From Alkalihalobacillus sp. CinArs1 (GTDB lineage Bacteria > Bacillota > Bacilli > Bacillales > Guptibacillaceae): a stretch of 64,000 nt of DNA. The notes under the pieces were generated by a model that saw only the letters and a program-made list of their open reading frames with translations, had not been told where the DNA came from and ran no database searches. The stretch covers positions 186,001 through 250,000 of the forward strand of contig NZ_CANDOB010000001.1 in assembly GCF_947387515.1 (NCBI RefSeq), in the 5' to 3' direction. Shown in pieces: positions 1 to 64,000 of this stretch; position 1 is the stretch's first letter; the number at the start of each line of letters is the position of its first letter. The position numbers and the translations under genes were made by a program.

Positions 1-160
1 TTACGCTTACTTCCTTTTCATCATATGCTACGACGCCTTTCCCTTCATCAAGGTAAACTTCAACAGCAACCACGCCGGTTAAGTCGAGTAATGCACTTCG
101 AATAGAAGACTTACATTGATGACTGGTCATTCCCTTAATGACAAATGTCGTTTCCTTCAC
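1..160 (-). CDS. Heavy-metal-associated (HMA) domain protein, CopZ-like; 3' end lies outside the window
   Basis: Reading the minus strand from the GTG at 158-160 gives a ferredoxin-like HMA domain of at least 53 residues that is still open at base 1. An AGAGAGG ribosome-binding site lies about 10 bases upstream of the GTG. HMA proteins carry Cu(I) or other soft metals to P-type ATPases or repressors through an MxCxxC loop. Here the loop reads GMTSHQC, so the first cysteine is serine and only the second remains. The rest of the fold (KSSIRSALLDLTGVVAVEV) looks normal for the family. Metal delivery may therefore be weak or altered. It could be a stand-alone chaperone or the start of a longer protein; the end is not visible. 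Confidence 0.7.
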   Translation of the reverse strand, partial: MKETTFVIKGMTSHQCKSSIRSALLDLTGVVAVEVYLDEGKGVVAYDEKEVSV

Positions 161-245
161 CCTCTTCACACCTCTCTTATTAAAACGATACTCCCTTTTC
201 ATTAAAGTATACCCATACGTTTGTTAATAAGACAGTCGTGTGACA

Positions 246-1862
246 TTACCGCAGCAATTGTTTAATCGTGAATGGAAGCATATCTAATAGTGTTTCGAAT
301 GAGTATGTTAATTCTAACCTTTCAGTCCATTTGTGTGCATCTTTCCCTTTAGGTCCAAGGTTCATGACAGGCACTTTTAATTGCTCGAGTGCTTCCAATG
401 GAAGGTTATATGATTGTCCAAACAACGGCATGTTATCACTCAATGGTTTAATTGTTTCTTTTGTCCTTTCAAGGCCAACGAAGCTAAGATCAGATAGTCC
501 CGGGAAATAGTTCTGATGCTTCAATACAACATTGTGCTTGTTCGCGCTATATGAGATGACCTCTTTGATCGTTTCTTGGATAAACGTATCATTACGCGAA
601 GAGACTGCAGGATAGAAAGGCGGATTGTAAAATAGGATGATCATCGGCCCATCCTCCTTGCATAGAGAAGCGAGGTCAAACACCATTCTCGTTGATAAAT
701 CTCGGTCACCTAGATCTTTATAGTTCGCCATGATATAGTCCTGTCGCCTTTTAATTTCAGGCTCTCCGAAAAGTTCTACTGCTCTATTAAGCAATTGATG
801 GTAGGAGAGGACGCGTACGTGGAATGGTTCAGGTCGAAAGGACTGAAGCTTAGAGAATGAACGAGCTCGATCTAAATAGTGGGTCTCGATTCGCTTAGCT
901 GCTTTTTCTGCAGACTTAAATAATTTATCGGTTATCTCCTGAATACTGCTCTCCATTCCAAGCACATTAAAAAGCGTGACACCTACATGGGGAATCTGTA
1001 CAGAATACTCTTCCTTCAAATCTTTTTGCATCAAATTTGTAGGAGGCGGCGTGACTTCCCCTTCAACAATTTCACTAAAATCCTGATTTAGCTCGAGCTC
1101 CCTTGTAACTTCTGCAGCCATATAATTTGCATTCAATCCAGAAAATGGCTCACCTACATGCGTTTCTTGCCCAAAACAGAAGAATCCCGGAAGCAATTTT
1201 CCGATCGATCCTGAGTAGACATACATATTCTGGTCGCCCGGATATTTAGTGAACACCGGCTCTGAGTTTAAGCAGGCTGTATACTTCAAATCATATTGTT
1301 CTGCAAGTTCGACAAGAATAGGAACAGCTTCGATCATGCCAATCGAATTCGCTTCTTCATCTGGTACAGTCAAGAGTAGAATATTGCCATCGAATTCTCC
1401 AAGGCTGGCTTTTTCTAACATACTCATTTGTAGAGCTAAACCAGATTTCATATCCATGACTCCACGTCCGAACAACCATTCTCCATGATTGAGGTCTTGT
1501 TGGACATCAAGTGGCAGCTTATCGCTATTTTTATAAAATTCTTCAGTTAGATCATACGGGCTGAACGCAAGGTTCTTCCACTGTCCATAATCTTCAACGT
1601 CGACAACATCAAAGTGGCTGATCAAGATAACAGTTTTCCTCGATGTTCCATTCTTTACTAGACCAGTTACAAAAAAACGGCCATCACTTGTTGGGTGAAG
1701 AGCAAGCTGCTCGGGATTTTTCTTAAAGTAAGGGAGGTCTTGCAGCTGTAGATGGATATATTCGGCAAGTGCTATTTCAGGATAAGATCCTGTGACGCTT
1801 TGGTGATCAACTAGTCTTGTTAACAAGTAAAGTAGCGTCTCTTTTGTTTGCCATTTTCCCAT
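246..1862 (-). CDS. yqjN: RocB/YqjN-type M20 family amidohydrolase
   Basis: A 538-residue M20 zinc peptidase-family protein resembling RocB (arginine utilisation) and B. subtilis YqjN; synteny with namA and rnz favours YqjN. Metal-site motifs are visible: SHFD (about residues 82-85), GRGVMDMKSG with Asp at about 137, and PDEE at about 167-170. The start is placed at the ATG at 1862 because AAGGAGGGC lies six bases upstream; longer reads into the upstream leader have no such site. The substrate is unknown. The family acts on amide bonds of amino-acid derivatives in the cytoplasm, so a role in amino-acid catabolism is an inference. It is divergently oriented to the phosphodiesterase gene next to it. 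Confidence 0.85.
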   Translation of the reverse strand: MGKWQTKETLLYLLTRLVDHQSVTGSYPEIALAEYIHLQLQDLPYFKKNPEQLALHPTSDGRFFVTGLVKNGTSRKTVILISHFDVVDVEDYGQWKNLAFSPYDLTEEFYKNSDKLPLDVQQDLNHGEWLFGRGVMDMKSGLALQMSMLEKASLGEFDGNILLLTVPDEEANSIGMIEAVPILVELAEQYDLKYTACLNSEPVFTKYPGDQNMYVYSGSIGKLLPGFFCFGQETHVGEPFSGLNANYMAAEVTRELELNQDFSEIVEGEVTPPPTNLMQKDLKEEYSVQIPHVGVTLFNVLGMESSIQEITDKLFKSAEKAAKRIETHYLDRARSFSKLQSFRPEPFHVRVLSYHQLLNRAVELFGEPEIKRRQDYIMANYKDLGDRDLSTRMVFDLASLCKEDGPMIILFYNPPFYPAVSSRNDTFIQETIKEVISYSANKHNVVLKHQNYFPGLSDLSFVGLERTKETIKPLSDNMPLFGQSYNLPLEALEQLKVPVMNLGPKGKDAHKWTERLELTYSFETLLDMLPFTIKQLLR

Positions 1863-2015
1863 GAGAATGCCCTCCTTCATCTCTCTATCGTTTTGCAAAT
1901 GAAACCCGTTTTTGGTAGGTTATATGAGAATCGAAAGACTTTTTAAAACATTTAAACTGTATATAATATTTTATACATACTGCTCTCGAAAAGACCAGCA
2001 AGAATGGAGGAAAAC

Positions 2016-2801
2016 ATGACGATTATCTTTGCACACCGAGGCGCAAGTAAACAGTGTCCAGAGAATACGATGAGTGCATTTAAACGAGCTGTTGAGCTAG
2101 GTGCCGGAGGGATTGAACTTGACATCCAGCTTTCTAGTGACCACGTGCCTGTCGTCATTCATGACAGGACGTTAAAGCGTACAGCTTCCGGTCGAAGCAT
2201 CGTTACCGAAACATCGTTTTCAGACTTAAGAAAGCACGATGCTGGAAGCTGGTTTTCACCATCGTTCAAAGGAGAAGTAATCCCTTCACTCGAAGAAGTA
2301 CTGATTTTCGCAAACGAGTTCCCTGACCTGTGGTTAAACATTGAGCTAAAGTATTATAGTGATACGAATACGGAGCTCGTAGAAAAAAGCGTACCACTCA
2401 TTAAGAAACATCGTTCAGAAAAAAACACCGTCATATCAAGCTTTGCACACAACCGGCTCGTCGATGTTCATAAGCTATGGTCGAAAGTGGAAACGGCTCC
2501 GATCTATAAGGCAAACTTAGAGGAACCGTGGGACTACGCAAAACAAATAAAAGCAAAAGCAATTCACCCTCAATTCCGTGCTGTTAATCGAGCACTTACA
2601 AAAGCATCACAGGCTCATGGAATTAATGTAAGACCCTATACCATTAACGATGAACGGCTCATCAAACAGTTCTTGGAATGGGAAGCGGATGGCATCATTA
2701 CAGACGTTCCAGATGTTGCACTAAAAATTATGAAGAACGAGCATATCCCTCAAGAAAGACGCAAGTGGTGGAAGGTGCTCTGGCAATACATTGTAAGGTA
2801 A
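2016..2801 (+). CDS. Glycerophosphodiester phosphodiesterase family protein
   Basis: A 261-residue GDPD-family TIM-barrel protein, the usual length for cytoplasmic UgpQ-like enzymes. The N terminus carries the catalytic HRG (residues 7-9) and the PENT segment (16-19). They are followed by IELDIQL and VVIHD, which supply the metal ligands and the second catalytic histidine. The family hydrolyses glycerophosphodiesters to glycerol-3-phosphate and an alcohol. There is no signal peptide, so a cytoplasmic role is likely. The ATG at 2016 follows GGAGG by five bases; the ATG at 2004 overlaps that site and was rejected. The namA gene follows 71 bases later on the same strand, probably in the same transcript. 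Confidence 0.88.
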
Positions 2802-2872
2802 TCCTGATCTCAGATTTATTAATTGATCCGTGCTATACTTCAAATATTGTAATGAAAAGGAGCGAAAATGAA

Positions 2873-3892
2873 ATGACAGCAGCACTATTTACCCCTTATT
2901 CGATCAAAAACGTTACATTTGCAAACCGAATCGTTATGAGTCCTATGTGTATGTATTCCTGCGAAGCGCAGGATGGGAAGGCTACGGATTTTCATTATAC
3001 GCATTATACATCACGAGCGATGGGGAAAGTAGGACTCATCTTCACTGAAGCCGCTGCAGTTACGAAGCAAGGGCGTATTTCACCTGAAGACTTAGGAATC
3101 TGGAGCGATGAGCATATCGAAGGTCTCAAGAAAATTGTTCACCTCTCACAGGAACATGGAGCAAAGGTAGGTATTCAAATTGCACATGCAGGACGAAAAG
3201 CTAGGGTCGATGGCCCCATTCTTGCTCCATCGGCAATTCCATTCGACGATGGCATGAAAACCCCTGAAGAAATGACCAAGCAGCAGATCAATGAAACGAT
3301 CGATGCCTTTAGGGAAGGTGCTAGACGTGCGAAAGAAGCTGGCTTCGATGTCATTGAGCTACACGGCGCTCACGGTTATTTAATCAGTGAATTCCTATCC
3401 CCTCTTACGAATAACCGAAATGACGAATATGGCGGCTCACGTGAAAACCGTTATACGTTCCTACAGAGAACCATCGATTCAGTTAAAGAAGTGTGGGACG
3501 GCCCGTTGTTTGTTCGTATTTCTGCAGATGAGTATAACGAAGAAGGAAATAAGATCGATGACTTTATTTATTTTGCATCTGAAATGAAGAAGCAAGGCGT
3601 GGATCTCGTCGACTGTAGCACTGGTGGAATCGTGCCTGCAAAGATTAATCCGTATCCTGGATACCAAGTTACGCATTCTGAACAAATTCGTCATGGCGCT
3701 AAGATCGCTACTGGCGCAGTTGGATTGATCACTCACCCGCTTCAAGCTGAAGAAATCATTCAAAACGGACGAGCAGACCTCGTGTTTTTAGCGAGAGAGC
3801 TACTACGTGACCCATACTGGCCAAGAAAAGCTTCAGTTGAGCTGAATGCCGAACTTGAACCACCTAAGCAATATGAACGCGGTTGGAATTAA
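2873..3892 (+). CDS. namA: NADPH dehydrogenase NamA (YqjM), old yellow enzyme family
   Basis: A 339-residue FMN-dependent ene-reductase that reduces activated C=C bonds of enals, enones and nitro compounds with NADPH; B. subtilis YqjM has 338 residues. Diagnostic residues are present: Cys26 and Tyr28 in SPMCMYS, the HAGRKA segment and [13 protein letters not shown]. Cys26 is the redox-tuning cysteine of the YqjM subclass. The ATG at 2873 has AAGGAG about ten bases upstream and gives the family length; the open frame extends further upstream into the previous gene but without family similarity. A strong hairpin terminator follows directly. Its position beside yqjN and rnz matches the B. subtilis order. 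Confidence 0.95.
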
Positions 3893-3909
3893 TTTCACTA
3901 AAGATATAC

Positions 3910-3956
3910 AAAAGACCCTAAGAAGCAGTGATTTCACCTGCTACTTAGGGTCTTTT
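3910..3956. terminator. Bidirectional intrinsic terminator between namA and rnz
   Basis: AAAAGACCCTAAG at 3910-3922 pairs with CTTAGGGTCTTTT at 3944-3956, extended by AGCAG/CTGCT around a short loop. A/T tracts on both sides let it stop namA on the plus strand and the convergent rnz on the minus strand. Confidence 0.9.
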
Positions 3957-3978
3957 ACTAAAAGGAAACTTCTTCCAC

Positions 3979-4899
3979 TCACTTGTTACGCTGTTTGATG
4001 GTTATCGAACTATGGTCCATCACGATCTGAGTGTTCGGAAATATTTCTTTCGCTTCCTCTACCATTCGATCGAGATCTTCTTCTTGATACCGTGAACTAA
4101 TGTGAGTAAGTGCGAGCTGACTAACTTCTGCATCGCGCGCAATTTTCGCTGCTTCTACAGTAGTAGAATGAAAATAATCGTAAGCAAGTGTTTCTTTCTC
4201 ATTCGAGAACGTTGCTTCATGTACAAGTAAATCTGCTCTGCGCGCTAATGTAATGGTTTTTTGACTATACCGAGTATCTCCACAGATTACGATACAACGA
4301 CCACTTATAGGCGGCCCCGTAACCTCTTCTGGTGTTATCGTTTTTCCATCATGTTCGATCTGACCACCTGCTTTTAATATTCGATAAGATGGCCCTGGTT
4401 GAACGCCTAGCTTTTTAAGTTTCCTTACATCTAATCGTCCTGGTTTGTTGGATTCTTGAATTCTATACCCGAAACTAGTTATGCCGTGCTCTAGTAGAGC
4501 TACTTGGATTGTATAGTCGTCAATATGAATTTCAGTATCCTCATTAACCTCGATGACGGTAAGAGGGTAACGAAGGTATGTACCACTTACTTTTAAGGAA
4601 GCTTGTATAAATTCTTCTAGCCCTGCTGGTCCATAGATCGTTAGTTCGGATTCTCCGCTCTGGAAGGAGCGACTCCCAAGTAGACCTGGCAAGCCGAAAA
4701 TGTGATCGCCATGTAAATGCGTAATAAAAATCTTTGTAATTTTACTCAACGTGATAGTTGAGGTCAATATTTGATGCTGTGTAGCCTCACCACAGTCGAA
4801 AAGCCATATCTCTCCGCTTTCAAGACGCAGAGCCGATGAGCTCACGTTTCGTTTCGTGGATGGTACGCCAGCACCGGTACCAAGAAATAGAAGCTCCAC
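3979..4899 (-). CDS. rnz: Ribonuclease Z (tRNA 3' endonuclease)
   Basis: A 306-residue metallo-beta-lactamase-fold endonuclease that removes the 3' trailer of tRNA precursors lacking an encoded CCA. The zinc motif HLHGDH is at residues 61-66, preceded by the FDCGEATQ strand. The later metal ligands CGDTRYS and the LTHISSRY segment are present, as is the flexible-arm region with GPPISGRC. Length matches B. subtilis Rnz (307). Translation starts with GTG at 4899, preceded by AAAGGAGAG. It is convergent with namA, sharing the terminator, and divergent from the CPBP protease gene. Confidence 0.95.
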   Translation of the reverse strand: MELLFLGTGAGVPSTKRNVSSSALRLESGEIWLFDCGEATQHQILTSTITLSKITKIFITHLHGDHIFGLPGLLGSRSFQSGESELTIYGPAGLEEFIQASLKVSGTYLRYPLTVIEVNEDTEIHIDDYTIQVALLEHGITSFGYRIQESNKPGRLDVRKLKKLGVQPGPSYRILKAGGQIEHDGKTITPEEVTGPPISGRCIVICGDTRYSQKTITLARRADLLVHEATFSNEKETLAYDYFHSTTVEAAKIARDAEVSQLALTHISSRYQEEDLDRMVEEAKEIFPNTQIVMDHSSITIKQRNK

Positions 4900-4988
4900 T
4901 TAACTCTCTCCTTTCGAACACCTTTTGTCGCAAATCGATGTTTTATCCTTTAAACTAGTTAGTATACTACAATCCTAGGAGTACACTC

Positions 4989-5588
4989 ATGCTTAGAAAT
5001 AGAAAGGTTATTATTTCGATCATCATTGCTCATTTGCTGCTTTTCTCAAGTTTCTTCCTGCTTTCTGACTTGTTCTTTTGGCAAGCTTTCACTTTATCCT
5101 TATTCCTATTGATCTTGTACTCATATCGATCTGCATCATGGAAAAAGGTCACATATAATCACGTTCTCATCGGTGTTGGAAGTGGTGTCCTTCTCTACCT
5201 TATCTTTTATATAGGGAAGCAAATAATGCTCATGTTGTTCCCTGATATGATCGCAAGTTTGCAATCGTTGTATAACCTGATTTCACCAAAAGAAACGTGG
5301 CATTACATAAGTCTTATTCTAATCATCATCCCTGGAGAAGAGTTATTTTGGCGAGGGTTTGTACAAGGTAAAATGGATAAAACTCAAAGTACTTCTTCAA
5401 TTCTATTGGCTACTGTACTGTATGCGAGTGCACACATCTATGCAGGCACGTTTTTATTGATAGTCGCTGCTCTACTAGCAGGCTTTACTTGGGGATACCT
5501 CTATAATCGAACGAGAACGATGACTGTTCCGATTTTGTCACACCTCGTATTTGACTTGATGCTTCTCGTTTTCTTTCCTCTTCTTTGA
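4989..5588 (+). CDS. CPBP family intramembrane metalloprotease
   Basis: A 199-residue polytopic membrane protein with about five to six hydrophobic segments. The CPBP (Abi) glutamate motif is visible as PGEELFWRG, Glu117-Glu118 with Arg122. The second and third motifs follow: a histidine in ASAHIYAG and SHLVFD near the C terminus. The family includes CAAX-type prenyl endopeptidases and bacteriocin-immunity proteins; the target here is unknown. AGGAG lies seven bases before the ATG. A terminator follows immediately, so it is probably a single-gene transcript, divergent from rnz. Confidence 0.85.
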   Translation: MLRNRKVIISIIIAHLLLFSSFFLLSDLFFWQAFTLSLFLLILYSYRSASWKKVTYNHVLIGVGSGVLLYLIFYIGKQIMLMLFPDMIASLQSLYNLISPKETWHYISLILIIIPGEELFWRGFVQGKMDKTQSTSSILLATVLYASAHIYAGTFLLIVAALLAGFTWGYLYNRTRTMTVPILSHLVFDLMLLVFFPLL

Positions 5589-5606
5589 CCGTTTCATCTC
5601 ATGCAT

Positions 5607-5645
5607 GAGGTTCTTTTTGAAAGCATAAGAACCTCTTCTTTTTCT
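5607..5645 (+). terminator. Intrinsic terminator after the CPBP protease gene
   Basis: GAGGTTCTT at 5607-5615 pairs with AAGAACCTC at 5627-5635, followed by a T-rich run (ttctttttct) on the plus strand. Confidence 0.85.
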
Positions 5646-5742
5646 ACTCTATATTGTGTGCAACTCGTTCGCATACCCATGTTAAAGTAGGAAGCAAGCG
5701 TTCAAAATTTGATAAGAGAATTGCCTGAAACCAAAAAGAATT

Positions 5743-7020
5743 CTATTTCTTATTCTTATATTTCCAAAGAAAATCTCGATCTAGACTTGTTCCTCTTCTT
5801 TTTTCATCACGTAGTTTGTGACTTCCGTCTTTTTGCAGCTGATTTCCCTTTAGCAATGAACCCTCACCGAATTTCTTTCTGATCGAACCGATCGTGTCAT
5901 ATAGGTCAGCTCGCTTAGAATCTTCCTCAAAGGAAAACAGATCGAGCTGTACTGTCGCTTCATCACGGTCGACGAGCTGTTGACCAGTTATGCCTAGCAA
6001 GCGGATCGGCTGACCAGACCAGTTCTTTGAAAAAAGGTATTTTGCTGCCTCTAAGATGTCTGCTGATTTCGAGATTGGGTTTTGTAATTTCCTGCTTCTC
6101 GTAATCGTTGTCCTGTCACTATAGCGAATGGTTAACTGCACATTGAAACTTAAAACACCTTTTTGCTCCATCCGTTTTGCGACTGAGTCTGAAAGATTTG
6201 TGAGCGCAGTATACACTCTTTGGCGATCCACTAAGTCTTCTGGGAAAGTAGAAGAATTGCCTACGCTTTTAAAATCGTCGATCGCATCGGGGTCTACTGG
6301 CCGATCGTCGATACCATTTGCGCGCTCGTGCAACCTTTTCCCATTAATCCCGAGCTTGATTTCGAGTTGCACCGGGTTTGCTTTCGCGAGCTCCCCTATC
6401 GTCGTGATGTTTAATTCTTTAAGTTTCTCTTTCGTTTTCTTACCAACTCCATGCATTTCTCCAACATCAAGCGGCCAAAGGATTTCGTCGATCTGTCTTT
6501 TACGTAATATAGTGATACCAAGCGGCTTTTTCATATCGGAAGCCATCTTTGCTAAGAATTTATTAGGTGCAATGCCGATGCTGCATGGAATGCCAATTTC
6601 TTTAAAAATCCGTCTTTGAATCTCCTCTGCAATCGACACCGGATTGGTTCCCTTGCAATCGTCTGTGATATCTAGATACCCTTCATCGATCGAGACGGGT
6701 TGAACAAGTGGCGTATACGATTCTAGAAGCTCGAAAATTTGCAGGGAAGTTTGCCGATATAGCGGAAAGTTTGGTGGCATTACTAAAAGCTCTGGGCAGT
6801 GCTTCCTCGCCTCCCATAGTGGCATTGTCGTCTTTACCCCCATTTTTCGAGCTTCATAGCTACTCGTTACAACGATTCCCTTTCTTTCTTCAACATTACC
6901 CGCGATAGCAAGCGGCTTTCCTCGAAGGTCTGGGTTATGAGCCGCTTCAACAGAAGCATAGAAACTGTTCATATCGACATGAAAAATAATTCTCCCACCG
7001 CTTTTATTGAATTGACTCAT
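5743..7020 (-). CDS. polY1: Y-family DNA polymerase IV (YqjH/PolY1 type)
   Basis: A 425-residue translesion DNA polymerase. The palm carries the catalytic carboxylates in FHVDMNSFYASVE near the N terminus and in PVSIDEGYLDIT. The HhH thumb motif follows (MHGVGKKTKEKL), then the little-finger domain. A short C-terminal tail, LDLFSFE, resembles a beta-clamp-binding peptide (QxxLxLF-like, in VQLDLFSF). The ATG at 7020 is preferred because AAGGAGG lies nine bases upstream; the GTG six bases earlier is too close. It replicates past damaged bases at stalled forks. No obvious LexA box (CGAAC-N4-GTTCG) was found in the short upstream gap. Confidence 0.93.
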   Translation of the reverse strand: MSQFNKSGGRIIFHVDMNSFYASVEAAHNPDLRGKPLAIAGNVEERKGIVVTSSYEARKMGVKTTMPLWEARKHCPELLVMPPNFPLYRQTSLQIFELLESYTPLVQPVSIDEGYLDITDDCKGTNPVSIAEEIQRRIFKEIGIPCSIGIAPNKFLAKMASDMKKPLGITILRKRQIDEILWPLDVGEMHGVGKKTKEKLKELNITTIGELAKANPVQLEIKLGINGKRLHERANGIDDRPVDPDAIDDFKSVGNSSTFPEDLVDRQRVYTALTNLSDSVAKRMEQKGVLSFNVQLTIRYSDRTTITRSRKLQNPISKSADILEAAKYLFSKNWSGQPIRLLGITGQQLVDRDEATVQLDLFSFEEDSKRADLYDTIGSIRKKFGEGSLLKGNQLQKDGSHKLRDEKRRGTSLDRDFLWKYKNKK

Positions 7021-7086
7021 TAACACCAGCCTCCTTCCTCTTTAGGATGATCTGAAAACCATAAGCTATCACGAGCGATAAACCTC

Positions 7087-7118
7087 TGCAAAAAAAAGAC
7101 AGGAAAAGTTCCCGTCTT
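7087..7118 (-). terminator. Intrinsic terminator of the MarR-family gene
   Basis: On the minus strand AAGACGGGAA pairs with TTCCTGTCTT (one G-U), loop CTTT, followed by an eight-T run. The stem begins at the stop codon of the regulator gene. Confidence 0.85.
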
Positions 7119-7605
7119 ACAAATCACGCTCTTTCTGCTTTTCGATCCAATTGACGAACTCACTACCATGAAAGTGTTTGTTAAATTCAAGCTGAAATTG
7201 ATAAAGCTCATCTAGAAATGCTGCATGTTCAGCAGAACGTCTACGATATTCATCTATGTATTCTCCAACAGAATACGAGTATTTCGTACTTGCGTCAATC
7301 TTCGTTAAACCTGATTCTGTTAATTTAACATAAGATATTCTTCGATCGCTAGCTTTCTTTTCTATTGCGACGAACCCTTTATTTTTTAAGCGTTTTAAAA
7401 CTTGCATCACAGTAGAAACGTCCCAAAGCCCTACTTCAGATATTCTCGTTATCGTTACCTCTGTTTCGGTGTATACGATCCACATCACATGCTGTTCTGC
7501 CTGTGTAAGACCAATTTCTCTTGCGTTTTTTTGCCATTCATTTTCGAGTACTTTGTATGTTCCTCTCATGTAGTTTAATAGTTTGTGAGTTCGAATAGAG
7601 TCCAT
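7117..7605 (-). CDS. MarR family transcriptional regulator
   Basis: A 162-residue winged-helix regulator. Residues about 35-110 hold the MarR core: a recognition helix (WDVSTVMQVLKRL) and the wing KKASDRRISYVKLTESG. The N-terminal helix and the VMWIVY and ISEVGLWDVST segments recall the ScoC/Hpr subgroup of Bacillus, but the protein is shorter than ScoC. The ATG at 7605 is chosen; the frame stays open 18 bases further to a TTG lacking a ribosome-binding site. A 29-base inverted repeat just upstream may be its own operator. The ligand and targets are unknown. Confidence 0.82.
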   Translation of the reverse strand: MDSIRTHKLLNYMRGTYKVLENEWQKNAREIGLTQAEQHVMWIVYTETEVTITRISEVGLWDVSTVMQVLKRLKNKGFVAIEKKASDRRISYVKLTESGLTKIDASTKYSYSVGEYIDEYRRRSAEHAAFLDELYQFQLEFNKHFHGSEFVNWIEKQKERDL

Positions 7606-7628
7606 GATTAACACCACTTCCAATATAT

Positions 7629-7657
7629 TGTTAAATTATCACGAATATAGTTTAACA
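7629..7657. promoter_or_regulatory. Inverted repeat upstream of the MarR gene, possible auto-operator
   Basis: TGTTAAA at 7629-7635 and TTTAACA at 7651-7657 form a dyad with further partial symmetry (TTAT/ATAG) inside. It sits 24 bases before the start codon. MarR proteins commonly bind such AT-rich dyads over their own promoters. That this one is used is an inference. Confidence 0.5.
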
Positions 7658-7685
7658 TATTTTAACTTTACATTTTCCAATTTAA

Positions 7686-7722
7686 TAGTAAAAAGGCTGC
7701 CTAGACTAGCTAGACAACCTTA
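7686..7722 (-). terminator. Intrinsic terminator of the PepT-like peptidase gene
   Basis: Minus-strand AAGGTTGTCTAG pairs fully with CTAGGCAGCCTT using two G-U pairs, then TTTTT. On the plus strand the same positions are mismatches, which shows that it evolved to act on the minus strand. Confidence 0.85.
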
Positions 7723-7746
7723 AACCGTAACTAAATTGTGAAGAAT

Positions 7747-8865
7747 TTACCCTTTTGCTACTTCTTTAATGATCGCAACAACTGCTTCAGAGACTTTTAT
7801 CAATTCTTTCACAGGCATACGCTCATTTGTCGTGTGGATCTCTTCATATCCTACTGCAAGATTAACTGTAGGTATACCATGACCCGCAATGATATTCGCG
7901 TCACTTCCACCACCGCTCGTTAATAGTTCAGGCGAGCGACCAATCTCGTTCATCGCTCTCTTCGCAACTTCAACTACATGATCTCCCTCACCAAATTTAA
8001 AGCCTGGGTACATGACTTGGATATCAAGGTCCACCGATCCACCCATTTCTTCTGCAGTTGTTTCGAAAGCTTTTTTCATTTTCTCCACTTGAGCTTCCAT
8101 TTTTTCTGGCACGAGTGAACGGGCTTCCGCTAACACTTCAACGTAGTCACATACGATGTTTGTTTGCGATCCACCTTCAAAACGACCAATATTTGCAGTG
8201 GTTTCATCATCAAGTCGACCAAGCGGCATTTTGGCAACAGACTTAGAAGCAATCGTAATTGCAGAAACACCTTTTTCTGGCGCAACACCAGCGTGCGCAG
8301 TCTTACCGTGAATTTTTGCTAGGATCTTTGCTTGAGTTGGAGCAGCTGTAATGATTTTACCAACTTCTCCGTCACTGTCTAACGCATAGCCATATTTTGC
8401 AATAAGCTTTTCGGGATCAAGTACTTTTGCACCTTGCAGTCCAGATTCTTCTCCAACGGTGATGATGAATTGGATTGTCCCGTGCTGGATGTTTTGCTCT
8501 TTTAGAACACGGATTGCTTCAAACATAGCTGCTAAGCCCGTCTTATCATCCGCTCCTAGGATCGTCGTTCCATCAGTACGAACATATCCATCTTCTACAG
8601 TTGGCTTAACTCCTTGTCCTGGAACAACAGTATCCATATGAGAAGTGAAGTATATACTATCGGCTTCCACGTTACCCTTCAGTGTACAAATAAGGTTACC
8701 CGCTTCGTGTTCTGTTTTTTCAGCAGCATCATCTTCTTCTACTTCGACACCTAGAGAAGTGAATTTTTCTTTTAAAATGGCTGCGATGCGCTTTTCTTTT
8801 TTTGTTTCTGAATCAATCTGTACGAGTTCTAAAAACTCATCGAGTAAACGTTGCTCATTAATCAT
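7747..8865 (-). CDS. yqjE: Tripeptidase T-like M20/M25 family peptidase (YqjE)
   Basis: A 372-residue zinc aminopeptidase-family protein, close in length to B. subtilis YqjE. Metal-binding and catalytic motifs appear in order: TSHMDTVVPG, GADDKTGLAAM, GEESGLQGAK, then ALDSDG and a C-terminal TVNLAVGYEEIHT with the last histidine ligand. The lid/dimerisation domain lies between. The family cleaves N-terminal residues from small peptides in the cytoplasm. AGGAGG lies eight bases before the ATG. It follows the carboxyltransferase gene by only 25 bases, so it is probably the last gene of the mcm operon, ended by the terminator at 7686-7722. Confidence 0.9.
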   Translation of the reverse strand: MINEQRLLDEFLELVQIDSETKKEKRIAAILKEKFTSLGVEVEEDDAAEKTEHEAGNLICTLKGNVEADSIYFTSHMDTVVPGQGVKPTVEDGYVRTDGTTILGADDKTGLAAMFEAIRVLKEQNIQHGTIQFIITVGEESGLQGAKVLDPEKLIAKYGYALDSDGEVGKIITAAPTQAKILAKIHGKTAHAGVAPEKGVSAITIASKSVAKMPLGRLDDETTANIGRFEGGSQTNIVCDYVEVLAEARSLVPEKMEAQVEKMKKAFETTAEEMGGSVDLDIQVMYPGFKFGEGDHVVEVAKRAMNEIGRSPELLTSGGGSDANIIAGHGIPTVNLAVGYEEIHTTNERMPVKELIKVSEAVVAIIKEVAKG

Positions 8866-8890
8866 GGTGTATGCCTCCTATACCACTTGA

Positions 8891-10438
8891 TTATAATGGA
8901 ATATTTCCATGTTTCTTCTTAGGACGCTCGTCTTTTTTATTCCGCATTAATTCCAATGCTTCAAGAAGCTTGATTCGAGTTTCTCTAGGGTCGATCACGT
9001 CGTCTACCATGCCACGAGAAGCAGCTATGTACGGGTTTGCAAACTTTTCGCGATACTCTTGAATCTTTGCAGCTCTCGTTTCTTCTGGGTTATCACTTTC
9101 ATTGATTTCCCTTGAGAAGATGACGTTCGCCGCTCCCTCAGGACCCATGACTGCTATTTCTGCATTTGGCCAAGCGTAAACTAAGTCTGCACCTATCGAT
9201 TTAGAATTCAATGCTACATACGCCCCACCATATGCTTTTCTAAGAATTACAGTGATCTTCGGAACGGTTGCTTCTGAATAAGAATAAAGAATCTTCGCTC
9301 CGTGGCGAATAATCCCGCCGTGCTCCTGTTTGATTCCTGGGAAAAAGCCCGTTACGTCCTCAAATGTAATGAGAGGGATATTGAAAGAATCACAAAAGCG
9401 TATGAAGCGTGATAATTTATCTGAAGAATCAATGTCGAGACCGCCAGCCATCACTTTAGGCTGGTTACAAATCATACCGACTGTTTCACCTTTCAGTCTT
9501 GCAAATCCAATTACGATATTCTTAGCGAAATGCTGTTGAACCTCAAAAAATGAACCAGGGTCAACAACCTCTTCGATAACAGTACGAACATCATAAGGTC
9601 GCGTTGAGTCAAAAGGCACGATATCTGCTAAGTCTGCACAGAAATCCTCTCGTTCTGATTCCACCTTAACAGGCGCCTTTTCTTCGTTATTTAAAGGAAG
9701 GTAGCTGATTAAACGACGCACATCTGAAAGAACTTCTTCTTCGGTTTTACCCGTGAAGTGAGCATTACCACTTTTAGATCTGTGGACTTTTGCACCACCT
9801 AAATCTTCCGCGCTTATCTTCTCTCTCGTCACTGTTTCGATTACCTTAGGCCCAGTAATAAACATTTGGCTCGTATCCTCTACCATAAATACGAAATCTG
9901 TTATAGCAGGAGAATACACGGCACCACCTGCACAAGGACCCATGATTACTGAAATCTGTGGGATAACACCGGAATAGATTGAATTACGGTAAAAGATCTG
10001 TCCATACCCGTCTAATGATACCACACCCTCTTGAATCCTCGCACCACCTGAGTCGTTTAAGCCGATAATGGGGGCTCCGTTTCTTGCCGCTAAATCCATT
10101 ACGTTCGCTATTTTCATGGCATGCATTTCTCCGAGAGCGCCACCGAATACTGTAAAGTCTTGCGCAAATAAATAGATCGGGCGACCGTCAACTTTTCCGT
10201 AGCCTGTCACAACTCCTTCACCAGGAGCCTTTTGATCAGACATACCAAAGTCCAACGAACGGTGTTCAATGAACGAATTAAGTTCTACAAAAGAACCTTT
10301 GTCAACGAGTAGATCGATTCGTTCTCTAGCCGTTAATTTTCCTTTATCATGTTGCTTCCTTATTCGTTCATCTCCGCCACCCATCTCTACTTCTCTTCGA
10401 CGATCGTACAGTTCATTAATTTTATCGTACATATCCAT
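8891..10438 (-). CDS. yqjD: Acyl-CoA (propionyl/methylmalonyl-CoA) carboxyltransferase subunit
   Basis: A 515-residue biotin-dependent carboxyltransferase with the tandem crotonase folds of the PCC-beta/MmdA family. The N-terminal half has FAQDFTVFGGALGEMHA and NDSGGARIQEG (oxyanion glycines). The C-terminal half has TFEDVTGFFPG and RKAYGGAYVAL. It transfers carboxyl between biotin and propionyl-CoA or methylmalonyl-CoA. Location downstream of the mutase and epimerase supports propionyl-CoA carboxylase activity. No dedicated biotin carboxylase/BCCP subunit is in this operon; accB and accC lie 29 kb away and serve fatty-acid synthesis. The start ATG overlaps the upstream stop by one base (TAATG) with GGAGG upstream, indicating translational coupling. 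Confidence 0.92.
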   Translation of the reverse strand: MDMYDKINELYDRRREVEMGGGDERIRKQHDKGKLTARERIDLLVDKGSFVELNSFIEHRSLDFGMSDQKAPGEGVVTGYGKVDGRPIYLFAQDFTVFGGALGEMHAMKIANVMDLAARNGAPIIGLNDSGGARIQEGVVSLDGYGQIFYRNSIYSGVIPQISVIMGPCAGGAVYSPAITDFVFMVEDTSQMFITGPKVIETVTREKISAEDLGGAKVHRSKSGNAHFTGKTEEEVLSDVRRLISYLPLNNEEKAPVKVESEREDFCADLADIVPFDSTRPYDVRTVIEEVVDPGSFFEVQQHFAKNIVIGFARLKGETVGMICNQPKVMAGGLDIDSSDKLSRFIRFCDSFNIPLITFEDVTGFFPGIKQEHGGIIRHGAKILYSYSEATVPKITVILRKAYGGAYVALNSKSIGADLVYAWPNAEIAVMGPEGAANVIFSREINESDNPEETRAAKIQEYREKFANPYIAASRGMVDDVIDPRETRIKLLEALELMRNKKDERPKKKHGNIPL

Positions 10439-11274
10439 TATTCCGCCTCCTTTGTATCCTTCTCACATAGTTCGTATAATACTCCCCCAGCTGACTTAGG
10501 ATGCAAAAAGGCAATATTTGCGCCCCCTGCGCCTTTAACAGGCTTTTCGTGAATAAGCTTGATTCCCCGCTCTGAAAGTTCCTGGAGTCGATCTTCAATG
10601 TTGTCAGAAGAAAGTGCGATATGGTGTATGCCTTCACCTCGCTTCTCGATAAAGGAAGCGATAGGACTTTCATCATTTAACGGTTCTAGAAGCTCGATCT
10701 TAGATTCACCGATCTTCAAAAAAGCAATCTTAACTTTTTCAGACGGCACTTCCTCAATGGCTTCAAGCTGAAGATGAAGTGAATCAACGTAAAACGGCAG
10801 CGCTTGTTCAAGGGAAGAAACTGCGATACCTATGTGATCGATTTTCTTAGGAGGTGTATAGACCTCTTCACTTAGTCCATCTCGTTCCCTAACTGCTTTC
10901 TCAATAAAAATAGCCGTTTCTTTTGTGGGAGTTCCTGGGGTAAACACTTTTTGAACTCCTTTTGATTCGAGGAAAGGAATATCTTCCCACGGAATCACCC
11001 CTCCTCCGACTACGATTATATCTTCAGCCTCACGATCTTTAAGCATCGATACAATTTCAGGAAACAACTCATTATGAGCTCCTGATAAACAAGAAAGTCC
11101 GATCGCATCTACGTCTTCTTGGATGGCAGCTGCTACGATTTGTTGAGGTGTTTGTCTTAGCCCTGTATAGATGACCTCCATCCCATAATCCCGAAGAGCT
11201 TGAGCTACCACGAGTGCTCCTCTGTCATGACCGTCTAGTCCTGGTTTTGCAATCAATACACGTATTTTTTTCAT
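10438..11274 (-). CDS. Fusion: B12-binding methylmalonyl-CoA mutase subunit joined to methylmalonyl-CoA epimerase
   Basis: One uninterrupted 278-residue frame holds two enzymes. Residues 1 to about 133 are a cobalamin-binding domain with the DxHxxG signature GLDGHDRG (His16 is the expected lower axial ligand), then the SCLSGAH and GGGVIP loops. Residues about 143-273 are a vicinal-oxygen-chelate fold: KIDHIGIAV (metal His), GEGIHHIAL (second His) and LYELCEK (Glu). A short PPKK linker joins them. The first half completes the mutase whose large subunit is encoded just upstream. The second half interconverts (S)- and (R)-methylmalonyl-CoA and corresponds to B. subtilis YqjC. The fusion would pass product between consecutive steps. 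Confidence 0.9.
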
Positions 11275-11291
11275 AGCATCCCACTCCCCAG

Positions 11292-12950
11292 TTAAACTCC
11301 TGTATATTCTCCAAATTCTTCTCTAAGTACGCCACAAATTTCTCCCACTGTGCAGTAATCTTTCACACACTCTAAAATAAGCGGCATTAAATTGGCATCA
11401 CCTTTCGCGCCTTCTTTTAATTCTGCTAACCGAGCGCTCACTCGACTAGAATCTCTACGACTTCTAAGTTCTGTTAGTTTTTCGATTTGTTTTCGTTGAA
11501 GCTCTGGATCGATACGGTGTAATTCAGGCTTCGGTTCATCTTCTAATGTATATTTGTTCATGCCTACAACGATTTCTTCCCCAGATTCAATCTTCTTCTG
11601 CGTTTCATACGCTGCCTGATGTATTTCACGCTGCATATAGCCCTGTTCAACTGCGGACACTGCACCACCCATGTCATCGATCTTCTCGATATAATTAAAT
11701 ACATATTCTTCTAGCTCATCTGTTAACTTTTCAATATAATAAGAGCCGCCTAATGGGTCAACTGTGTCGGTCACACCACTCTCATTTGCAATAATCTGCT
11801 GAGTACGAAGTGCAATTCGAGCAGAGTCCTCAGTAGGAAGAGCAAGTGCTTCGTCCTTGGCATTTGTATGAAGGCTCTGCGTCCCACCTAGAACCGCAGC
11901 TAAAGCCTGTATCGTAACCCTTACTATATTGTTATCAGGCTGCTGTGCGGTCAGCGTTGAACCAGCAACTTGAGTATGGAAGCGCAGCTGCAAGCTCTTA
12001 GCCTTCTTAGCCCCATAGCGTTCCTTCATGATTTTTGACCAAATTCTTCGTGCTGCTCTGAACTTCGCAACCTCTTCTAAAAATTGATTATGCCCGTTGA
12101 AAAAGAACGCAAGGCGAGGAGCAAAATCATCAACTGCTAGCCCAGCTTCAATCGCAGCATCTACATAAGCGATACCGTTCGCAATCGTAAACGCAAGCTC
12201 CTGAGAAGCTGTAGAACCCGCTTCACGAATATGGTAGCCAGAAATACTGATCGTGTTCCAACGCGGCACATGTTCTGCACAATATGCGAATATATCCGTG
12301 ATTAACCTCATCGATGGTTTAGGTGGAAAGATGTAAGTTCCTCTTGCAATATACTCCTTCAAAATATCGTTCTGTATCGTACCTGAAATTTCGCTTTGAG
12401 AAACACCCTGCTTTTCAGCTACAGCAATATACATAGCAAGTAATACAGCAGCAGGGGCATTGATGGTCATGGAAGTACTAACTTTGTCTAACGGTATATC
12501 TTTTAAAAGCGCTTCCATGTCATCGAGTGAATCGATCGCTACTCCTACTTTCCCCACTTCACCTTTTGCCATCATATCATCAGAGTCATAACCGATTTGC
12601 GTTGGTAGATCGAACGCTACTGATAAGCCGGTTTGACCTTGATCTAGTAGATACCTAAAACGAGAATTCGTTTCTTCAGCAGATCCAAATCCTGCGTACT
12701 GCCTCATCGTCCACGTTCGCCCTCTGTACATCGTCGGTTGAATACCACGTGTATAAGGGTACTGACCTGGAAAACCAAGTTTCTTCATATATGTTTCATC
12801 TAGCACATTTGGGTGAGCAAGACGATCTATTTCGATTCCTGAACTCGTAACAAACTCTTCCTTCTTCTCAGGAAATTTGTTTAATAACTTCTCAGTTAAC
12901 GCTTTCCATTCTTCGAATTGCTTTTGAAAATCCTTCTGATCTGTTGTCAT
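11292..12950 (-). CDS. mcmA: Methylmalonyl-CoA mutase, catalytic (large) subunit
   Basis: A 552-residue TIM-barrel mutase subunit of the two-polypeptide type. It lacks the C-terminal B12 domain, which is supplied by the next gene. Signatures include [24 protein letters not shown] at the substrate channel, [28 protein letters not shown] and GGTQSLHTN. It converts (R)-methylmalonyl-CoA to succinyl-CoA with adenosylcobalamin. The ATG at 12950 has GGGAGG seven bases upstream; the ATG six bases before it is too close. Eighteen bases separate it from the fusion gene. No meaB/ArgK G-protein chaperone gene is next to it. Confidence 0.94.
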
Positions 12951-13000
12951 CCCCATTCCTCCCTGTCTAGTCGCATTATGCCGAAATAAGATGTCTAACT

Positions 13001-13034
13001 TATATACTATTCTTCATAAAGAAAGCGTTTTCCT
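13001..13034 (-). promoter_or_regulatory. Possible mcm operon promoter region with a CcpA cre-like site
   Basis: On the minus strand AGGAAAACGCTTTCT (13020-13034) matches the cre pattern WTGNAANCGNWNNCW with one mismatch. A TATATA at 13001-13006 could be the -10 element, which would put the cre over the -35 position (13024-13029). This arrangement would give catabolite repression of the methylmalonyl-CoA operon. The -35 itself is poor, so promoter assignment is tentative. Confidence 0.45.
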
Positions 13035-13151
13035 TCCTGGATACGAAAAAATTGTAGAATCAGCTCAGAAGTTGTTCGTTTATTAAGCTTGTACCTCCAT
13101 ACAAATACATGTAAAATAACGATAGAATGTTCAATTGAGGGAGGGACTTTC

Positions 13152-13244
13152 ATGCCCCGAAAAACAACGAAGGTCGTTGTATACATCATGATCATCTCGA
13201 TGCTACTAAGCTTATTTGCTGGAGCTACAGCGATGTTATTTTAA
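13152..13244 (+). CDS. prli42: Stressosome-associated membrane peptide Prli42
   Basis: A 30-residue peptide with a basic N terminus (MPRKTTK) and one hydrophobic helix (VVVYIMIISMLLSLFAGATAMLF). This is the size and pattern of Prli42, which in Listeria anchors the stressosome to the membrane through RsbR. The ATG is preceded by GGGAGGG at a good distance, and the terminator follows 12 bases after the stop. It is divergent from the mcm operon. Assignment rests on length, topology and motif resemblance, not on an alignment. Confidence 0.75.
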   Translation: MPRKTTKVVVYIMIISMLLSLFAGATAMLF

Positions 13245-13255
13245 AAAATATAAAA

Positions 13256-13298
13256 ACAGAAGGTGCTGTCTTAGTGTAAGACAGCACCTTCTGTTTTT
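13256..13298. terminator. Bidirectional terminator between prli42 and the L,D-transpeptidase gene
   Basis: An 18-base-pair perfect stem (13256-13273 with 13277-13294) and a three-base loop, flanked by T-runs on both strands. It ends prli42 and the convergent L,D-transpeptidase gene. The transpeptidase stop codon (13271-13273) lies inside the stem. Confidence 0.93.
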
Positions 13299-13804
13299 TG
13301 TTTCGAAAGAGCACCAACTTTTATTGCTAACGTTTCAAAGGATTCAGGGCTCGTTGTGATCAAAACTTTTGTTCCGATCGGTACCTCTTCGAACAGCTTT
13401 TCAATCTCTTCATTATGAAGTCTCACGCAGCCTGCTGTTACATACTTTCCGATCGATGAAGGTTTATTCGTACCGTGTAATCCATATATTCTTCCATCTG
13501 TATCCTCCGCATCAAAACCGATCCATCTCGTTCCTAACGGGTTTTGTTTATCACCGCCGGCAATGTTTTTCTTTCGATAATAAGGATTTACAGCCTTTAC
13601 AACGATCGTGAATGTGCCTTCTGGGGTCAACTCATTACTTTTACCGGTAGCTACAGGTAAAACTTTCTCGATCCTTCCTTGTTGAATGAATGCGACTTGA
13701 TTCGTCTTCTTGTTTACAATAATATATGGATCCCCAACTATGGTGTCACCAAGCGGGAAGATGACCGACATCGTAAGCAACATTGTGAAAAAGAACGATC
13801 CCAA
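13271..13804 (-). CDS. yqjB: L,D-transpeptidase (YkuD domain, YqjB type)
   Basis: A 177-residue protein with an N-terminal hydrophobic segment (about 4-22) and a YkuD catalytic domain. The active-site signature HGTNKPSSIG...TAGCVRLHN gives His110 and the nucleophile Cys126. The family forms 3-3 peptidoglycan cross-links or attaches proteins to the wall. No LysM domain is present, so wall targeting is by the membrane segment or signal peptide. Translation appears to start at TTG 13804, six bases after GGGGGG. B. subtilis YqjB occupies the same place beside yqjA. Its C terminus is encoded within the terminator hairpin. Confidence 0.88.
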   Translation of the reverse strand: MGSFFFTMLLTMSVIFPLGDTIVGDPYIIVNKKTNQVAFIQQGRIEKVLPVATGKSNELTPEGTFTIVVKAVNPYYRKKNIAGGDKQNPLGTRWIGFDAEDTDGRIYGLHGTNKPSSIGKYVTAGCVRLHNEEIEKLFEEVPIGTKVLITTSPESFETLAIKVGALSKQKTEGAVLH

Positions 13805-13849
13805 GAAAAACCCCCCTTTTTCTTCTTAGGATGCATCGTTGCAATGAAA

Positions 13850-14818
13850 TCATTCGTCCTTTGAAAAAGCTCCTGGCTTTAAGTACCGCTTTAATAATAG
13901 ATACTGTTCGATCTCGTTCAAGAAATGGTGAAGGGCAGAACGTGTTTCAAACTCTGATCGATCTGATGGTAACGCTGAATTTCTAAACTCTTCTCTCATT
14001 TCGTATAGCTCATTAAGAAAGACGCTTGCCGTATTTTGCGGCTTTACAGCATGACTTAATTTCTCCATAAACTCAGCCATCTTCTGTCCTTGTATGTAGG
14101 TTTGATCAAGAGAAGAAATGATCGGAAGTAACCTTTCTAGTATGAAAAATTGCTTTTCACGCATTTTAAAGTACTTATAATATTTATCATCATCACGCAG
14201 CATATGGTTCTCGATATCTTTGAGCGCAATGCTTTTCGCTTCTTGTAGAGCATCTCCGACTTCAAGCATCTCTTTACCATCCCAGGAACTTTCCCCATGT
14301 CTAAGATAGACGGCATATTCCATCAAGATCACCGAAAACTTTTCTTCAATCTGTACCCTGTACTTCAACAAATCTTTTTCTAAATTAGGCATATAAAGAT
14401 TAAATAGCAGCGCCACCCCTATTCCAATCACAATAATCGCTACTTCATTGAAGACGATATCCCAACTTATCGTACCAAAATTATAAATATGAAGAATGAT
14501 AACTGAACTTGTAATGACGCCTTCCGTCGCTTTTATTGCAACTACTGCTGGAATAAACATAAGTAGCAATAGGGATATACTTAACGGATTGTACCCGATC
14601 CCCTCAAAAAATACTGCACTAAACAAAATTCCAAGCAAACAGGCAAGAAACCTTTGCCACGAACTAAGAAACGACCGTTTCGTCGTAGGTTTGATACAGA
14701 GTATCGTAAGGATCCCCGCTGAAACATAGTTATCTAGTGAGAATATTTGTGCGATAGTGATCGCTGTTCCTGTACCTATTGCGGTTTTTAATGTTCGATA
14801 ACCGATTTTCAGTTTCAA
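13850..14818 (-). CDS. yqjA: Aromatic acid exporter-family membrane protein YqjA
   Basis: A 322-residue protein, the same length as B. subtilis YqjA. The N-terminal half has about five to six hydrophobic helices (residues about 5-145) of the ArAE_1/DUF939 type, including IGYRTLKTAIGTGTAITIAQ and LLGILFSAVFFEGIGYNP. The C-terminal half is a long cytoplasmic helical domain (YRVQIEEKFSVILMEYAVYLRHGE onward). The family is linked by similarity to aromatic-acid efflux; function here is unproven. It is probably upstream of yqjB in one transcript, with 45 bases between them. Confidence 0.85.
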   Translation of the reverse strand: MKLKIGYRTLKTAIGTGTAITIAQIFSLDNYVSAGILTILCIKPTTKRSFLSSWQRFLACLLGILFSAVFFEGIGYNPLSISLLLLMFIPAVVAIKATEGVITSSVIILHIYNFGTISWDIVFNEVAIIVIGIGVALLFNLYMPNLEKDLLKYRVQIEEKFSVILMEYAVYLRHGESSWDGKEMLEVGDALQEAKSIALKDIENHMLRDDDKYYKYFKMREKQFFILERLLPIISSLDQTYIQGQKMAEFMEKLSHAVKPQNTASVFLNELYEMREEFRNSALPSDRSEFETRSALHHFLNEIEQYLLLKRYLKPGAFSKDE

Positions 14819-14900
14819 TTCCTATTCTTCCTTCCACCTCGTTATACTTCCTTAATATCCTACAAAGTCTCATCCTTAAACGGAAACCTTCTAAAATAAC

Positions 14901-14934
14901 AGAAAAAAGGCAACAGGTCCAAGCCTGCCGCCTT
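14901..14934 (-). terminator. Intrinsic terminator of brxB
   Basis: Minus-strand AAGGCGGCAGG pairs with CCTGTTGCCTT (G-U pairs at two places), followed by six Ts. The same positions are mismatched on the plus strand, so it serves brxB. Confidence 0.85.
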
Positions 14935-14940
14935 CTATTA

Positions 14941-15369
14941 TTAGCAATATTTATTGAAAAGGTATTGAAGCATTCCCACTACTTCTTCCGGGTCGCTTCC
15001 TTCGATCTCGTGACGCTCTACCATGTTGATGATCTCTCCATCTTTGAGAAGTGCAAATGAAGGAGAAGATGGTGCGAATCCAGTAAAGTAAGAACGTGCT
15101 TTTGCAGTAGCTTCTTTATCTTGGCCTGCGAAAACGGTTACGAGATGATCAGGTGTTTTCTCGTTAGAAACAGCTACTTTGGCTGCAGGACGTGCAACGC
15201 CCCCAGCACAGCCGCACACTGAGTTGACCATTACAAGAGTCGTTCCTTTTTTCGCCATAACTTCTTCAACTTCTTCAGAAGTCGTTAGTTCTTGATAGCC
15301 AGCAGCTTTAATCTCTTCTCTTGCTGTAGCGACCACATCATTCATAAATAGATTAAAATCCATAGACAT
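14941..15369 (-). CDS. brxB: Bacilliredoxin BrxB (YqiW)
   Basis: A 142-residue thioredoxin-like protein with the CGC motif (Cys52-Gly-Cys54, in NSVCGCAGG) that defines the BrxA/BrxB family. Bacilliredoxins remove bacillithiol from S-bacillithiolated proteins after oxidative stress. The conserved ARPAA segment and the [15 protein letters not shown] strand are present. The ATG at 15369 has GGGAGG about nine bases upstream. It is a single gene between two terminators, next to the bkd operon as in B. subtilis. Confidence 0.93.
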
Positions 15370-15454
15370 TCCATAATTCCTCCCTTAACTCGGTACATCT
15401 TACATTATATTGTATCGCGAATGCGTTGAAAATTCCAAGAAACCTTTTTGATTA

Positions 15455-15489
15455 TTAAAGAAAATGGCCGTCTCATCGTTGAGACGGCC
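15455..15489 (-). terminator. Intrinsic terminator of the bkd operon
   Basis: GGCCGTCTCA at 15466-15475 pairs with TGAGACGGCC at 15480-15489, loop of four. Read on the minus strand it is followed by ATTTTCTTT. It lies eight bases after the bkdB stop. Confidence 0.9.
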
Positions 15490-15496
15490 GATTTTA

Positions 15497-16798
15497 TTAG
15501 TAAACAGAAGTATTTTCTTTAGAAATATTCTCGAGGTTTTGTTTCACACGCGCAAGGAATTTACCACAGATCATACCATCCAACACACGGTGATCTAAAG
15601 ATAAACATAAGTTGACCATGTGACGAGCGCCAAACATTCCATTATCCATAATAACTGGACGCTGAACGATACTCTCAACTTGAAGAATAGCAGCTTGAGG
15701 GTAGTTAATAATCCCCATTGACTGAACAGAACCAAATGATCCTGTGTTATTTACCGTAAAGGTTCCACCTTGCATTTCATCGCCTTTAAGCTTACCTGTT
15801 TTTGCTTTTTTAGCAAGCTCTGTTACTTCACGAGCAATGCCTTTGATGGATTTTTCATCAGCGTTTTTAATAACCGGAACAAATAGAGAGTCGTCAGTAC
15901 CAACTGCAATCGAGATGTTGATGTCTTTCTTCTGAATGATTTTGTCACCAGCCCACATCGAATTCATTTGAGGGAATTCCTTTAAAGCTTCGACAACAGC
16001 TTTCACGAAGAAAGCAAAGAATGTTAAGCTATAGCCTTCTTTTTTCTTAAAGTCATCTTTAATACTGTTTCTATATTCAACTAAGTTCGTCACATCGACT
16101 TCTACCATCGTCCACGCATGAGGAGCTTCATGCTTACTGCGAAGCATATTGTTAGCGATCGCACGACGAACACCGGTTACAGGAATCTCAATATCACCTT
16201 CACCAACAGGAACTTCTGCTGCTTCCTTCTCAGGCGCTGCTTGAGGAGCTTTTGGAGCACTCGGTGCTTCTTGAGGTGCTGCTTGCTTCGGCGCTTCCTT
16301 CTCGGCTTTAGGTGAAGGAATTTCACCAGAATCTATAATCTTCTGAAGATCTTTTCTAGTAATTCGTCCACCTTTACCTGTACCGCTTACTTGATCAAGG
16401 TCGATGTCGTGCTCTTGTGACATGCGTAATACTGCAGGAGAGTAACGCTTCTTCATCGGTTGATCTTCCTGCTCTTGTTCTTTCTTATCTTCTGAAATAT
16501 TCTCTATCGCTTTTTGTCCAGTAGAGTCTTCTTGCGTCTCTTCAGCAGAACCTCCACCTTCAATTTCAATATAGCAAACAAGTTCACCGACTTCTAACGT
16601 GTCACCTTCATTAGCTACAAGTTCTTTAATCTTGCCTGTAAAAGAAGATGGCACTTCAGCATTTACTTTGTCTGTATTGACTTCCGCGATTGGATCATAC
16701 TTATTAACAGTATCGCCAACTTCAACTAGCCATTTTTCTATCGTACCTTCAGTGACACTTTCTCCCAACTGAGGCATCAATATTTTCTCAACTGCCAT
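15497..16798 (-). CDS. bkdB: Branched-chain 2-oxoacid dehydrogenase E2 (lipoamide acyltransferase)
   Basis: A 433-residue E2 core protein. It has an N-terminal lipoyl domain (about 1-78) with the lipoylated lysine in NTDKVNAE. An acidic linker leads to a peripheral-subunit-binding domain (about 118-155, RYSPAVLRMSQEHDID). A Pro/Ala-rich hinge follows (about 165-195), then the catalytic acyltransferase domain ending in DHRVLDG. It passes the branched acyl group from E1 to CoA, giving isobutyryl-, isovaleryl- and 2-methylbutyryl-CoA, primers for branched fatty acids. Last gene of the bkd operon, 26 bases after bkdAB. Confidence 0.95.
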   Translation of the reverse strand: MAVEKILMPQLGESVTEGTIEKWLVEVGDTVNKYDPIAEVNTDKVNAEVPSSFTGKIKELVANEGDTLEVGELVCYIEIEGGGSAEETQEDSTGQKAIENISEDKKEQEQEDQPMKKRYSPAVLRMSQEHDIDLDQVSGTGKGGRITRKDLQKIIDSGEIPSPKAEKEAPKQAAPQEAPSAPKAPQAAPEKEAAEVPVGEGDIEIPVTGVRRAIANNMLRSKHEAPHAWTMVEVDVTNLVEYRNSIKDDFKKKEGYSLTFFAFFVKAVVEALKEFPQMNSMWAGDKIIQKKDINISIAVGTDDSLFVPVIKNADEKSIKGIAREVTELAKKAKTGKLKGDEMQGGTFTVNNTGSFGSVQSMGIINYPQAAILQVESIVQRPVIMDNGMFGARHMVNLCLSLDHRVLDGMICGKFLARVKQNLENISKENTSVY

Positions 16799-16824
16799 GC
16801 TATAACCTCCCTCGAAATACGCTT

Positions 16825-17808
16825 TTAGTATTCAGCAAGCTCTCGCATTGCTTTTTCAACTTTATCAGGATTGATCATGAAGTACTTCTCCATCGGTGGT
16901 GAATAAGGCATTGCCGGAACATCTGGACCTGCAAGGCGCTGTATTGGAGAATCTAAATCGAATAGACACTCTTCAGCAATGATGGCAGATACTTCACTCA
17001 TGATACTACCTTCTTTGTTGTCTTCTGTTACGAGAAGTACTTTTCCAGTTTTCTTAGCTGCTTCAACGATCGCTTCACGATCTAACGGATATACTGTGCG
17101 AAGATCGAGAATATGAGCTGAGATGCCGTCCTTCTCGAGTTTTTCAGCTGCTTGCAAAGCAAAGTGAACACATAGACCATATGTAATAACGGTAATATCT
17201 TCACCCTCACGCTTCACGTCTGCTTTACCGATTGGAAGGGTGTAATCTTCTTCAGGCACTTGGCCTTTTATTAAACGGTAAGCACGTTTATGTTCAAAGA
17301 ATAAGACTGGATCTTCATCTCTGATAGCTGCCTTTAGTAAGCCCTTCGCATCGTATGGAGTAGAAGGCATTACAATTTTCAATCCTGGAACATTTGCAAA
17401 CAATGCTTCAACAGATTGTGAATGGTACAATGCACCATGGACGCCGCCACCGTAAGGAGCTCTTATCGTGATCGGGCAGCTCCAATCGTTGTTGGAACGG
17501 TAACGAATCTTCGCAGCTTCTGAAACGATTTGGTTAACAGCTGGCATAATAAAGTCAGCAAACTGCATCTCAGCAACAGGTCTCATACCGTACATCGCTG
17601 CACCAATTCCAACTCCAGCAATCGCAGATTCTGCTAGTGGTGTATCGATCACGCGATGCTCTCCAAACTCATCATAAAGGCCATCTGTCGCTCTGAAAAC
17701 GCCACCTCTTACACCAACATCTTCTCCAAGTACAAATACCTTCTCATCACGCTGCATTTCTTCTCTTAGTGCTTGTGTGATTGACTGAATATATGAAATG
17801 ACTGGCAT
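16825..17808 (-). CDS. bkdAB: Branched-chain 2-oxoacid dehydrogenase E1 beta
   Basis: A 327-residue transketolase-like E1 beta subunit. Characteristic segments are VFVLGEDVGVRGGVFRAT, the IDTPLAESAIAGVGIG stretch, EMQFADFIMPAVNQIVSEAAK and RAPYGGGVHGALYHSQS. With BkdAA it forms the heterotetramer that decarboxylates 2-oxoisovalerate, 2-oxoisocaproate and 2-oxo-3-methylvalerate on thiamine diphosphate. It starts 12 bases after the bkdAA stop, consistent with equal expression of the pair. Confidence 0.95.
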   Translation of the reverse strand: MPVISYIQSITQALREEMQRDEKVFVLGEDVGVRGGVFRATDGLYDEFGEHRVIDTPLAESAIAGVGIGAAMYGMRPVAEMQFADFIMPAVNQIVSEAAKIRYRSNNDWSCPITIRAPYGGGVHGALYHSQSVEALFANVPGLKIVMPSTPYDAKGLLKAAIRDEDPVLFFEHKRAYRLIKGQVPEEDYTLPIGKADVKREGEDITVITYGLCVHFALQAAEKLEKDGISAHILDLRTVYPLDREAIVEAAKKTGKVLLVTEDNKEGSIMSEVSAIIAEECLFDLDSPIQRLAGPDVPAMPYSPPMEKYFMINPDKVEKAMRELAEY

Positions 17809-17820
17809 TATTACTCCCCC

Positions 17821-18822
17821 TTACTCTGCATATACATGCTTCATAGCATCTTCAGCAGGTGCATAATCCGCATTTTCTGCGTATTCCGTAGCTTCATCAA
17901 CTTCCTTTTTCACACGTTCGTTGATTTCATTTTCAATCTCATCTGTAAGAACACCAGACTCCTTCAAATAAGCAGCAAACGTGATAACAGCGTCTTTCTT
18001 CTTAGCTTCTTCAACTTCTTCTCTCGTACGATAAGCGCGATCATCATCATCACTTGAGTGAGGAGTCAAACGATAGGAAACCGTTTCAATAAGTGTTGGT
18101 CCTTCTCCACGACGACCTCTTTCAACAGCTTCTTTTGCAGCTTCATATACCGCTAATGGATCGTTTCCATCAACTGTTACACCAGGCATACCATAGCCTA
18201 TTGCACGATCAGACACTTTTTCACAAGCTAACTGTTTTGAAACAGGAACAGAAATCGCATACTTGTTGTTCTCACATACAAAGAGTACTGGAAGCTTGTG
18301 CACACCTGCGAAGTTTGCAGCTTCATGGAAATCACCCTGGTTTGATGAACCTTCACCAAATGAACAGAACGTTACCAAATCTTTTCCTTCCATGCGTCCA
18401 GCTAGTGCAAATCCTACAGCATGCGGGACCTGTGTGGTTACAGGTGATGAACCAGTAATAATATTGTTCTTTTTCTGACCAAAATGTCCTGGCATCTGCT
18501 TTCCTCCAGAGTTTGGATCCTCTGCTTTAGCAAAACCTGATAGCATTAGGTCTTTTGCAGTCATTCCGAATGTTAAGACAACACCCATATCACGGTAGTA
18601 CGGTGCTACAAAATCCTTTTCTGGATCCATTGCAAATGCTGTACCTACCTGAGCCGCTTCTTGTCCTTGACATGAAATAACAAAAGGAATCTTTCCTGCG
18701 CGGTTTAAAAGCCACATCCGTTCATCAATTTTTCGAGCTAATAACATCGTTTCGTACATTTCTAGTACACGCTCATCAGTTAGCCCTAGAGCTTCGTGAC
18801 GCTTTTCTGTCTTGTTAGCCAT
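17821..18822 (-). CDS. bkdAA: Branched-chain 2-oxoacid dehydrogenase E1 alpha
   Basis: A 333-residue thiamine-diphosphate-binding E1 alpha subunit. The cofactor motif GEGSSNQGDFHEAANFAG...ENN is present; the usual GDG is GEG here, as often in this family. The phosphorylation-loop region reads YRLTPHSSDDDD. The RAGKIPFVISCQGQEAAQVG segment marks branched-chain rather than pyruvate E1. Partner of BkdAB; both follow lpdV, encoding E3, so the whole complex is made from one message. Confidence 0.95.
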   Translation of the reverse strand: MANKTEKRHEALGLTDERVLEMYETMLLARKIDERMWLLNRAGKIPFVISCQGQEAAQVGTAFAMDPEKDFVAPYYRDMGVVLTFGMTAKDLMLSGFAKAEDPNSGGKQMPGHFGQKKNNIITGSSPVTTQVPHAVGFALAGRMEGKDLVTFCSFGEGSSNQGDFHEAANFAGVHKLPVLFVCENNKYAISVPVSKQLACEKVSDRAIGYGMPGVTVDGNDPLAVYEAAKEAVERGRRGEGPTLIETVSYRLTPHSSDDDDRAYRTREEVEEAKKKDAVITFAAYLKESGVLTDEIENEINERVKKEVDEATEYAENADYAPAEDAMKHVYAE

Positions 18823-18849
18823 TATTTCTACCTCCTCATTCGAGTTTTA

Positions 18850-20271
18850 TTAAGAATGAATCGCCTTACCATCAACTGCTAATGCTGCTTCACCGATCGC
18901 TTCAGAAAGGGTTGGGTGAGGGTGGATCGTATGACCGATCTCCCAAGGTGTTGCATCTAGTACCTTCGCAAGTCCTGCCTCAGAAATCATGTCAGTAACA
19001 TGAGGACCGATCATATGTACACCTAGAAGGTCATCATTATCTGCATCTGCAACTAATTTTACAAACCCATCTGATTCACCGAAGACAAGCGCTTTACCGA
19101 TAGCTTTAAAGAGAAACTTACCAGTTTTAACGTTATGACCCTGCTCTTTTGCAGCTTCTTCCGTTAATCCTACGCTAGCCATTTCAGGACTACTGTAGAT
19201 ACAGCTTGGTACTTTTGAATAATCCATTGGTGCAGGATCTTGATCTGCCAAATGTTCAACCGCAGTAATTCCTTCGTGAGACGCAACGTGTGCTAGCTGC
19301 ATTCCTCCGATCACATCACCGATCGCATAGATGTGAGATTCAGCTGTTTGGAAAAACTCATTCGTTTCAATAACGCCTTTTTCAACTTTAATCGACGTAT
19401 TTTCAAGTCCGATGTTCTTTACGTTCGCTTCTCTACCTACAGATACGAGCATTTTTTCAGCGTTAAACGTTTTCATTTCACCTTTGTGTTCTGCTTGTAC
19501 GGAAACACCTTCGCCTTTTTCAAGTGTGTCGCCCATAACCTTAGCACCAGTGAAAAGCTTGATGCCTTTTTTCTTCATCAAACGAGCTGCTTCTTTTGAT
19601 ACTTCATGATCTTCTGTCGGTACGATGCGATCAGCATATTCAAGTACAGTTACTTCAACACCGAAGTCTGATAGCATGGAAGCCCACTCGATACCGATAA
19701 CACCACCTCCAACGATGATGATCGATGAAGGAAGAGATTCCATACGGAGTGCTTCATCAGAAGTCATGACATATTCTTCATCCACTTCAAGTCCTGGCAA
19801 TGTTCTAGGCTTTGATCCCGTCGCAACGATGACGTTCTTTGGAATCAACATAGGGTTTTCCTCCCCGTTGTTCATTTCAACGGAAACGGTTCCAGGCATC
19901 GGTGAGAAAATAGATGGTCCTAAAATTCTTCCAAACCCTTCGTAAACGTCGATCTTCCCTTGCTTCATAAGATGTTTCACACCATTATGAAGCTGATCTA
20001 CGATGCTTTGTTTACGTTCTTGAACTTTTTCAAAATCAAGCGCAACTTCTTTTGCCGTCACACCAAATTTTTCACCGTGTTTTGCTGTCGCAAAAACTTC
20101 AGCACTTCTTAGCAACGCCTTACTTGGAATACACCCGCGATGAAGACATGTACCTCCAAGCTCGCGTTTTTCTACAATCGCTGTTTTTAAACCGAGTTGA
20201 GAGGCACGGATCGCGGCAACATAACCGCCCGTACCTCCACCAATTATGACGAGATCGTACTCTTCAGCCAT
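18850..20271 (-). CDS. lpdV: Dihydrolipoyl dehydrogenase (E3) of the branched-chain complex
   Basis: A 473-residue FAD flavoprotein disulfide reductase. It has an N-terminal Rossmann GGGTGGYVAA, the redox disulfide GGTCLHRGCIPSK, an NAD-binding GGGVIGIEWASML and the C-terminal catalytic HPHPTLSE. It reoxidises the dihydrolipoyl group of BkdB with NAD+. Residue pattern and operon position identify LpdV rather than the pyruvate-complex PdhD. Translation begins with ATG at 20271, 24 bases after buk. Confidence 0.95.
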   Translation of the reverse strand: MAEEYDLVIIGGGTGGYVAAIRASQLGLKTAIVEKRELGGTCLHRGCIPSKALLRSAEVFATAKHGEKFGVTAKEVALDFEKVQERKQSIVDQLHNGVKHLMKQGKIDVYEGFGRILGPSIFSPMPGTVSVEMNNGEENPMLIPKNVIVATGSKPRTLPGLEVDEEYVMTSDEALRMESLPSSIIIVGGGVIGIEWASMLSDFGVEVTVLEYADRIVPTEDHEVSKEAARLMKKKGIKLFTGAKVMGDTLEKGEGVSVQAEHKGEMKTFNAEKMLVSVGREANVKNIGLENTSIKVEKGVIETNEFFQTAESHIYAIGDVIGGMQLAHVASHEGITAVEHLADQDPAPMDYSKVPSCIYSSPEMASVGLTEEAAKEQGHNVKTGKFLFKAIGKALVFGESDGFVKLVADADNDDLLGVHMIGPHVTDMISEAGLAKVLDATPWEIGHTIHPHPTLSEAIGEAALAVDGKAIHS

Positions 20272-20295
20272 CCAAATTCTCCTTTTGCGAAAAAA

Positions 20296-21405
20296 TTATT
20301 TTAAAACCATCGTACTAACCGTTGTGTTCGGGTACTCTTTCGCATCCTCTTCATTTCTTAGTACGCGCAAGCCACCTTCTGCGAGAGCTTGAAGTTCATT
20401 CTCTCCTGGGTGTACCATGACATCTGCAATCCATTTAACATGGTCTGTGATCTGTTTTACGAATTGTTTGCCATAAGCCATTCCACCAGTTAACACGATC
20501 GCATCTACTTCACCGCATAAAACCGCACTTGCAGCACCGATTTCCTTGCCGATCTGATATGCCATCGCATCGTAGACAAGCTTAGCTTTTTCGTCACCAG
20601 CTTCGATTAATTCTTCTACTTTCACAGCATCATTTGTACCTAAGTAGCCAACGAAACCTGCTTGTCCTACTAGTTTTTTCATGATTTCTTCAGCGTAGTA
20701 CTCTCCTGAGAAGCACATTGAAACTAAATCACCCACGGGAACTGTGCCCGCTCGTTCAGGTGAAAAAGGCCCCTCTCCATGTAGACCATTGTTAACATCG
20801 ATCACTTTCCCGTTTTTATGGACGCCAACAGTAATTCCGCCGCCCATATGAGTAACGATCAAATTAAGGTCTTCATATTTCTTGTCTAGCTGTCCAGCAA
20901 CCCTTCTAGCTACTGCTTTTTGGTTCAAAGCGTGAAAGATACTTTTACGCTCGATTTCTGGAACCCCAGAAAGTCTAGCCACGTCCTGTAGTTCATCAAC
21001 CACAACAGGATCAACAATAAAGGATGGAATGTTAAGTTGTTCTGCAATCTCAAAGGCGATGATTCCGCCAAGGTTGGAAGCATGCTCACCAGAAAATCCA
21101 TTTCTTAAATCTTCAAGCATTTGCTCATTAACAGAATAAGTTCCACCTTCTATCGGGCGAAGAAGGCCTCCGCGACCTACTACGGCGGCAAGTCGCGAAA
21201 TGTTTATCGCTTCTTCATCTAGTGCTTCTAGAATCGTGCTCTTTCTAAATTCATACTGATCGATGATTGTTTCAAATTGATTGATTTCTTCTGCATCATG
21301 ACGGAGTGTTTTCTCAAACACTGCTCGCTCATTATCAAAAATACCAATCTTTGTTGACGTTGAACCTGGATTGATTACCAGTAGTCGATATTCTTTATCA
21401 GTCAC
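20296..21405 (-). CDS. buk: Butyrate kinase (branched-chain fatty-acid kinase)
   Basis: A 369-residue member of the acetate/butyrate kinase (ASKHA) family. Visible are the phosphate-1 loop [15 protein letters not shown], the [13 protein letters not shown] segment, [12 protein letters not shown] and the adenosine loop VLTGGMAYG. It makes ATP from butyryl- or branched acyl-phosphate, the product of Ptb; run in reverse with Ptb it activates exogenous branched acids. It lies between bcd and lpdV with 13- and 24-base gaps. Confidence 0.95.
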
Positions 21406-21418
21406 TTGAAACCCTCCG

Positions 21419-22516
21419 TTACTTACGATGACTTAAAATGTGTTGAGAGTTCATCAAGAATTGGCTTCTTGATTGTTTCATTGCTTCGATTCTTTCTTCA
21501 GCAAGTCGATCTGCTGCTGCATAAGTAGGAATACCGTCTCGTTTAGAGATTTCGATGACCTTAGCGATATTGTCGTAGATTCCTTCAACACGCTTCATCG
21601 CGCGATCGCGGTTATAACCATACAATTCATCAGCAACGTTGATAACTCCACCTGCATTAATCACATAGTCAGGAGCGTATACGATACCCATTTCATGGAT
21701 TTGGTCCCCGTGTGTCGTTTCACGAAGCTGGTTGTTTGCGGCACCTGCGATTACTTTTGCTTTAATCTTCCCAATCGTATCATCGTTAATGACTGCACCA
21801 AGGGCACAAGGAGCAAAAATATCGCAATCCACTGTGTAAATATCATCAATATCTACAGCTTTTGCTCCAAAGTCAGAAACTGCACGATCTACAGATTCTT
21901 TGTTGATATCTGTAACAACGAGTTTCGCGCCCTCTTCATGAAGATGTTTACAAAGGTTATAAGCTACGTTACCGACTCCTTGAACAGCTACAGTCTTACC
22001 TTCAAGTGAATCCGTACCGAAAGCTTCTTTCGCTGCAGCTTTCATACCAACATAAACACCATAAGCAGTTACAGGAGATGGGTTACCTGAAGAACCGAAA
22101 GCAGGAGAAATTCCTGTTACGTATTCCGTTTCCTCATGAATCGTATCCATGTCATGAACCGTTGTACCAACGTCTTCAGCGGTGATGTAACGACCATTCA
22201 AGCCTTGGATATAACGTCCGAATGCTCTAAACATTGCTTCGTTCTTATCTTTTCTAGGGTCACCGATGATAACTGTCTTTCCTCCACCTAAGTTCAAACC
22301 TGCTGCTGCGTTTTTGTAGGTCATCCCTTTCGCTAATCGGAGAGCATCTTCAAAAGCATCTGCTTCTGAATCATATGTCCACATTCTTGTTCCACCTAGT
22401 GCTGGTCCAAGAGTCGTATCATGGATAGCAATAATCGCTTTTAAACCTGATGCTTTATCCTGACACACAACAACCTGCTCATAATCATAAGTTTCCATAT
22501 ATTTGAATAGTTCCAT
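21419..22516 (-). CDS. bcd: Leucine dehydrogenase (branched-chain amino-acid dehydrogenase)
   Basis: A 365-residue NAD-dependent Leu/Val/Ile dehydrogenase of the Glu/Leu/Phe/Val dehydrogenase family. The catalytic lysines are in GGTRMW...[21 protein letters not shown] and the nucleotide-binding loop is [11 protein letters not shown]. It deaminates branched-chain amino acids to the 2-oxo acids used by BkdAA/AB. Length matches B. subtilis Bcd (364). It follows ptb by 24 bases within the operon. Confidence 0.95.
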
Positions 22517-22540
22517 TTAAATCTTCCTCCCTGATCGTTC

Positions 22541-23440
22541 TTATTTATTGGTAGAGCTTACTGCTAGAGCGATACTATAAACTTTACTTTCTGCATCATC
22601 AGATCGTGAAGTTAATACGATTGGAGCTTTAGCTCCTGCGATGATACCCCCGACCTTCGCATTAGCGAAATAGACAAGAGATTTATATAGTGCATTGCCT
22701 ACTTCAATTGAAGGCACTAGCAAGATATCAGCAAATCCAGCTACTTCACTCTTTATCCCTTTGTGACTTGCGGATTTAGCTGAAATAGCATTATCCAAAG
22801 CAAGTGGGCCATCGACCACACAGTTCTTTATTTGACCTCTAACGCTCATCTGACTTAAAGCGGCAGCGTCGAGGGTTGCTTGCATCGATGGGTTAATGAC
22901 TTCTACCGCTGCAAGAGGTGCAACTTTCGGTGTTTTTATACCGATCGAAGTAGCTACTTCTACTGCATTGTTTACGATATCAACCTTCTGCTGAAGGTCA
23001 GGTGCTATATTCATGCCAGAATCAGTAACAAAAATCATTCTGTCATACCCAGGCACATCAAACGCCGCAAGATGCGAAAGACTTTTGCCTTTTCTAAGGC
23101 CATACTCTTTGTTTAACACTTCTTTTAAAATGGTTGAAGTCGAAACCATCCCTTTCATCAGGACATCGGCTTCACCATTTCTGACAGCGGTTACAGCTGA
23201 TTTGCATGAGTCCTTATCATCTGAGGAATGCACGACGCGTACATCTTCAGAATGAGTGAGATCTTTCTTTTCTAATATGGACATGATTTGTTTTTCATCG
23301 CCATAGAGAATAAATGAAGCGAGCTTTTGATTTACAGCCATTCTCACAGCTTCGATCACTTCTTCATCTGCAGCTGCTGCTAAAGCCACTACTTTGTTCG
23401 TTTGCTCAGTAGCTTCCTTCAATAAGTTGTTTAGGTTCAT
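22541..23440 (-). CDS. ptb: Phosphate butyryltransferase
   Basis: A 299-residue phosphotransacylase-family protein that exchanges CoA for phosphate on butyryl- or branched acyl-CoA. Family segments include DVLMKGMVSTSTILKEVLN, VTDSGMNIAPDLQQKVDI, VVDGPLALDNAIS and ADILLVPSIEVGNALYKSL. It is the first gene of the ptb-bcd-buk-lpdV-bkdAA-bkdAB-bkdB operon. The sigma-54 promoter lies 36 bases upstream of its ATG, preceded by GGGAGAG. Confidence 0.95.
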   Translation of the reverse strand: MNLNNLLKEATEQTNKVVALAAAADEEVIEAVRMAVNQKLASFILYGDEKQIMSILEKKDLTHSEDVRVVHSSDDKDSCKSAVTAVRNGEADVLMKGMVSTSTILKEVLNKEYGLRKGKSLSHLAAFDVPGYDRMIFVTDSGMNIAPDLQQKVDIVNNAVEVATSIGIKTPKVAPLAAVEVINPSMQATLDAAALSQMSVRGQIKNCVVDGPLALDNAISAKSASHKGIKSEVAGFADILLVPSIEVGNALYKSLVYFANAKVGGIIAGAKAPIVLTSRSDDAESKVYSIALAVSSTNK

Positions 23441-23475
23441 GATGTCTCTCCCTTCGTGTGCACCACATTATATAA

Positions 23476-23492
23476 TGCAATTTTCATGCCAA
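23476..23492 (-). promoter_or_regulatory. Sigma-54 (SigL) promoter of the ptb-bkd operon
   Basis: On the minus strand TTGGCATGAAAATTGCA carries the invariant GG and GC exactly ten bases apart (-24/-12 class). It lies 36 bases upstream of the ptb start and downstream of bkdR, whose product is a sigma-54 activator. All three facts agree. Confidence 0.9.
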
Positions 23493-23533
23493 GTTTAAAA
23501 AGGTATTAGATCGCGCATTTTCCCCACCATCAC

Positions 23534-23570
23534 CATGCAACCTTTTGCAAAGTGCGCAAATCCTTGCATG
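23534..23570. promoter_or_regulatory. Nested dyad, probable BkdR upstream activating sequence
   Basis: CATGCAA (23534-23540) and TTGCATG (23564-23570) are perfect inverted arms. Inside them are TTTTGCAAA and GCGCAAA, giving a second, inner symmetry. The 37-base element sits about 40-80 bases upstream of the sigma-54 promoter, the usual distance for an enhancer, and just after the bkdR stop. Binding by BkdR is inferred. Confidence 0.65.
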
Positions 23571-23575
23571 CCACT

Positions 23576-25627
23576 TTATTCAACCCCATGTTTCTCCATC
23601 TTATAATAGAGGTTTCTTAAAGAGACTCCTAGTGCTTTGGCAGTAGCCGTTTTGTTTCCGCCATAATATTGAAGGGTTTGGTCAATCGTTTTCCTTTCAA
23701 ACTCATCCACTAGTTGTGACAGAGACTTCTCAGGAGTTCTTTCAACCGAGAGAAGATCAGCGTTTTTCGTCTCACTTAATAACGATGGGATATGAGACAG
23801 TTGGATAACTGACTCAGCTGCATCCATATGGATGACAACTCTTCCTAATACATTTTCAAGCTCTCTCACATTCCCCGGCCATTCATATTGCTTGAGATAC
23901 TCTAACGCTTTAGGAGTAATGCCTTCAACGTTTCTCCCGTAGTCCTGATTAATCTTGGCTATCAAATGGTCTGATAGAAAGCCTATATCTTCTTTCCGTT
24001 GCCTAAGTGGTGGTATTTGTATCGGCATGCGATTCAATCGATAATATAAATCTTCCCTAAATGAACCATCCATTATTCTCTTTTCAAGTTTTGCATTCGT
24101 AGCAGCGATTATTCTGACATTGATCGATATCGGATTCGTACCACCTACACGAACGATTTCTTTCTCTTGTAGAACACGCAACAGTTTCACTTGTGTACTT
24201 AGAGATAGTTCACCGATTTCGTCGAGAAAAATGCTCCCGCCGTTCGCTTCTTCAAACAGACCTCTTCTTCCGCCCTGTCTTGCTCCTGAAAAAGCACCAT
24301 CTTCATAACCGAAAAGCTCACTTTCAAGCAAGGATTCAGCGATTGCAGCACAATTAACTCTTACAAACTTGTTGAACTTTCGATCGCTTGCATTATGTAT
24401 CGCGTGCGCGAATAATTCTTTGCCTGTCCCAGATTCCCCCCTCAGCAACACAGTTGCTGGCGTTGAGGCGGCGAGCTTTGCTTGTTGTATAGAGAACGAC
24501 ATTTCTTCAGAGCTTCCAATAATGTCTTCAAACGAATATTTCGCTTCAAGGGTTCGAATGATTTGTCTTGCTCTTTGAAGTTGATTGTTTAACGAGTGCA
24601 GTTCAGATACGTCATGGATGACTCCTACACTTCCTTTTAATCGCCCATCAACGATTACTGGGGAAACATTAACAACCACATCACGCTTCTTTGGACCGAC
24701 TTTCATTTGAACGCCACGGACAGGTTTTCTAGAGCTCAATACACGCATGTGCATGCTTTCACCTTCAGATATGTCTGTTGTTGCTGGCTTTCCGATCACT
24801 TCGTCTTCATCTAATCCGGTCAATCTCGAGTAAGCAGGATTGATCATCAACCCTCTTCCATTTTCATCAACAACAGATATCGCTTCATCAGATGATTGGA
24901 TAATTGCCTTTAACATAGACTGAATGCTTTTTAAGTTCGTAACTTCTTGAGCCATTTCTTCGATTGCAGTCATATCTCGAAAGACTGCCATCGCTCCAAC
25001 ACGAGACCCATTGCTGTCTAATAATGGTATCCTCGTTGTTATAATTTTCTTTCCGTTTGGTAAAAGCTGTTCCTGATTCACTTCGGAGTGTCCACTGGCC
25101 AGGACCCTAGGGAGTCGACTCGTCGCCATCAACGAGCCTACTGGCTTACCAATAGCTTCTTCTTTACTAATACCGGTTACTTTTTCTGCGCTCCTATTAA
25201 ACAGCGTCACACATTCATCTTTATCTATCGCGATCATTCCATCATGTGTGGAATCGAGTATGATTTCTTGTAATTTCGATTGATGTCGGAGCGTATCGAT
25301 CAACAATTCTTTTTCTTCGATCAGGTGCAATACGACGTTTGCAACTGCTCCTGGAATGAGTACAGTTTTCTTACTGCGTTTTTCACGTATTTCTTTAAAA
25401 ACACTGTCTCTCCCTGTTGCTTCAATAATGACATCGATTTCAAAATGGGATAATGGAATCGTCCAGTCATTATAAACCTTTATTCCTGCCTCTTTAGCTG
25501 TAATCATACCAGGTGCGTTTTCATTAAGGTCCACAACCGCTACGACATTCATCATCTTTGTTTCTCGAAGGATATTTAGTAACGCGTTACCACCGTTCCC
25601 AGCTCCAACGATCATACATTTGCGCAA
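23576..25627 (-). CDS. bkdR: Sigma-54-dependent transcriptional activator BkdR
   Basis: A 683-residue activator of the bkd operon. Residues about 1-105 look like a Rossmann domain ([14 protein letters not shown]). Two PAS domains follow (about 118-225 and 235-345), then the AAA+ domain with Walker A GESGTGKE and a Fis-type helix-turn-helix at the C terminus ([20 protein letters not shown]). The sigma-54 contact loop reads GAFSGA where most activators have GAFTGA. In B. subtilis BkdR acts with SigL in response to isoleucine or valine. Start is the TTG at 25627 behind AGGTGATG. It has its own promoter at 25672-25700. Confidence 0.93.
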
Positions 25628-25671
25628 TTATTCATCACCTGCATTTCTCACATGCAATATATTTCATACTT

Positions 25672-25701
25672 ATCATACAACTAAATATCAGTTTTGACAA
25701 A
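25672..25701 (-). promoter_or_regulatory. bkdR sigma-A promoter overlapped by a 0A-box match
   Basis: Minus-strand TTGTCA (25695-25700), 17-base spacer, TATGAT (25672-25677). The -35 hexamer lies within TTTGTCAAA (25693-25701), a perfect match to the Spo0A box TTTGTCRAA. Promoter fit is good; Spo0A binding is inferred. Confidence 0.6.
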
Positions 25702-25724
25702 TCATGCATGGTTCGTTTCGAAAA

Positions 25725-25780
25725 TTTGTCAAAAAGCGTTTACAACTGTCATAGACACGAACTGTTTACTTCGCTACAAT
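25725..25780 (+). promoter_or_regulatory. yqzF promoter with upstream 0A-box and cre-like sites
   Basis: TAGACA (25752-25757), 17-base spacer, TACAAT (25775-25780). Upstream are TTTGTCAAA (25725-25733, a 0A-box match) and, on the minus strand, TTGTAAACGCTTTTT (25731-25745), a cre match with one mismatch. The promoter hexamers are convincing; regulator binding is inferred. Confidence 0.55.
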
Positions 25781-25813
25781 GTCAATAGTATTTGTAGAAA
25801 GGATGCGCACCAT

Positions 25814-26068
25814 ATGCGATTATTAGCTCTCCTTATTGTGCTGATCCCCGGATTAATTGGGGTTTATGGAATTAAATTAATGAGAGATGTTGTATTCGGG
25901 ATAACGATTCCTCCCTTTACTTCGCTCATTTTACAATTTATTTTAGGTTTAGTGTTTTTTCTAGCTGGACTAGCGTTCGTAGGAGGTTTTATCTTCTATC
26001 GAGATCGAAAGCGGAATAAAGTTCAACAGCGATTTTCTTCAAATAGACATAAAAAAACAAAGTCCTGA
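25814..26068 (+). CDS. yqzF: DUF2627 membrane protein YqzF
   Basis: An 84-residue protein with two hydrophobic helices (about 2-20 and 33-60) and a basic C-terminal tail. It resembles B. subtilis YqzF, which also sits between bkdR and spo0A. Function unknown. The ATG at 25814 has AGAAAGGATG upstream. The stop codon falls in the loop of the terminator shared with spo0A. Confidence 0.85.
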   Translation: MRLLALLIVLIPGLIGVYGIKLMRDVVFGITIPPFTSLILQFILGLVFFLAGLAFVGGFIFYRDRKRNKVQQRFSSNRHKKTKS

Positions 26069-26084
26069 TCGACTTTGTTTTTTT
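26052..26084. terminator. Bidirectional terminator between yqzF and spo0A
   Basis: AAAAAACAAAGTC (26052-26064) pairs with GACTTTGTTTTTT, loop CTGATC, with A- and T-runs that serve both convergent genes. Confidence 0.93.
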
Positions 26085-26091
26085 ATGCTTA

Positions 26092-26892
26092 TTATCTTGT
26101 GTGTGAATAGTTTTCCGAATTATGTTCGATTCTGAGTTTATCTGCAACCATTGCGATAAATTCACTGTTCGTTGGTTTTGCCTTTGACATGCTGACTGTA
26201 TAACCAAACAGGTTAGATATCGATTCAACGTTCCCTCTACTCCAAGCGACTTCGATCGCGTGACGGATTGCACGCTCAACCCTAGAAGAAGTCGTATTAA
26301 ACTTTTTCGCAATATCAGGATATAGAACTTTTGTGATCGACCCGAGCAATTCAATGTCATTGTATACCATCGTAATTGCTTCTCTTAAGTACATATAACC
26401 TTTGATATGTGCAGGTACCCCAATCTCATGGATGATACTCGTAATGCTCGCATCTAGGTTTCTAGGCTTGTTTTCTCTAGCTGGACGTTTATAAGATTGT
26501 GTGCTGTTCGTAAATGTCGTTTTCTTACCGCTTACCTGCCTCACATGACTAGCAAGGTTATCCATATCGAACGGTTTAAGTATAAAATACGAAGCTCCAA
26601 GATCGACCGCCTTCTTCGTTACATCTTCTTGTCCAAATGCCGTCAACATGATTACGCTGCACGTATAATTCATTTCTCGTAAACGTTCAAGAACAGCTAG
26701 TCCGTCGAGGTGGGGCATAATGATATCAAGAACTAACACATCAGGCTCTTCTTCTTCGAGTACCTCAAGACATTCTTGGCCATTGAACGCAGTCCCTACA
26801 ACTTCAATATCCTCCTGTCGAGACATATATTCCTCAATTAAGTTAACTAATTCCCGATTATCATCTGCTAGGCAAACTTTAATTTTTTGCAC
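26092..26892 (-). CDS. spo0A: Sporulation master regulator Spo0A
   Basis: A 266-residue response regulator that receives phosphate from the Spo0F/Spo0B relay and sets the sporulation programme. The receiver has the acidic pair Asp10-Asp11 and phospho-acceptor Asp56 ([11 protein letters not shown]), with Lys in LKPFD. After a variable hinge (about 125-150) comes the DNA-binding domain with [19 protein letters not shown]. The GTG at 26892 follows AAGGAG by about nine bases and gives numbering equal to B. subtilis; the frame is open a little further upstream but includes the ribosome-binding site. It is preceded by a sigma-H promoter and a 0A box. Confidence 0.97.
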
Positions 26893-26933
26893 GGCTCCGT
26901 CTCTCCTTCCCAAGTTTGGTTACCGTTATATAG

Positions 26934-26962
26934 AAATTCAACGGGCCACATAATTTTCCTCT
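26934..26962 (-). promoter_or_regulatory. Sigma-H promoter of spo0A
   Basis: Minus-strand AGAGGAAAA, 11-base spacer, GTTGAATTT, matching RNAGGAWWW-N11/12-RNNGAATWW throughout. It would start transcription about 35 bases before the GTG, as at the Ps promoter of B. subtilis spo0A. Confidence 0.75.
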
Positions 26963-27063
26963 AAAATTTCTAAAAACATTTAAATTTAATACAAATCCTG
27001 CATTTATCTCTTTAATTCTTCAGCTTACTTCATTATTCTACATTTTCTGAATACTCTATTACT

Positions 27064-27072
27064 TTTGTCGAA
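27064..27072 (+). promoter_or_regulatory. 0A box upstream of spo0A
   Basis: TTTGTCGAA is a perfect TTTGTCRAA site about 100 bases upstream of the sigma-H promoter, between spoIVB and spo0A. It suggests the feedback control by Spo0A~P known in Bacillus. Confidence 0.6.
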
Positions 27073-27114
27073 TTTTCTTCATACAAAGTATATCATGCTT
27101 ATATAACGAAAGAA

Positions 27115-27150
27115 AGCGAACATTGAGCTTTTTTTAGCTCGCTGTTCGCT
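27115..27150 (-). terminator. Intrinsic terminator of spoIVB
   Basis: Minus-strand AGCGAACA and TGTTCGCT form the outer stem, GAGCT/AGCTC the inner stem around an A-rich loop, followed by TTCTTTCG. The spoIVB stop codon lies in the loop. The T-run is modest. Confidence 0.7.
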
Positions 27151-28429
27151 GACCATTACGATCTTCTTTATAAATATTGATGCCTGCTTCTTCAAGCATC
27201 CATTCTATGTGAACCCCATAACCAGATGTTGAGTCATTTACAAACACGTGCGTTACTGCTCCGATAACTTTCCCGTCTTGAATAATCGGGCTTCCACTCA
27301 TTCCTTGTACAATGCCACCGGTTTCCTTTAACAATTCAGGATCAGTAACTTTTATGACCATTCCTTTAGTAGCAGGAAACTTCTGTGGAATAGAGCTAAC
27401 CACTTCAACATCGTATGCTTTTACTTCGCTACCTTTCACAACAGTCAGGATTTTAGCCGGTCCTTCTTTCACCTGATGTGATAATGCGATCGGCATCGGT
27501 CTATCGTACATGCCATTCTTAACTTGATTGTTCATTTCACCAAAGATACCGAATGGACTGTTACGAGTTATCGTTCCTAACTTATGATCGGTATTTGAAA
27601 ATCTGGCTAGTTTTTCACCAGGATGCCCATTGCTCCCTTTTTCAATCGAAGTAACTGAAGAGCTATAGATCTCACCATGATGCACAACGATCGGTTTCTT
27701 TGTGTCCATGTCCGATATTACATGACCTAGAGCACCGTATTTCTTACTGTCTGGATGATAGAACGTTAAGGTACCTACTCCTGCAGCAGAATCTCTAATA
27801 TAAAGTCCGATTCGATACTTTGAGTCCGATTTGTCCTTAACAGGAACCAATTTTTTGTTTAGTTCCTTATTTTCACGTACAATCGTTACTTTTAAAGCAT
27901 TACCATCTTGTCCAACTTTTTTTACAATCGTTCCTATGTCACTCATTTTTTGGACGGATTGACCATTGATTTTCGTAATGATATCTCCCACTTGAATATC
28001 AGCTACTTCGCCGGGGGAACGGTCTCCTTTAGTTGTATGAATAAGGTGATGCCCTACAACGAGTACACCACGGGTATTCAGCTTCACACCTATCGATTGT
28101 CCACCAGGTATTACTTTAAAATCAGGAAGGACTTTAACACCTACTTGCTTGATAGGAAACGTACCTACTGTAAAATCAAGTATATCTGAACCACTGCTTA
28201 CACCTTTAACTGTAATCTGATCTGAATTTTTGTTAACACTAATCACGTCAGGATTTTTTACAGTTGAAGCGGTGGTCATAACAGATGAGATGTCAGTTTG
28301 ATCTCCTTCAAACAAAACGATTTCATCTGGAATCGAAAGAAATAATTGAACTGGATTTGAAAATCCAAAAGCAATTATTAAACCAAGGAGAACTGCACCA
28401 ATCACTTTTCTAATTATCTGTGTCTTCAA
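27134..28429 (-). CDS. spoIVB: SpoIVB serine peptidase (S55), sigma-K checkpoint signal
   Basis: A 431-residue forespore-secreted peptidase that releases pro-sigma-K processing by cleaving SpoIVFA. It has one N-terminal transmembrane/signal helix ([14 protein letters not shown]), a PDZ domain (about 115-190) and the S55 catalytic domain. The histidine is in [11 protein letters not shown] and the nucleophile serine in [13 protein letters not shown]. The TTG at 28429 follows GAGGAG by nine bases and gives the family length (426 in B. subtilis). The frame stays open a further 123 bases through the recN terminator, and that region was excluded. Confidence 0.94.
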
Positions 28430-28496
28430 ACCTTCACTCTCCTCGCTCTTGCCCACACCTCCAACATGGCTGTACTTATAATTTTGCCTTACCAGA

Positions 28497-28511
28497 CGGT
28501 TATTATAACCG
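28497..28511. repeat. 15-base palindrome upstream of spoIVB
   Basis: CGGTTAT-T-ATAACCG, perfect seven-base arms, between the recN terminator and the spoIVB start. It may be part of the forespore promoter region or an operator; no known site was recognised. Confidence 0.5.
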
Positions 28512-28553
28512 ATAAAAATGAAAATGCTATCCTTAGTTGGATAGCATTTCATC
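28511..28553 (-). terminator. Intrinsic terminator of recN
   Basis: Minus-strand AAATGCTATCC pairs with GGATAGCATTT, then TTCATTTTTATC. It begins directly after the recN stop. Confidence 0.85.
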
Positions 28554-30242
28554 TTATGTTTTTATTTGATCAGCCTGCAATAATAATTCTTTTGCATGCT
28601 TCTTCGTTAATTCAGTCATCTCAGCACCTGAAATCATTCTTCCAAGTTCTTCTACCTTTTCATCAGTGCTTAATTTTCCAACGCTCGTTTTCGTTCTACC
28701 TTCTCCTGTTTCCTCTTTAGAAATATATAAGTGATGATCAGCCATCGCTGCTACTTGAGGAAGGTGCGTGATGACTAAAACTTGAGAACCTGAAGAAAGA
28801 CGTTGGATTTTTTCCGCCATCGCCTGAGCAACTCGTCCACTTACACCAGTATCGACTTCATCAAATATGATGGATGTGATTCCCTGATGTTTTGAAAAAA
28901 TCGATTTGAGAGCTAGCATGATCCTCGATAATTCTCCACCTGAAGCGGTCTTCGAAAGTTGTTTTAAAGGCTCACCTGGGTTCGTTGATATCATGAAGTC
29001 GATGTCATCTTTACCAGACATGTGGAACTCCTGTTTTCCAGTCACATTAAAGTTGATAGCAAATTCTGTCTTCTCCATATATAGATCTTGTAATTCTTCA
29101 TGAATAGCGCTAACAAGTTTGTCGGCAATTTGCTTCCGAAGCTTTGTTAAGTTATCAGCCTCAACCCTTAAATCCGCCGTTATGTCAGCTAAACCATTTT
29201 CAAGCTCTACAATTCGGTCTTCACTGTGAGTTAATTTATCGACTTCATCTTCGATCGAAGCAGCGTACTCTAGGATTTCTTCGACAGACTCACCGTACTT
29301 TCTCTTTAACCCTTGTATTTCGTTTAAACGTTCTTCAACGAAATTTAGTCTCGTCGGGTCAAATTCGAGTTGATCTCTATATGAATTAATTTTGCCTAAC
29401 GTTTCTTCTAAAAGGTAAAATTGATTTGCCACTTCTTCATGGTACTCTTTTAACTCTTCATCAAGATCTGAGACCGTTTCGAGTTGGGACATTGCTAAGC
29501 CTAACCAGTCTAGACCTTTGTTATCCCCCTGGAGTGAATGATAAACATCCTGAAGTGCACCAAACAACTTTTCAAAATTCCCTAAACGGAGCTTTTCCTC
29601 CATGAGATCTTCATCTTCATTCGGGATTAATTCCGCTTTTGTAATCTCTTCAAGCTGATATTGAATCAAATCAAGTCTCTGTGCCATTTGCTGTTCGTTT
29701 TCAGTCAAATGCTTCAGCTGTTCTCGAACTTTTTTGTAGCGGTTGTATATCCCTCGATATTCTTCCAAGGCTGGACCAATCGAACGTTCTCCAAAATTAT
29801 CAAGCAAAGAAAGATACTTATCAGGTTGCATAAGGTCTTGGTGTTCATGTTGACCATGGATATCGATCAATGATTGACCAATCTCTCGCAAGATTCCAAG
29901 CGTAACGAGCTTGCCATTCACTCGACAGATACTCTTCCCTGCACTGGATATATCTCTTCTCAACACCACCATATCATCCAATACTTCGATTCCGACATCT
30001 TCTAGCTTTTGTATCGATGGGTGGTTTTCGTCAATATGAAACAAACCCTCAATTTCTGCTTTTTTTGTGCCATATCTTACGAATTCAGCAGATCCTCGAC
30101 CACCAACCAGTAAGCCGATCGCATCGATAATAATGGATTTTCCTGCTCCGGTTTCTCCAGTAAGCACAGTTAGGCCACGGTCAAACGATACAGTTACCGC
30201 TTCAATGATCGCGAAATTGCGAATAGATAATTCGGCTAACAT
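28554..30242 (-). CDS. recN: DNA repair protein RecN
   Basis: A 562-residue SMC-like ATPase that gathers DNA ends at double-strand breaks. Walker A GETGAGKS is at about 29-36. A long coiled coil fills the middle (about 150-370). The C-terminal half has the ABC signature [13 protein letters not shown], Walker [14 protein letters not shown] and the H-loop [13 protein letters not shown]. Length is near B. subtilis RecN (576). It follows argR by 27 bases, as in many bacilli. Confidence 0.96.
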
Positions 30243-30269
30243 ATTCTCCCACCTTCAAAGATCATCATA

Positions 30270-30719
30270 TTACAACATATCGATAAAGCGTTGAGAAATC
30301 AGAGGGGCATGTTCAGGCTTCTTACAAATAATTAAGATTGTATCATCCCCACTGATATTTCCCATTATTTCTTCCCAATCTAAATTGTCGATCAATGCTC
30401 CTATAGCGTTCGCATTTCCTGGTAACGTCTTCATAACGATTAAATGATCAGCATCATCAATACTAATGAAAGCATCAGTTAACGTTCTTTTTAGTTTTTG
30501 CAGAGGATTAAATCGCTGATCGGCTGGAAGACTGTACTTATACCTACCATCAATCGTAGGTACTTTTACGAGATGGAGTTCTTTTATATCTCTTGAAACA
30601 GTCGCCTGTGTAACATTAAACCCTGCACTTTTTAAACAATAAACAAGCTCGTCCTGAGTTTCTACGTCCTGATTGGCTATTAGCTCTCGGATTTTTATAT
30701 GGCGTTGACCTTTATTCAT
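30270..30719 (-). CDS. argR: Arginine repressor ArgR/AhrC
   Basis: A 149-residue hexameric repressor/activator of arginine metabolism. The N-terminal winged helix spans about 1-70 ([33 protein letters not shown]). The C-terminal arginine-binding and oligomerisation domain contains [16 protein letters not shown] and [11 protein letters not shown]. The ATG is preceded by GGAGGG. It is probably cotranscribed with recN, but also has a plausible promoter of its own after the tlyA terminator. Confidence 0.96.
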
Positions 30720-30761
30720 TTAAAACCCTCCAAAAAAATACACATATGTAACGTCAGCCTT

Positions 30762-30810
30762 ATTATATAGCCCTATCCTCTTTTTGTATAGGCATACATA
30801 AATATTCATT
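30762..30810 (-). promoter_or_regulatory. argR promoter with an ARG-box-like site
   Basis: Minus-strand TATACA (30785-30790), 17-base spacer, TATAAT (30762-30767). Directly upstream is AATGAATATTTATGTATG (30793-30810), with one good ARG half-site (TGAAT) and a weaker second half. This suggests autoregulation; the second half-site is poor. Confidence 0.45.
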
Positions 30811-30842
30811 TGAAACGCACGCTATTTTCGTAACCAGATCGA

Positions 30843-30871
30843 TTAAAAAAAGGATACACGTATGTATCCTT
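30843..30871 (-). terminator. Intrinsic terminator after tlyA
   Basis: Minus-strand AAGGATACA pairs with TGTATCCTT, loop TACG, then a seven-T run. Confidence 0.92.
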
Positions 30872-31677
30872 CAAAGTTGATTGTGTGCCTGATCGACTAC
30901 TTCAACTACATTTACTTCTTCTAAACCTTCATGAACCTGTTTCCATCCAAGGTGCAAAAGAAACTCAATATTCCCTTCCCCACCTGTAATAGGAGAGAAC
31001 GAAAGCCCTTTGACTTGATAACCAGATTCAGTCACAAATTCGACCATATCTTCTAATACTCTTTGGTGTACTTTTTTGTCTCGGACGATTCCTTTTTTTC
31101 CTACGTCGTCTCTTCCAGCTTCAAACTGTGGTTTGACAAGTGCGACAACTTCCCCACTCGTTTCAAAGATCGTCTTCAAGACAGGAAGGATAATTTTAAG
31201 AGAAATAAACGAGACATCGATGGAAGCAAATTCAGGTAATCCACTTGTAAAGTCATCTTTCGTACAATATCGAAAGTTTGTTCTTTCCATGACTACCACT
31301 CTGTCATCTACACGAAGTTTCCATGCCAGCTGATTGTATCCAACGTCGAGTGCATAAACTGTTGAAGCCCCGTTTTGTAAGGCACAATCTGTAAAACCAC
31401 CTGTTGAAGAACCGATATCAAGGACGACCTTATTCCTTAAATCAAGCTCAAATGTCTCGATTGCTTTCTCTAACTTGAGACCGCCTCGCCCAACATAACG
31501 GAGTGTGTCGCCTTTGACATGGAGAACAATATCATCGTTAACTTTGACTCCTGGCTTATCTAATCGCTCGGATTCAGAATACACCAAACCCGCCATAATC
31601 GCTCTCTTTGCTTTTTCTCTTGTATCGATCAGCCCTCGATTAACAAGGAGCACATCTAGTCTTTCTTTTTTTGCCAT
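30871..31677 (-). CDS. tlyA: TlyA family rRNA (cytidine-2'-O)-methyltransferase
   Basis: A 268-residue protein (B. subtilis YqxC). An N-terminal S4-like RNA-binding domain (about 1-60, RLDVLLVNRGLIDTREKAKRAIMAGLV) is joined to an FtsJ-type SAM methyltransferase with VVLDIGSSTGGFTDCAL and FASIDVSFISL. In mycobacteria TlyA methylates both 16S and 23S rRNA; the older name haemolysin A is misleading. It starts six bases after dxs ends and closes the xseA-to-tlyA gene run, followed by a strong terminator. Confidence 0.92.
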   Translation of the reverse strand: MAKKERLDVLLVNRGLIDTREKAKRAIMAGLVYSESERLDKPGVKVNDDIVLHVKGDTLRYVGRGGLKLEKAIETFELDLRNKVVLDIGSSTGGFTDCALQNGASTVYALDVGYNQLAWKLRVDDRVVVMERTNFRYCTKDDFTSGLPEFASIDVSFISLKIILPVLKTIFETSGEVVALVKPQFEAGRDDVGKKGIVRDKKVHQRVLEDMVEFVTESGYQVKGLSFSPITGGEGNIEFLLHLGWKQVHEGLEEVNVVEVVDQAHNQL

Positions 31678-31683
31678 GTTACT

Positions 31684-33576
31684 CTATGCCCTCTTTTGCT
31701 TTGCTGGTAATATTTTCTTTGCCTTTTCAGCAATATCTTCCGCAGTCAACCCAATTTCTTTCAACAGTTCTCCTACACTTCCGTGCTCAATATACGTATC
31801 AGGAATACCCATTCTCTCAATCGTTCCATGCTGGTAACCACTGTCATTTACATACTCTAAAACAGCACTTCCGAAACCACCTTGCAAAATCGATTCCTCA
31901 ACAGTAAGCATCGGGATACCTTCTTGGATAAGCTCTGACATCATTTTCTCATCAAGTGGTTTGATGAAGCGCGCATTGATGACTCTTGCTGAAATGCCTT
32001 CCTTTTCCAATTGCTCGGCTGCTTTTAATAAATCTTGTAGGGTAGGACCGAATGAAAGAAGTGCAATATCAGATCCTTCTCTTAACACTTCCCAAGAACC
32101 GATCGGTATTTCTTTTAGTTCTTTATCCATTGAAACCCCGATGCCATTTCCACGAGGGTAGCGAATTGCAATAGGACCACTATTATATTTGTATCCTGTG
32201 TAGACCATGTTCTGTAGCTCATTCTCGTCTTTCGCCATCATTAAGACCATGTTTGGTAGGTGACGAAGGAATGAGATGTCGAATACACCTTGATGAGTTT
32301 CACCGTCAGCACCGACTAGGCCAGATCTGTCTATAGCGATCAATACATTCAGGTTTTGACGGCAAACATCATGAACTAATTGGTCATATGCACGTTGTAA
32401 AAACGTAGAGTAAATAGACAGTACAGGTTTTAATTCTTGAGTAGCAAGTCCCGCAGCCATCGTTGTTGCATGCTGCTCTGCGATCCCTACATCAAACAAT
32501 CTGTCTGGAAATTGATTCTCGAATGCTTCCCACTTAGACCCAACTGTCATAGCAGGGGTAATAACTGAGATCCGATCATCTTTTTCAGCTAGTTTTCGAA
32601 CCGTTTCACTAACTACCTTGCTGTAACCAGGGGCAGCAGCTTTAGGCTTGATTTGCTCTCCAGCTTCGATTTTGTATGGACTCACACCGTGCCACGTCCC
32701 AATTTGATCGTTTTCAGCGGGGTGATAGCCTTTTCCTTTTTTAGTCAGAACGTGAACGATCACTGGTCCTTTTGTTTTCTTGGCATAGTTAATATTTTCC
32801 ATAAGAGCGTCCACGTCATGACCATCCACCGGACCGAGATACGTAAAACCTAGCTCTTCAAAAAAGATTCCAGAAACTAAAAGGTATTTCATTGCATCCT
32901 TCACACGTTCAGCTGTGGAAGCTAATGCGCCACCGAACGCGGGAATTCTCTTCAATAAGTATTCAAGTTCCTCTTTTGCTTTATGATATTTACCAGCAGT
33001 CCTCATTTTCCCAAGAACATTGTGGAGTGCACCAACGTTAGGGGCAATGGACATTTCATTATCATTCAATATGACGAGCATATCTTTTTGTTCGTGACCA
33101 ATATGGTTGAGTGCTTCTAGAGCCATTCCACCCGTTAATGCACCATCACCGATGATCGCCACGACATTTTCGTCTGTTCCTTTAATATCGCGGGCAGCCG
33201 CCATTCCCATAGCTGCAGAGAGAGAAGTCGAACTATGACCAGTTTCCCATACATCATGTTCACTTTCATTCCGTTTTGGAAACCCACAGAGTCCTTTATA
33301 TTTTCTGAGAGTATCGAATTGCGTACTTCTACCTGTCAAAATCTTATGGACGTACGCTTGATGTCCTACATCCCAAAGAAATTTATCTTTCGGACTATCA
33401 AAGATTTTGTGTAACACGATCGTGAGCTCTACGACACCAAGATTCGGTCCTAAGTGTCCCCCTGTTACGGAAAGTTTGTTAATCAAGAACTCCCTAATAT
33501 CTTCTGCTAACTCTGTCATTTGTTCAACGTTATATTTTTTTAAAAATTTCGGATTCTCGATTTTTTCCAAATCCAT
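31684..33576 (-). CDS. dxs: 1-deoxy-D-xylulose-5-phosphate synthase
   Basis: A 630-residue thiamine-diphosphate enzyme that condenses pyruvate with glyceraldehyde-3-phosphate, the first step of the MEP isoprenoid pathway. The cofactor motif [18 protein letters not shown]...ILNDN is at about 150-180. Conserved [10 protein letters not shown] and [18 protein letters not shown] lie in the second half. GGGGAGG precedes the ATG. It sits downstream of ispA in the same direction, with the OLE RNA and oapA inserted between the two isoprenoid genes. Confidence 0.96.
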
Positions 33577-33605
33577 GGGAATGTCCTCCCCTTCTATATT
33601 TCGAT

Positions 33606-34205
33606 TTACGCTTGCTTCTTTTTCTTCTTGGACTGTTTTGCAACCATCTTGATTTTGAACGTTTTTTCAATTAAGTATAAGAATCGACCTACTTGAAAGA
33701 TGATTTGTGTAGAAAAATGAATTGCAAACGTTTTACCGAGGGCTTTTCCCCCTACAGTCAAGGCAGCGACAACACTGGTAAATACTACTGATACTATATA
33801 TTGAAACAGAGATCCTTCGTCATGTCCAAGTTGAAGTGTCAACTGAACGACAACGGCAGCTGCTGCAGTACCACTTATGATACCCGAAATGTCCCCGATC
33901 ACGTCATTACAGAAACTTGCCACGCGGTCTGCGTTTCGTGTAATGAAGATAGCATGCTTTGCTCCAGTCAGTCGTTCCGCTGCCATCGCATGGAACGGCA
34001 CTTCATTGGCAGCAGTGGAAGCTACTCCTATTGTATCAAAAAATATTCCTATAAGAACGATCAGTAAAACGACGACCATTCCGAGTGCCCAGGTTACGCC
34101 ACTCAAAACAGCTGTTGATATGATTGAAAAAATAGCCGCTAACACAAGTGTGATAACGGCAATCGCTAAACTCCAGTTTATGGACTTTGATATCGAAGCT
34201 TTCAT
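33606..34205 (-). CDS. oapA: OLE-associated membrane protein OapA
   Basis: A 199-residue integral membrane protein with about four hydrophobic segments: roughly 11-33, 35-60, 108-128 and 135-155. Between them is a conserved-looking [22 protein letters not shown] stretch, and a strongly basic tail ([10 protein letters not shown]) ends the protein. It follows a long structured noncoding region directly and precedes dxs. That is the arrangement reported for OapA, the membrane protein that binds OLE RNA in Bacillus halodurans. The basic tail could help RNA contact. AAGGAG lies seven bases before the ATG. The assignment rests mainly on context plus topology; the middle motif is also reminiscent of DUF21-type metal-transport domains. 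Confidence 0.82.
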
Positions 34206-34260
34206 CTTTACTCCTTGTGAATATGAAATAAAAAGAGGTGTTCAGCATAACAGGTGAAAC

Positions 34261-34919
34261 ATGAGGAAGTTCAATTCCCTCATCCTGTCAAGTGAACAAC
34301 CTCGTCGTTATGTATCGCAGAGTGGTCACTTAAAGAGTAAAGACTGCGGCTTAGGTCCAGTAGGTTTTCCCAAACGGATACCTGAACGTCGCCGTCCAGG
34401 CGGTTTCCCTTTACATCCGTCTTAGCGTGTCACCATTGGCTAGACTGGATTACCACTTAGTCCGCACTATAATCCCCTTTAAGTGTCACTCGGAACAGTC
34501 TAGGAGTTTTCCTCAACAGTCCTGGTCAATTCCTAGCCTCTTTTGCAGAGCAGATTTCATATGGGTGGTAGAAAAAGCATGCTGGCCTAGCAACGCCTTT
34601 CCAATAAACCATAATCCCCTCTAGCTCCACTCAAGGCAGGCTACGCTGTTCAGCCGCATCCCTGGCGACTGAAACAGGTTCATACCCCATTTCATAGCTG
34701 GCGGCGTTAACCGCGCAAGCTACAAGAATAGGCCTCCGCGGAAGCAGGGTCAACGCCCACATGCCTTTGTGGATCGCCCTGCGACCTTAACTCCCAGCAT
34801 CGACCCAAGTCTGGGCGACTCAAGCCAACACCAGGAACTTCATCGATGTGCCCTATGGCGGATTTTTAGGCCCGCCTTCAGAATAGCCGGACTGACTAGA
34901 ATACTGCACCACTCAGTCT
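34261..34919 (-). ncRNA. ole: OLE (ornate, large, extremophilic) RNA
   Basis: About 660 bases between ispA and oapA hold no plausible gene but are rich in G+C-balanced, hairpin-forming sequence unlike the AT-rich spacers around. The sigma-A promoter at 34926-34954 points into it. The 5' GAGTGGT (complement of 34908-34914) can pair with the 3' ACCACTC (complement of 34320-34326), closing the whole RNA. A hairpin (34261-34283) marks the 3' side. No terminator separates it from oapA, so a longer transcript is likely. Size, location by ispA/dxs and the adjacent OapA-like gene fit OLE RNA, a membrane-associated RNA linked to stress tolerance and Mg2+ responses. Ends are estimates. Confidence 0.87.
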
Positions 34920-34925
34920 ATTTGT

Positions 34926-34954
34926 ATTATACCACAATACTTATATATTCTCAA
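34926..34954 (-). promoter_or_regulatory. Sigma-A promoter of OLE RNA
   Basis: Minus-strand TTGAGA (34949-34954), exactly 17 bases, then TATAAT (34926-34931). Transcription would begin near 34919, just after the ispA stop. It is one of the best promoter matches in the window. Confidence 0.82.
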
Positions 34955-34961
34955 TTTTGTT

Positions 34962-35843
34962 CTAATGATCTCTTTCTATAATAAATTTAGCAAGAGAACG
35001 CAACCGATCTGTACCTACCCCAACTTGTGCTAAATGCAGTAGCGCCTCATCATAGTGAGAGGCTAGTTTATTTTTTGCACCTTCCAAAGTAAGAAGCTTT
35101 GGATAGGTACTCTTTTTATTCGTTTCATCGCTTCCAGGTAACTTCCCAATCTTTTCCTGGTCACCCTCAACGTCTAAAATGTCATCGCTAATTTGAAAAG
35201 CAAGTCCTAAATGTTCTCCAAATTGTTTTAAATGAGACATTTGTTCATCAGTTGCATCTCCGATTACCGCACCCGCTAGAATCGAGTATACAAGCAGTTT
35301 TCCTGTCTTATGATGGTGGATGTATTCAAGCTCTTCAAGAGTGAGCTCTTGTTCTTCACCAGAAAGATCGGCTATCTGTCCGCCAACCATCCCGCTAGGA
35401 CCAGCAGCACGTGCCATAAGTGTTATTAACTTCACTTTCTGATCGTCTCGTAACAATGAATCGCTAATAACCTCAAAGCTCTGTGTAAGTAATGCATCTC
35501 CTGCAAGGATTGCTATAGCCTCACCAAACACTTTGTGATTAGTTGGCTTTCCCCGTCTCAAGTCATCATCATCCATAGCAGGGAGGTCATCATGGATCAG
35601 CGAATACGTATGAATCATTTCTACGGCGCTCGCAGCATGAAATGCTTTTTCTTTCGAAGCGCCAAACGCTTCTGCTGTTGCCAACATAAGAATAGGTCGA
35701 ATCCGCTTCCCTCCTGCATCTACAGAGTATAGCATCGCCTCTTTCAACTCACTCGGCATTTCTAGTTGTGAGATGAACCCATTCAACTCTCCATCGATTA
35801 ATTTCTTACATTCTTTCATGTAAGTAGTCAAATCTGACGTCAC
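34962..35843 (-). CDS. ispA: Farnesyl/geranylgeranyl-type polyprenyl diphosphate synthase
   Basis: A 293-residue class I prenyltransferase that makes farnesyl diphosphate from IPP and DMAPP. The first aspartate-rich motif is [17 protein letters not shown] and the second [16 protein letters not shown] lies near the N terminus. Length is close to B. subtilis IspA/YqiD (296). It begins with GTG at 35843, overlapping the xseB stop by four bases (GTGA). OLE RNA transcription starts about 40 bases after its stop. Confidence 0.95.
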
Positions 35844-36088
35844 GCCTCATCCTCCTGAACCGAGAAGCGTTTAATCTCTCCATTCTCACCAACGATCTGA
35901 TCCATTTTCCCTTCGATCGACTGTAACTTATCATGACAAAGGTTCGATAAGTTCATCCCTTCTTGAAAGAGTGAAATTGCTTTTTCGAGTGGAACATTCC
36001 CTTCTTCAAGAGAGCCAACGATTTCTTCAAGTTTCTGCATCGCTTCTTCAAACGTAACGTTTTCGTATTTTTCTTCATTCTTCTCCAT
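35840..36088 (-). CDS. xseB: Exodeoxyribonuclease VII small subunit
   Basis: An 82-residue helical subunit with the family signature [35 protein letters not shown]. It pairs in several copies with XseA to degrade single-stranded DNA. The ATG at 36088 lies inside the end of xseA (14-base overlap) with GGAGGAG upstream; the next ATG upstream, nine bases earlier, is too close to that site. Overlaps on both sides indicate coupled translation. Confidence 0.93.
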
Positions 36089-37433
36089 GTGAATCATTCT
36101 CCTCCAATCCCCATACGTGAGCATCTATCTTTCCATCAGTCATCTGAACCTTTATAACATCACCAGGCTCAACTTGCTTAACTGACTTCACTAACTTGTC
36201 TTCTTTGTATGCAAGGCTGTAGCCACGCTTCATGATTTTCAACGGGCTGAGTGCATCCAGCTTACCCGTTGCATGTGCAAAATCCCTTTGCTTGCCTTGA
36301 ACAACCCTAGACATCTCTTTATATAACGATGAACGTAGGTCTTCAAGTCCCTTCGCAGATTCTCTTACCAATTGCTCTGGGTGCTTTTTAAGAAGCTGTG
36401 TATGATTTCGTTCAACACGCTCTTTCGTGTAGTCGATCTGGCGTTTCATCGTCTTACGAAGCCGCTCGACTTGTAAATCAAGCTCCTGCTCTTTTTGACT
36501 TAACAATTGGTTCGGATAGCGAAAGGCATACGATCTTTGAAGGCGTAAAAGTCGTTCTTGTTCACTTTGCTTCTTTTCTTTCATGACTCTAATGAGTCTA
36601 TGTACCCTCTGTTCCAGACGTTCTTCCAGCTCTACCATGCTAGGAACTGCTAGCTCAGCTGCGCCAGTAGGAGTAGGTGCTCTTAAGTCTGAAACAAAAT
36701 CTGAAATGGTGTAATCCGTTTCATGTCCAACAGCAGAAATAACAGGGATTTTCGAAAGAGAGATGCTTCTAGCAACGTCTTCTTCATTAAAAGCCCATAG
36801 CTCTTCGATCGATCCGCCACCTCGACCCACAATTAATACGTCGATCATTTCCATCGAGTTTGCCATCTCTATCGCTCTGACGATAGAGTCTTTGGCATTC
36901 ACACCTTGAACGAGAACAGGAAAAACAGTGATTCGTGCAGAGGGATAACGACGCTTAATCGTTGTGAAGATATCTCTGATTGCAGCTCCAGTAGGAGAAG
37001 TGATGACACCTATTTCAGAAGGATATCGAGGTATCGGTTTTTTTCGATCAACTGAGAATAAACCTTCAAACTCTAACTTCTTCTTCAGTTCTTCATAAGC
37101 TAGATAAAGGTTTCCTATGCCATCAGGTTGCATCTCCCTAGCATACAATTGATACTGTCCGTATGGTTCAAAGACTGAAATCTCACCTCTGATCAATACC
37201 TTCATACCATTCTCAGGTTTAAATTTCATATGACGGTTATTGCCAGCGAACATAACGGACTGCACTCTAGATTTGTCATCTTTAACAGTAAAATATAAAT
37301 GCCCTCTACTATGCAGCTTCACATTAGAAAGTTCTCCTCTAAGCCATACATCCTGTAGTGCAGGCTCATTGTCGATCATTCTTTTCACATGCCTTGTTAG
37401 AGCAGTTACTGTAATATATCGATCTGTTACCAA
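36075..37433 (-). CDS. xseA: Exodeoxyribonuclease VII large subunit
   Basis: A 452-residue nuclease subunit. An N-terminal OB fold ([31 protein letters not shown]) is followed by the catalytic core with [32 protein letters not shown] and [14 protein letters not shown] long coiled coil is at about 265-400 and a short C-terminal strand domain ends it. TTG at 37433 is the chosen start, with AAGGAGG seven bases upstream; length then matches B. subtilis XseA (448). In B. subtilis folD sits just upstream; here it is nusB. Confidence 0.94.
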
Positions 37434-37461
37434 TCTTCCCCCTCCTTCCACCGCAAACTTG

Positions 37462-37848
37462 TTAAGCTTTTTGAATCATTTTAGACAAAACGCCATTAAC
37501 GAATCGTCCAGACTCATCTCCACCAAACATCTTAGCAAGTTCTACAGCTTCATTCAGACTTACATTAACTGGAATATCTTCTCTTGCAGTCATTTCATAG
37601 CAGGCCATCCTTAATACGGATCGATCCACGTTTCCAATTCTGTTAAAGTTCCAGTTAACGAGATTGGCTTTTATTTTTTCATCTATTTCCTCTAGGTTTT
37701 CAAGCGTTCCAAAGACAAGCTCAGATAAAAACTCGTCACCTTCTCCATCGCTTAATACGTGTTCCAGCGCCTCTTTCGGATCGGTGTCTGTCACATCTAT
37801 TTGAAACAACGCCTGTATGGCCTTTTCTCTTGCATGTCTTCTTTTCAT
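37462..37848 (-). CDS. nusB: Transcription antitermination factor NusB
   Basis: A 128-residue all-helical RNA-binding protein with the opening RRHAREKAIQALFQIDV, the central NWNFNRIGNVDRSVLRMACYEM and NEAVELAKMFGGDESGRFVNGVLSKM. With NusE it binds boxA of rRNA transcripts. It is the first gene of the run nusB-xseA-xseB-ispA-OLE-oapA-dxs-tlyA, after the yqhY terminator. Confidence 0.96.
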   Translation of the reverse strand: MKRRHAREKAIQALFQIDVTDTDPKEALEHVLSDGEGDEFLSELVFGTLENLEEIDEKIKANLVNWNFNRIGNVDRSVLRMACYEMTAREDIPVNVSLNEAVELAKMFGGDESGRFVNGVLSKMIQKA

Positions 37849-37897
37849 TGCTATACCCCTTTTACGCTAATATTGCTATACCAATAGATGATAGCAT

Positions 37898-37926
37898 ATT
37901 GTAATAGACAAATACAGGTTTTCCAA
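37898..37926 (-). promoter_or_regulatory. Candidate sigma-A promoter of nusB
   Basis: Minus-strand TTGGAA (37921-37926), 17-base spacer, TACAAT (37898-37903), 50 bases upstream of the nusB start and after the preceding terminator. Confidence 0.5.
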
Positions 37927-37942
37927 TTGTGAATCTCTCTAA

Positions 37943-37979
37943 AAACAAAAAAGCAGTGGGGATCAGATCCCCTCTGCTT
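37943..37979 (-). terminator. Intrinsic terminator after yqhY
   Basis: Minus-strand AAGCAG-A-GGGGATC pairs with GATCCCC-A-CTGCTT, then TTTTTTG. It overlaps the yqhY stop codon. Confidence 0.92.
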
Positions 37980-38373
37980 ATTCTTCATCTTCTGTTTCTT
38001 TTTTATCAAATGTGATACCGACTACACTTACATTGACTGCACTGATTTCTAGAGCAGTCATCGTAAGAAGAGCTTGTCGAATGTTTTCTTGAATTTGCTG
38101 ACATACTTCAGGGATTGAGAGTCCATAGCTCACAACTACGAAAGCATCAAGAATGATGCCATCTTCGCCAAGCTCAACTCTTACTCCTTTGCGATGGTCT
38201 TTTCTACCAAAGCGCTCAACGACACCAGAGGCAAAGTTCCCTCTCATCTCAGCTACACCATCTACTTCCGATGCGGCGATACTTCCGATGACCTCGATGA
38301 CTTCCGGAGATATTTCGACTTTTCCAAGCCCTGTATCGTGCTCTTCCATTTCAAAAGATTGAACTTCATTCAT
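37978..38373 (-). CDS. yqhY: Asp23/Gls24 family protein YqhY
   Basis: A 131-residue Asp23-family protein with the conserved KVEISPEVIEVIGSIAASEVDGVAEM core and the second strand block GVRVELGEDGIILDAFVVVSYG. In Bacillus and relatives yqhY is nearly always next to accBC, and its loss disturbs acetyl-CoA carboxylase homeostasis, so a link to fatty-acid synthesis is likely. It follows accC by 11 bases, and a terminator ends the accB-accC-yqhY operon. Confidence 0.92.
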   Translation of the reverse strand: MNEVQSFEMEEHDTGLGKVEISPEVIEVIGSIAASEVDGVAEMRGNFASGVVERFGRKDHRKGVRVELGEDGIILDAFVVVSYGLSIPEVCQQIQENIRQALLTMTALEISAVNVSVVGITFDKKETEDEE

Positions 38374-38384
38374 TTATGAACACC

Positions 38385-39752
38385 TCACTTAGAATTAGTA
38401 GTTTTTTCAGTTAGATCATATTTCTCGAGAAACTTTGTGTTAAAGTCGCCGCTTACAAATTTCTCGTGGTTCATGAGTCGCATATGGAAAGGTATCGTGG
38501 TCTTAACACCATCTACCACAAATTCACCAAGTGCACGCTTCATTCTCGAGATCGCTTCTTCTCTAGTTTCTCCATACGTAATCAGTTTAGCAACCATGGA
38601 GTCATAAAACGGCAGAATATCATAGCCCGGATATACCGCTGAATCAACGCGTACACCGAAGCCGCCTGGCGGTAAATACATATGCACGTTACCAGGAGAA
38701 GGCATGAAGTTCTTGTCAGGATCTTCTGCATTAATTCTACATTCGATCGAGAAGCCTTTAAAGGTAACATCCTCTTGTTTAAAGCTCAATTCTTCGTTTG
38801 AAGCTACTTTAATCTGTTCTTTAATCAAGTCAACTCCAGTAACCATTTCTGTTACAGGGTGTTCAACTTGAATTCTAGTATTCATTTCCATGAAGTAAAA
38901 GTTCCCTGTTGGTTCGAAAATAAACTCAACGGTTCCAGCTCCAGAATAATTAACAGCTTTTGCAGCTTTAACGGCTGCATCCCCCATTTTTTCTCTGATC
39001 TTACTATCGAGACCTGGAGATGGTGTTTCTTCTACTAGCTTTTGAAGACGTCTTTGGATCGAACAGTCTCTCTCACCTAAGTGGATCGCGTTTCCATGAT
39101 TATCTGCTAATACTTGGATCTCCACATGGCGAAAGTCTTCGATGAATTTTTCAATATAAACCCCAGGGTTTCCAAATGCAGTGGAAGCTTCCTGTTGCGT
39201 AATATTGATTCCTTTGACTAGGTCTTTTTCATCTTTCGCGATACGAATTCCCTTTCCTCCACCACCAGCAGTAGCTTTGATGATGACAGGGTATCCCATT
39301 TCATTAGCCAAAGCGACACCTTCATCTGCGTCCTTGATGACACCTTCAGAACCAGGAACGATCGGTACTCCCGCTTCCTTCATCGTTGTACGTGCAACAT
39401 CTTTTGTGCCCATACGACTGATTGCTTCAGGGCTTGGTCCGATGAACGTAATATTGCATTCACGGCACAGTTCAGCAAAGTCTGCATTTTCAGCAAGGAA
39501 ACCATATCCTGGATGGATTGCATCTACACCTGTTACAGTTGCGATGCTCATAATGTTCGTGAAGTTCAAATAGCTATCTTTGGCTGCAGTCGGTCCAATA
39601 CAATAAGCTTCATCAGCAAGTCTTACGTGCAATGCTTCCTTATCGGCCTGGGAATATACTGCTACTGTTTCAATGTCCATCTCTTCACAAGCACGAATAA
39701 TTCGTACAGCAATTTCTCCTCGGTTAGCAACGAGTATCTTTTTAATAGTCAT
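38385..39752 (-). CDS. accC: Acetyl-CoA carboxylase, biotin carboxylase subunit
   Basis: A 455-residue ATP-grasp enzyme that carboxylates biotin on AccB. Motifs in order: [18 protein letters not shown] at the N terminus, [14 protein letters not shown], the glycine-rich loop [26 protein letters not shown], and [18 protein letters not shown] with the catalytic glutamates and arginine. It starts 12 bases after accB. Confidence 0.96.
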
Positions 39753-39764
39753 ATGCGTACCGCC

Positions 39765-40253
39765 TTATTCTTTCACTAGGAACAGAGGCTGTCCGTATTC
39801 AACCAGCTGTCCGTCCTCTACTAGTACTTCAACGATTTCCCCTTTAACTTCTGCTTCGATTTCATTAAAGAGCTTCATAGCTTCAATAATGCATACGATG
39901 CTTTCTTCAGACACTTTTTCCCCAACATTTACGTACGCATCTGAATCGGGATTAGGACGAGCATAGAACGTACCAACCATCGGAGATTCAATCTTATGTA
40001 ATGAGTCGTCAACTTGCTGATCTGCTGATTCTTCTTTTGCTTGCTCTTTAACAGGAGCTTTCGCTTCTGGTTGAGGTGCTGCTACAGGTGCTTCCTGCAT
40101 AACAGGCTGTTGAACTGCTTGCGGCGCTTGAGCATATTGAACGTCGTTCTTCTTTAAAACTACCTTAGAACCTTCATTTTCATATTCAAATTCATCAATA
40201 CTCGACTCATCAATTAATTTAATCAATTCGCGGATTTCTTGAACTTTTAACAA
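39765..40253 (-). CDS. accB: Biotin carboxyl carrier protein
   Basis: A 162-residue BCCP. The N-terminal part (about 1-45) binds biotin carboxylase. A Gln/Ala/Pro-rich linker (about 45-80) leads to the biotinyl domain, with the modified lysine in [11 protein letters not shown]. Translation starts with TTG at 40253 behind GGGAGTG. It is the first gene of accB-accC-yqhY, sharing direction and spacing with the spoIIIA operon upstream but separated by a terminator. Confidence 0.95.
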
Positions 40254-40544
40254 AATCTACACTCCCTATCATTTACAATTGTTTTTTATAATGAGGCGTT
40301 TTTGAACCATGCCTCGTTTACTACTGATTATACCATAGATATTCTGCTCAATAGTATTTCCTACTAATAGCAGAAAGAATACACCCCATGATTTAAGACC
40401 ATTATATATGAGCAGGTCATAAGCCCATTTATCATAACATATCCTATTGGTCGATGGTAGTTTAGCTAAATCAGTCTTCTATTTAGCGTAACAAATTACG
40501 TAATCGTTTTCATTAAGGAAACTAAAAAACGATATAAATGTAAC
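40254..40544 (-). promoter_or_regulatory. accB upstream region: extended -10 promoter and leader hairpin
   Basis: This roughly 290-base spacer has no gene. On the minus strand TGGTATAAT (40327-40335) is an extended -10 element with no clear -35. About ten bases further on, the leader can form a hairpin from GAGGC and GCCTC (40293-40315), followed by ATTATAAAAAAC, which is not a proper terminator tail. The rest is AT-rich without recognised sites. Confidence 0.45.
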
Positions 40545-40576
40545 CAAAATAAAAAAGGTGGAGTCTCCTCCACCTT
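40545..40576 (-). terminator. Intrinsic terminator of the spoIIIA operon
   Basis: AAGGTGGAG (40555-40563) pairs with CTCCACCTT (40568-40576), loop TCTC; minus-strand tail TTTTATTTT. Confidence 0.92.
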
Positions 40577-40581
40577 TCACG

Positions 40582-41133
40582 TTACTTTACTGGCTGGAAT
40601 TCAACTGCGATTCGCTGCTGATTTCCTAGCTGTTCTTGAGCCAAAACCATGATGTTGTTGGCTTCTTCATTCGATAGCTGTTCGGCTTTAACGATGACCC
40701 TCACTTTGTTATCAGCCAGTGTATATACAATCGCATCGCTGTATCCTTCTGATTTTATTAAATTTTCGAGGACAGATTCTTTTTGTGATAAAGCTAGTAA
40801 TTCTTGACGTTGTTCATGAGCTTCGTTCCTTAAATCCGTTGAAGCTTCGCTTGCAATCACTGCAGTATATTCCTCAATTGCGGCGTCTCGTTCTTCCTGA
40901 ATATCTAACCTAAGTGCTGCAAACGTTTCATCGCTTGAGACGCTCGATGTTACCATATCTTCATCTGCATTTGTTTCTTTCGCATCTTCTTTCTTAGATT
41001 CCTCCTGGCTCTGTTCTTGATCATCTACAAAAGCCACGTTTTCAGAATTAGGTGTCATGATATAATAAGCCGATAGAACGATAATCAAACTAAGCATTGT
41101 AAGAAGCCAGACAGTTTGCTTTTTCAAGACCAT
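40582..41133 (-). CDS. spoIIIAH: Stage III sporulation protein AH
   Basis: A 183-residue mother-cell membrane protein. One N-terminal helix (about 7-26, TVWLLTMLSLIIVLSAYYI) is followed by an acidic low-complexity stretch (about 35-60) and a ring-building (YscJ/FliF-like) domain at the C terminus. It binds SpoIIQ across the forespore septum to build the A-Q channel. It is somewhat shorter than B. subtilis SpoIIIAH (218), mostly in the linker. Last gene of the spoIIIA operon, one base after spoIIIAG. Confidence 0.93.
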   Translation of the reverse strand: MVLKKQTVWLLTMLSLIIVLSAYYIMTPNSENVAFVDDQEQSQEESKKEDAKETNADEDMVTSSVSSDETFAALRLDIQEERDAAIEEYTAVIASEASTDLRNEAHEQRQELLALSQKESVLENLIKSEGYSDAIVYTLADNKVRVIVKAEQLSNEEANNIMVLAQEQLGNQQRIAVEFQPVK

Positions 41134-41134
41134 A

Positions 41135-41770
41135 TTATGAATCCCCCTTTTCGGTTTTCGGAAGTACCATAACCCTATGACTCTTCACATCTAACAACCT
41201 TGTTACTGCATCTACAATCATCTTTTTCGTTTGAGCACTTTCTGCACCTTCAGCCACAACGACCACACCACGTACGACTGGCTTTCTAGTTGAAACAACG
41301 ATAGGACCTTGACCCTGATCATTTTGTATTACGACCACTTGCTCCTCGCTGGATTGTTCCTCGATTTTCCTAGATCCACCTTCGTTCGGTGTTTCATAAG
41401 TATATTTATCTGTAGAAGTGCGATTCTTCTCTACTATTTTTTCTTCGGTGGAATCCAAGTTTACGATTACAGTAGCGTTCGATACTCCTTTCACCTCATC
41501 CAGCGCTTCTTTCAACTGTGTTTCATAATGGTTTTCATATTCTGCAATCGTTGATGGATTTGAAGCTTTCTGACCAAATGCAGGTTCACTTTCATTCGAA
41601 GCAGTTTTATCTGACGTAACCACCTGTGCTGGACCTGGCGATGCGAAGAAGTTTTCGGTAAACATGAAGAGTATCCCTACCCCCACTGCTATAACAAGAT
41701 ATAAAAGCGGCATTCCTTTTTTCTTCTTCGGCTTTTTTAATTGATCGAGCCAACTTGACTTACTTTCCAT
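41135..41770 (-). CDS. spoIIIAG: Stage III sporulation protein AG
   Basis: A 211-residue protein with one N-terminal transmembrane helix (about 21-40) and a periplasm-facing domain. The ring-building motif halves are YETQLKEALDEVKGVSNATVIVNL and VRGVVVVAEGAESAQTKKMIVDAVTRLL. B. subtilis SpoIIIAG forms a large ring in the feeding-tube channel. It lies five bases downstream of spoIIIAF. Confidence 0.94.
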   Translation of the reverse strand: MESKSSWLDQLKKPKKKKGMPLLYLVIAVGVGILFMFTENFFASPGPAQVVTSDKTASNESEPAFGQKASNPSTIAEYENHYETQLKEALDEVKGVSNATVIVNLDSTEEKIVEKNRTSTDKYTYETPNEGGSRKIEEQSSEEQVVVIQNDQGQGPIVVSTRKPVVRGVVVVAEGAESAQTKKMIVDAVTRLLDVKSHRVMVLPKTEKGDS

Positions 41771-41775
41771 GGCAC

Positions 41776-42375
41776 CTACTCACCCCCCTCCACCTCAACT
41801 CCAACTTGATTCGGATAAAGCTGCCATTCATCTGCTAAAAAATAAGCTACTTTCTTGGCATCTGCATTCAATTCTTCCTCTTCGCTCTCAGAAAACGATA
41901 TCGATACCGCTTCAATATCATTCACCGCTGTCTCTTCACTGTATTCTTTAACTTTGACTGCTATTTGATCGATATTTTTCTCGCCTTCAACTTCCCCTAA
42001 AGCTAACGCAAGATCGCTAATCTCTAAATTAAATTGTTCCCTCAACTCCTTTTCAACTTGACTTTTCAATTGGACAGCCATTTGTTCTTCAATATATGCA
42101 GAGTTTGAAGCTTGTATTTCACTTTTCTTTGTTTCGATGCTATTTTCCATCTGGATGCTCGTATTTGAATCCCTGATCGTAACCGATCTAAGCATTGCGT
42201 CAAAGTCTTCCGTAAATATCTTAAGCAAAGGTGAAAGGATAACTGCCATCAACATGAGTCCAATCACCATCTTCACGTACCGTTGCATATTAGAATTCGG
42301 TAACAACAGTTCAAGAACAGTTGCAATCAGGATAAGCAAGATAATGTTTGTTACCCACCCTGTAATAATATCCAT
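41776..42375 (-). CDS. spoIIIAF: Stage III sporulation protein AF
   Basis: A 199-residue protein with two N-terminal hydrophobic helices (about 2-24 and 30-52) and a soluble domain resembling a ring-building motif. The ATG at 42375 follows GGGGGG by five bases; the alternative TTG 15 bases earlier overlaps the ribosome-binding site. It lies 11 bases after spoIIIAE. Confidence 0.92.
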   Translation of the reverse strand: MDIITGWVTNIILLILIATVLELLLPNSNMQRYVKMVIGLMLMAVILSPLLKIFTEDFDAMLRSVTIRDSNTSIQMENSIETKKSEIQASNSAYIEEQMAVQLKSQVEKELREQFNLEISDLALALGEVEGEKNIDQIAVKVKEYSEETAVNDIEAVSISFSESEEEELNADAKKVAYFLADEWQLYPNQVGVEVEGGE

Positions 42376-42386
42376 CCAATCCCCCC

Positions 42387-43571
42387 TCAACGAACCATTA
42401 AAGTGATATTTCCTGAAGCAATAATGATCGTTACGGCTAAGAAAAACATGAGAGATACAATTGATAGTGCTGCAAAAATAAATAGTACACTTTTTGAAAT
42501 AACGTTTAGAGATTGAATCATAGGACCGCCACCTAAAGGCTGGATGACTGCTGCAGCGATATTATAGATCAGCGCTAGAGCAAGTACTTTTAATGCCGGA
42601 AAAGCACAAAGCATGAGCAGAATAACAACCCCTGCTAGTCCAACAGTATTTTTTAATAGAACCGATGCACTTAGGACTGTATCTGTTGCATCTGTAAACA
42701 TCCTACCGACAACCGGGATGAAGTTTCCTGTAACGAATTTTGCAGTCCTAATCGTGATTCCGTCAGCAACAGCTGTCGTTGCTCCTTGAACAGATATCAC
42801 GCCTAGAAATATAGCAAAAAACACTCCCAGTGTTCCGATCGCTATATTTCGAAGTAAATTAGATAACTGTGTAACTTTATAATGTTCGCTAATCGTACTA
42901 ACGATAGCCAACACCGCCGATAGAAATAATAAAGGTAGAACAAACTTCTGAATTAACAAGCCTCCAGTGTTCACTAAAAACAAAACGATCGGATGGAAGA
43001 AAGCTACGGATGCTATTCCACCCACGGATGCCATGAGAGCTAGCAAGAGTGGAATCAGCGCAAGGAGAAAACTCATCATATTCGTAATCGCTGTCTCTGT
43101 ATATTGAATCGCTACATGAAAACTGTTCAAAGCTAGAATGATCAACACCATATAGGTAATAGAGTAGGCAACTGTACTTACTGCCTTATGTTCAAATGCA
43201 TTCTGCATGTTCTGGAGTAATATGCTAAAAATAGTAAGCAAAATTAAACTTCCTAGTAACTTTCCATGTACTAATAGTTCATGGAAAAGGAATTTCACAA
43301 ATCCTATGAAATAAGCTTTCAAAGATAGCTGCTTTTCTCCTTTTACAAACTCCAAAAACGTACCTTTTTGACTTTCTGGTAAGAATCCCCCATACTCATC
43401 AAGCACTTGATTCCAATATGCTTGAATTTCTTGTAAGCCGAGCGAATTTAACTGCTTGTCTACAAATTGATCAGTCATCGTTTCCTTGCTTTCACCATCA
43501 TCAGCTAAAGCCTCAGAAGGATAAAAGATAAAGAGGAAAAACAGCAAGAGCATCAGTTTCTTAAGAGGCAT
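42387..43571 (-). CDS. spoIIIAE: Stage III sporulation protein AE
   Basis: A 394-residue polytopic protein with a cleavable-looking signal (KLMLLLFFLFIFYPSEALA, residues 5-23) and about eight further hydrophobic helices. The spacing of GNFIPVVGRMFTDATDTVLSAS and GGGPMIQSL is typical. It is the likely membrane-channel subunit of the SpoIIIA complex. Length matches B. subtilis (399). Confidence 0.94.
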   Translation of the reverse strand: MPLKKLMLLLFFLFIFYPSEALADDGESKETMTDQFVDKQLNSLGLQEIQAYWNQVLDEYGGFLPESQKGTFLEFVKGEKQLSLKAYFIGFVKFLFHELLVHGKLLGSLILLTIFSILLQNMQNAFEHKAVSTVAYSITYMVLIILALNSFHVAIQYTETAITNMMSFLLALIPLLLALMASVGGIASVAFFHPIVLFLVNTGGLLIQKFVLPLLFLSAVLAIVSTISEHYKVTQLSNLLRNIAIGTLGVFFAIFLGVISVQGATTAVADGITIRTAKFVTGNFIPVVGRMFTDATDTVLSASVLLKNTVGLAGVVILLMLCAFPALKVLALALIYNIAAAVIQPLGGGPMIQSLNVISKSVLFIFAALSIVSLMFFLAVTIIIASGNITLMVR

Positions 43572-43590
43572 GTCCCATTCCTCCTCTCAC

Positions 43591-43989
43591 TCATGTCGGT
43601 AACAATCTCAAAACTGTTTCAATGATTAATTTAAGGATAGGAATTGCCATTGCCATAATCAGTAACTTACCGGCAAGTTCAATCTTTGAAGCGATCGCGC
43701 CCTGACCGGCATCTCGCGTTATCTGTGCACCAAACTCAGCAATATAAGCAATCCCTATTATTTTCAACACAGTTTCTACGTAGATGATCTCTATATTTGC
43801 CTTTGAAGCTAGGCCTTCCAACATCTGAATAATATGCTGGATTTCCCCTATGAGATATAGAAAGATTATTGCTCCTGTGAACACGGTAATTGTAAATGCG
43901 AAGACCGGCTTTTGTTCTTTAACGACAATGGCTAGGAATGTTGCGATCAACCCTATTCCAACTATTTGTACAATATCAATCGCCGACAC
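43591..43989 (-). CDS. spoIIIAD: Stage III sporulation protein AD
   Basis: A 132-residue membrane protein with about four hydrophobic helices, related to SpoIIIAC. Signature stretches are YVETVLKIIGIAYIAEFGAQITRDAGQ and IELAGKLLIMAMAIPILK. It is part of the inner-membrane assembly of the A-Q complex and lies three bases after spoIIIAC. Confidence 0.94.
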   Translation of the reverse strand: MSAIDIVQIVGIGLIATFLAIVVKEQKPVFAFTITVFTGAIIFLYLIGEIQHIIQMLEGLASKANIEIIYVETVLKIIGIAYIAEFGAQITRDAGQGAIASKIELAGKLLIMAMAIPILKLIIETVLRLLPT

Positions 43990-43992
43990 CCC

Positions 43993-44199
43993 CTAACCCT
44001 GGAAAAGAAAGACTCCCCGGATTTTCTGAAATAGGTCATCGATTATCGTGATCACCATATACAAAACGACGATAAAACCTATTAATGTGACCCACTGAGC
44101 GTATTCTTCCTTCCCCATCTGTTTTAAAATCGTGTGTAGCATCGCTACGATGATTCCGATCCCAGCAATCTGAAATATTTTGTTCACATCATGATTCAT
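43993..44199 (-). CDS. spoIIIAC: Stage III sporulation protein AC
   Basis: A 68-residue protein with two transmembrane helices (about 7-27 and 35-54), the size of B. subtilis SpoIIIAC. It is small but firmly identified by order within the operon and by the IFQIAGIGIIVAMLHTILKQMGKEEYA segment. Confidence 0.93.
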   Translation of the reverse strand: MNHDVNKIFQIAGIGIIVAMLHTILKQMGKEEYAQWVTLIGFIVVLYMVITIIDDLFQKIRGVFLFQG

Positions 44200-44218
44200 C
44201 CGCTTATCCTCCCAGTGA

Positions 44219-44731
44219 CTAAATCAATAGAATGACGAGAAGAATACCTCCTAGGAACCCGAGACTTTTGAACATCTTTTCATATTTCATTTGATTATTT
44301 CTCGCTTCTTGCTCTTCTCTCTCTAAATGGATCAAAGCAAGCTGCAACTGCTTTTGCTCATGCTCACGATCCTGTTGGCCAATCGTTGCACCAAGCTGTT
44401 TCATAATTTCTTTCTCTTCCTGTCTGAAAGCAGTATACTTCCAAACTTCATCCATGCTTTTCATCCAGGCATCATATGCCGTCGTATGGCCTTCTTCTAG
44501 CTTCTTTCTGAAAGAGTCGAAAAACCATGAGACAGGATGACCTACTTGTCTACAAATATGACTACAAGCTACGCTTAAAGGCGTCATGCCATAAACGATT
44601 TCAGCTTCCAGAGACTGAAGGGCTGACTTTAGCATTCGGAGTTGTCTAGACCGCTCACTTACCGTCCTAGACCATTCGACACCTGCCCAGGTACTTGCTA
44701 ATACAATTAAAATTGCACCGAGTAGCTTCAT
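44219..44731 (-). CDS. spoIIIAB: Stage III sporulation protein AB
   Basis: A 170-residue protein with N- and C-terminal hydrophobic segments flanking a helical cytoplasmic domain similar to GspF-type secretion subunits. RSRQLRMLKSALQSLEAEIVYGMTPL is characteristic. It starts one base after the spoIIIAA stop, indicating coupled translation. Confidence 0.94.
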   Translation of the reverse strand: MKLLGAILIVLASTWAGVEWSRTVSERSRQLRMLKSALQSLEAEIVYGMTPLSVACSHICRQVGHPVSWFFDSFRKKLEEGHTTAYDAWMKSMDEVWKYTAFRQEEKEIMKQLGATIGQQDREHEQKQLQLALIHLEREEQEARNNQMKYEKMFKSLGFLGGILLVILLI

Positions 44732-44732
44732 G

Positions 44733-45668
44733 CTAGATCACCTTCGAACGACGTATTTCATTTCCTTTATGGTCTTTCACCGATTTCACAGTACCTGGGC
44801 CTCTTGTTCTGGAAAGTTCAACGAAGCGCTTAAACATTCCGGATCTTATCAATTCTTGAATGCTCGGTCGCCTATATAAATCTTCTATCGTATTTCCATG
44901 CACCGTCACAACAAGTCTGATGCCTGCGTTAACGGCTTCGATAATGGCTTCACTCTCTTTAAGTCCACCTATTTCATCCACGATCAGAATGTCAGGACTC
45001 ATCGAGCGAATCATCATCATCATTCCTTCAGCTTTTGGACACGCGTCAAGAATATCGACCCTTTTTCCTAATTGATGCTGAGGTATGCCTTTTACACACC
45101 CTGCAATTTCAGATCGTTCATCAATAATGCCCACTTTTGAAGAGGCGATCCGTCTTCCTTTATCTCCTTCAGCCATCAATCTTGTAAGATCACGCAACAA
45201 TGTTGTCTTCCCTGAATTTGGAGGACCAAGGATAACTGTATTCATCCAACCATCTGAATATAGGTATGATAATAGCGGGGTAGCAATCCCGATCTTTTGC
45301 TTAGCAATTCTTACATTGAATGAGGCGATATCTCGAATCGCTTTAACACTCCCGTTGGATGTAATCACCTTCCCAGCGAGCCCCACCCTATGGCCACCCT
45401 GAATGGTGACAAAGCCTTTTTTCAACTCTTCCTCTAACGCATACAAAGAATATTGGCTTAATTTATTCGTCATTTGAGAAGCATCTTCTCTTGAAACGTA
45501 GTACTCTCTACCATTAAGACGAGGAAACTGTGGGCTGCCGTTAATAATCACTTCTAGAGGCCGGTTAATTCGTAATCTAATCTCTTCGATCCCACCTCTT
45601 TCCTGTTTTGAATACTGTTTGATAATCTCCTTTACTCCTTCGGGCAGGACACGTAGAACTTCTTCCAT
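44733..45668 (-). CDS. spoIIIAA: Stage III sporulation protein AA, secretion-type ATPase
   Basis: A 311-residue RecA-like ATPase of the type II/IV secretion family. Walker A is GPPNSGKTTLLRDL (about 152-165) and Walker B PDILIVDEIGG. The conserved VTVHGN box and the N-terminal GGIEEIRLRINRPLEV domain are present. It powers assembly or transport by the A-Q channel in the mother cell. First gene of the eight-gene operon; a sigma-E-like promoter lies just upstream. Confidence 0.95.
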   Translation of the reverse strand: MEEVLRVLPEGVKEIIKQYSKQERGGIEEIRLRINRPLEVIINGSPQFPRLNGREYYVSREDASQMTNKLSQYSLYALEEELKKGFVTIQGGHRVGLAGKVITSNGSVKAIRDIASFNVRIAKQKIGIATPLLSYLYSDGWMNTVILGPPNSGKTTLLRDLTRLMAEGDKGRRIASSKVGIIDERSEIAGCVKGIPQHQLGKRVDILDACPKAEGMMMMIRSMSPDILIVDEIGGLKESEAIIEAVNAGIRLVVTVHGNTIEDLYRRPSIQELIRSGMFKRFVELSRTRGPGTVKSVKDHKGNEIRRSKVI

Positions 45669-45702
45669 AAATGTCCCCCTTTCCTAGCATGTACTCCTTA
45701 CA

Positions 45703-45732
45703 CTAGTATTCCGGTGCTATATGAATTATGTC
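45703..45732 (-). promoter_or_regulatory. Candidate sigma-E promoter of the spoIIIA operon
   Basis: Minus-strand GACATAAT (45725-45732), 14-base spacer, AATACTAG (45703-45710), about 35 bases before the spoIIIAA start. Six of eight and five of eight positions match the sigma-E elements GKCATATT and CATACAMT. The operon is sigma-E controlled in B. subtilis. Confidence 0.5.
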
Positions 45733-45786
45733 TTACCTGAAAGGTACTAATTTCACTAACAACCTTTGTTTTACTCAAGATAGATG

Positions 45787-45821
45787 GAATAGAAAAACAC
45801 CTAGCATAAGCGCTAGGTGTT
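45787..45821 (-). terminator. Intrinsic terminator of the ABC exporter/TetR operon
   Basis: AACACCTAGC (45796-45805) pairs with GCTAGGTGTT (45812-45821); minus-strand tail TTTTCTATT. The tetR stop codon overlaps the stem. Confidence 0.9.
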
Positions 45822-46482
45822 ATCTTGCTTTCATTCCATTCATAATAAAATGGATCGTATGTTTTAGCTCTTCCTCGTCGTTCCAATCGTGCTCTGGAAG
45901 GAGGATGTACCTTGCAAAGAGGAAACCACCTATTGATGAGGCGGTTAATCTTATCGCTGTTTGAGTAGGCATTTCAACCAGCTCGCCTTTAGCTTGAAAA
46001 TGCGACACGATTGCTTCTAATCGCGTATAAACTTCTTTTCCAATTCGGTCGATAAACTGGCTGCGAAGTTCATCATGAAAAGGGATCTCTTGAATTAAAA
46101 TTTTCACTATAGATATATGCTTTTCAATAAATTCCTGCCGATTTTTCACGATTGCAATGAGAAAGTCTTCATAGCTTTTATAGTTTTTCTTAAGAACCTT
46201 ATCTAAGTCTCTAATAATGAAGGGTGCTAGCAGATTACTCATAACAGGTGTCACAATTGCTAACAGTAGCTCTTTTTTAGTTTTATAATGCCTAAAAATC
46301 GTTCCCTCTGCTACTTCTGCTCGCTTCGCAATCTCACTCGTCGAAGAAGACGAGTACCCTTTCTCAGAAAACATTTGGATTGCCGCTTCAAGAATACGTT
46401 TCTGCTTCGGAGTTAACCCTTCACCATAGACATCACTTTCACTTGACTTAAATAATTCATTTATATCTTCTTGCTTACCCAT
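45820..46482 (-). CDS. TetR/AcrR family transcriptional regulator
   Basis: A 220-residue repressor. The N-terminal helix-turn-helix is at about 24-70: RILEAAIQMFSEKGYSSSSTSEIAKRAEVAEGTIFRHYKTKKELL. A large helical ligand-binding domain follows. It is the third gene of the ATPase-permease-regulator operon, and twin operators flank the operon's -10 element, so it very probably controls its own transcription. The inducer is probably a substrate of the exporter; its identity is unknown. Confidence 0.88.
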   Translation of the reverse strand: MGKQEDINELFKSSESDVYGEGLTPKQKRILEAAIQMFSEKGYSSSSTSEIAKRAEVAEGTIFRHYKTKKELLLAIVTPVMSNLLAPFIIRDLDKVLKKNYKSYEDFLIAIVKNRQEFIEKHISIVKILIQEIPFHDELRSQFIDRIGKEVYTRLEAIVSHFQAKGELVEMPTQTAIRLTASSIGGFLFARYILLPEHDWNDEEELKHTIHFIMNGMKAR

Positions 46483-46494
46483 TACACCCTCTCC

Positions 46495-47514
46495 TTATAT
46501 GCTACGGTGTTTCTTCAGAGCAAATATATTCATTATGATAAAAACGATTGAAAAACCTCCTAGCACTACTAAGTTCGTCCAGATTTCAATCAATCCTTGT
46601 CCTCTAATCATCACGTCTCGAAGTGCATCTGCACCGTAATAGAGAGGTGTTAACGGACCAAGCCAACTCAGGTAATCCGAAATCGTTTCTAATTTAAACA
46701 ACCCTGCAAAAAAGAATTGAGGCACGACTACTAGAGGAATGAATTGAATCATCTGTAGTTCATTCTTTGCGAACGCTGATAACAGTATTCCAAGCGTCAG
46801 CGCACTTAATGCAATCATGACAGTAATGATTAACACATAGAAAAAGCTACCTTCCATCATTAAGTCGATGACATAAATGCTATAAAGGGCGATAATGGAC
46901 GATTGAATCGTTGTGAAGACTCCAAAGCCGATGACATATCCCATCACCAGTTCCCATCTTTTGATAGGACTAGCAAGTAATCTTTCCAACGTTCCTTGCG
47001 TTCTTTCTCTTAAAAAAGAAACTCCAGCAATTAAAAATACAAAAAAGAATATGAAGAACCCTACCAAAACCGGTCCAATGTTATCAAAGGTTGTTAGATC
47101 CTGAGAGCCATACAAATGCTCTACCGATAGTGAGACGGATGTTGTATTTGGGCTAATCTCACTCTTAATGTTATCTATGATCACATTATTTATAGATGGA
47201 TCGCTACCCTCTAGTATTAGTTTACTTTCCCCTTGTTCAAAAGCTAAGATCGCATCATAATCCTCTTGCTCAAGCGTTTCATTAACATCTGTGTCAGAAT
47301 CTAATTTAACAAATGCGACATTCTCTTGCTCCATATTAGTATAAACAGTGCTTGGGACATCGATTAAGCCAATCTTTAATTCCAACTCTTCTCCATTGAA
47401 GACGAGAGATAACATAGTTAGGACAAGGATGGGAGCTAGTATCATCAATGCCATCGTCCGCTTATCATGCAAAAATTGCTTTAGGATGCGATTTACGACT
47501 GCTAACACTCTCAT
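46495..47514 (-). CDS. ABC-2 type transporter permease
   Basis: A 339-residue permease with the ABC-2 layout: one N-terminal helix (about 20-38), a large extracellular domain (about 40-165) and five C-terminal helices. The segment RERTQGTLERLLASPIKRWELVMGY (about 190-215) is the ABC-2 coupling signature. The ATG at 47514 has GGAGG nine bases upstream; the in-frame GTG nine bases earlier abuts that site. It pairs with the ATPase encoded just before it to form an exporter of lipids, drugs or peptides. Confidence 0.87.
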   Translation of the reverse strand: MRVLAVVNRILKQFLHDKRTMALMILAPILVLTMLSLVFNGEELELKIGLIDVPSTVYTNMEQENVAFVKLDSDTDVNETLEQEDYDAILAFEQGESKLILEGSDPSINNVIIDNIKSEISPNTTSVSLSVEHLYGSQDLTTFDNIGPVLVGFFIFFFVFLIAGVSFLRERTQGTLERLLASPIKRWELVMGYVIGFGVFTTIQSSIIALYSIYVIDLMMEGSFFYVLIITVMIALSALTLGILLSAFAKNELQMIQFIPLVVVPQFFFAGLFKLETISDYLSWLGPLTPLYYGADALRDVMIRGQGLIEIWTNLVVLGGFSIVFIIMNIFALKKHRSI

Positions 47515-47519
47515 GACAC

Positions 47520-48233
47520 TCACCCTCCATATGATAAAAAAGCTTGTTCGATTGTTGATGCTTCGGTTTTGGTCTTTATTTCATCAGGAGTTCCAATCGC
47601 GATAAGCTGTCCATCCCGAACCATTCCAAGTCTAGAACAACGTTCAGCTTCGTCCATTACGTGAGTCGTTACGACGATTAACACACCGCTCTCTTTTAAT
47701 ATTTCAAAGGTATCCCAAATTTTATTTCGTAATGCAGGATCAATTCCGACAGTTGGTTCATCTAACACGAGAATGTCCGGCTCGTGCAACAAGGCAATTG
47801 CAAGTGACAGTCGCCTTTTCATTCCACCAGAAAAAGTCTCTACTTTAGTATTGAGGTCACTTTCTAAATCAACTAGCTTCATGACCTGTTGAATTCGCTC
47901 TGCCCTTTTATTACGTTTTACCCCGCTAATACTTGCAAAAAAAACCAAGTTCTCCTTTGCTGTCAATTCATGATATAACGCATCAGCCTGGGCCATATAT
48001 CCAATTCGCTTAATCAATTCTAAATCAGGCATCTTTTTACCAAAAACGGATACATGTCCTTCAGTAGGCACATCAATACCGCATAGAATTTTAACTAGTG
48101 TCGTTTTCCCTGATCCAGATGGACCAAGAAGTCCGAAAATTTCATTGTTAGTGAGAGTTAACGTCACATCTTCAAGTACTTTCTTCTTCCCAAAACGCTT
48201 TGTCACATTCGCATCGATAATCGTAGTGGTCAC
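47520..48233 (-). CDS. ABC transporter ATP-binding protein
   Basis: A 237-residue ABC ATPase with Walker A GPSGSGKTTLVK (about 37-48), the Q-loop MAQADALYHELT, signature FSGGMKRRLSLAIAL, Walker B PDILVLDEP and the H-loop VVTTHVMDEAERC. It resembles the DrrA/CcmA-like drug-export class. Start is GTG at 48233 behind GGGAGGGAG. First gene of the exporter operon. Confidence 0.9.
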   Translation of the reverse strand: MTTTIIDANVTKRFGKKKVLEDVTLTLTNNEIFGLLGPSGSGKTTLVKILCGIDVPTEGHVSVFGKKMPDLELIKRIGYMAQADALYHELTAKENLVFFASISGVKRNKRAERIQQVMKLVDLESDLNTKVETFSGGMKRRLSLAIALLHEPDILVLDEPTVGIDPALRNKIWDTFEILKESGVLIVVTTHVMDEAERCSRLGMVRDGQLIAIGTPDEIKTKTEASTIEQAFLSYGG

Positions 48234-48252
48234 GAAACTCCCTCCCTCAAAA

Positions 48253-48303
48253 TGAGTGATTACTCACTTTTATTATACGATAACTAAAGTGAGTAATCAC
48301 TCA
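48253..48303. promoter_or_regulatory. Twin TetR-type operators flanking the exporter promoter
   Basis: TGAGTGATTACTCA (48253-48266) and its reverse complement TGAGTAATCACTCA (48290-48303). Each is a TGAGT-N4-ACTCA dyad, and flanking AAA/TTT extends the match. Between them on the minus strand is a TATAAT (48272-48277). This is the classic layout of a self-repressed TetR operon. Confidence 0.85.
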
Positions 48304-48312
48304 TTTTTTATC

Positions 48313-48344
48313 AACAAAAAAAACCGCTCCTTTCAAGAGCGGTT
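48313..48344 (-). terminator. Intrinsic terminator of efp
   Basis: Minus-strand AACCGCTC pairs with GAGCGGTT, loop TTGAAAG, followed by a T-run of six or more bases. Confidence 0.92.
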
Positions 48345-48350
48345 CATTTG

Positions 48351-48908
48351 TTACGCGCGAGATACGTATTCTGCTTTTCCTGTATCGATAACAAGCACAT
48401 CTCCCTGGTTTACGAAGAAAGGTACTTGTACTGTAAGACCTGTTTCAACGGTTGCAGGCTTCGTGCCACCTGATGCTGTGTCACCTTTAATACCAGGCTC
48501 AGTTTCAGTTACTTCTAATTCAACGGTGTTTGGAAGCTCGATTCCAATCGTTTCATCACCATACATACGAATTGAGATCTCCATATTTTCTTTCAAGAAC
48601 TTTAGTTCGTACTTGATTTGATCAGCAGGAAGCTCAACTTGTTCAAACGAGTTTGTATCCATGAACGTATGCATTTCGCCACTTGCATATAAGTACTGCA
48701 TCTTACGGTTTTCGATGTGCGCTTTCGCTACTTTCTCACCAGCGCGAAACGTTTTTTCTTGAATTGCGCCACTACGTAAGTTTCTTAGCTTAGAGCGTAC
48801 GAAGGCAGCTCCTTTACCTGGTTTAACATGTTGGAAATCTACAACTTGCCAGATTCCGTTATCTACTTCAATCGTAAGACCTGTTTTAAAATCGTTTACC
48901 GAAATCAT
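48351..48908 (-). CDS. efp: Elongation factor P
   Basis: A 185-residue, three-domain translation factor that rescues ribosomes stalled at polyproline. Lys32 in [11 protein letters not shown] is at the tip of domain I; in B. subtilis this lysine carries 5-aminopentanol. The KOW-like N domain and two OB folds are present. GAGGAGG lies before the ATG. It follows papA by 21 bases, as in B. subtilis. Confidence 0.97.
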
Positions 48909-48929
48909 GTCTTGTCCTCCTCAAGTTTA

Positions 48930-49997
48930 TTATTCACCAAGAATTAATAGTTCTTTAGTAGAATGAGATAGCTTTTCGTTGCCTTTTTCAGTGATGACCG
49001 TATCATCCTCGATGCGTACGCCACCTTTGCCCGAGAGATAAATTCCTGGTTCAACCGTTACAACCATTCCCGGCTCTAGGACGGTATCGGATTTAAATGA
49101 AAGGCCAGGACCTTCATGAACTTCAAGGCCAATACCGTGACCAAGAGAATGTCCGAAGAATTCACCGTATCCCTTAGAAGCGATATAGTCACGAGAAATC
49201 GCATCTGCTTCTTTACCAGTTAGTCCTGGTTTAATTTGGTCCATGGCTTTCATCTGCGCTTCAAGGACTGTGTGGTAAACATTTTTCAATTCTTCACCAG
49301 GGTCCCCAATCGCAACTGTACGAGTTATATCTGAACAATACCCTTTGTAATATGCCCCGAAATCAAGAGTAATAAGTTCGTTCTTCTGGATCACCTTGTC
49401 AGATGCAACCCCATGAGGGAGCGCTGAACGCTTTCCTGACGCAACGATAATATCAAAAGAAGAAGATGTAGCACCATTTTTTCTCATGAAGAATTCTAAC
49501 TCATTAGATACATCAAGTTCTGTTATACCTGTACGGATGTATCCTGTGATGTGTTGAAATGCTGCATCTGCAATCTCTGTAGCTTCTTTTAAGACTTGTA
49601 ATTCATTCGCATCTTTGATCATGCGATGCTTCTCAAGAAGGCCACTGATCGGTACAAGAGTTCCCTCTACCTTTTGTTCATAAGCTTTAAATACGTTGTA
49701 TGTAAGTTGTGTTTCTTCAAAGCCTAGCTTTTTAACGCCTAGCTCATTTGCCACTTTTGCAACTTCATCAATAATCGGACCTTTGTGTTGAACAATGTCA
49801 TAACCTTTTGCTTGTTCGTTAGCTTGATCAACGTAACGAAAATCTGTAACAAACTTCGCATCTTTTTCCGTGATTAATACGACGCCAGAACTTCCAGTGA
49901 AATGAGAAAAATATCTTCGGTTGCTAGCTGAAGTAATCAACATTGCATCAATTTCATATTCTTTAAATGACTCTCTTAGTTTCGCTATACGTTCCAT
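48930..49997 (-). CDS. papA: Xaa-Pro aminopeptidase (YqhT/PapA), M24 family
   Basis: A 355-residue metallopeptidase that removes residues preceding proline. An N-terminal creatinase-like domain (about 1-125) precedes the pita-bread catalytic domain. Metal ligands are in LITLDFGAYYKGYCSDITRT, GHSLGHGIGLEVHE, VTVEPGIY and GVRIEDDTVIT. AGGAGG lies nine bases before the ATG. Neighbours aroQ and efp are in the same orientation with short gaps. Confidence 0.94.
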   Translation of the reverse strand: MERIAKLRESFKEYEIDAMLITSASNRRYFSHFTGSSGVVLITEKDAKFVTDFRYVDQANEQAKGYDIVQHKGPIIDEVAKVANELGVKKLGFEETQLTYNVFKAYEQKVEGTLVPISGLLEKHRMIKDANELQVLKEATEIADAAFQHITGYIRTGITELDVSNELEFFMRKNGATSSSFDIIVASGKRSALPHGVASDKVIQKNELITLDFGAYYKGYCSDITRTVAIGDPGEELKNVYHTVLEAQMKAMDQIKPGLTGKEADAISRDYIASKGYGEFFGHSLGHGIGLEVHEGPGLSFKSDTVLEPGMVVTVEPGIYLSGKGGVRIEDDTVITEKGNEKLSHSTKELLILGE

Positions 49998-50019
49998 CTA
50001 CTTAGTCCTCCTTATTTGT

Positions 50020-50439
50020 TTACAGAAATGACAATAAAGCTAGCTCATAGCCCTTCATTCCAAAACCTACAATTTGACCTTCTGAAACTGGTGAAACAAC
50101 AGACTGGTGACGAAATGGTTCACGTTTATGTACATTTGACAGATGCACTTCGACCACCGGTACATCTACGCTAGCGATCGCGTCTCGAATCGCGTAGCTA
50201 TAGTGTGTAAAAGCTCCTGGGTTTAGGATAATACCTGCAGCATTCTCTGCTTCATGAATCCAATCGATTAAATCCCCTTCGTGATTCGATTGCTTAAAAG
50301 TTAGAGAAACCCCATGCTGCCGAGCTAAGTCATTTAAGCGCACTTCAAGCGTCTCCAATGTCTCGTTACCATAAATCCCTGGTTCTCTTTTGCCTAATCG
50401 ATTTAAGTTCGGCCCGTTTAGTACGTAGAAATGATTCAT
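50020..50439 (-). CDS. aroQ: Type II 3-dehydroquinate dehydratase
   Basis: A 139-residue dodecameric shikimate-pathway enzyme. Motifs are [17 protein letters not shown] (catalytic Arg and Tyr), the general-base region [18 protein letters not shown] and [18 protein letters not shown] with the active-site histidine. It converts 3-dehydroquinate to 3-dehydroshikimate. First gene of aroQ-papA-efp. Confidence 0.96.
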
Positions 50440-50499
50440 TTTAAGCCCCTTTACGATCTATGAGATTTAGAAGTCTCGGTATCCTTTGACGGAATTGAA

Positions 50500-50532
50500 T
50501 GCAAAAAAAGAAGAATGTTCCATGAACATTCT
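50500..50532 (-). terminator. Intrinsic terminator of yqhR
   Basis: Minus-strand AGAATGTTC pairs with GAACATTCT, loop ATG, then TCTTTTTTTG. Confidence 0.9.
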
Positions 50533-50541
50533 ACCATAGCT

Positions 50542-51063
50542 TCATTTGTTTGAATAGGACGCGCCGTTTTGCTGATTTTCGTGATACTCAAACGATATGG
50601 AATACCCGATAAATACACCATAAAGAACGTAGAGGCATATCGTAGTAACAATAGTATTCTTATCTAGCTTCATAACTGAGGGAAGGTCAGGAAACATTGG
50701 GTTAAGTAAATAGAACACGATGATCCAAAGCAGAATGCCGTATGCTAGTCCAGCAAGCATGTTATTTATTTTCACCATCGTAGCTCGATAAAGAAAAGCG
50801 ACGCCTATTGATACGATTGCAATGGCGATGATTCCAATCCACTGTCCGAGCTGATCGTTTTTCCATTCTCCTAGCGCCCACGGGGAGAGGATAAGAGATG
50901 GAGGAACCTTTGTGAACTTGAATAAATATGTCACGTATCCGATCAATCCCCATATTAACCCTCCAGCTAGCCCTATATTAAGGACCTTTGCCGTAAAACT
51001 GAGAGGCTGTTCTTTCTTATCTTGTTCTAATTCTTTTTCATCGTTTTGGCTCTCTTTTTCCAT
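50542..51063 (-). CDS. yqhR: Conserved membrane protein YqhR
   Basis: A 173-residue protein with a charged N-terminal tail (Glu/Lys/Gln-rich, 1-22) and four hydrophobic helices (about 28-48, 70-90, 100-122 and 134-155). It is named from similarity in position and layout to B. subtilis YqhR, next to yqhQ and aroQ. Function unknown. GGAGGTG precedes the ATG. It is divergent from yqhQ. Confidence 0.8.
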   Translation of the reverse strand: MEKESQNDEKELEQDKKEQPLSFTAKVLNIGLAGGLIWGLIGYVTYLFKFTKVPPSLILSPWALGEWKNDQLGQWIGIIAIAIVSIGVAFLYRATMVKINNMLAGLAYGILLWIIVFYLLNPMFPDLPSVMKLDKNTIVTTICLYVLYGVFIGYSISFEYHENQQNGASYSNK

Positions 51064-51285
51064 GTCTACACCTCCGATAGTAGTCTATCCCAGAATAGAA
51101 TGGATTATTTATCTATAATTCACCTATTGAGGCGATTAAAAAAAAGTTTGTTGGGGAAAATGAATATTAACATCGCTTACCTAGAGGTTTTTCCATGTTT
51201 CTTGTAGAATGTAAGAAAGACATTTACAAGGTAGTGAGATGATTAAATTCATTCCACTTAAACAAAATTAGGTTGGTGAGAGACA

Positions 51286-52233
51286 TTGTCAGACACAAAA
51301 AAACCCGCATACGGTGGGCAAGCGGTTGTAGAAGGTGTGATGTTTCAAGGTAAACACACATCTGTAACTGCAATTCGACGGAAAGATGATTCGATCGATT
51401 ATCTTGAGATACCTAAGAAACCAAAGCCACTTTTAACTAAATTGAAAAAGGTTCCTTTTATACGAGGAGTCGTAGCCATTATTGATGCAAGCGGAAACGG
51501 TACGAAGCATCTGAACTTTTCATCTGAGCGGTATGATGTTGATCCGGCTGATGATGAAGAAGCTCTAAAAAAAGAAGAACCTTCTAAAATGACGTTCTTG
51601 CTTGGAGCTGCAGCACTTGGTGTCATTTCATTTGCTTTCGTGAAAACGATTTTCACCATCTTACCTGCACTTGCAGCTGCTTCGCTAGAATTTATATTTC
51701 CAGGTCACGTTATCCAAAATATCATTGAAGGTATGATTAAACTCGTATTATTACTTGGATATATATATTTTATATCCTTAACACCTATCGTCAAACGAGT
51801 CTTTCAATACCACGGGGCTGAACATAAAGTGATCAATGCCTATGAAGCTGGACTTCCAATCACGATCGAGAATGTTCAGAAGCAGTCTAGACTACATTTT
51901 CGTTGTGGTAGTAGCTTCATACTCTTTACAGTTGTAATCGGGGTTTTCATCTACTTAATGGTTCCCTCTGATCCGCTCCTAGTAAGACTCATCTATCGTG
52001 TATTATTGATTCCAGTAGTACTTGGTGTTTCTTTTGAAGTACTACAATTAACGAATAAATTCCGAAATATCCCTGTTTTACGCGTGTTAGGTTATCCAGG
52101 ATTATGGGTTCAACTCTTAACTACAAAGAACCCAGATGATAAGCAAGTTGAAGTTGCGATTTGTTCATTTAAGGAATTACTTGCCCGTGATAAAAAGCAC
52201 GAAGAAGGCTTAACAAGCACTCAAGTTGTTTAA
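51286..52233 (+). CDS. yqhQ: DUF1385 membrane protein YqhQ
   Basis: A 315-residue protein of the DUF1385 family. The conserved opening GGQAVVEGVMFQG and the central QYHGAEHKVINAYEAG and RCGSSFILF motifs are clear. Four to five transmembrane helices lie at about 100-165 and 210-255. It is described as a putative metal-dependent enzyme; function is not settled. Translation starts with TTG at 51286 after GGTGAGAG. The yqhP gene follows after 22 bases. Confidence 0.9.
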   Translation: MSDTKKPAYGGQAVVEGVMFQGKHTSVTAIRRKDDSIDYLEIPKKPKPLLTKLKKVPFIRGVVAIIDASGNGTKHLNFSSERYDVDPADDEEALKKEEPSKMTFLLGAAALGVISFAFVKTIFTILPALAAASLEFIFPGHVIQNIIEGMIKLVLLLGYIYFISLTPIVKRVFQYHGAEHKVINAYEAGLPITIENVQKQSRLHFRCGSSFILFTVVIGVFIYLMVPSDPLLVRLIYRVLLIPVVLGVSFEVLQLTNKFRNIPVLRVLGYPGLWVQLLTTKNPDDKQVEVAICSFKELLARDKKHEEGLTSTQVV

Positions 52234-52255
52234 TGACGAACAGGAGGTGAATCAT

Positions 52256-52645
52256 TTGTCACACCGTGTTGTTCAACCTCTTATTTATACAATAATCGGT
52301 CTTGCCGCTCTCGGATTTATTTGGAGGCTATTTACTGATCCTATGGGTCTCTTAAAGTATCTTCTCATCACAGCTGCTATCGCTGCTCTAGTGATATTCA
52401 TCGTCCGTAAGGTTATGGCTAAAAGGATGGGCAAAGTTAATTCTGCATACCAGAAAGCTGCCAAGCAATCTTCTAAGTTGCAGAAGAAACGAGGGGCAAC
52501 TCGTAAAAGCGCATCTCACCTTCGGGTCATTCCATCCAAACGGTTAGTTCCGAAAAAACGTCCATTAAATGACGATAAAAAACCTAATCCATTTACTGTG
52601 ATTGAAGGTAGAAAAGGTAAAAAGAAAAACCGCGCACTCTTTTAA
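52256..52645 (+). CDS. yqhP: SA1362-like membrane protein YqhP
   Basis: A 129-residue protein with two hydrophobic helices (about 9-28 and 33-53) and a very basic C-terminal half (KKRGATRKSASHLRVIPSKRLVPKKR). The TTG at 52256 follows AGGAGGTG at ideal spacing; the frame is open 30 bases earlier but there it overlaps the end of yqhQ. Function unknown. A strong terminator follows. Confidence 0.82.
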   Translation: MSHRVVQPLIYTIIGLAALGFIWRLFTDPMGLLKYLLITAAIAALVIFIVRKVMAKRMGKVNSAYQKAAKQSSKLQKKRGATRKSASHLRVIPSKRLVPKKRPLNDDKKPNPFTVIEGRKGKKKNRALF

Positions 52646-52653
52646 AACATAGT

Positions 52654-52687
52654 AAAGCAGGCTGAGAACTTCTCAGCCTGCTTTTGT
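52654..52687. terminator. Bidirectional terminator between yqhP and yqhO
   Basis: AAAGCAGGCTGAGA pairs with TCTCAGCCTGCTTT across a two-to-four-base loop, with T-rich tails for both convergent genes. Confidence 0.92.
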
Positions 52688-52689
52688 TA

Positions 52690-53598
52690 TTAAGTCCTAA
52701 AAGATTCCGGTAGCTTTCTCCATCTTCTTAAAAACTGCTCAGTACGCTCCCTCCCGAATGAGATAAGCTTCTTTTGCTCTTGTCTCTCTAGTGAAAAGTC
52801 AGTCGCTATTCCTTGTTTCACCGGTATAAACACAATGTTTTGAGCTTTTTGCTTTTCGATATAACGTGCGTCATGTGCCTCTTTCATCGTTTCAAACAAA
52901 GCCTGATACAGCTCAATCGCATTTTTTATTTTATGACCAGGAATTTTGTCAAAGCTAGCACTCAACTGGAAACCTAACACAGGACGTAGTTGCTTATTCG
53001 ATTCATCTGGCTTGAAGACCCATAACGGAAAGTTACTCAATATTCCTCCATCTACAACTAAATGTTTTTTTCCATCGATTGTATAAAGCGGATGAGGTTT
53101 AAAAAAGAATGGAAGGCCAGCACTCATTCGTACCGCTTTCGCAATTGAAAATTGCTCGGGTACGAACCCATACTGCTCCAAGTCATCAGGAATGACGATC
53201 AACCTGCCTCTTGTGATATCAGACGCGATTATCTTAAGCGACCCTTCTTCAATATCCCCGAACGTTTCGATCCCTTTATTTTTAAGTAGTCCCTGCACCC
53301 ACTTTTCTAGATCTTTTCCAGAATACAGACCTAGTTTCCAATACAGCATCAACCATCTCATTAACGGAAAGGTAAAGCCCTGCTTCCGGTCGAGTAGTGC
53401 ATTTAAGTTTGTATCGAGAAGGATTTTTTCTATTTCGTCACCTGTGTAACCTGCTATGATCAAAGCCGCAATCAGTGCACCTGCGCTTGTTCCTGCAGTG
53501 CGTTTAAACTGGAGCCCTTTATCTTCAACAGCTTGCAAAGCACCAACTAAAGCAATTCCCTTAACTCCACCACCAGAAAATACTCCATCGATATACAC
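52690..53598 (-). CDS. yqhO: Patatin-like phospholipase family protein YqhO
   Basis: A 302-residue patatin-fold hydrolase with the oxyanion GGGVKG (about 8-13), nucleophile-elbow GTSAG (about 37-41) and catalytic Asp in VVDGG (about 188-192). The family hydrolyses acyl esters of lipids through a Ser-Asp dyad. No signal peptide is seen, so it is cytoplasmic or peripheral. It is convergent with yqhP. Confidence 0.9.
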   Translation of the reverse strand: MYIDGVFSGGGVKGIALVGALQAVEDKGLQFKRTAGTSAGALIAALIIAGYTGDEIEKILLDTNLNALLDRKQGFTFPLMRWLMLYWKLGLYSGKDLEKWVQGLLKNKGIETFGDIEEGSLKIIASDITRGRLIVIPDDLEQYGFVPEQFSIAKAVRMSAGLPFFFKPHPLYTIDGKKHLVVDGGILSNFPLWVFKPDESNKQLRPVLGFQLSASFDKIPGHKIKNAIELYQALFETMKEAHDARYIEKQKAQNIVFIPVKQGIATDFSLERQEQKKLISFGRERTEQFLRRWRKLPESFRT

Positions 53599-53652
53599 GC
53601 ACTACCACCCCTTCTCCTTATTAAATCGTAATCTTATATGAGACGATTTAGT

Positions 53653-53691
53653 ACAAAAAAAAGAACAATCCGATTATACTTCGGATTGCTC
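53653..53691 (-). terminator. Intrinsic terminator of mntR
   Basis: Minus-strand GAGCAATCCG pairs with CGGATTGTTC (one G-U), then an eight-T run. The mntR stop codon is in the loop. Confidence 0.88.
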
Positions 53692-54114
53692 ATCTTCTTC
53701 ATTCTTACGTTGCACTTCACGCAAAGCTCCAACGCGGTCTTCTGTTTCTTCAAAATATTGAACAAGATCTCCAATTCTGTCGATTGCATCCCAGCTAAGA
53801 TGATGTTCAATACCTTCTACATCTTCGTATATGTTTTCTTCATTCACGCCGATTACACTAAGGAATTGTTCTAATAACGCATGACGGTCCACTAGTCTCT
53901 TCCCTAGTTTTTTCCCTTTGGGAGTTAGCATAAAGCCACGATACTTCTCATAAACCACATATTTACCTTTATCTAATTTTTGAATCATTTTGGTTACCGA
54001 GGAGGGATGTACCTCTAAAGCTTCTGCAATATCAGAAACACGTGCATAACCTTTGTCGTCAATTAGTGAATAAATACGTTCTATATAATCTTCCATACTT
54101 GGAGTAGTGGCCAT
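53674..54114 (-). CDS. mntR: Manganese-dependent transcriptional regulator MntR
   Basis: A 146-residue DtxR-family sensor that represses Mn2+ uptake genes. The metal ligands of B. subtilis MntR are recognisable: Asp and Glu in PSMEDYIE, a histidine in [11 protein letters not shown], and Glu/Glu/His in [16 protein letters not shown]. The winged helix reads [24 protein letters not shown]. The start is ATG 54114 ([10 protein letters not shown]), which matches the known N terminus and follows GGAGGG; the frame extends 99 bases further without similarity. Confidence 0.96.
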
Positions 54115-54249
54115 TGGATTCCCTCCATCTTTTATTCCATTTAAGCCAATCAATAAAAGCATACACCATAGTATGGGCTGAGACAAGGAAAGGTTCCTCT
54201 TCATGAGGAGCAATTTAACTGGTCTACACTTTCATCGATCTTGTTTTCA

Positions 54250-54285
54250 TAAAAACAAGGAATAAGCATATCGCCTATTCCTTGT
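54250..54285 (-). terminator. Intrinsic terminator of nrdJ
   Basis: ACAAGGAATA (54255-54264) pairs with TATTCCTTGT (54276-54285); minus-strand tail TTTTATG. Confidence 0.88.
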
Positions 54286-54300
54286 GTAACGAGATTTTTA

Positions 54301-56865
54301 TTAAAGTCCACATTTAAGCTGAGCATTACAATTATCGCACGTGTTACATCCGCCAATTTCTTTAACTTGACCTTGTCTACATACGGGACACGTGTTCCCT
54401 ACTTCTGAGCCTATCGTAACGTCAGTTGATCTTAAATCTGTAATGGTATCTACCAAAACAACCTGTTTCTTCTCTTCCATACCATCCTCAAATTGAAGCT
54501 GCTCAAATGAATTCTCTTCAGCCTTCAACGTTAAAACTTGTGAGTCACGGCTTCCATCTACGTATACTGTTCCGCCTTTCGCTCCACCATGATATAGGCG
54601 CTCGTACACTTCTTCTACCTGTTTTACTGTATAGCCTTTCGGCGCATTCACCGTTTTAGAGATTGAACTATCGACCCATCTCTGAATAACACACTGTGTA
54701 TCAGCATGTTCTTCAGGAGCCAGTTCCATAGCTGATACAAACCATTCAGGTAACTTTTCAGGATCAGCTTCAGGATTTCGTGAGTAGTATTCTTCAACAA
54801 TATCTGCTTTAACTTCGATAAACTTACCAAGACGTCCACTTCTGTAGTATGAGAAGGAGAAATACGGCTCAAGACCAGTAGAAACACCTACCATCGTTCC
54901 TGTGCTTCCCGTTGGTGCAACGGTAAGTAAATGAGAGTTCCTGATTCCATAATCAAGAATGCTATCTCTGATATCATTCGGCATCTGCTGCATGTAGCCA
55001 GTGTTCACAAACGCTTCACGAAGGCGATTCGTTTCACTTTCAGTTTTGCCTTCTAGGAAAGGAAAACTTCCTTTTTCTTTAGCAAGCTCAACGGATGCGC
55101 GATACGCAGTGGTTGCGATCGTCTCAAAGATTTGGTCTGTCAGTTTATTTCCTTCTTCAGATCCATATACAGTCTCACAATAAATGAGAAGATCATGTAA
55201 TCCCATTACACCGAGACCAACACGTCTTTCACCTAAAGCCTGAGTTTCGTTTTCTTCTAAGAAATATGGTGTTGCATTAATTACGTTATCTTGCATACGA
55301 ACGCCAACTTCAACCGTTTCTCTCAATTTATCAAAATCAACTGATTTTGAATCTTTGTCTGCCATTTCAGCAAGGTTGACTGCAGCTAGATTACATACGC
55401 TGTATGGAGCTAAAGGCTGTTCACCACATGGGTTTGTAGCTACAACTTTTTGTCCATAAGAAGTTGCATTTGTTTTTTCATTCGCATTATCGATAAAGAA
55501 AATACCAGGTTCTGCTGAATATGTTGCACAAATATTGATCAAATCCCAAAGTTCTTTCGCCTTCACTTTTCGATAAGTACGTATAGGAAATCCTTGCGCT
55601 TCCCAATCTCGTACATCTCCACTTTCATGCCACTTCTGGTTATAGATTTCCATCTGCTCTTTTGTGTAGTTTTCTACGTCAGGGAACTTGAGAGCGTAGT
55701 CGTCATCATTTTCAACCGCATCCATAAAGTCTTTTGTCAAACATACTGAAATGTTCGCGCCGGTAAGAAAATCTGGATTATGAACAGAATATGTCCCTCC
55801 GGTTTGGATCTTTTCGTGTGCATTCTGAATTACTTTTTCTTCGAAGCCTCCATAACCTTGAATACTTCGGTAGTTTAGAATGCTTTGATACATGGAACGT
55901 TCGGTTTCTGTCAGAGGAGTAAACTTCAACTTATCCTCTGCGAGTTTCTTAATCTGCTCATCTTTTGTATTTTCTACTAGGTATCGCAAAATTCTTGGGT
56001 TTTGCATTTTAGAGATGATGAATTCAATAATGTCAGGATGCCAATCTGCTAACATGATCATTTGCGCGCCGCGTCTTGATCCACCTTGCTCAACAAGATG
56101 TGTTAATTTTGCAATATCGTCTAACCAGGAAACAGATCCTGAAGATTTTCCATTCACACCTCTTGCAAGTGCATTTCGAGGGCGTAGACTCGAGCCGTTC
56201 GTGCCAACTCCTCCGCCTCTACTCATAATTTCCATCACCTGTTTTCGGTGCTCAGAAATCCCTTCACGTGAATCTTGAGGATAAGGCATTACGTAGCAGT
56301 TAAAGTAGGTAACCTCTGTTTCGGCACCAGCACCATAAAGAACTCGTCCAGCTGGTACAAAGTTCATCGAAGATAGCTCTTTATAAAACCGCTCTTCCCA
56401 ATATTCTTTTTCACCACTCGTTGTTTCTACCTCAGCAAGACCACGTGCATTTCGTCGTGCGATCTGCTCATAATAAACTTCCAGCGGCTTCTCTATAACA
56501 TCAAGAGACCTTACGATCATTCCTGTTTCTCGTTCTTCTTCAGAATCTAATACAGCTACATAATCTTCGTGAACCGCAACATGTGCTTTCTTTGTGGCGT
56601 GATCGACTTCTTCGATAAAGCCAAGTCCTCGTGCAGGAAACTTCGGGTCTTCCTTAATCGTTAGTACGACAAAGTCTCCTTTTTTCAGGGTTCTTTTCTC
56701 TGTATCTTTAAAAGCATATCGATCCAACATCACCAGTCGACTTACACCATCGTGACTTAAGTGCATGTCATCCGTAACGGGATGAACTTGGGAAAACATT
56801 TCGATATCTTTGTTTAACTGCTCAATGTTGATTGACCGTCTTCTTTCTCCAGTCTTAATGGTCAA
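54301..56865 (-). CDS. nrdJ: Adenosylcobalamin-dependent (class II) ribonucleoside reductase
   Basis: An 854-residue class II ribonucleotide reductase. The ten-stranded barrel carries the catalytic cysteine pair region ATNPCGEQPLAPYSVCNLAAVNL. The finger-loop and phosphate-site stretch is SHLLTVAPTGSTGTMVGVSTGLEP. A C-terminal zinc-ribbon/redox tail has CPVCRQGQ...CNTCDNC. It makes dNTPs in an oxygen-independent way, using B12 instead of a metal radical subunit. Start is TTG at 56865 after GGAGGGG. It is not in the B. subtilis order at this place. NrdR boxes cover its promoter. Confidence 0.93.
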   Translation of the reverse strand: MTIKTGERRRSINIEQLNKDIEMFSQVHPVTDDMHLSHDGVSRLVMLDRYAFKDTEKRTLKKGDFVVLTIKEDPKFPARGLGFIEEVDHATKKAHVAVHEDYVAVLDSEEERETGMIVRSLDVIEKPLEVYYEQIARRNARGLAEVETTSGEKEYWEERFYKELSSMNFVPAGRVLYGAGAETEVTYFNCYVMPYPQDSREGISEHRKQVMEIMSRGGGVGTNGSSLRPRNALARGVNGKSSGSVSWLDDIAKLTHLVEQGGSRRGAQMIMLADWHPDIIEFIISKMQNPRILRYLVENTKDEQIKKLAEDKLKFTPLTETERSMYQSILNYRSIQGYGGFEEKVIQNAHEKIQTGGTYSVHNPDFLTGANISVCLTKDFMDAVENDDDYALKFPDVENYTKEQMEIYNQKWHESGDVRDWEAQGFPIRTYRKVKAKELWDLINICATYSAEPGIFFIDNANEKTNATSYGQKVVATNPCGEQPLAPYSVCNLAAVNLAEMADKDSKSVDFDKLRETVEVGVRMQDNVINATPYFLEENETQALGERRVGLGVMGLHDLLIYCETVYGSEEGNKLTDQIFETIATTAYRASVELAKEKGSFPFLEGKTESETNRLREAFVNTGYMQQMPNDIRDSILDYGIRNSHLLTVAPTGSTGTMVGVSTGLEPYFSFSYYRSGRLGKFIEVKADIVEEYYSRNPEADPEKLPEWFVSAMELAPEEHADTQCVIQRWVDSSISKTVNAPKGYTVKQVEEVYERLYHGGAKGGTVYVDGSRDSQVLTLKAEENSFEQLQFEDGMEEKKQVVLVDTITDLRSTDVTIGSEVGNTCPVCRQGQVKEIGGCNTCDNCNAQLKCGL

Positions 56866-56975
56866 TTGAACCCCTCCGTTTCAAAATCTTTTATCTCTTA
56901 CAACAGCGATGTAAAAACTCTTAAGTATCATCTGGATTAATAGTAGCACATGTCCATTCACGAGACAATCATTTT

Positions 56976-57039
56976 AAACTACATATAGTACTTTAATTTA
57001 TTTATCAAACACTATATATAGTGATTCGCCATGATTCAA
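56976..57039 (-). promoter_or_regulatory. nrdJ promoter with two NrdR boxes
   Basis: Two 16-base sites fit the NrdR pattern acaCwAtATaTwGtgt: 56976-56991 (core CTACATATAG) and 57009-57024 (core CTATATATAG). Their start-to-start distance is 33 bases, about three helical turns. Minus-strand TTGAAT (57034-57039), 17 bases and TATAGT (57011-57016) place the upstream box on the -10 element. The remainder of the 377-base gap between nrdJ and lipM holds only AT-rich sequence and the lipM terminator; no cobalamin riboswitch was recognised. Confidence 0.8.
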
Positions 57040-57220
57040 CTAAATTTGTCAACTTTCAAATCGAGCGATTTTCATTGAAAACAATCGATTATGATAGCAG
57101 GACAGCTCATAACCCTATAAAAAGAGAAATTTCGTTAATTGCTTTTTTTACCATCGTGTTTTTAATAGTTATATGTACCTTCCTTTAGGATAGAACACTT
57201 GTTCTCATGAAGTCAATATG

Positions 57221-57250
57221 AAAAAGCATCCAGTTCGGATGCTCATTTTT
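57221..57250. terminator. Intrinsic terminator of lipM
   Basis: AGCATCC (57225-57231) pairs with GGATGCT (57237-57243); minus-strand tail TTTTTCATATT, with a T-run also on the plus strand. The lipM stop overlaps the stem. Confidence 0.85.
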
Positions 57251-58073
57251 TATAATTCCACTCATCGCTCATATAGCGCTCTTCAGCAAGGTTATTCACA
57301 TAAGCTTCCTGCTCATCTGAGAGCTCATACGGCTCGAGTTCAATTCCAAGACCTTCTTCGAATCCATTATAGAATGCCTGGATCGCATCATTTGTTGACA
57401 CTGGTTCACTTCTTAATGCATTTATCGCTACTGCTTTCTTTCTAAAGCCGCGTTGCATTCTTTCACGTATCCGCTCATTTTTAAATTTGAAACAATCGAA
57501 TAGTTTGTCCTCATCAATATCTAGTAGGATAGAGCCGTGCTGAAGAATAACACCCTTTTGCCTGGTCTGTGCACTCCCTGCGACCTTCCTCCCTTCAACG
57601 ACTAGTTCATAATAAGAAGGGGAATCGAAGCAAACGCCAGACCTTGGCGAGCGGAGTTCAGCTTTCTCCTCTTCAGATTGTGGAATGGCAAAGTACGCAT
57701 CTAGTCCTAACTCAACAAAGCCCAACCTCAGTCCTTCAGAGATCACCCTATAGGCTTCAGTAACGGTTTTTGGCATGTTTGGATAATCTTCATTTACGAT
57801 TACACTATATGTAACTTCTTTATCGTGCAGTACAGCACGTCCACCGGTAGGTCTTCTTACAAAACCCATATTGTATCTTTCAACTGCTGTAAGGTCAATA
57901 TCTCGATCTACTTGCTGGAAATAGCCAACTGATAGAGTAGCTGGGTCCCATCCATAAAACCGGATAACGGGAGGGATCAACCCTTCGCTATGCCATTTTA
58001 ATAATGCTTCATCAAGTGCCATATTATAGGCAGGAGAACGATCTCCTGAATTAATAAATGCCCATTGCCTCAT
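57243..58073 (-). CDS. lipM: Octanoyl-[GcvH]:protein N-octanoyltransferase LipM
   Basis: A 276-residue cofactor-transferase of the LplA/LipB superfamily. The GG-R-A-V-H motif reads [18 protein letters not shown], and the acyl-accepting cysteine is Cys148 in [16 protein letters not shown] (Cys150 in B. subtilis). The lysine is in [11 protein letters not shown]. It moves octanoyl from acyl-carrier protein to GcvH, the first step of lipoate assembly in Bacillus. The nearby gcv genes and the bkd operon both need its product. Confidence 0.94.
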
Positions 58074-58244
58074 ACAAATACTCCTTTACCTTTCCATATT
58101 TCCACCATACTCGTTTAGTTTAGCAAAGCTATAACGAGATAACCAATAAACTTTCCTCCTAATTTGCTATTTTCTTTTTGCGGAAAAACGAAAAGACGTG
58201 TAAACTTAGTATTGTCGATTTTAGTTGAAAGGGTGTACGGAATA

Positions 58245-58619
58245 ATGGAATGGATTATCGCGTTACTAGTTGCAATCATTGTATATGTAGTCATTTCGAG
58301 ATTTCTACAAAAAAAGAACTTGAAAACGCTAACCGAGGAAGAGTTTAGGGCAGGTTATCGAAAAGCCCAGTTAATCGATATTCGGGAACCAAAAGATTTC
58401 GAAAATGGTCATATCCTCGGTGCAAGAAATATTCCAGTTAGTCAGCTTAAGATGAGAATGAAAGAAATCCGTAAAGATCAACCTGTTTATATGTATGATC
58501 ATAATGGAATCATCACTGCGCGTGCTGCAAGCATGCTTAAGAAAAACGGTATTCGTGATCTTTATCAATTAAAAGGCGGCTTCAAAAAATGGGGCGGCAA
58601 AGTTAAGAAGAAAAAGTAA
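58245..58619 (+). CDS. yqhL: Membrane-anchored rhodanese-like protein YqhL, catalytic Cys replaced
   Basis: A 124-residue protein with one N-terminal transmembrane helix (about 3-20) and a rhodanese domain (about 28-120). Family landmarks are AQLIDIREPKDFENGHILGARNIP and the C-terminal LKGGFKKWGGK. The active-site loop, normally C-x-x-x-x-R, reads YDHNGIITAR: the cysteine position is Asp85 and the loop is reshaped. Sulfur transfer is therefore unlikely and a binding or scaffold role more probable. The ATG at 58245 follows AAAGGGTG. Location by gcvPB and lipM agrees with B. subtilis YqhL. Confidence 0.9.
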   Translation: MEWIIALLVAIIVYVVISRFLQKKNLKTLTEEEFRAGYRKAQLIDIREPKDFENGHILGARNIPVSQLKMRMKEIRKDQPVYMYDHNGIITARAASMLKKNGIRDLYQLKGGFKKWGGKVKKKK

Positions 58620-58649
58620 AAAGCAGCTGCTTGTGTGCAGCTGCTTTTT
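58619..58649. terminator. Bidirectional terminator between yqhL and gcvPB
   Basis: AAAGCAGCTGC and GCAGCTGCTTT form an 11-base-pair stem with loop TTGTGT; T-run on the plus strand and A-rich (T on minus) sequence on the other side. Confidence 0.9.
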
Positions 58650-58650
58650 G

Positions 58651-60114
58651 TTATGCTTTTTGGTAGCGTAAGATTGGTTTTCTTGCTGCAGTCGTTTCAT
58701 CGAGCCTTTTGATTACTGTTGTATGTGGAGCTTCCTGGACGATTTCTGGATTCTCTTCTGCTTCTTTTGCAATTTGGAGGAGGCGATCACAGAATTCATC
58801 TAACGTTTCTTTCGATTCCGTTTCTGTTGGCTCAATCATCATACATTCTTCAACGTTGATTGGGAAATAGATCGTCGGAGGATGATAGCCAAAGTCTAGC
58901 AGCCTCTTTGCCATATCTAAGGTTCTAACCCCGAGTTTCTTTTGCTTCTTGCCTGAAATGACAAACTCATGCTTACAATGCTGAGTATAAGGGAGCACGA
59001 ATGCATCCTGTAAGCGTCTCATCATATAATTAGCATTCAAAACAGCATTTTCTGACACTTGTTTTAATCCTTCAGGACCCATCGTACGAATATACGTATA
59101 TGCGCGAACATTAATTCCGAAATTGCCGTAGTACGGTTTTACGCGTCCGATCGAATCAGGACGATCATAATCGAATCTGTACGCATCTTCTTCTTTTACT
59201 AAAACTGGCTTTGGTAGATAAGGAACTAAGTCAGCTTTAACTCCAACAGGGCCTGAACCAGGACCTCCACCTCCGTGAGGGCCAGTAAACGTCTTATGAA
59301 GGTTTAAATGAACCACATCGAAGCCCATATCTCCTGGACGAGCAGCTCCCATGATGGCATTCATGTTCGCACCATCATAATATAACTTCCCGCCGGCTGA
59401 ATGAATAATCTGAGCCATTTCGATGATATCCTCTTCAAACAATCCAAGAGTATTAGGGTTTGTAAGCATCAAAGCTGCAGTATCCTCATCGACTACTCGC
59501 TTAAGGTCTTCAAGGTCTACAATACCTTTTTCATTCGATTTCACTGTAACAGCTTCAAATCCAGCAACTGTTGCTGAAGCTGGGTTGGTTCCATGAGCGG
59601 AGTCAGGAACGATTACCTTCGTACGATTAAAATCTCCGTTTGCTTCATGATACGCACGGATCATCATCAGACCAGTCCATTCCCCATGAGCACCTGCAGC
59701 TGGCTGTAGAGTCACCTCATCCATTCCTGTAACAGCTACCAAGTTTTGCTGGAGATTGTACATCATCTCAAGCGCACCTTGGACTGTGTCCTCCTCTTGA
59801 AGTGGATGAATGAACGCAAATCCTGGGTATCTTGCTACGTCTTCATTAATTTTTGGGTTGTACTTCATCGTACATGAACCAAGCGGATAAAAACCAGAAT
59901 CCACACCGTGATTGCGTTTTGATAGTGCAGTGTAATGACGAATCAATTGAAGTTCAGATACTTCAGGGAGCTCTGGTTCATTTTGACGGTTAAATTCTTC
60001 AGGTAGCCACTCGTTTAAATCTAATTCAGGGACATCAAGCTCCGGAAGACTATAAGAAATTCGCCCAGGTTCACTAAGTTCAAATATTAATGATTGGTCT
60101 TGGTTCGTATTCAT
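58651..60114 (-). CDS. gcvPB: Glycine dehydrogenase (decarboxylating) subunit 2
   Basis: A 487-residue PLP subunit of the split P-protein. The cofactor lysine is in [22 protein letters not shown]. Upstream landmarks are [15 protein letters not shown] and [14 protein letters not shown]. With GcvPA it decarboxylates glycine and transfers aminomethyl to lipoyl-GcvH. The ATG overlaps the gcvPA stop by four bases (ATGA). Last gene of gcvT-gcvPA-gcvPB. Confidence 0.96.
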
Positions 60115-61454
60115 TGCGCTCCCCCCACTTCTTTTACAAACGTATCTATTTCTTCTTTCGTACGGTTTTCTGTAACCGCTACAAGCATATGGTTCTCGTA
60201 TTCAGGATAATCACGTCCTAAGTCGTATCCGCCAATGATGCCTTTAGTCAGCAATTTTTTGTTCAATTCCTTAACAGAACCGTTCAGTTTCACAACAAAC
60301 TCATTGAAGTAAACACCATCAAATACAGTAGCAACTCCTGCTTTTTCTAACTGTGTTTTTGCATAATGAGCTTTTTTGATATTTTGTTCTGCCATTTTTC
60401 GAACACCCTCTTTACCGAGAGCACTCATTGCTACAGATGAAGCTAGCGCGTTCAAAGCTTGATTGGAACAAATATTAGAAGTAGCTTTATCTCTGCGGAT
60501 ATGCTGTTCGCGCGCTTGTAACGTTAGTACAAATCCTCGCTGACCTTCTTCATCCTTTGTTTCACCTACCAAGCGTCCCGGCACTTTTCTCATCAATTTT
60601 TTCGTTACTGCGAAATATCCGCAGTGCGGTCCCCCAAATTGTGCAGGAATTCCAAATGGCTGACAGTCACCTACTACGATATCGGCACCTAATTCTCCTG
60701 GAGGCGTCAAACGCCCGAGCGCCAATGGATTACTTGATACCACGAACATCGATTTGTACTCGTGAACGATCTTTTCAAGTTCTGGAAGAGGTTCCAACTG
60801 GCCAAAGAAATTAGGATATTGAACCATCACACATGCCGTTTCATCATCCATTTCTTCTTTCAACTTTTCAAGGTCCGTTACTCCATTAACCGAATCTACT
60901 TCGACTACATGTAGATGCTGCCCTTTTGAATAAGTGTCGATAACAGCTCTAGCTTCTGGATGAACGGATTTTGATACGATGATCTTTTTCTTCTTTGTTT
61001 GTCCTGCACTCAATAATCCAGCTTCAGCAAGCGCAGTTGGACCATCATACATAGAAGAGTTCGCTACATCCATTCCAGTTAGTTCACAGATCATCGTTTG
61101 GAATTCGAAGATGGCCTGAAGTTCACCCTGTGAAATCTCAGGTTGATATGGCGTATATGCAGTATAAAATTCAGATCTCCTGATCACGTGATCTACCACG
61201 GAAGGGATCGCATGATCATAGACGCCAGCTCCTAGAAACGAGGCATTTTCAATCGTGTTCACATTTTTTGAAGCGAGCTTAGACATATAGCGGATCAGTT
61301 CTGGCTCATAAAGCTGCTTTTCTACTTGTAGATCTCCTTTAAATCGAACAGATTCAGGAATATCTGCAAATAATTCTTCTATTGAATTCACACCGATTGT
61401 TTCGAGCATCTCTTTTTTGTCTTGTTCCGTTGTAGGCAGATAGCGATGTTTCAT
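60111..61454 (-). CDS. gcvPA: Glycine dehydrogenase (decarboxylating) subunit 1
   Basis: A 447-residue subunit of the heterotetrameric P-protein, with [39 protein letters not shown] and [14 protein letters not shown] as typical stretches. It has the PLP-enzyme fold but not the Schiff-base lysine, which is in GcvPB. It starts 26 bases after gcvT. Expression is set by the glycine riboswitch upstream of gcvT. Confidence 0.96.
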
Positions 61455-61480
61455 GTATTCTCCTCCTCGTTGTTTCCCAT

Positions 61481-62581
61481 TTATTTCTGTCTTTTATAAA
61501 ATGGTGTTGAAACTACCTTTGCTTTTAACCGCTTCTTTCTTACTTCAACTTCTACTACCGTACCAAGTTCTGTATATTCTTTCTTCAATAATGCTAGTCC
61601 AACGTTCTTCTGTAGCGTAGGCGATTGAGTACCTGTTGTTACCTCTCCAATAAGCTCCTCACCAATATAAACCTTGTAATGCGTACGAGGAATACCTCGA
61701 TCGATCATTTCTATACCTACTAGCTTACGCTCAAGACCATTCTCACGCTGTGAAACAAGAGCTTCTTTACCAATAAAGTCCTCTTCTTTCTTCGTCTTAA
61801 CAGCAAATCCGATTCCAGCTTCTAATGGAGAAATATCCTTCGTTAATTCTTGACCATACAGGGCGAGCTTCGCTTCGAAACGAAGCGTATCTCTTGCTCC
61901 AAGCCCACAAGGTAAGATCCCTTCTGATTCTCCTTCTTTTAGGATTAGGTTCCATAGCTTAGGAGCATCTGCAGAAGCACAATAGATTTCGAAACCATCT
62001 TCTCCTGTATAACCCGTTCTCGAAACTAAAGACTTTACACCTGATAGATCGACTTCATCCCTAAATTTAAAGAATCCAATTTCACTTAAATCAGCCTCAG
62101 TCAAACGCTGTAAAATTTTCTCCGCTTCTGGTCCTTGAATCGCAAGCTGAGCCATCTCTTCGGATTTGTTTTCAAGTGAAACGTTTCCATCGACATGCTT
62201 GTTCAACCAGTCATAATCTTTTTCAATATTCGCTGCGTTCACGACTAATAAGTAATGAGTATCAGAAAACTTGTATACAAGGAGATCATCGACTGTTCCA
62301 CCATCTTCATAACACATCGCTGTGTATTGAGCACCGTTTACTTTAAGCTTACTCACATCGTTGGTCATCATTTTCTGAAGGTAGCTTAATGCACCTTCAC
62401 CTCTTACTTCGATTTCACCCATGTGAGAAACATCGAATAGTCCTGCTTTATTTCTTACAGCATGGTGCTCTTCTTTTATACTCGAGAATTGAACTGGCAG
62501 AGCCCATCCTCCGAAGTCAATCGTCTTCGCTCCCATAGCTTTATAGGTATCATATAACGGTGTTTTCAATAACGTTTCCAT
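61481..62581 (-). CDS. gcvT: Aminomethyltransferase (glycine cleavage T-protein)
   Basis: A 366-residue folate enzyme that moves the aminomethyl carbon from GcvH to tetrahydrofolate and releases ammonia. Landmarks are [36 protein letters not shown] and [15 protein letters not shown], plus the C-terminal barrel. Two adjacent ATGs exist; the one at 62581 is six bases from GGAGG and is preferred. It is the first gene after the tandem glycine riboswitch. Confidence 0.95.
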
Positions 62582-62657
62582 CATTACCCTCCTTGATTTT
62601 TACCTCAGTGCTTTCTTTCTACAAAAGAGAGACTTCATAAAACCATCTTACCCAGCA

Positions 62658-62705
62658 CAAAAAAAAGACAGAAAAACCCGCTGTTTGCAGCATAGTTTCT
62701 CTGTC
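62658..62705 (-). terminator. Riboswitch-controlled terminator ahead of gcvT
   Basis: Minus-strand GACAGAGAAAC (62705-62695) pairs over 11 positions with GTTTTTCTGTC (62677-62667), followed by eight Ts. Its 5' arm shares bases 62699-62704 with the closing stem of the second glycine aptamer, so the two structures exclude each other. Confidence 0.88.
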
Positions 62706-62864
62706 CTGTTGACCTGAAAGTTTCTTCCCAAGATAAGGGAATTACATCTTTGGCGGCTAAAATAGCTCTCTCCAGAGGTGCGTCTAGCAAGAGTCTTTTT
62801 GCCTGAGAGATTCACATAATCGCTTGCTCCTTCGGCGCTGTCCTGCGACAGTCTCTCCTCTTGC
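62699..62864 (-). ncRNA. Tandem glycine riboswitch
   Basis: Two aptamers lie in series on the minus strand. The first is closed by GCAAGAG/CTCTTGC (62858-62864 with 62787-62793), contains the core GCGCCGAAGGAGCAA and ends in TCTCAGGCAAAAAGAC. The second is closed by CTCTG/CAGAG (62773-62777 with 62699-62703) and contains GCCGCCAAAGATG and CTTTCAGGTCAACAGGACAG. These are hallmark gcvT-element sequences. Glycine binding would stabilise the second aptamer, break the terminator and switch gcvT-gcvPA-gcvPB on. Confidence 0.95.
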
Positions 62865-62912
62865 TTTCATTCGCCAATTTTCAGTTTTAAGGTATTGGAT
62901 GATACTGTTTGT

Positions 62913-62940
62913 TTCATACTAATAGTGCTTTCGATTTCAA
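62913..62940 (-). promoter_or_regulatory. Tentative promoter of the gcv operon
   Basis: Minus-strand TTGAAA (62935-62940), 16-base spacer, TATGAA (62913-62918), about 45 bases ahead of the first riboswitch aptamer. The -10 is a weak match. The rest of the 62585-63079 gap outside the riboswitch shows only AT-rich sequence between divergent genes. Confidence 0.4.
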
Positions 62941-63079
62941 TCCTACCACTACCATTAATGCATTGGCAACAATATTTTTAAGAATAAGAGTATTATCACA
63001 AGTGGATAAATCACGAACAATAAGCAACCATTTCCTTTTAAGATTCGTGAATAACAATTATTAAGAGAGGGTTTTCATA

Positions 63080-64000
63080 ATGAGGATGGAACTAGCCTTT
63101 AACGAGGAATGGAAATCTGATTTTCTAAAACACATAGAAGATGATGGCCCATGGACAAACTGGGAACTTTTTAAACTAGCGATAGAAGCAGAAAGACATA
63201 CAACGATCCCCTCATTTACGGGATTACAGGCTCCAGCTCACCTTCCTCATTTGACGCCTCATCCATATCAACTTGAAGCCGCAAGAAGAGTAGTAGAAGA
63301 CATGAACGGCAAAGCAATCCTTGCAGATGAGGTAGGGTTAGGAAAAACGATTGAAGCTGGACTCATCATCAAAGAATACATGATAAGAGGACTTGTAAAA
63401 AAAGTACTCATCCTTGTACCTGCGTCACTTGTCTCACAATGGGCGATGGAATTGAATCAAAAGTTTTACATACCTGCTGTCGTTCAAAGAAAAAGTTATG
63501 TTTGGGATCAATGCGATGTTGTTGTTTCATCAATCGATACGGCAAAACGAGAACCACACCGTTCGATCGTCTATGAACAAGACTACGATATGGTAATTAT
63601 CGATGAGGCTCACCGACTGAAGAATAGCCGTACTAAAAACTATGAATTTGTCCAACACCTACAAAAGAAATTCTGTCTTCTCCTTACAGCAACACCTGTT
63701 CAAAATCGGTTGGAGGAAGTTTTTAACCTCGTATCATTATTAAAACCAGGGCACCTTGGAAGCTATGAACATTTTGAGAAGGATTATAAGGGGAAAGAAA
63801 AAAGCATCGAGGACGAAGAACGCTTACGTACGTTGATCCAAAAGGTTATGGTTCGTAATAGAAGACAAGATACTGAGATGGACTGGCCAGAACGCATTGT
63901 AAAAACTGTACCGATCCACTTAAGCGATGAAGAAGAATCCCTATATAGAGCTGTGGAAAGTTTAAAACAACATCCAGTTGCAACAAGAAGCCAGTTTTCT
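63080..64000 (+). CDS. yqhH: SNF2-family DEAD/DEAH helicase YqhH, N-terminal part
   Basis: An open frame of 307 codons runs off the end of the window. It encodes the first half of an Snf2/RapA-like ATPase: the Q-like segment HPYQLEAARRVVEDM, Walker A ADEVGLGKTIEAG, motif Ia LILVPASLVSQW, Walker B DMVIIDEAHRLKN and motif III LLLTATPVQN. B. subtilis YqhH lies at the same place, divergent from gcvT. Its role is not well defined; by family it remodels nucleic-acid-protein complexes. AAGAGAGGG precedes the ATG at 63080; an ATG two codons later is also possible. Confidence 0.9.
   Translation, partial: MRMELAFNEEWKSDFLKHIEDDGPWTNWELFKLAIEAERHTTIPSFTGLQAPAHLPHLTPHPYQLEAARRVVEDMNGKAILADEVGLGKTIEAGLIIKEYMIRGLVKKVLILVPASLVSQWAMELNQKFYIPAVVQRKSYVWDQCDVVVSSIDTAKREPHRSIVYEQDYDMVIIDEAHRLKNSRTKNYEFVQHLQKKFCLLLTATPVQNRLEEVFNLVSLLKPGHLGSYEHFEKDYKGKEKSIEDEERLRTLIQKVMVRNRRQDTEMDWPERIVKTVPIHLSDEEESLYRAVESLKQHPVATRSQFS

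Follow-up and report, generated by a model that had tools for sequence, protein, structure and literature searches.

A complete OLE RNA locus in Alkalihalobacillus sp. CinArs1 and a second OapA encoded apart from OLE

What is encoded in the long gene-free interval that lies between ispA and the gene for a small membrane protein in Alkalihalobacillus sp. CinArs1, and what does a second copy of that membrane protein elsewhere in the same genome do? The arrangement is that of OLE, which is among the largest conserved bacterial RNAs and whose biochemical function is still a puzzle. According to published work on OLE, the RNA forms dimers, binds OapA near P2 and P4a and has been proposed to cross the membrane by way of P3, and it is important in the cold, with ethanol, at high Mg2+ and on poor carbon sources (PMC12265935, PMC11332333, PMC9723947, PMC12054373, PMC12286853, PMC10898510); two of these papers state that ole and oapA nearly always occur in tandem and that one is seldom present without the other (PMC9723947, PMC11332333). 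Here we describe the OLE locus found in the window, which is the whole 64,000-nucleotide stretch of contig that was analysed, and the second OapA, for which we coin the name OapA2, the window protein being OapA1.

Results

The OLE locus

A cmscan search of the whole window returned a match to the OLE RNA model (Rfam RF01071) that covers model positions 1-616 of 616 and scores 528.3 bits (gathering score 50; E 4.2e-152). The match falls within 756 gene-free bases (34206-34961), the minus-strand ispA ending at 34962 and oapA starting at 34205 (Table 1). The gene order is ispA-OLE-oapA-dxs, with OLE directly upstream of oapA and 114 bases between the OLE closing helix and the oapA start. A sequence-only reading of this DNA had proposed an OLE RNA in a gene-free stretch between ispA and oapA, with a near-perfect sigma-A promoter pointing into it, complementary ends, dense hairpin potential, and a four-helix membrane protein with a poly-lysine tail, taken to be OapA, directly after it, and had named the Rfam OLE model as the check. 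The results below confirm this arrangement, the membrane protein showing four hydropathic segments. We conclude that the stretch almost certainly encodes a complete OLE RNA, preceded by a sigma-A promoter of its own, and that the adjoining frame encodes its membrane partner OapA.

Table 1. Positions of the features at the OLE locus (window coordinates) and of oapA2
Feature	Position	Strand	Basis
Sigma-A type promoter, TTGAGA-17-TATAAT, TG ahead of the -10 box	34926..34954	-	pattern scan
OLE RNA	34306..34928	-	extent of the Rfam RF01071 match
Closing helix, 5' arm	34908..34914	-	covariation; energy fold ambiguous
Closing helix, 3' arm	34320..34326	-	covariation; energy fold ambiguous
oapA (OapA1), 199 aa membrane protein, DxxxD motif	33606..34205	-	position, profile, motif
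ispA (polyprenyl synthetase), upstream neighbour	34962..35843	-	open frame and profile match
dxs (DXP synthase), downstream neighbour	31684..33576	-	open frame and profile match
S4 domain and FtsJ-type methyltransferase (TlyA type), downstream neighbour	30871..31677	-	open frame and profile match
Probable argR	30270..30719	-	named from its sequence
oapA2 (G000:C3), 194 aa	L065:7873-8457		plausible ribosome-binding site; outside the window

The promoter agrees with the consensus at 11 of 12 positions, in a gene-free region that holds three promoter-like sites against 2.0 expected by chance, and a comparable element, by a lax pattern, precedes the RNA in 22 of the 27 chosen OLE loci, a subset of those collected that supplied the DNA alignment for both the promoter and the covariation analysis. 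Because the first bases of the RF01071 match overlap the -10 box, the transcript probably starts near 34919. The end complementarity is exact (34914-34908 with 34326-34320), and over the 27 OLE sequences 99.5% of cells in this helix are paired and both sides vary in six of the seven pairs, with none of 500 shuffles as high on either measure and slid pairings at 25-66% paired. The Rfam RF01071 model has the end-helix columns unpaired, and in the minimum-energy fold of the window RNA alone the helix is not formed, its 5' arm pairing instead with 34523-34526; the ensemble probability for this single sequence is about 0.44. Pairing of the OLE 5' and 3' ends is supported, with strong backing from covariation and the single-sequence energy fold to the contrary. 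The RNA has a folding energy of -240.1 kcal/mol (z -5.4), and none of 20 shuffles is as low. A rival reading, in which the stretch serves as a long oapA leader or attenuator and yields no stable OLE RNA, is scarcely credible. It draws on the position of the stretch, immediately ahead of oapA and on its strand, and on a simple scan that turned up no strong terminator in between. Against it stand the full-length OLE match, the conserved end helix, and published work in which OLE RNAs are stable products processed out of longer transcripts.

For the loops used in OLE dimer contacts (an A-rich P4 loop, the P5.1 and P6.1 loops and a self-complementary P9 loop) the window sequence contains candidates, namely an A-rich loop, loops with GCCC and with GGC, and a GGCC loop, with helix names assigned by order only. 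A CCUCCU mimic in P6 is absent from the window OLE, and CCUCCU occurs in five of 94 OLE stretches, related sequences being unweighted. The only other Rfam match over threshold in the window is a glycine riboswitch aptamer (RF00504; 62781-62870, minus strand, 72.3 bits).

OapA1 has four hydropathic segments, a QSKKKKKQA tail and a DVIGD sequence, an instance of the DxxxD motif that is described as distinctive of OapA (PMC11332333). It matches no Pfam or NCBIfam family above cut-off; its nearest Pfam family is CNNM (PF01595), below cut-off at 15.7 against 28.4 bits, and OapA2 has no CNNM match. OLE is found in 43 of 61 relatives and in 225 of the 397 genomes surveyed in the order, and OapA profile matches in 226 of the same 397; a comparison of the two genome lists by eye shows one discrepancy, G221, whose oapA is 30 bases away from the end of a contig. 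In another genome of the same genus the OLE-linked oapA is split over two matches (L067, G004:C9:94712-95300) beside an OLE of 535 bits, which is either decay or a sequencing error. Farther along the window locus lies a frame that, from its sequence, is presumably argR. ArgR is named among the validated or candidate OLE partners in one review passage (PMC12265935).

Other genes of the OLE particle

The genome encodes a 106 aa OapB between map and infA, which matches PDB 7k9b, 'OLE-associated protein B', at E 1e-35. A KOW family search missed this gene, returning two others that are by their places rplX and nusG, and OapB was recognised from its position between map and infA. An OapC/YbxF-type L7Ae protein is encoded after rpoC and matches PDB 3v7e and 4lck at E about 5e-26; it scores 131.2 bits with NF010125 (cut-off 113) and 29.5 bits, under a cut-off of 113, with the YlxQ model, which marks it as of the YbxF and not the YlxQ type. 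The sequence-only reading had proposed a genome search for oapB and oapC homologues, and both types of protein are present. Its suggestion of an extreme or fluctuating host habitat finds no support in any analysis here. One CorC_HlyC, MpfA-like protein is also encoded. With a full-length OLE, OapA beside it, and OapB and OapC-type genes in the genome, the window locus is a complete, ordinary OLE locus and adds one member to a well-described class.

A second OapA without an adjoining OLE

OapA2 is encoded on another contig of this genome (G000:C3:265384-265950) and is 47% identical to OapA1 (178.6 bits). Among the 61 genomes searched with the window OapA, this one (G000) alone has a second intact close match, the other matches of 20-31 bits in several genomes being mostly longer, MpfA-sized frames. 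In one relative (G046) a second oapA is broken, split over two overlapping frames (L066:7423-8095). A scan of named genomes gave seven OapA loci, of which three adjoin OLE (L072, L073, L075) and four do not, namely those of 'Roseburia' sp. 1XD42-34 (L069), Rossellomorea aquimaris (L070), Gracilibacillus sp. YIM 98692 (L071) and a Bacillaceae MAG (L074); each of these four genomes has one OLE elsewhere. We rejected the idea that OapA2 has an OLE of its own: with E values up to 10 allowed, OLE is not matched in the 17 kb surrounding the oapA2 of this genome (L065) or in L066, and at Rfam's threshold it is not matched in the L069, L070, L071 and L074 stretches. The protein at L074:4875-5558 is a divergent orphan, OapA-like, 33% identical to OapA2 and on a very long branch.

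A profile built from four OapA2 proteins (those of this genome, L069, L070 and L071) gave five matches at 293-343 bits among the 397 genomes of the order (G180, G000, G174, G093 and G267), with the rest at or below 229 bits, and each of the five genomes has one OLE with OapA1 beside it. G044, G120 and G313 also gave two OapA matches, the extra one in G044 at 22 bits. Together with three genomes from the separate scan, eight genomes bear OapA2, and all eight carry one OLE. At the order rate of 225 in 397, this co-occurrence would arise by chance about once in ninety by our own arithmetic. It is no more than suggestive, since these genomes share ancestry, three were drawn from a different collection, and the OapA2 branch itself stems from OLE-bearing bacteria. 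In a class sample of 398 genomes that overlaps the order sample in part, OapA2 occurs in G000 only, and in the family of G267 it occurs in two of nine genomes, in different subclades.

Carriage of OapA2 by phages or plasmids was considered and rejected: the viral contigs searched held no relative, and the plasmid search gave one place, the canonical OLE-oapA-dxs locus of Pusillibacter. The phage search gave one contig, labelled as phage from human faeces (L076, MT835614.1), with a divergent OapA in an xseA-tlyA-argR-recN run; about 300 bases separate its OapA-like gene from the preceding frame, no OLE reaches Rfam's threshold in its first 6.4 kb, and the contig looks like bacterial DNA.

History and neighbourhood of OapA2

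In a tree of 75 rows, which keeps identical rows once and leaves out the broken oapA of L067 and the partial frame of L116, the eight OapA2 group together (99/89), with long branches in play. When L072 to L077, which are outside the order or on long branches, are also left out, as they are from the residue comparison, a single branch separates the eight OapA2 from 61 OapA1 (100/99; all 200 bootstrap trees). A recent duplication is rejected, since grouping each OapA2 with the OapA1 encoded beside it in that genome's gene set fails the AU test in four of four genomes (G000, G267, G174 and G180; p <=2.2e-4). Two OapA2 pairs give dN/dS ratios of 0.11 and 0.04, and dS is saturated in a third.

In two genomes of different families, G000 and G267, oapA2 belongs to a merR-merF-merA-oapA2 block, in which the identities between the two are 76% for merR, 67% for the merF-like gene, 59% for merA and 77% for the convergent oapA2. 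NCBIfam cut-offs are exceeded for MerA, MerF and MerR in G000 and for MerA in G267. The G267 block includes a DoxX protein, of which G000 retains a remnant (46% over 41 aa) as a truncated frame before oapA2. An E1-E2 P-type ATPase of 728 aa and further small proteins adjoin the mer-oapA2-doxX block of G267 (L121:9543-13202). Neighbours differ at the other OapA2 loci, and only the near relatives L070 and L118 share an upstream gene, of phospholipase-D type. By eye, no transposase or integrase is evident near the islands in the translated frames of L165-L168. Control of oapA2 by MerR was also rejected, as the palindrome searched for occurs once each in L065 and L121, ahead of merR. From the tree and the neighbourhoods we read OapA2 as an old OapA branch that was probably spread by lateral transfer.

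Residues and predicted structure

OapA2 is 42-54% identical to the aligned OapA1 rows of the order. Both aspartates of DxxxD, D101 and D105, are present in every OapA1 and OapA2 row compared, and I49F, V50I, T64A and R90K separate the two almost fully. Position 157, which adjoins an invariant GGK, is cysteine in 8/8 OapA2 versus glycine in 61/61 OapA1, and D93, fixed in OapA1, is lost in all eight OapA2; P70 and E180, likewise fixed in OapA1, are lost in six of the eight and kept in the two mer-linked proteins. Both mer-linked proteins carry cysteine at positions 89, 107 and 157, of which the one at 89 is also present in the OapA1 of G180. Window OapA1 and three more of the seven rows examined (three OapA1 and four OapA2) have four hydropathic segments, and a fifth in the other three leaves the topology ambiguous. 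The loop-charge pattern is alike in all seven, so an OapA1/OapA2 pair of opposite topology is not suggested. The positive tail of the OapA2 at L065 has 5 K/R versus 12 in OapA1, with differing cut points. The structure model of OapA2 (pLDDT 85.5) had no Foldseek match at E 0.001, and its nearest PDB structure is the archaeal CNNM MtCorB, a weak match (E 0.013, TM 0.46).

Discussion

By published analogues, the OLE RNA of the window would dimerise, bind OapA near P2 and P4a, sit in the membrane, and recruit OapB, OapC and bS21; for this locus the analysis establishes family membership, the promoter sequence, end-helix covariation and the partner genes, and we infer the transcript, the dimer, the binding and the transport alike. 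We consider it most likely, at about even odds, that OLE acts as the regulatory component of a unit in which OapA would transport divalent metals, in the role that the CBS and CorC domains have in MpfA. Bearing against it are the CNNM match below cut-off, the weak Foldseek result and the presence of one MpfA-type protein in the same genome.

OapA2 is a natural paralogue with fixed differences and offers a probe to separate RNA binding from metal handling. The best-surviving account, to which we give slightly less than an even chance, is that OapA2 is a laterally spread, RNA-independent metal transporter that derives from OapA and acts outside the OLE particle. It would fit with the OLE-free stretches that surround oapA2, the position in the mer block of G000 and G267, the loss in 8/8 of the D93 that is fixed in OapA1, and the shorter positive tail, subject to the differing cut points noted above, whereas the presence of OLE in all eight OapA2 genomes and the retention of DxxxD and other OapA-wide residues speak against it. 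For now this account is the more cautious of the two when set beside a mixed OapA1/OapA2 assembly.

That alternative, which we consider unlikely, has OapA2 as an accessory subunit of the single OLE particle of its host, with mixed OapA1/OapA2 assemblies and changed metal handling. In its boldest form, judged equally unlikely, OapA2 would be a mobile alternative subunit that enters the host's single OLE ribonucleoprotein, its added cysteines would turn that particle from Mg2+ homeostasis toward heavy-metal stress, and OLE particles would be re-equipped by horizontal gene transfer. The eightfold co-occurrence with OLE, the kept DxxxD and the shared loop-charge pattern point this way, as do published passages in which dimeric OLE might bring about a tetramer of OapA (PMC12286853) and the number and orientation of OapA are called an unsolved problem (PMC12265935), a puzzle on which OapA2 bears directly. 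However, the co-occurrence is only suggestive, as these genomes are relatives of one another and OLE is widespread in the order, and several OapA1-fixed residues have changed. We found no mention of a second OapA in the open-access OLE literature searched, subscription literature lying outside its scope; if the accessory-subunit reading is true, OapA2 would be the first accessory gene known in that literature to plug into OLE, and a direct handle on OapA stoichiometry.

Finally, OapA2 might be a decaying passenger without function, and the broken copy in G046, the remnant of the DoxX-like neighbour in G000 and the patchy presence of OapA2 would agree with this, but intact frames in eight genomes and the low dN/dS of the two estimable pairs make it quite improbable.

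Transporters of the EbrA/EbrB type are paired small proteins of opposite topology. Like them, OapA1 and OapA2 are paralogous small membrane proteins that share a genome, but their similar loop-charge patterns do not suggest opposite orientations. A relation between OapA and CNNM is published (PMC11332333), and the CNNM/CorC/MpfA transporters (MtCorB, PDB 7m1t and 7m1u) are the best Foldseek matches of the OapA2 model, though with a weak score, and OapA2, unlike them, has no CBS or CorC domain and has DxxxD. The window locus is like OLE/OapA of Halalkalibacterium halodurans in its full-length model match, in OLE directly before oapA among isoprenoid genes, and in the OapB and OapC-type genes of its genome; it is unlike it in that P6 lacks the CCUCCU anti-Shine-Dalgarno mimic reported there, and otherwise differs at the locus by sequence variation only. 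Compared with the OapA family, OapA2 keeps DxxxD but stands apart in its lack of linkage to OLE, its separate clade, its C157 and, in two genomes, its place in a mer block. The window OLE locus is itself of known class, and what is new here is an OapA2 that has no adjoining OLE and that is encoded next to mercury-resistance genes in two genomes.
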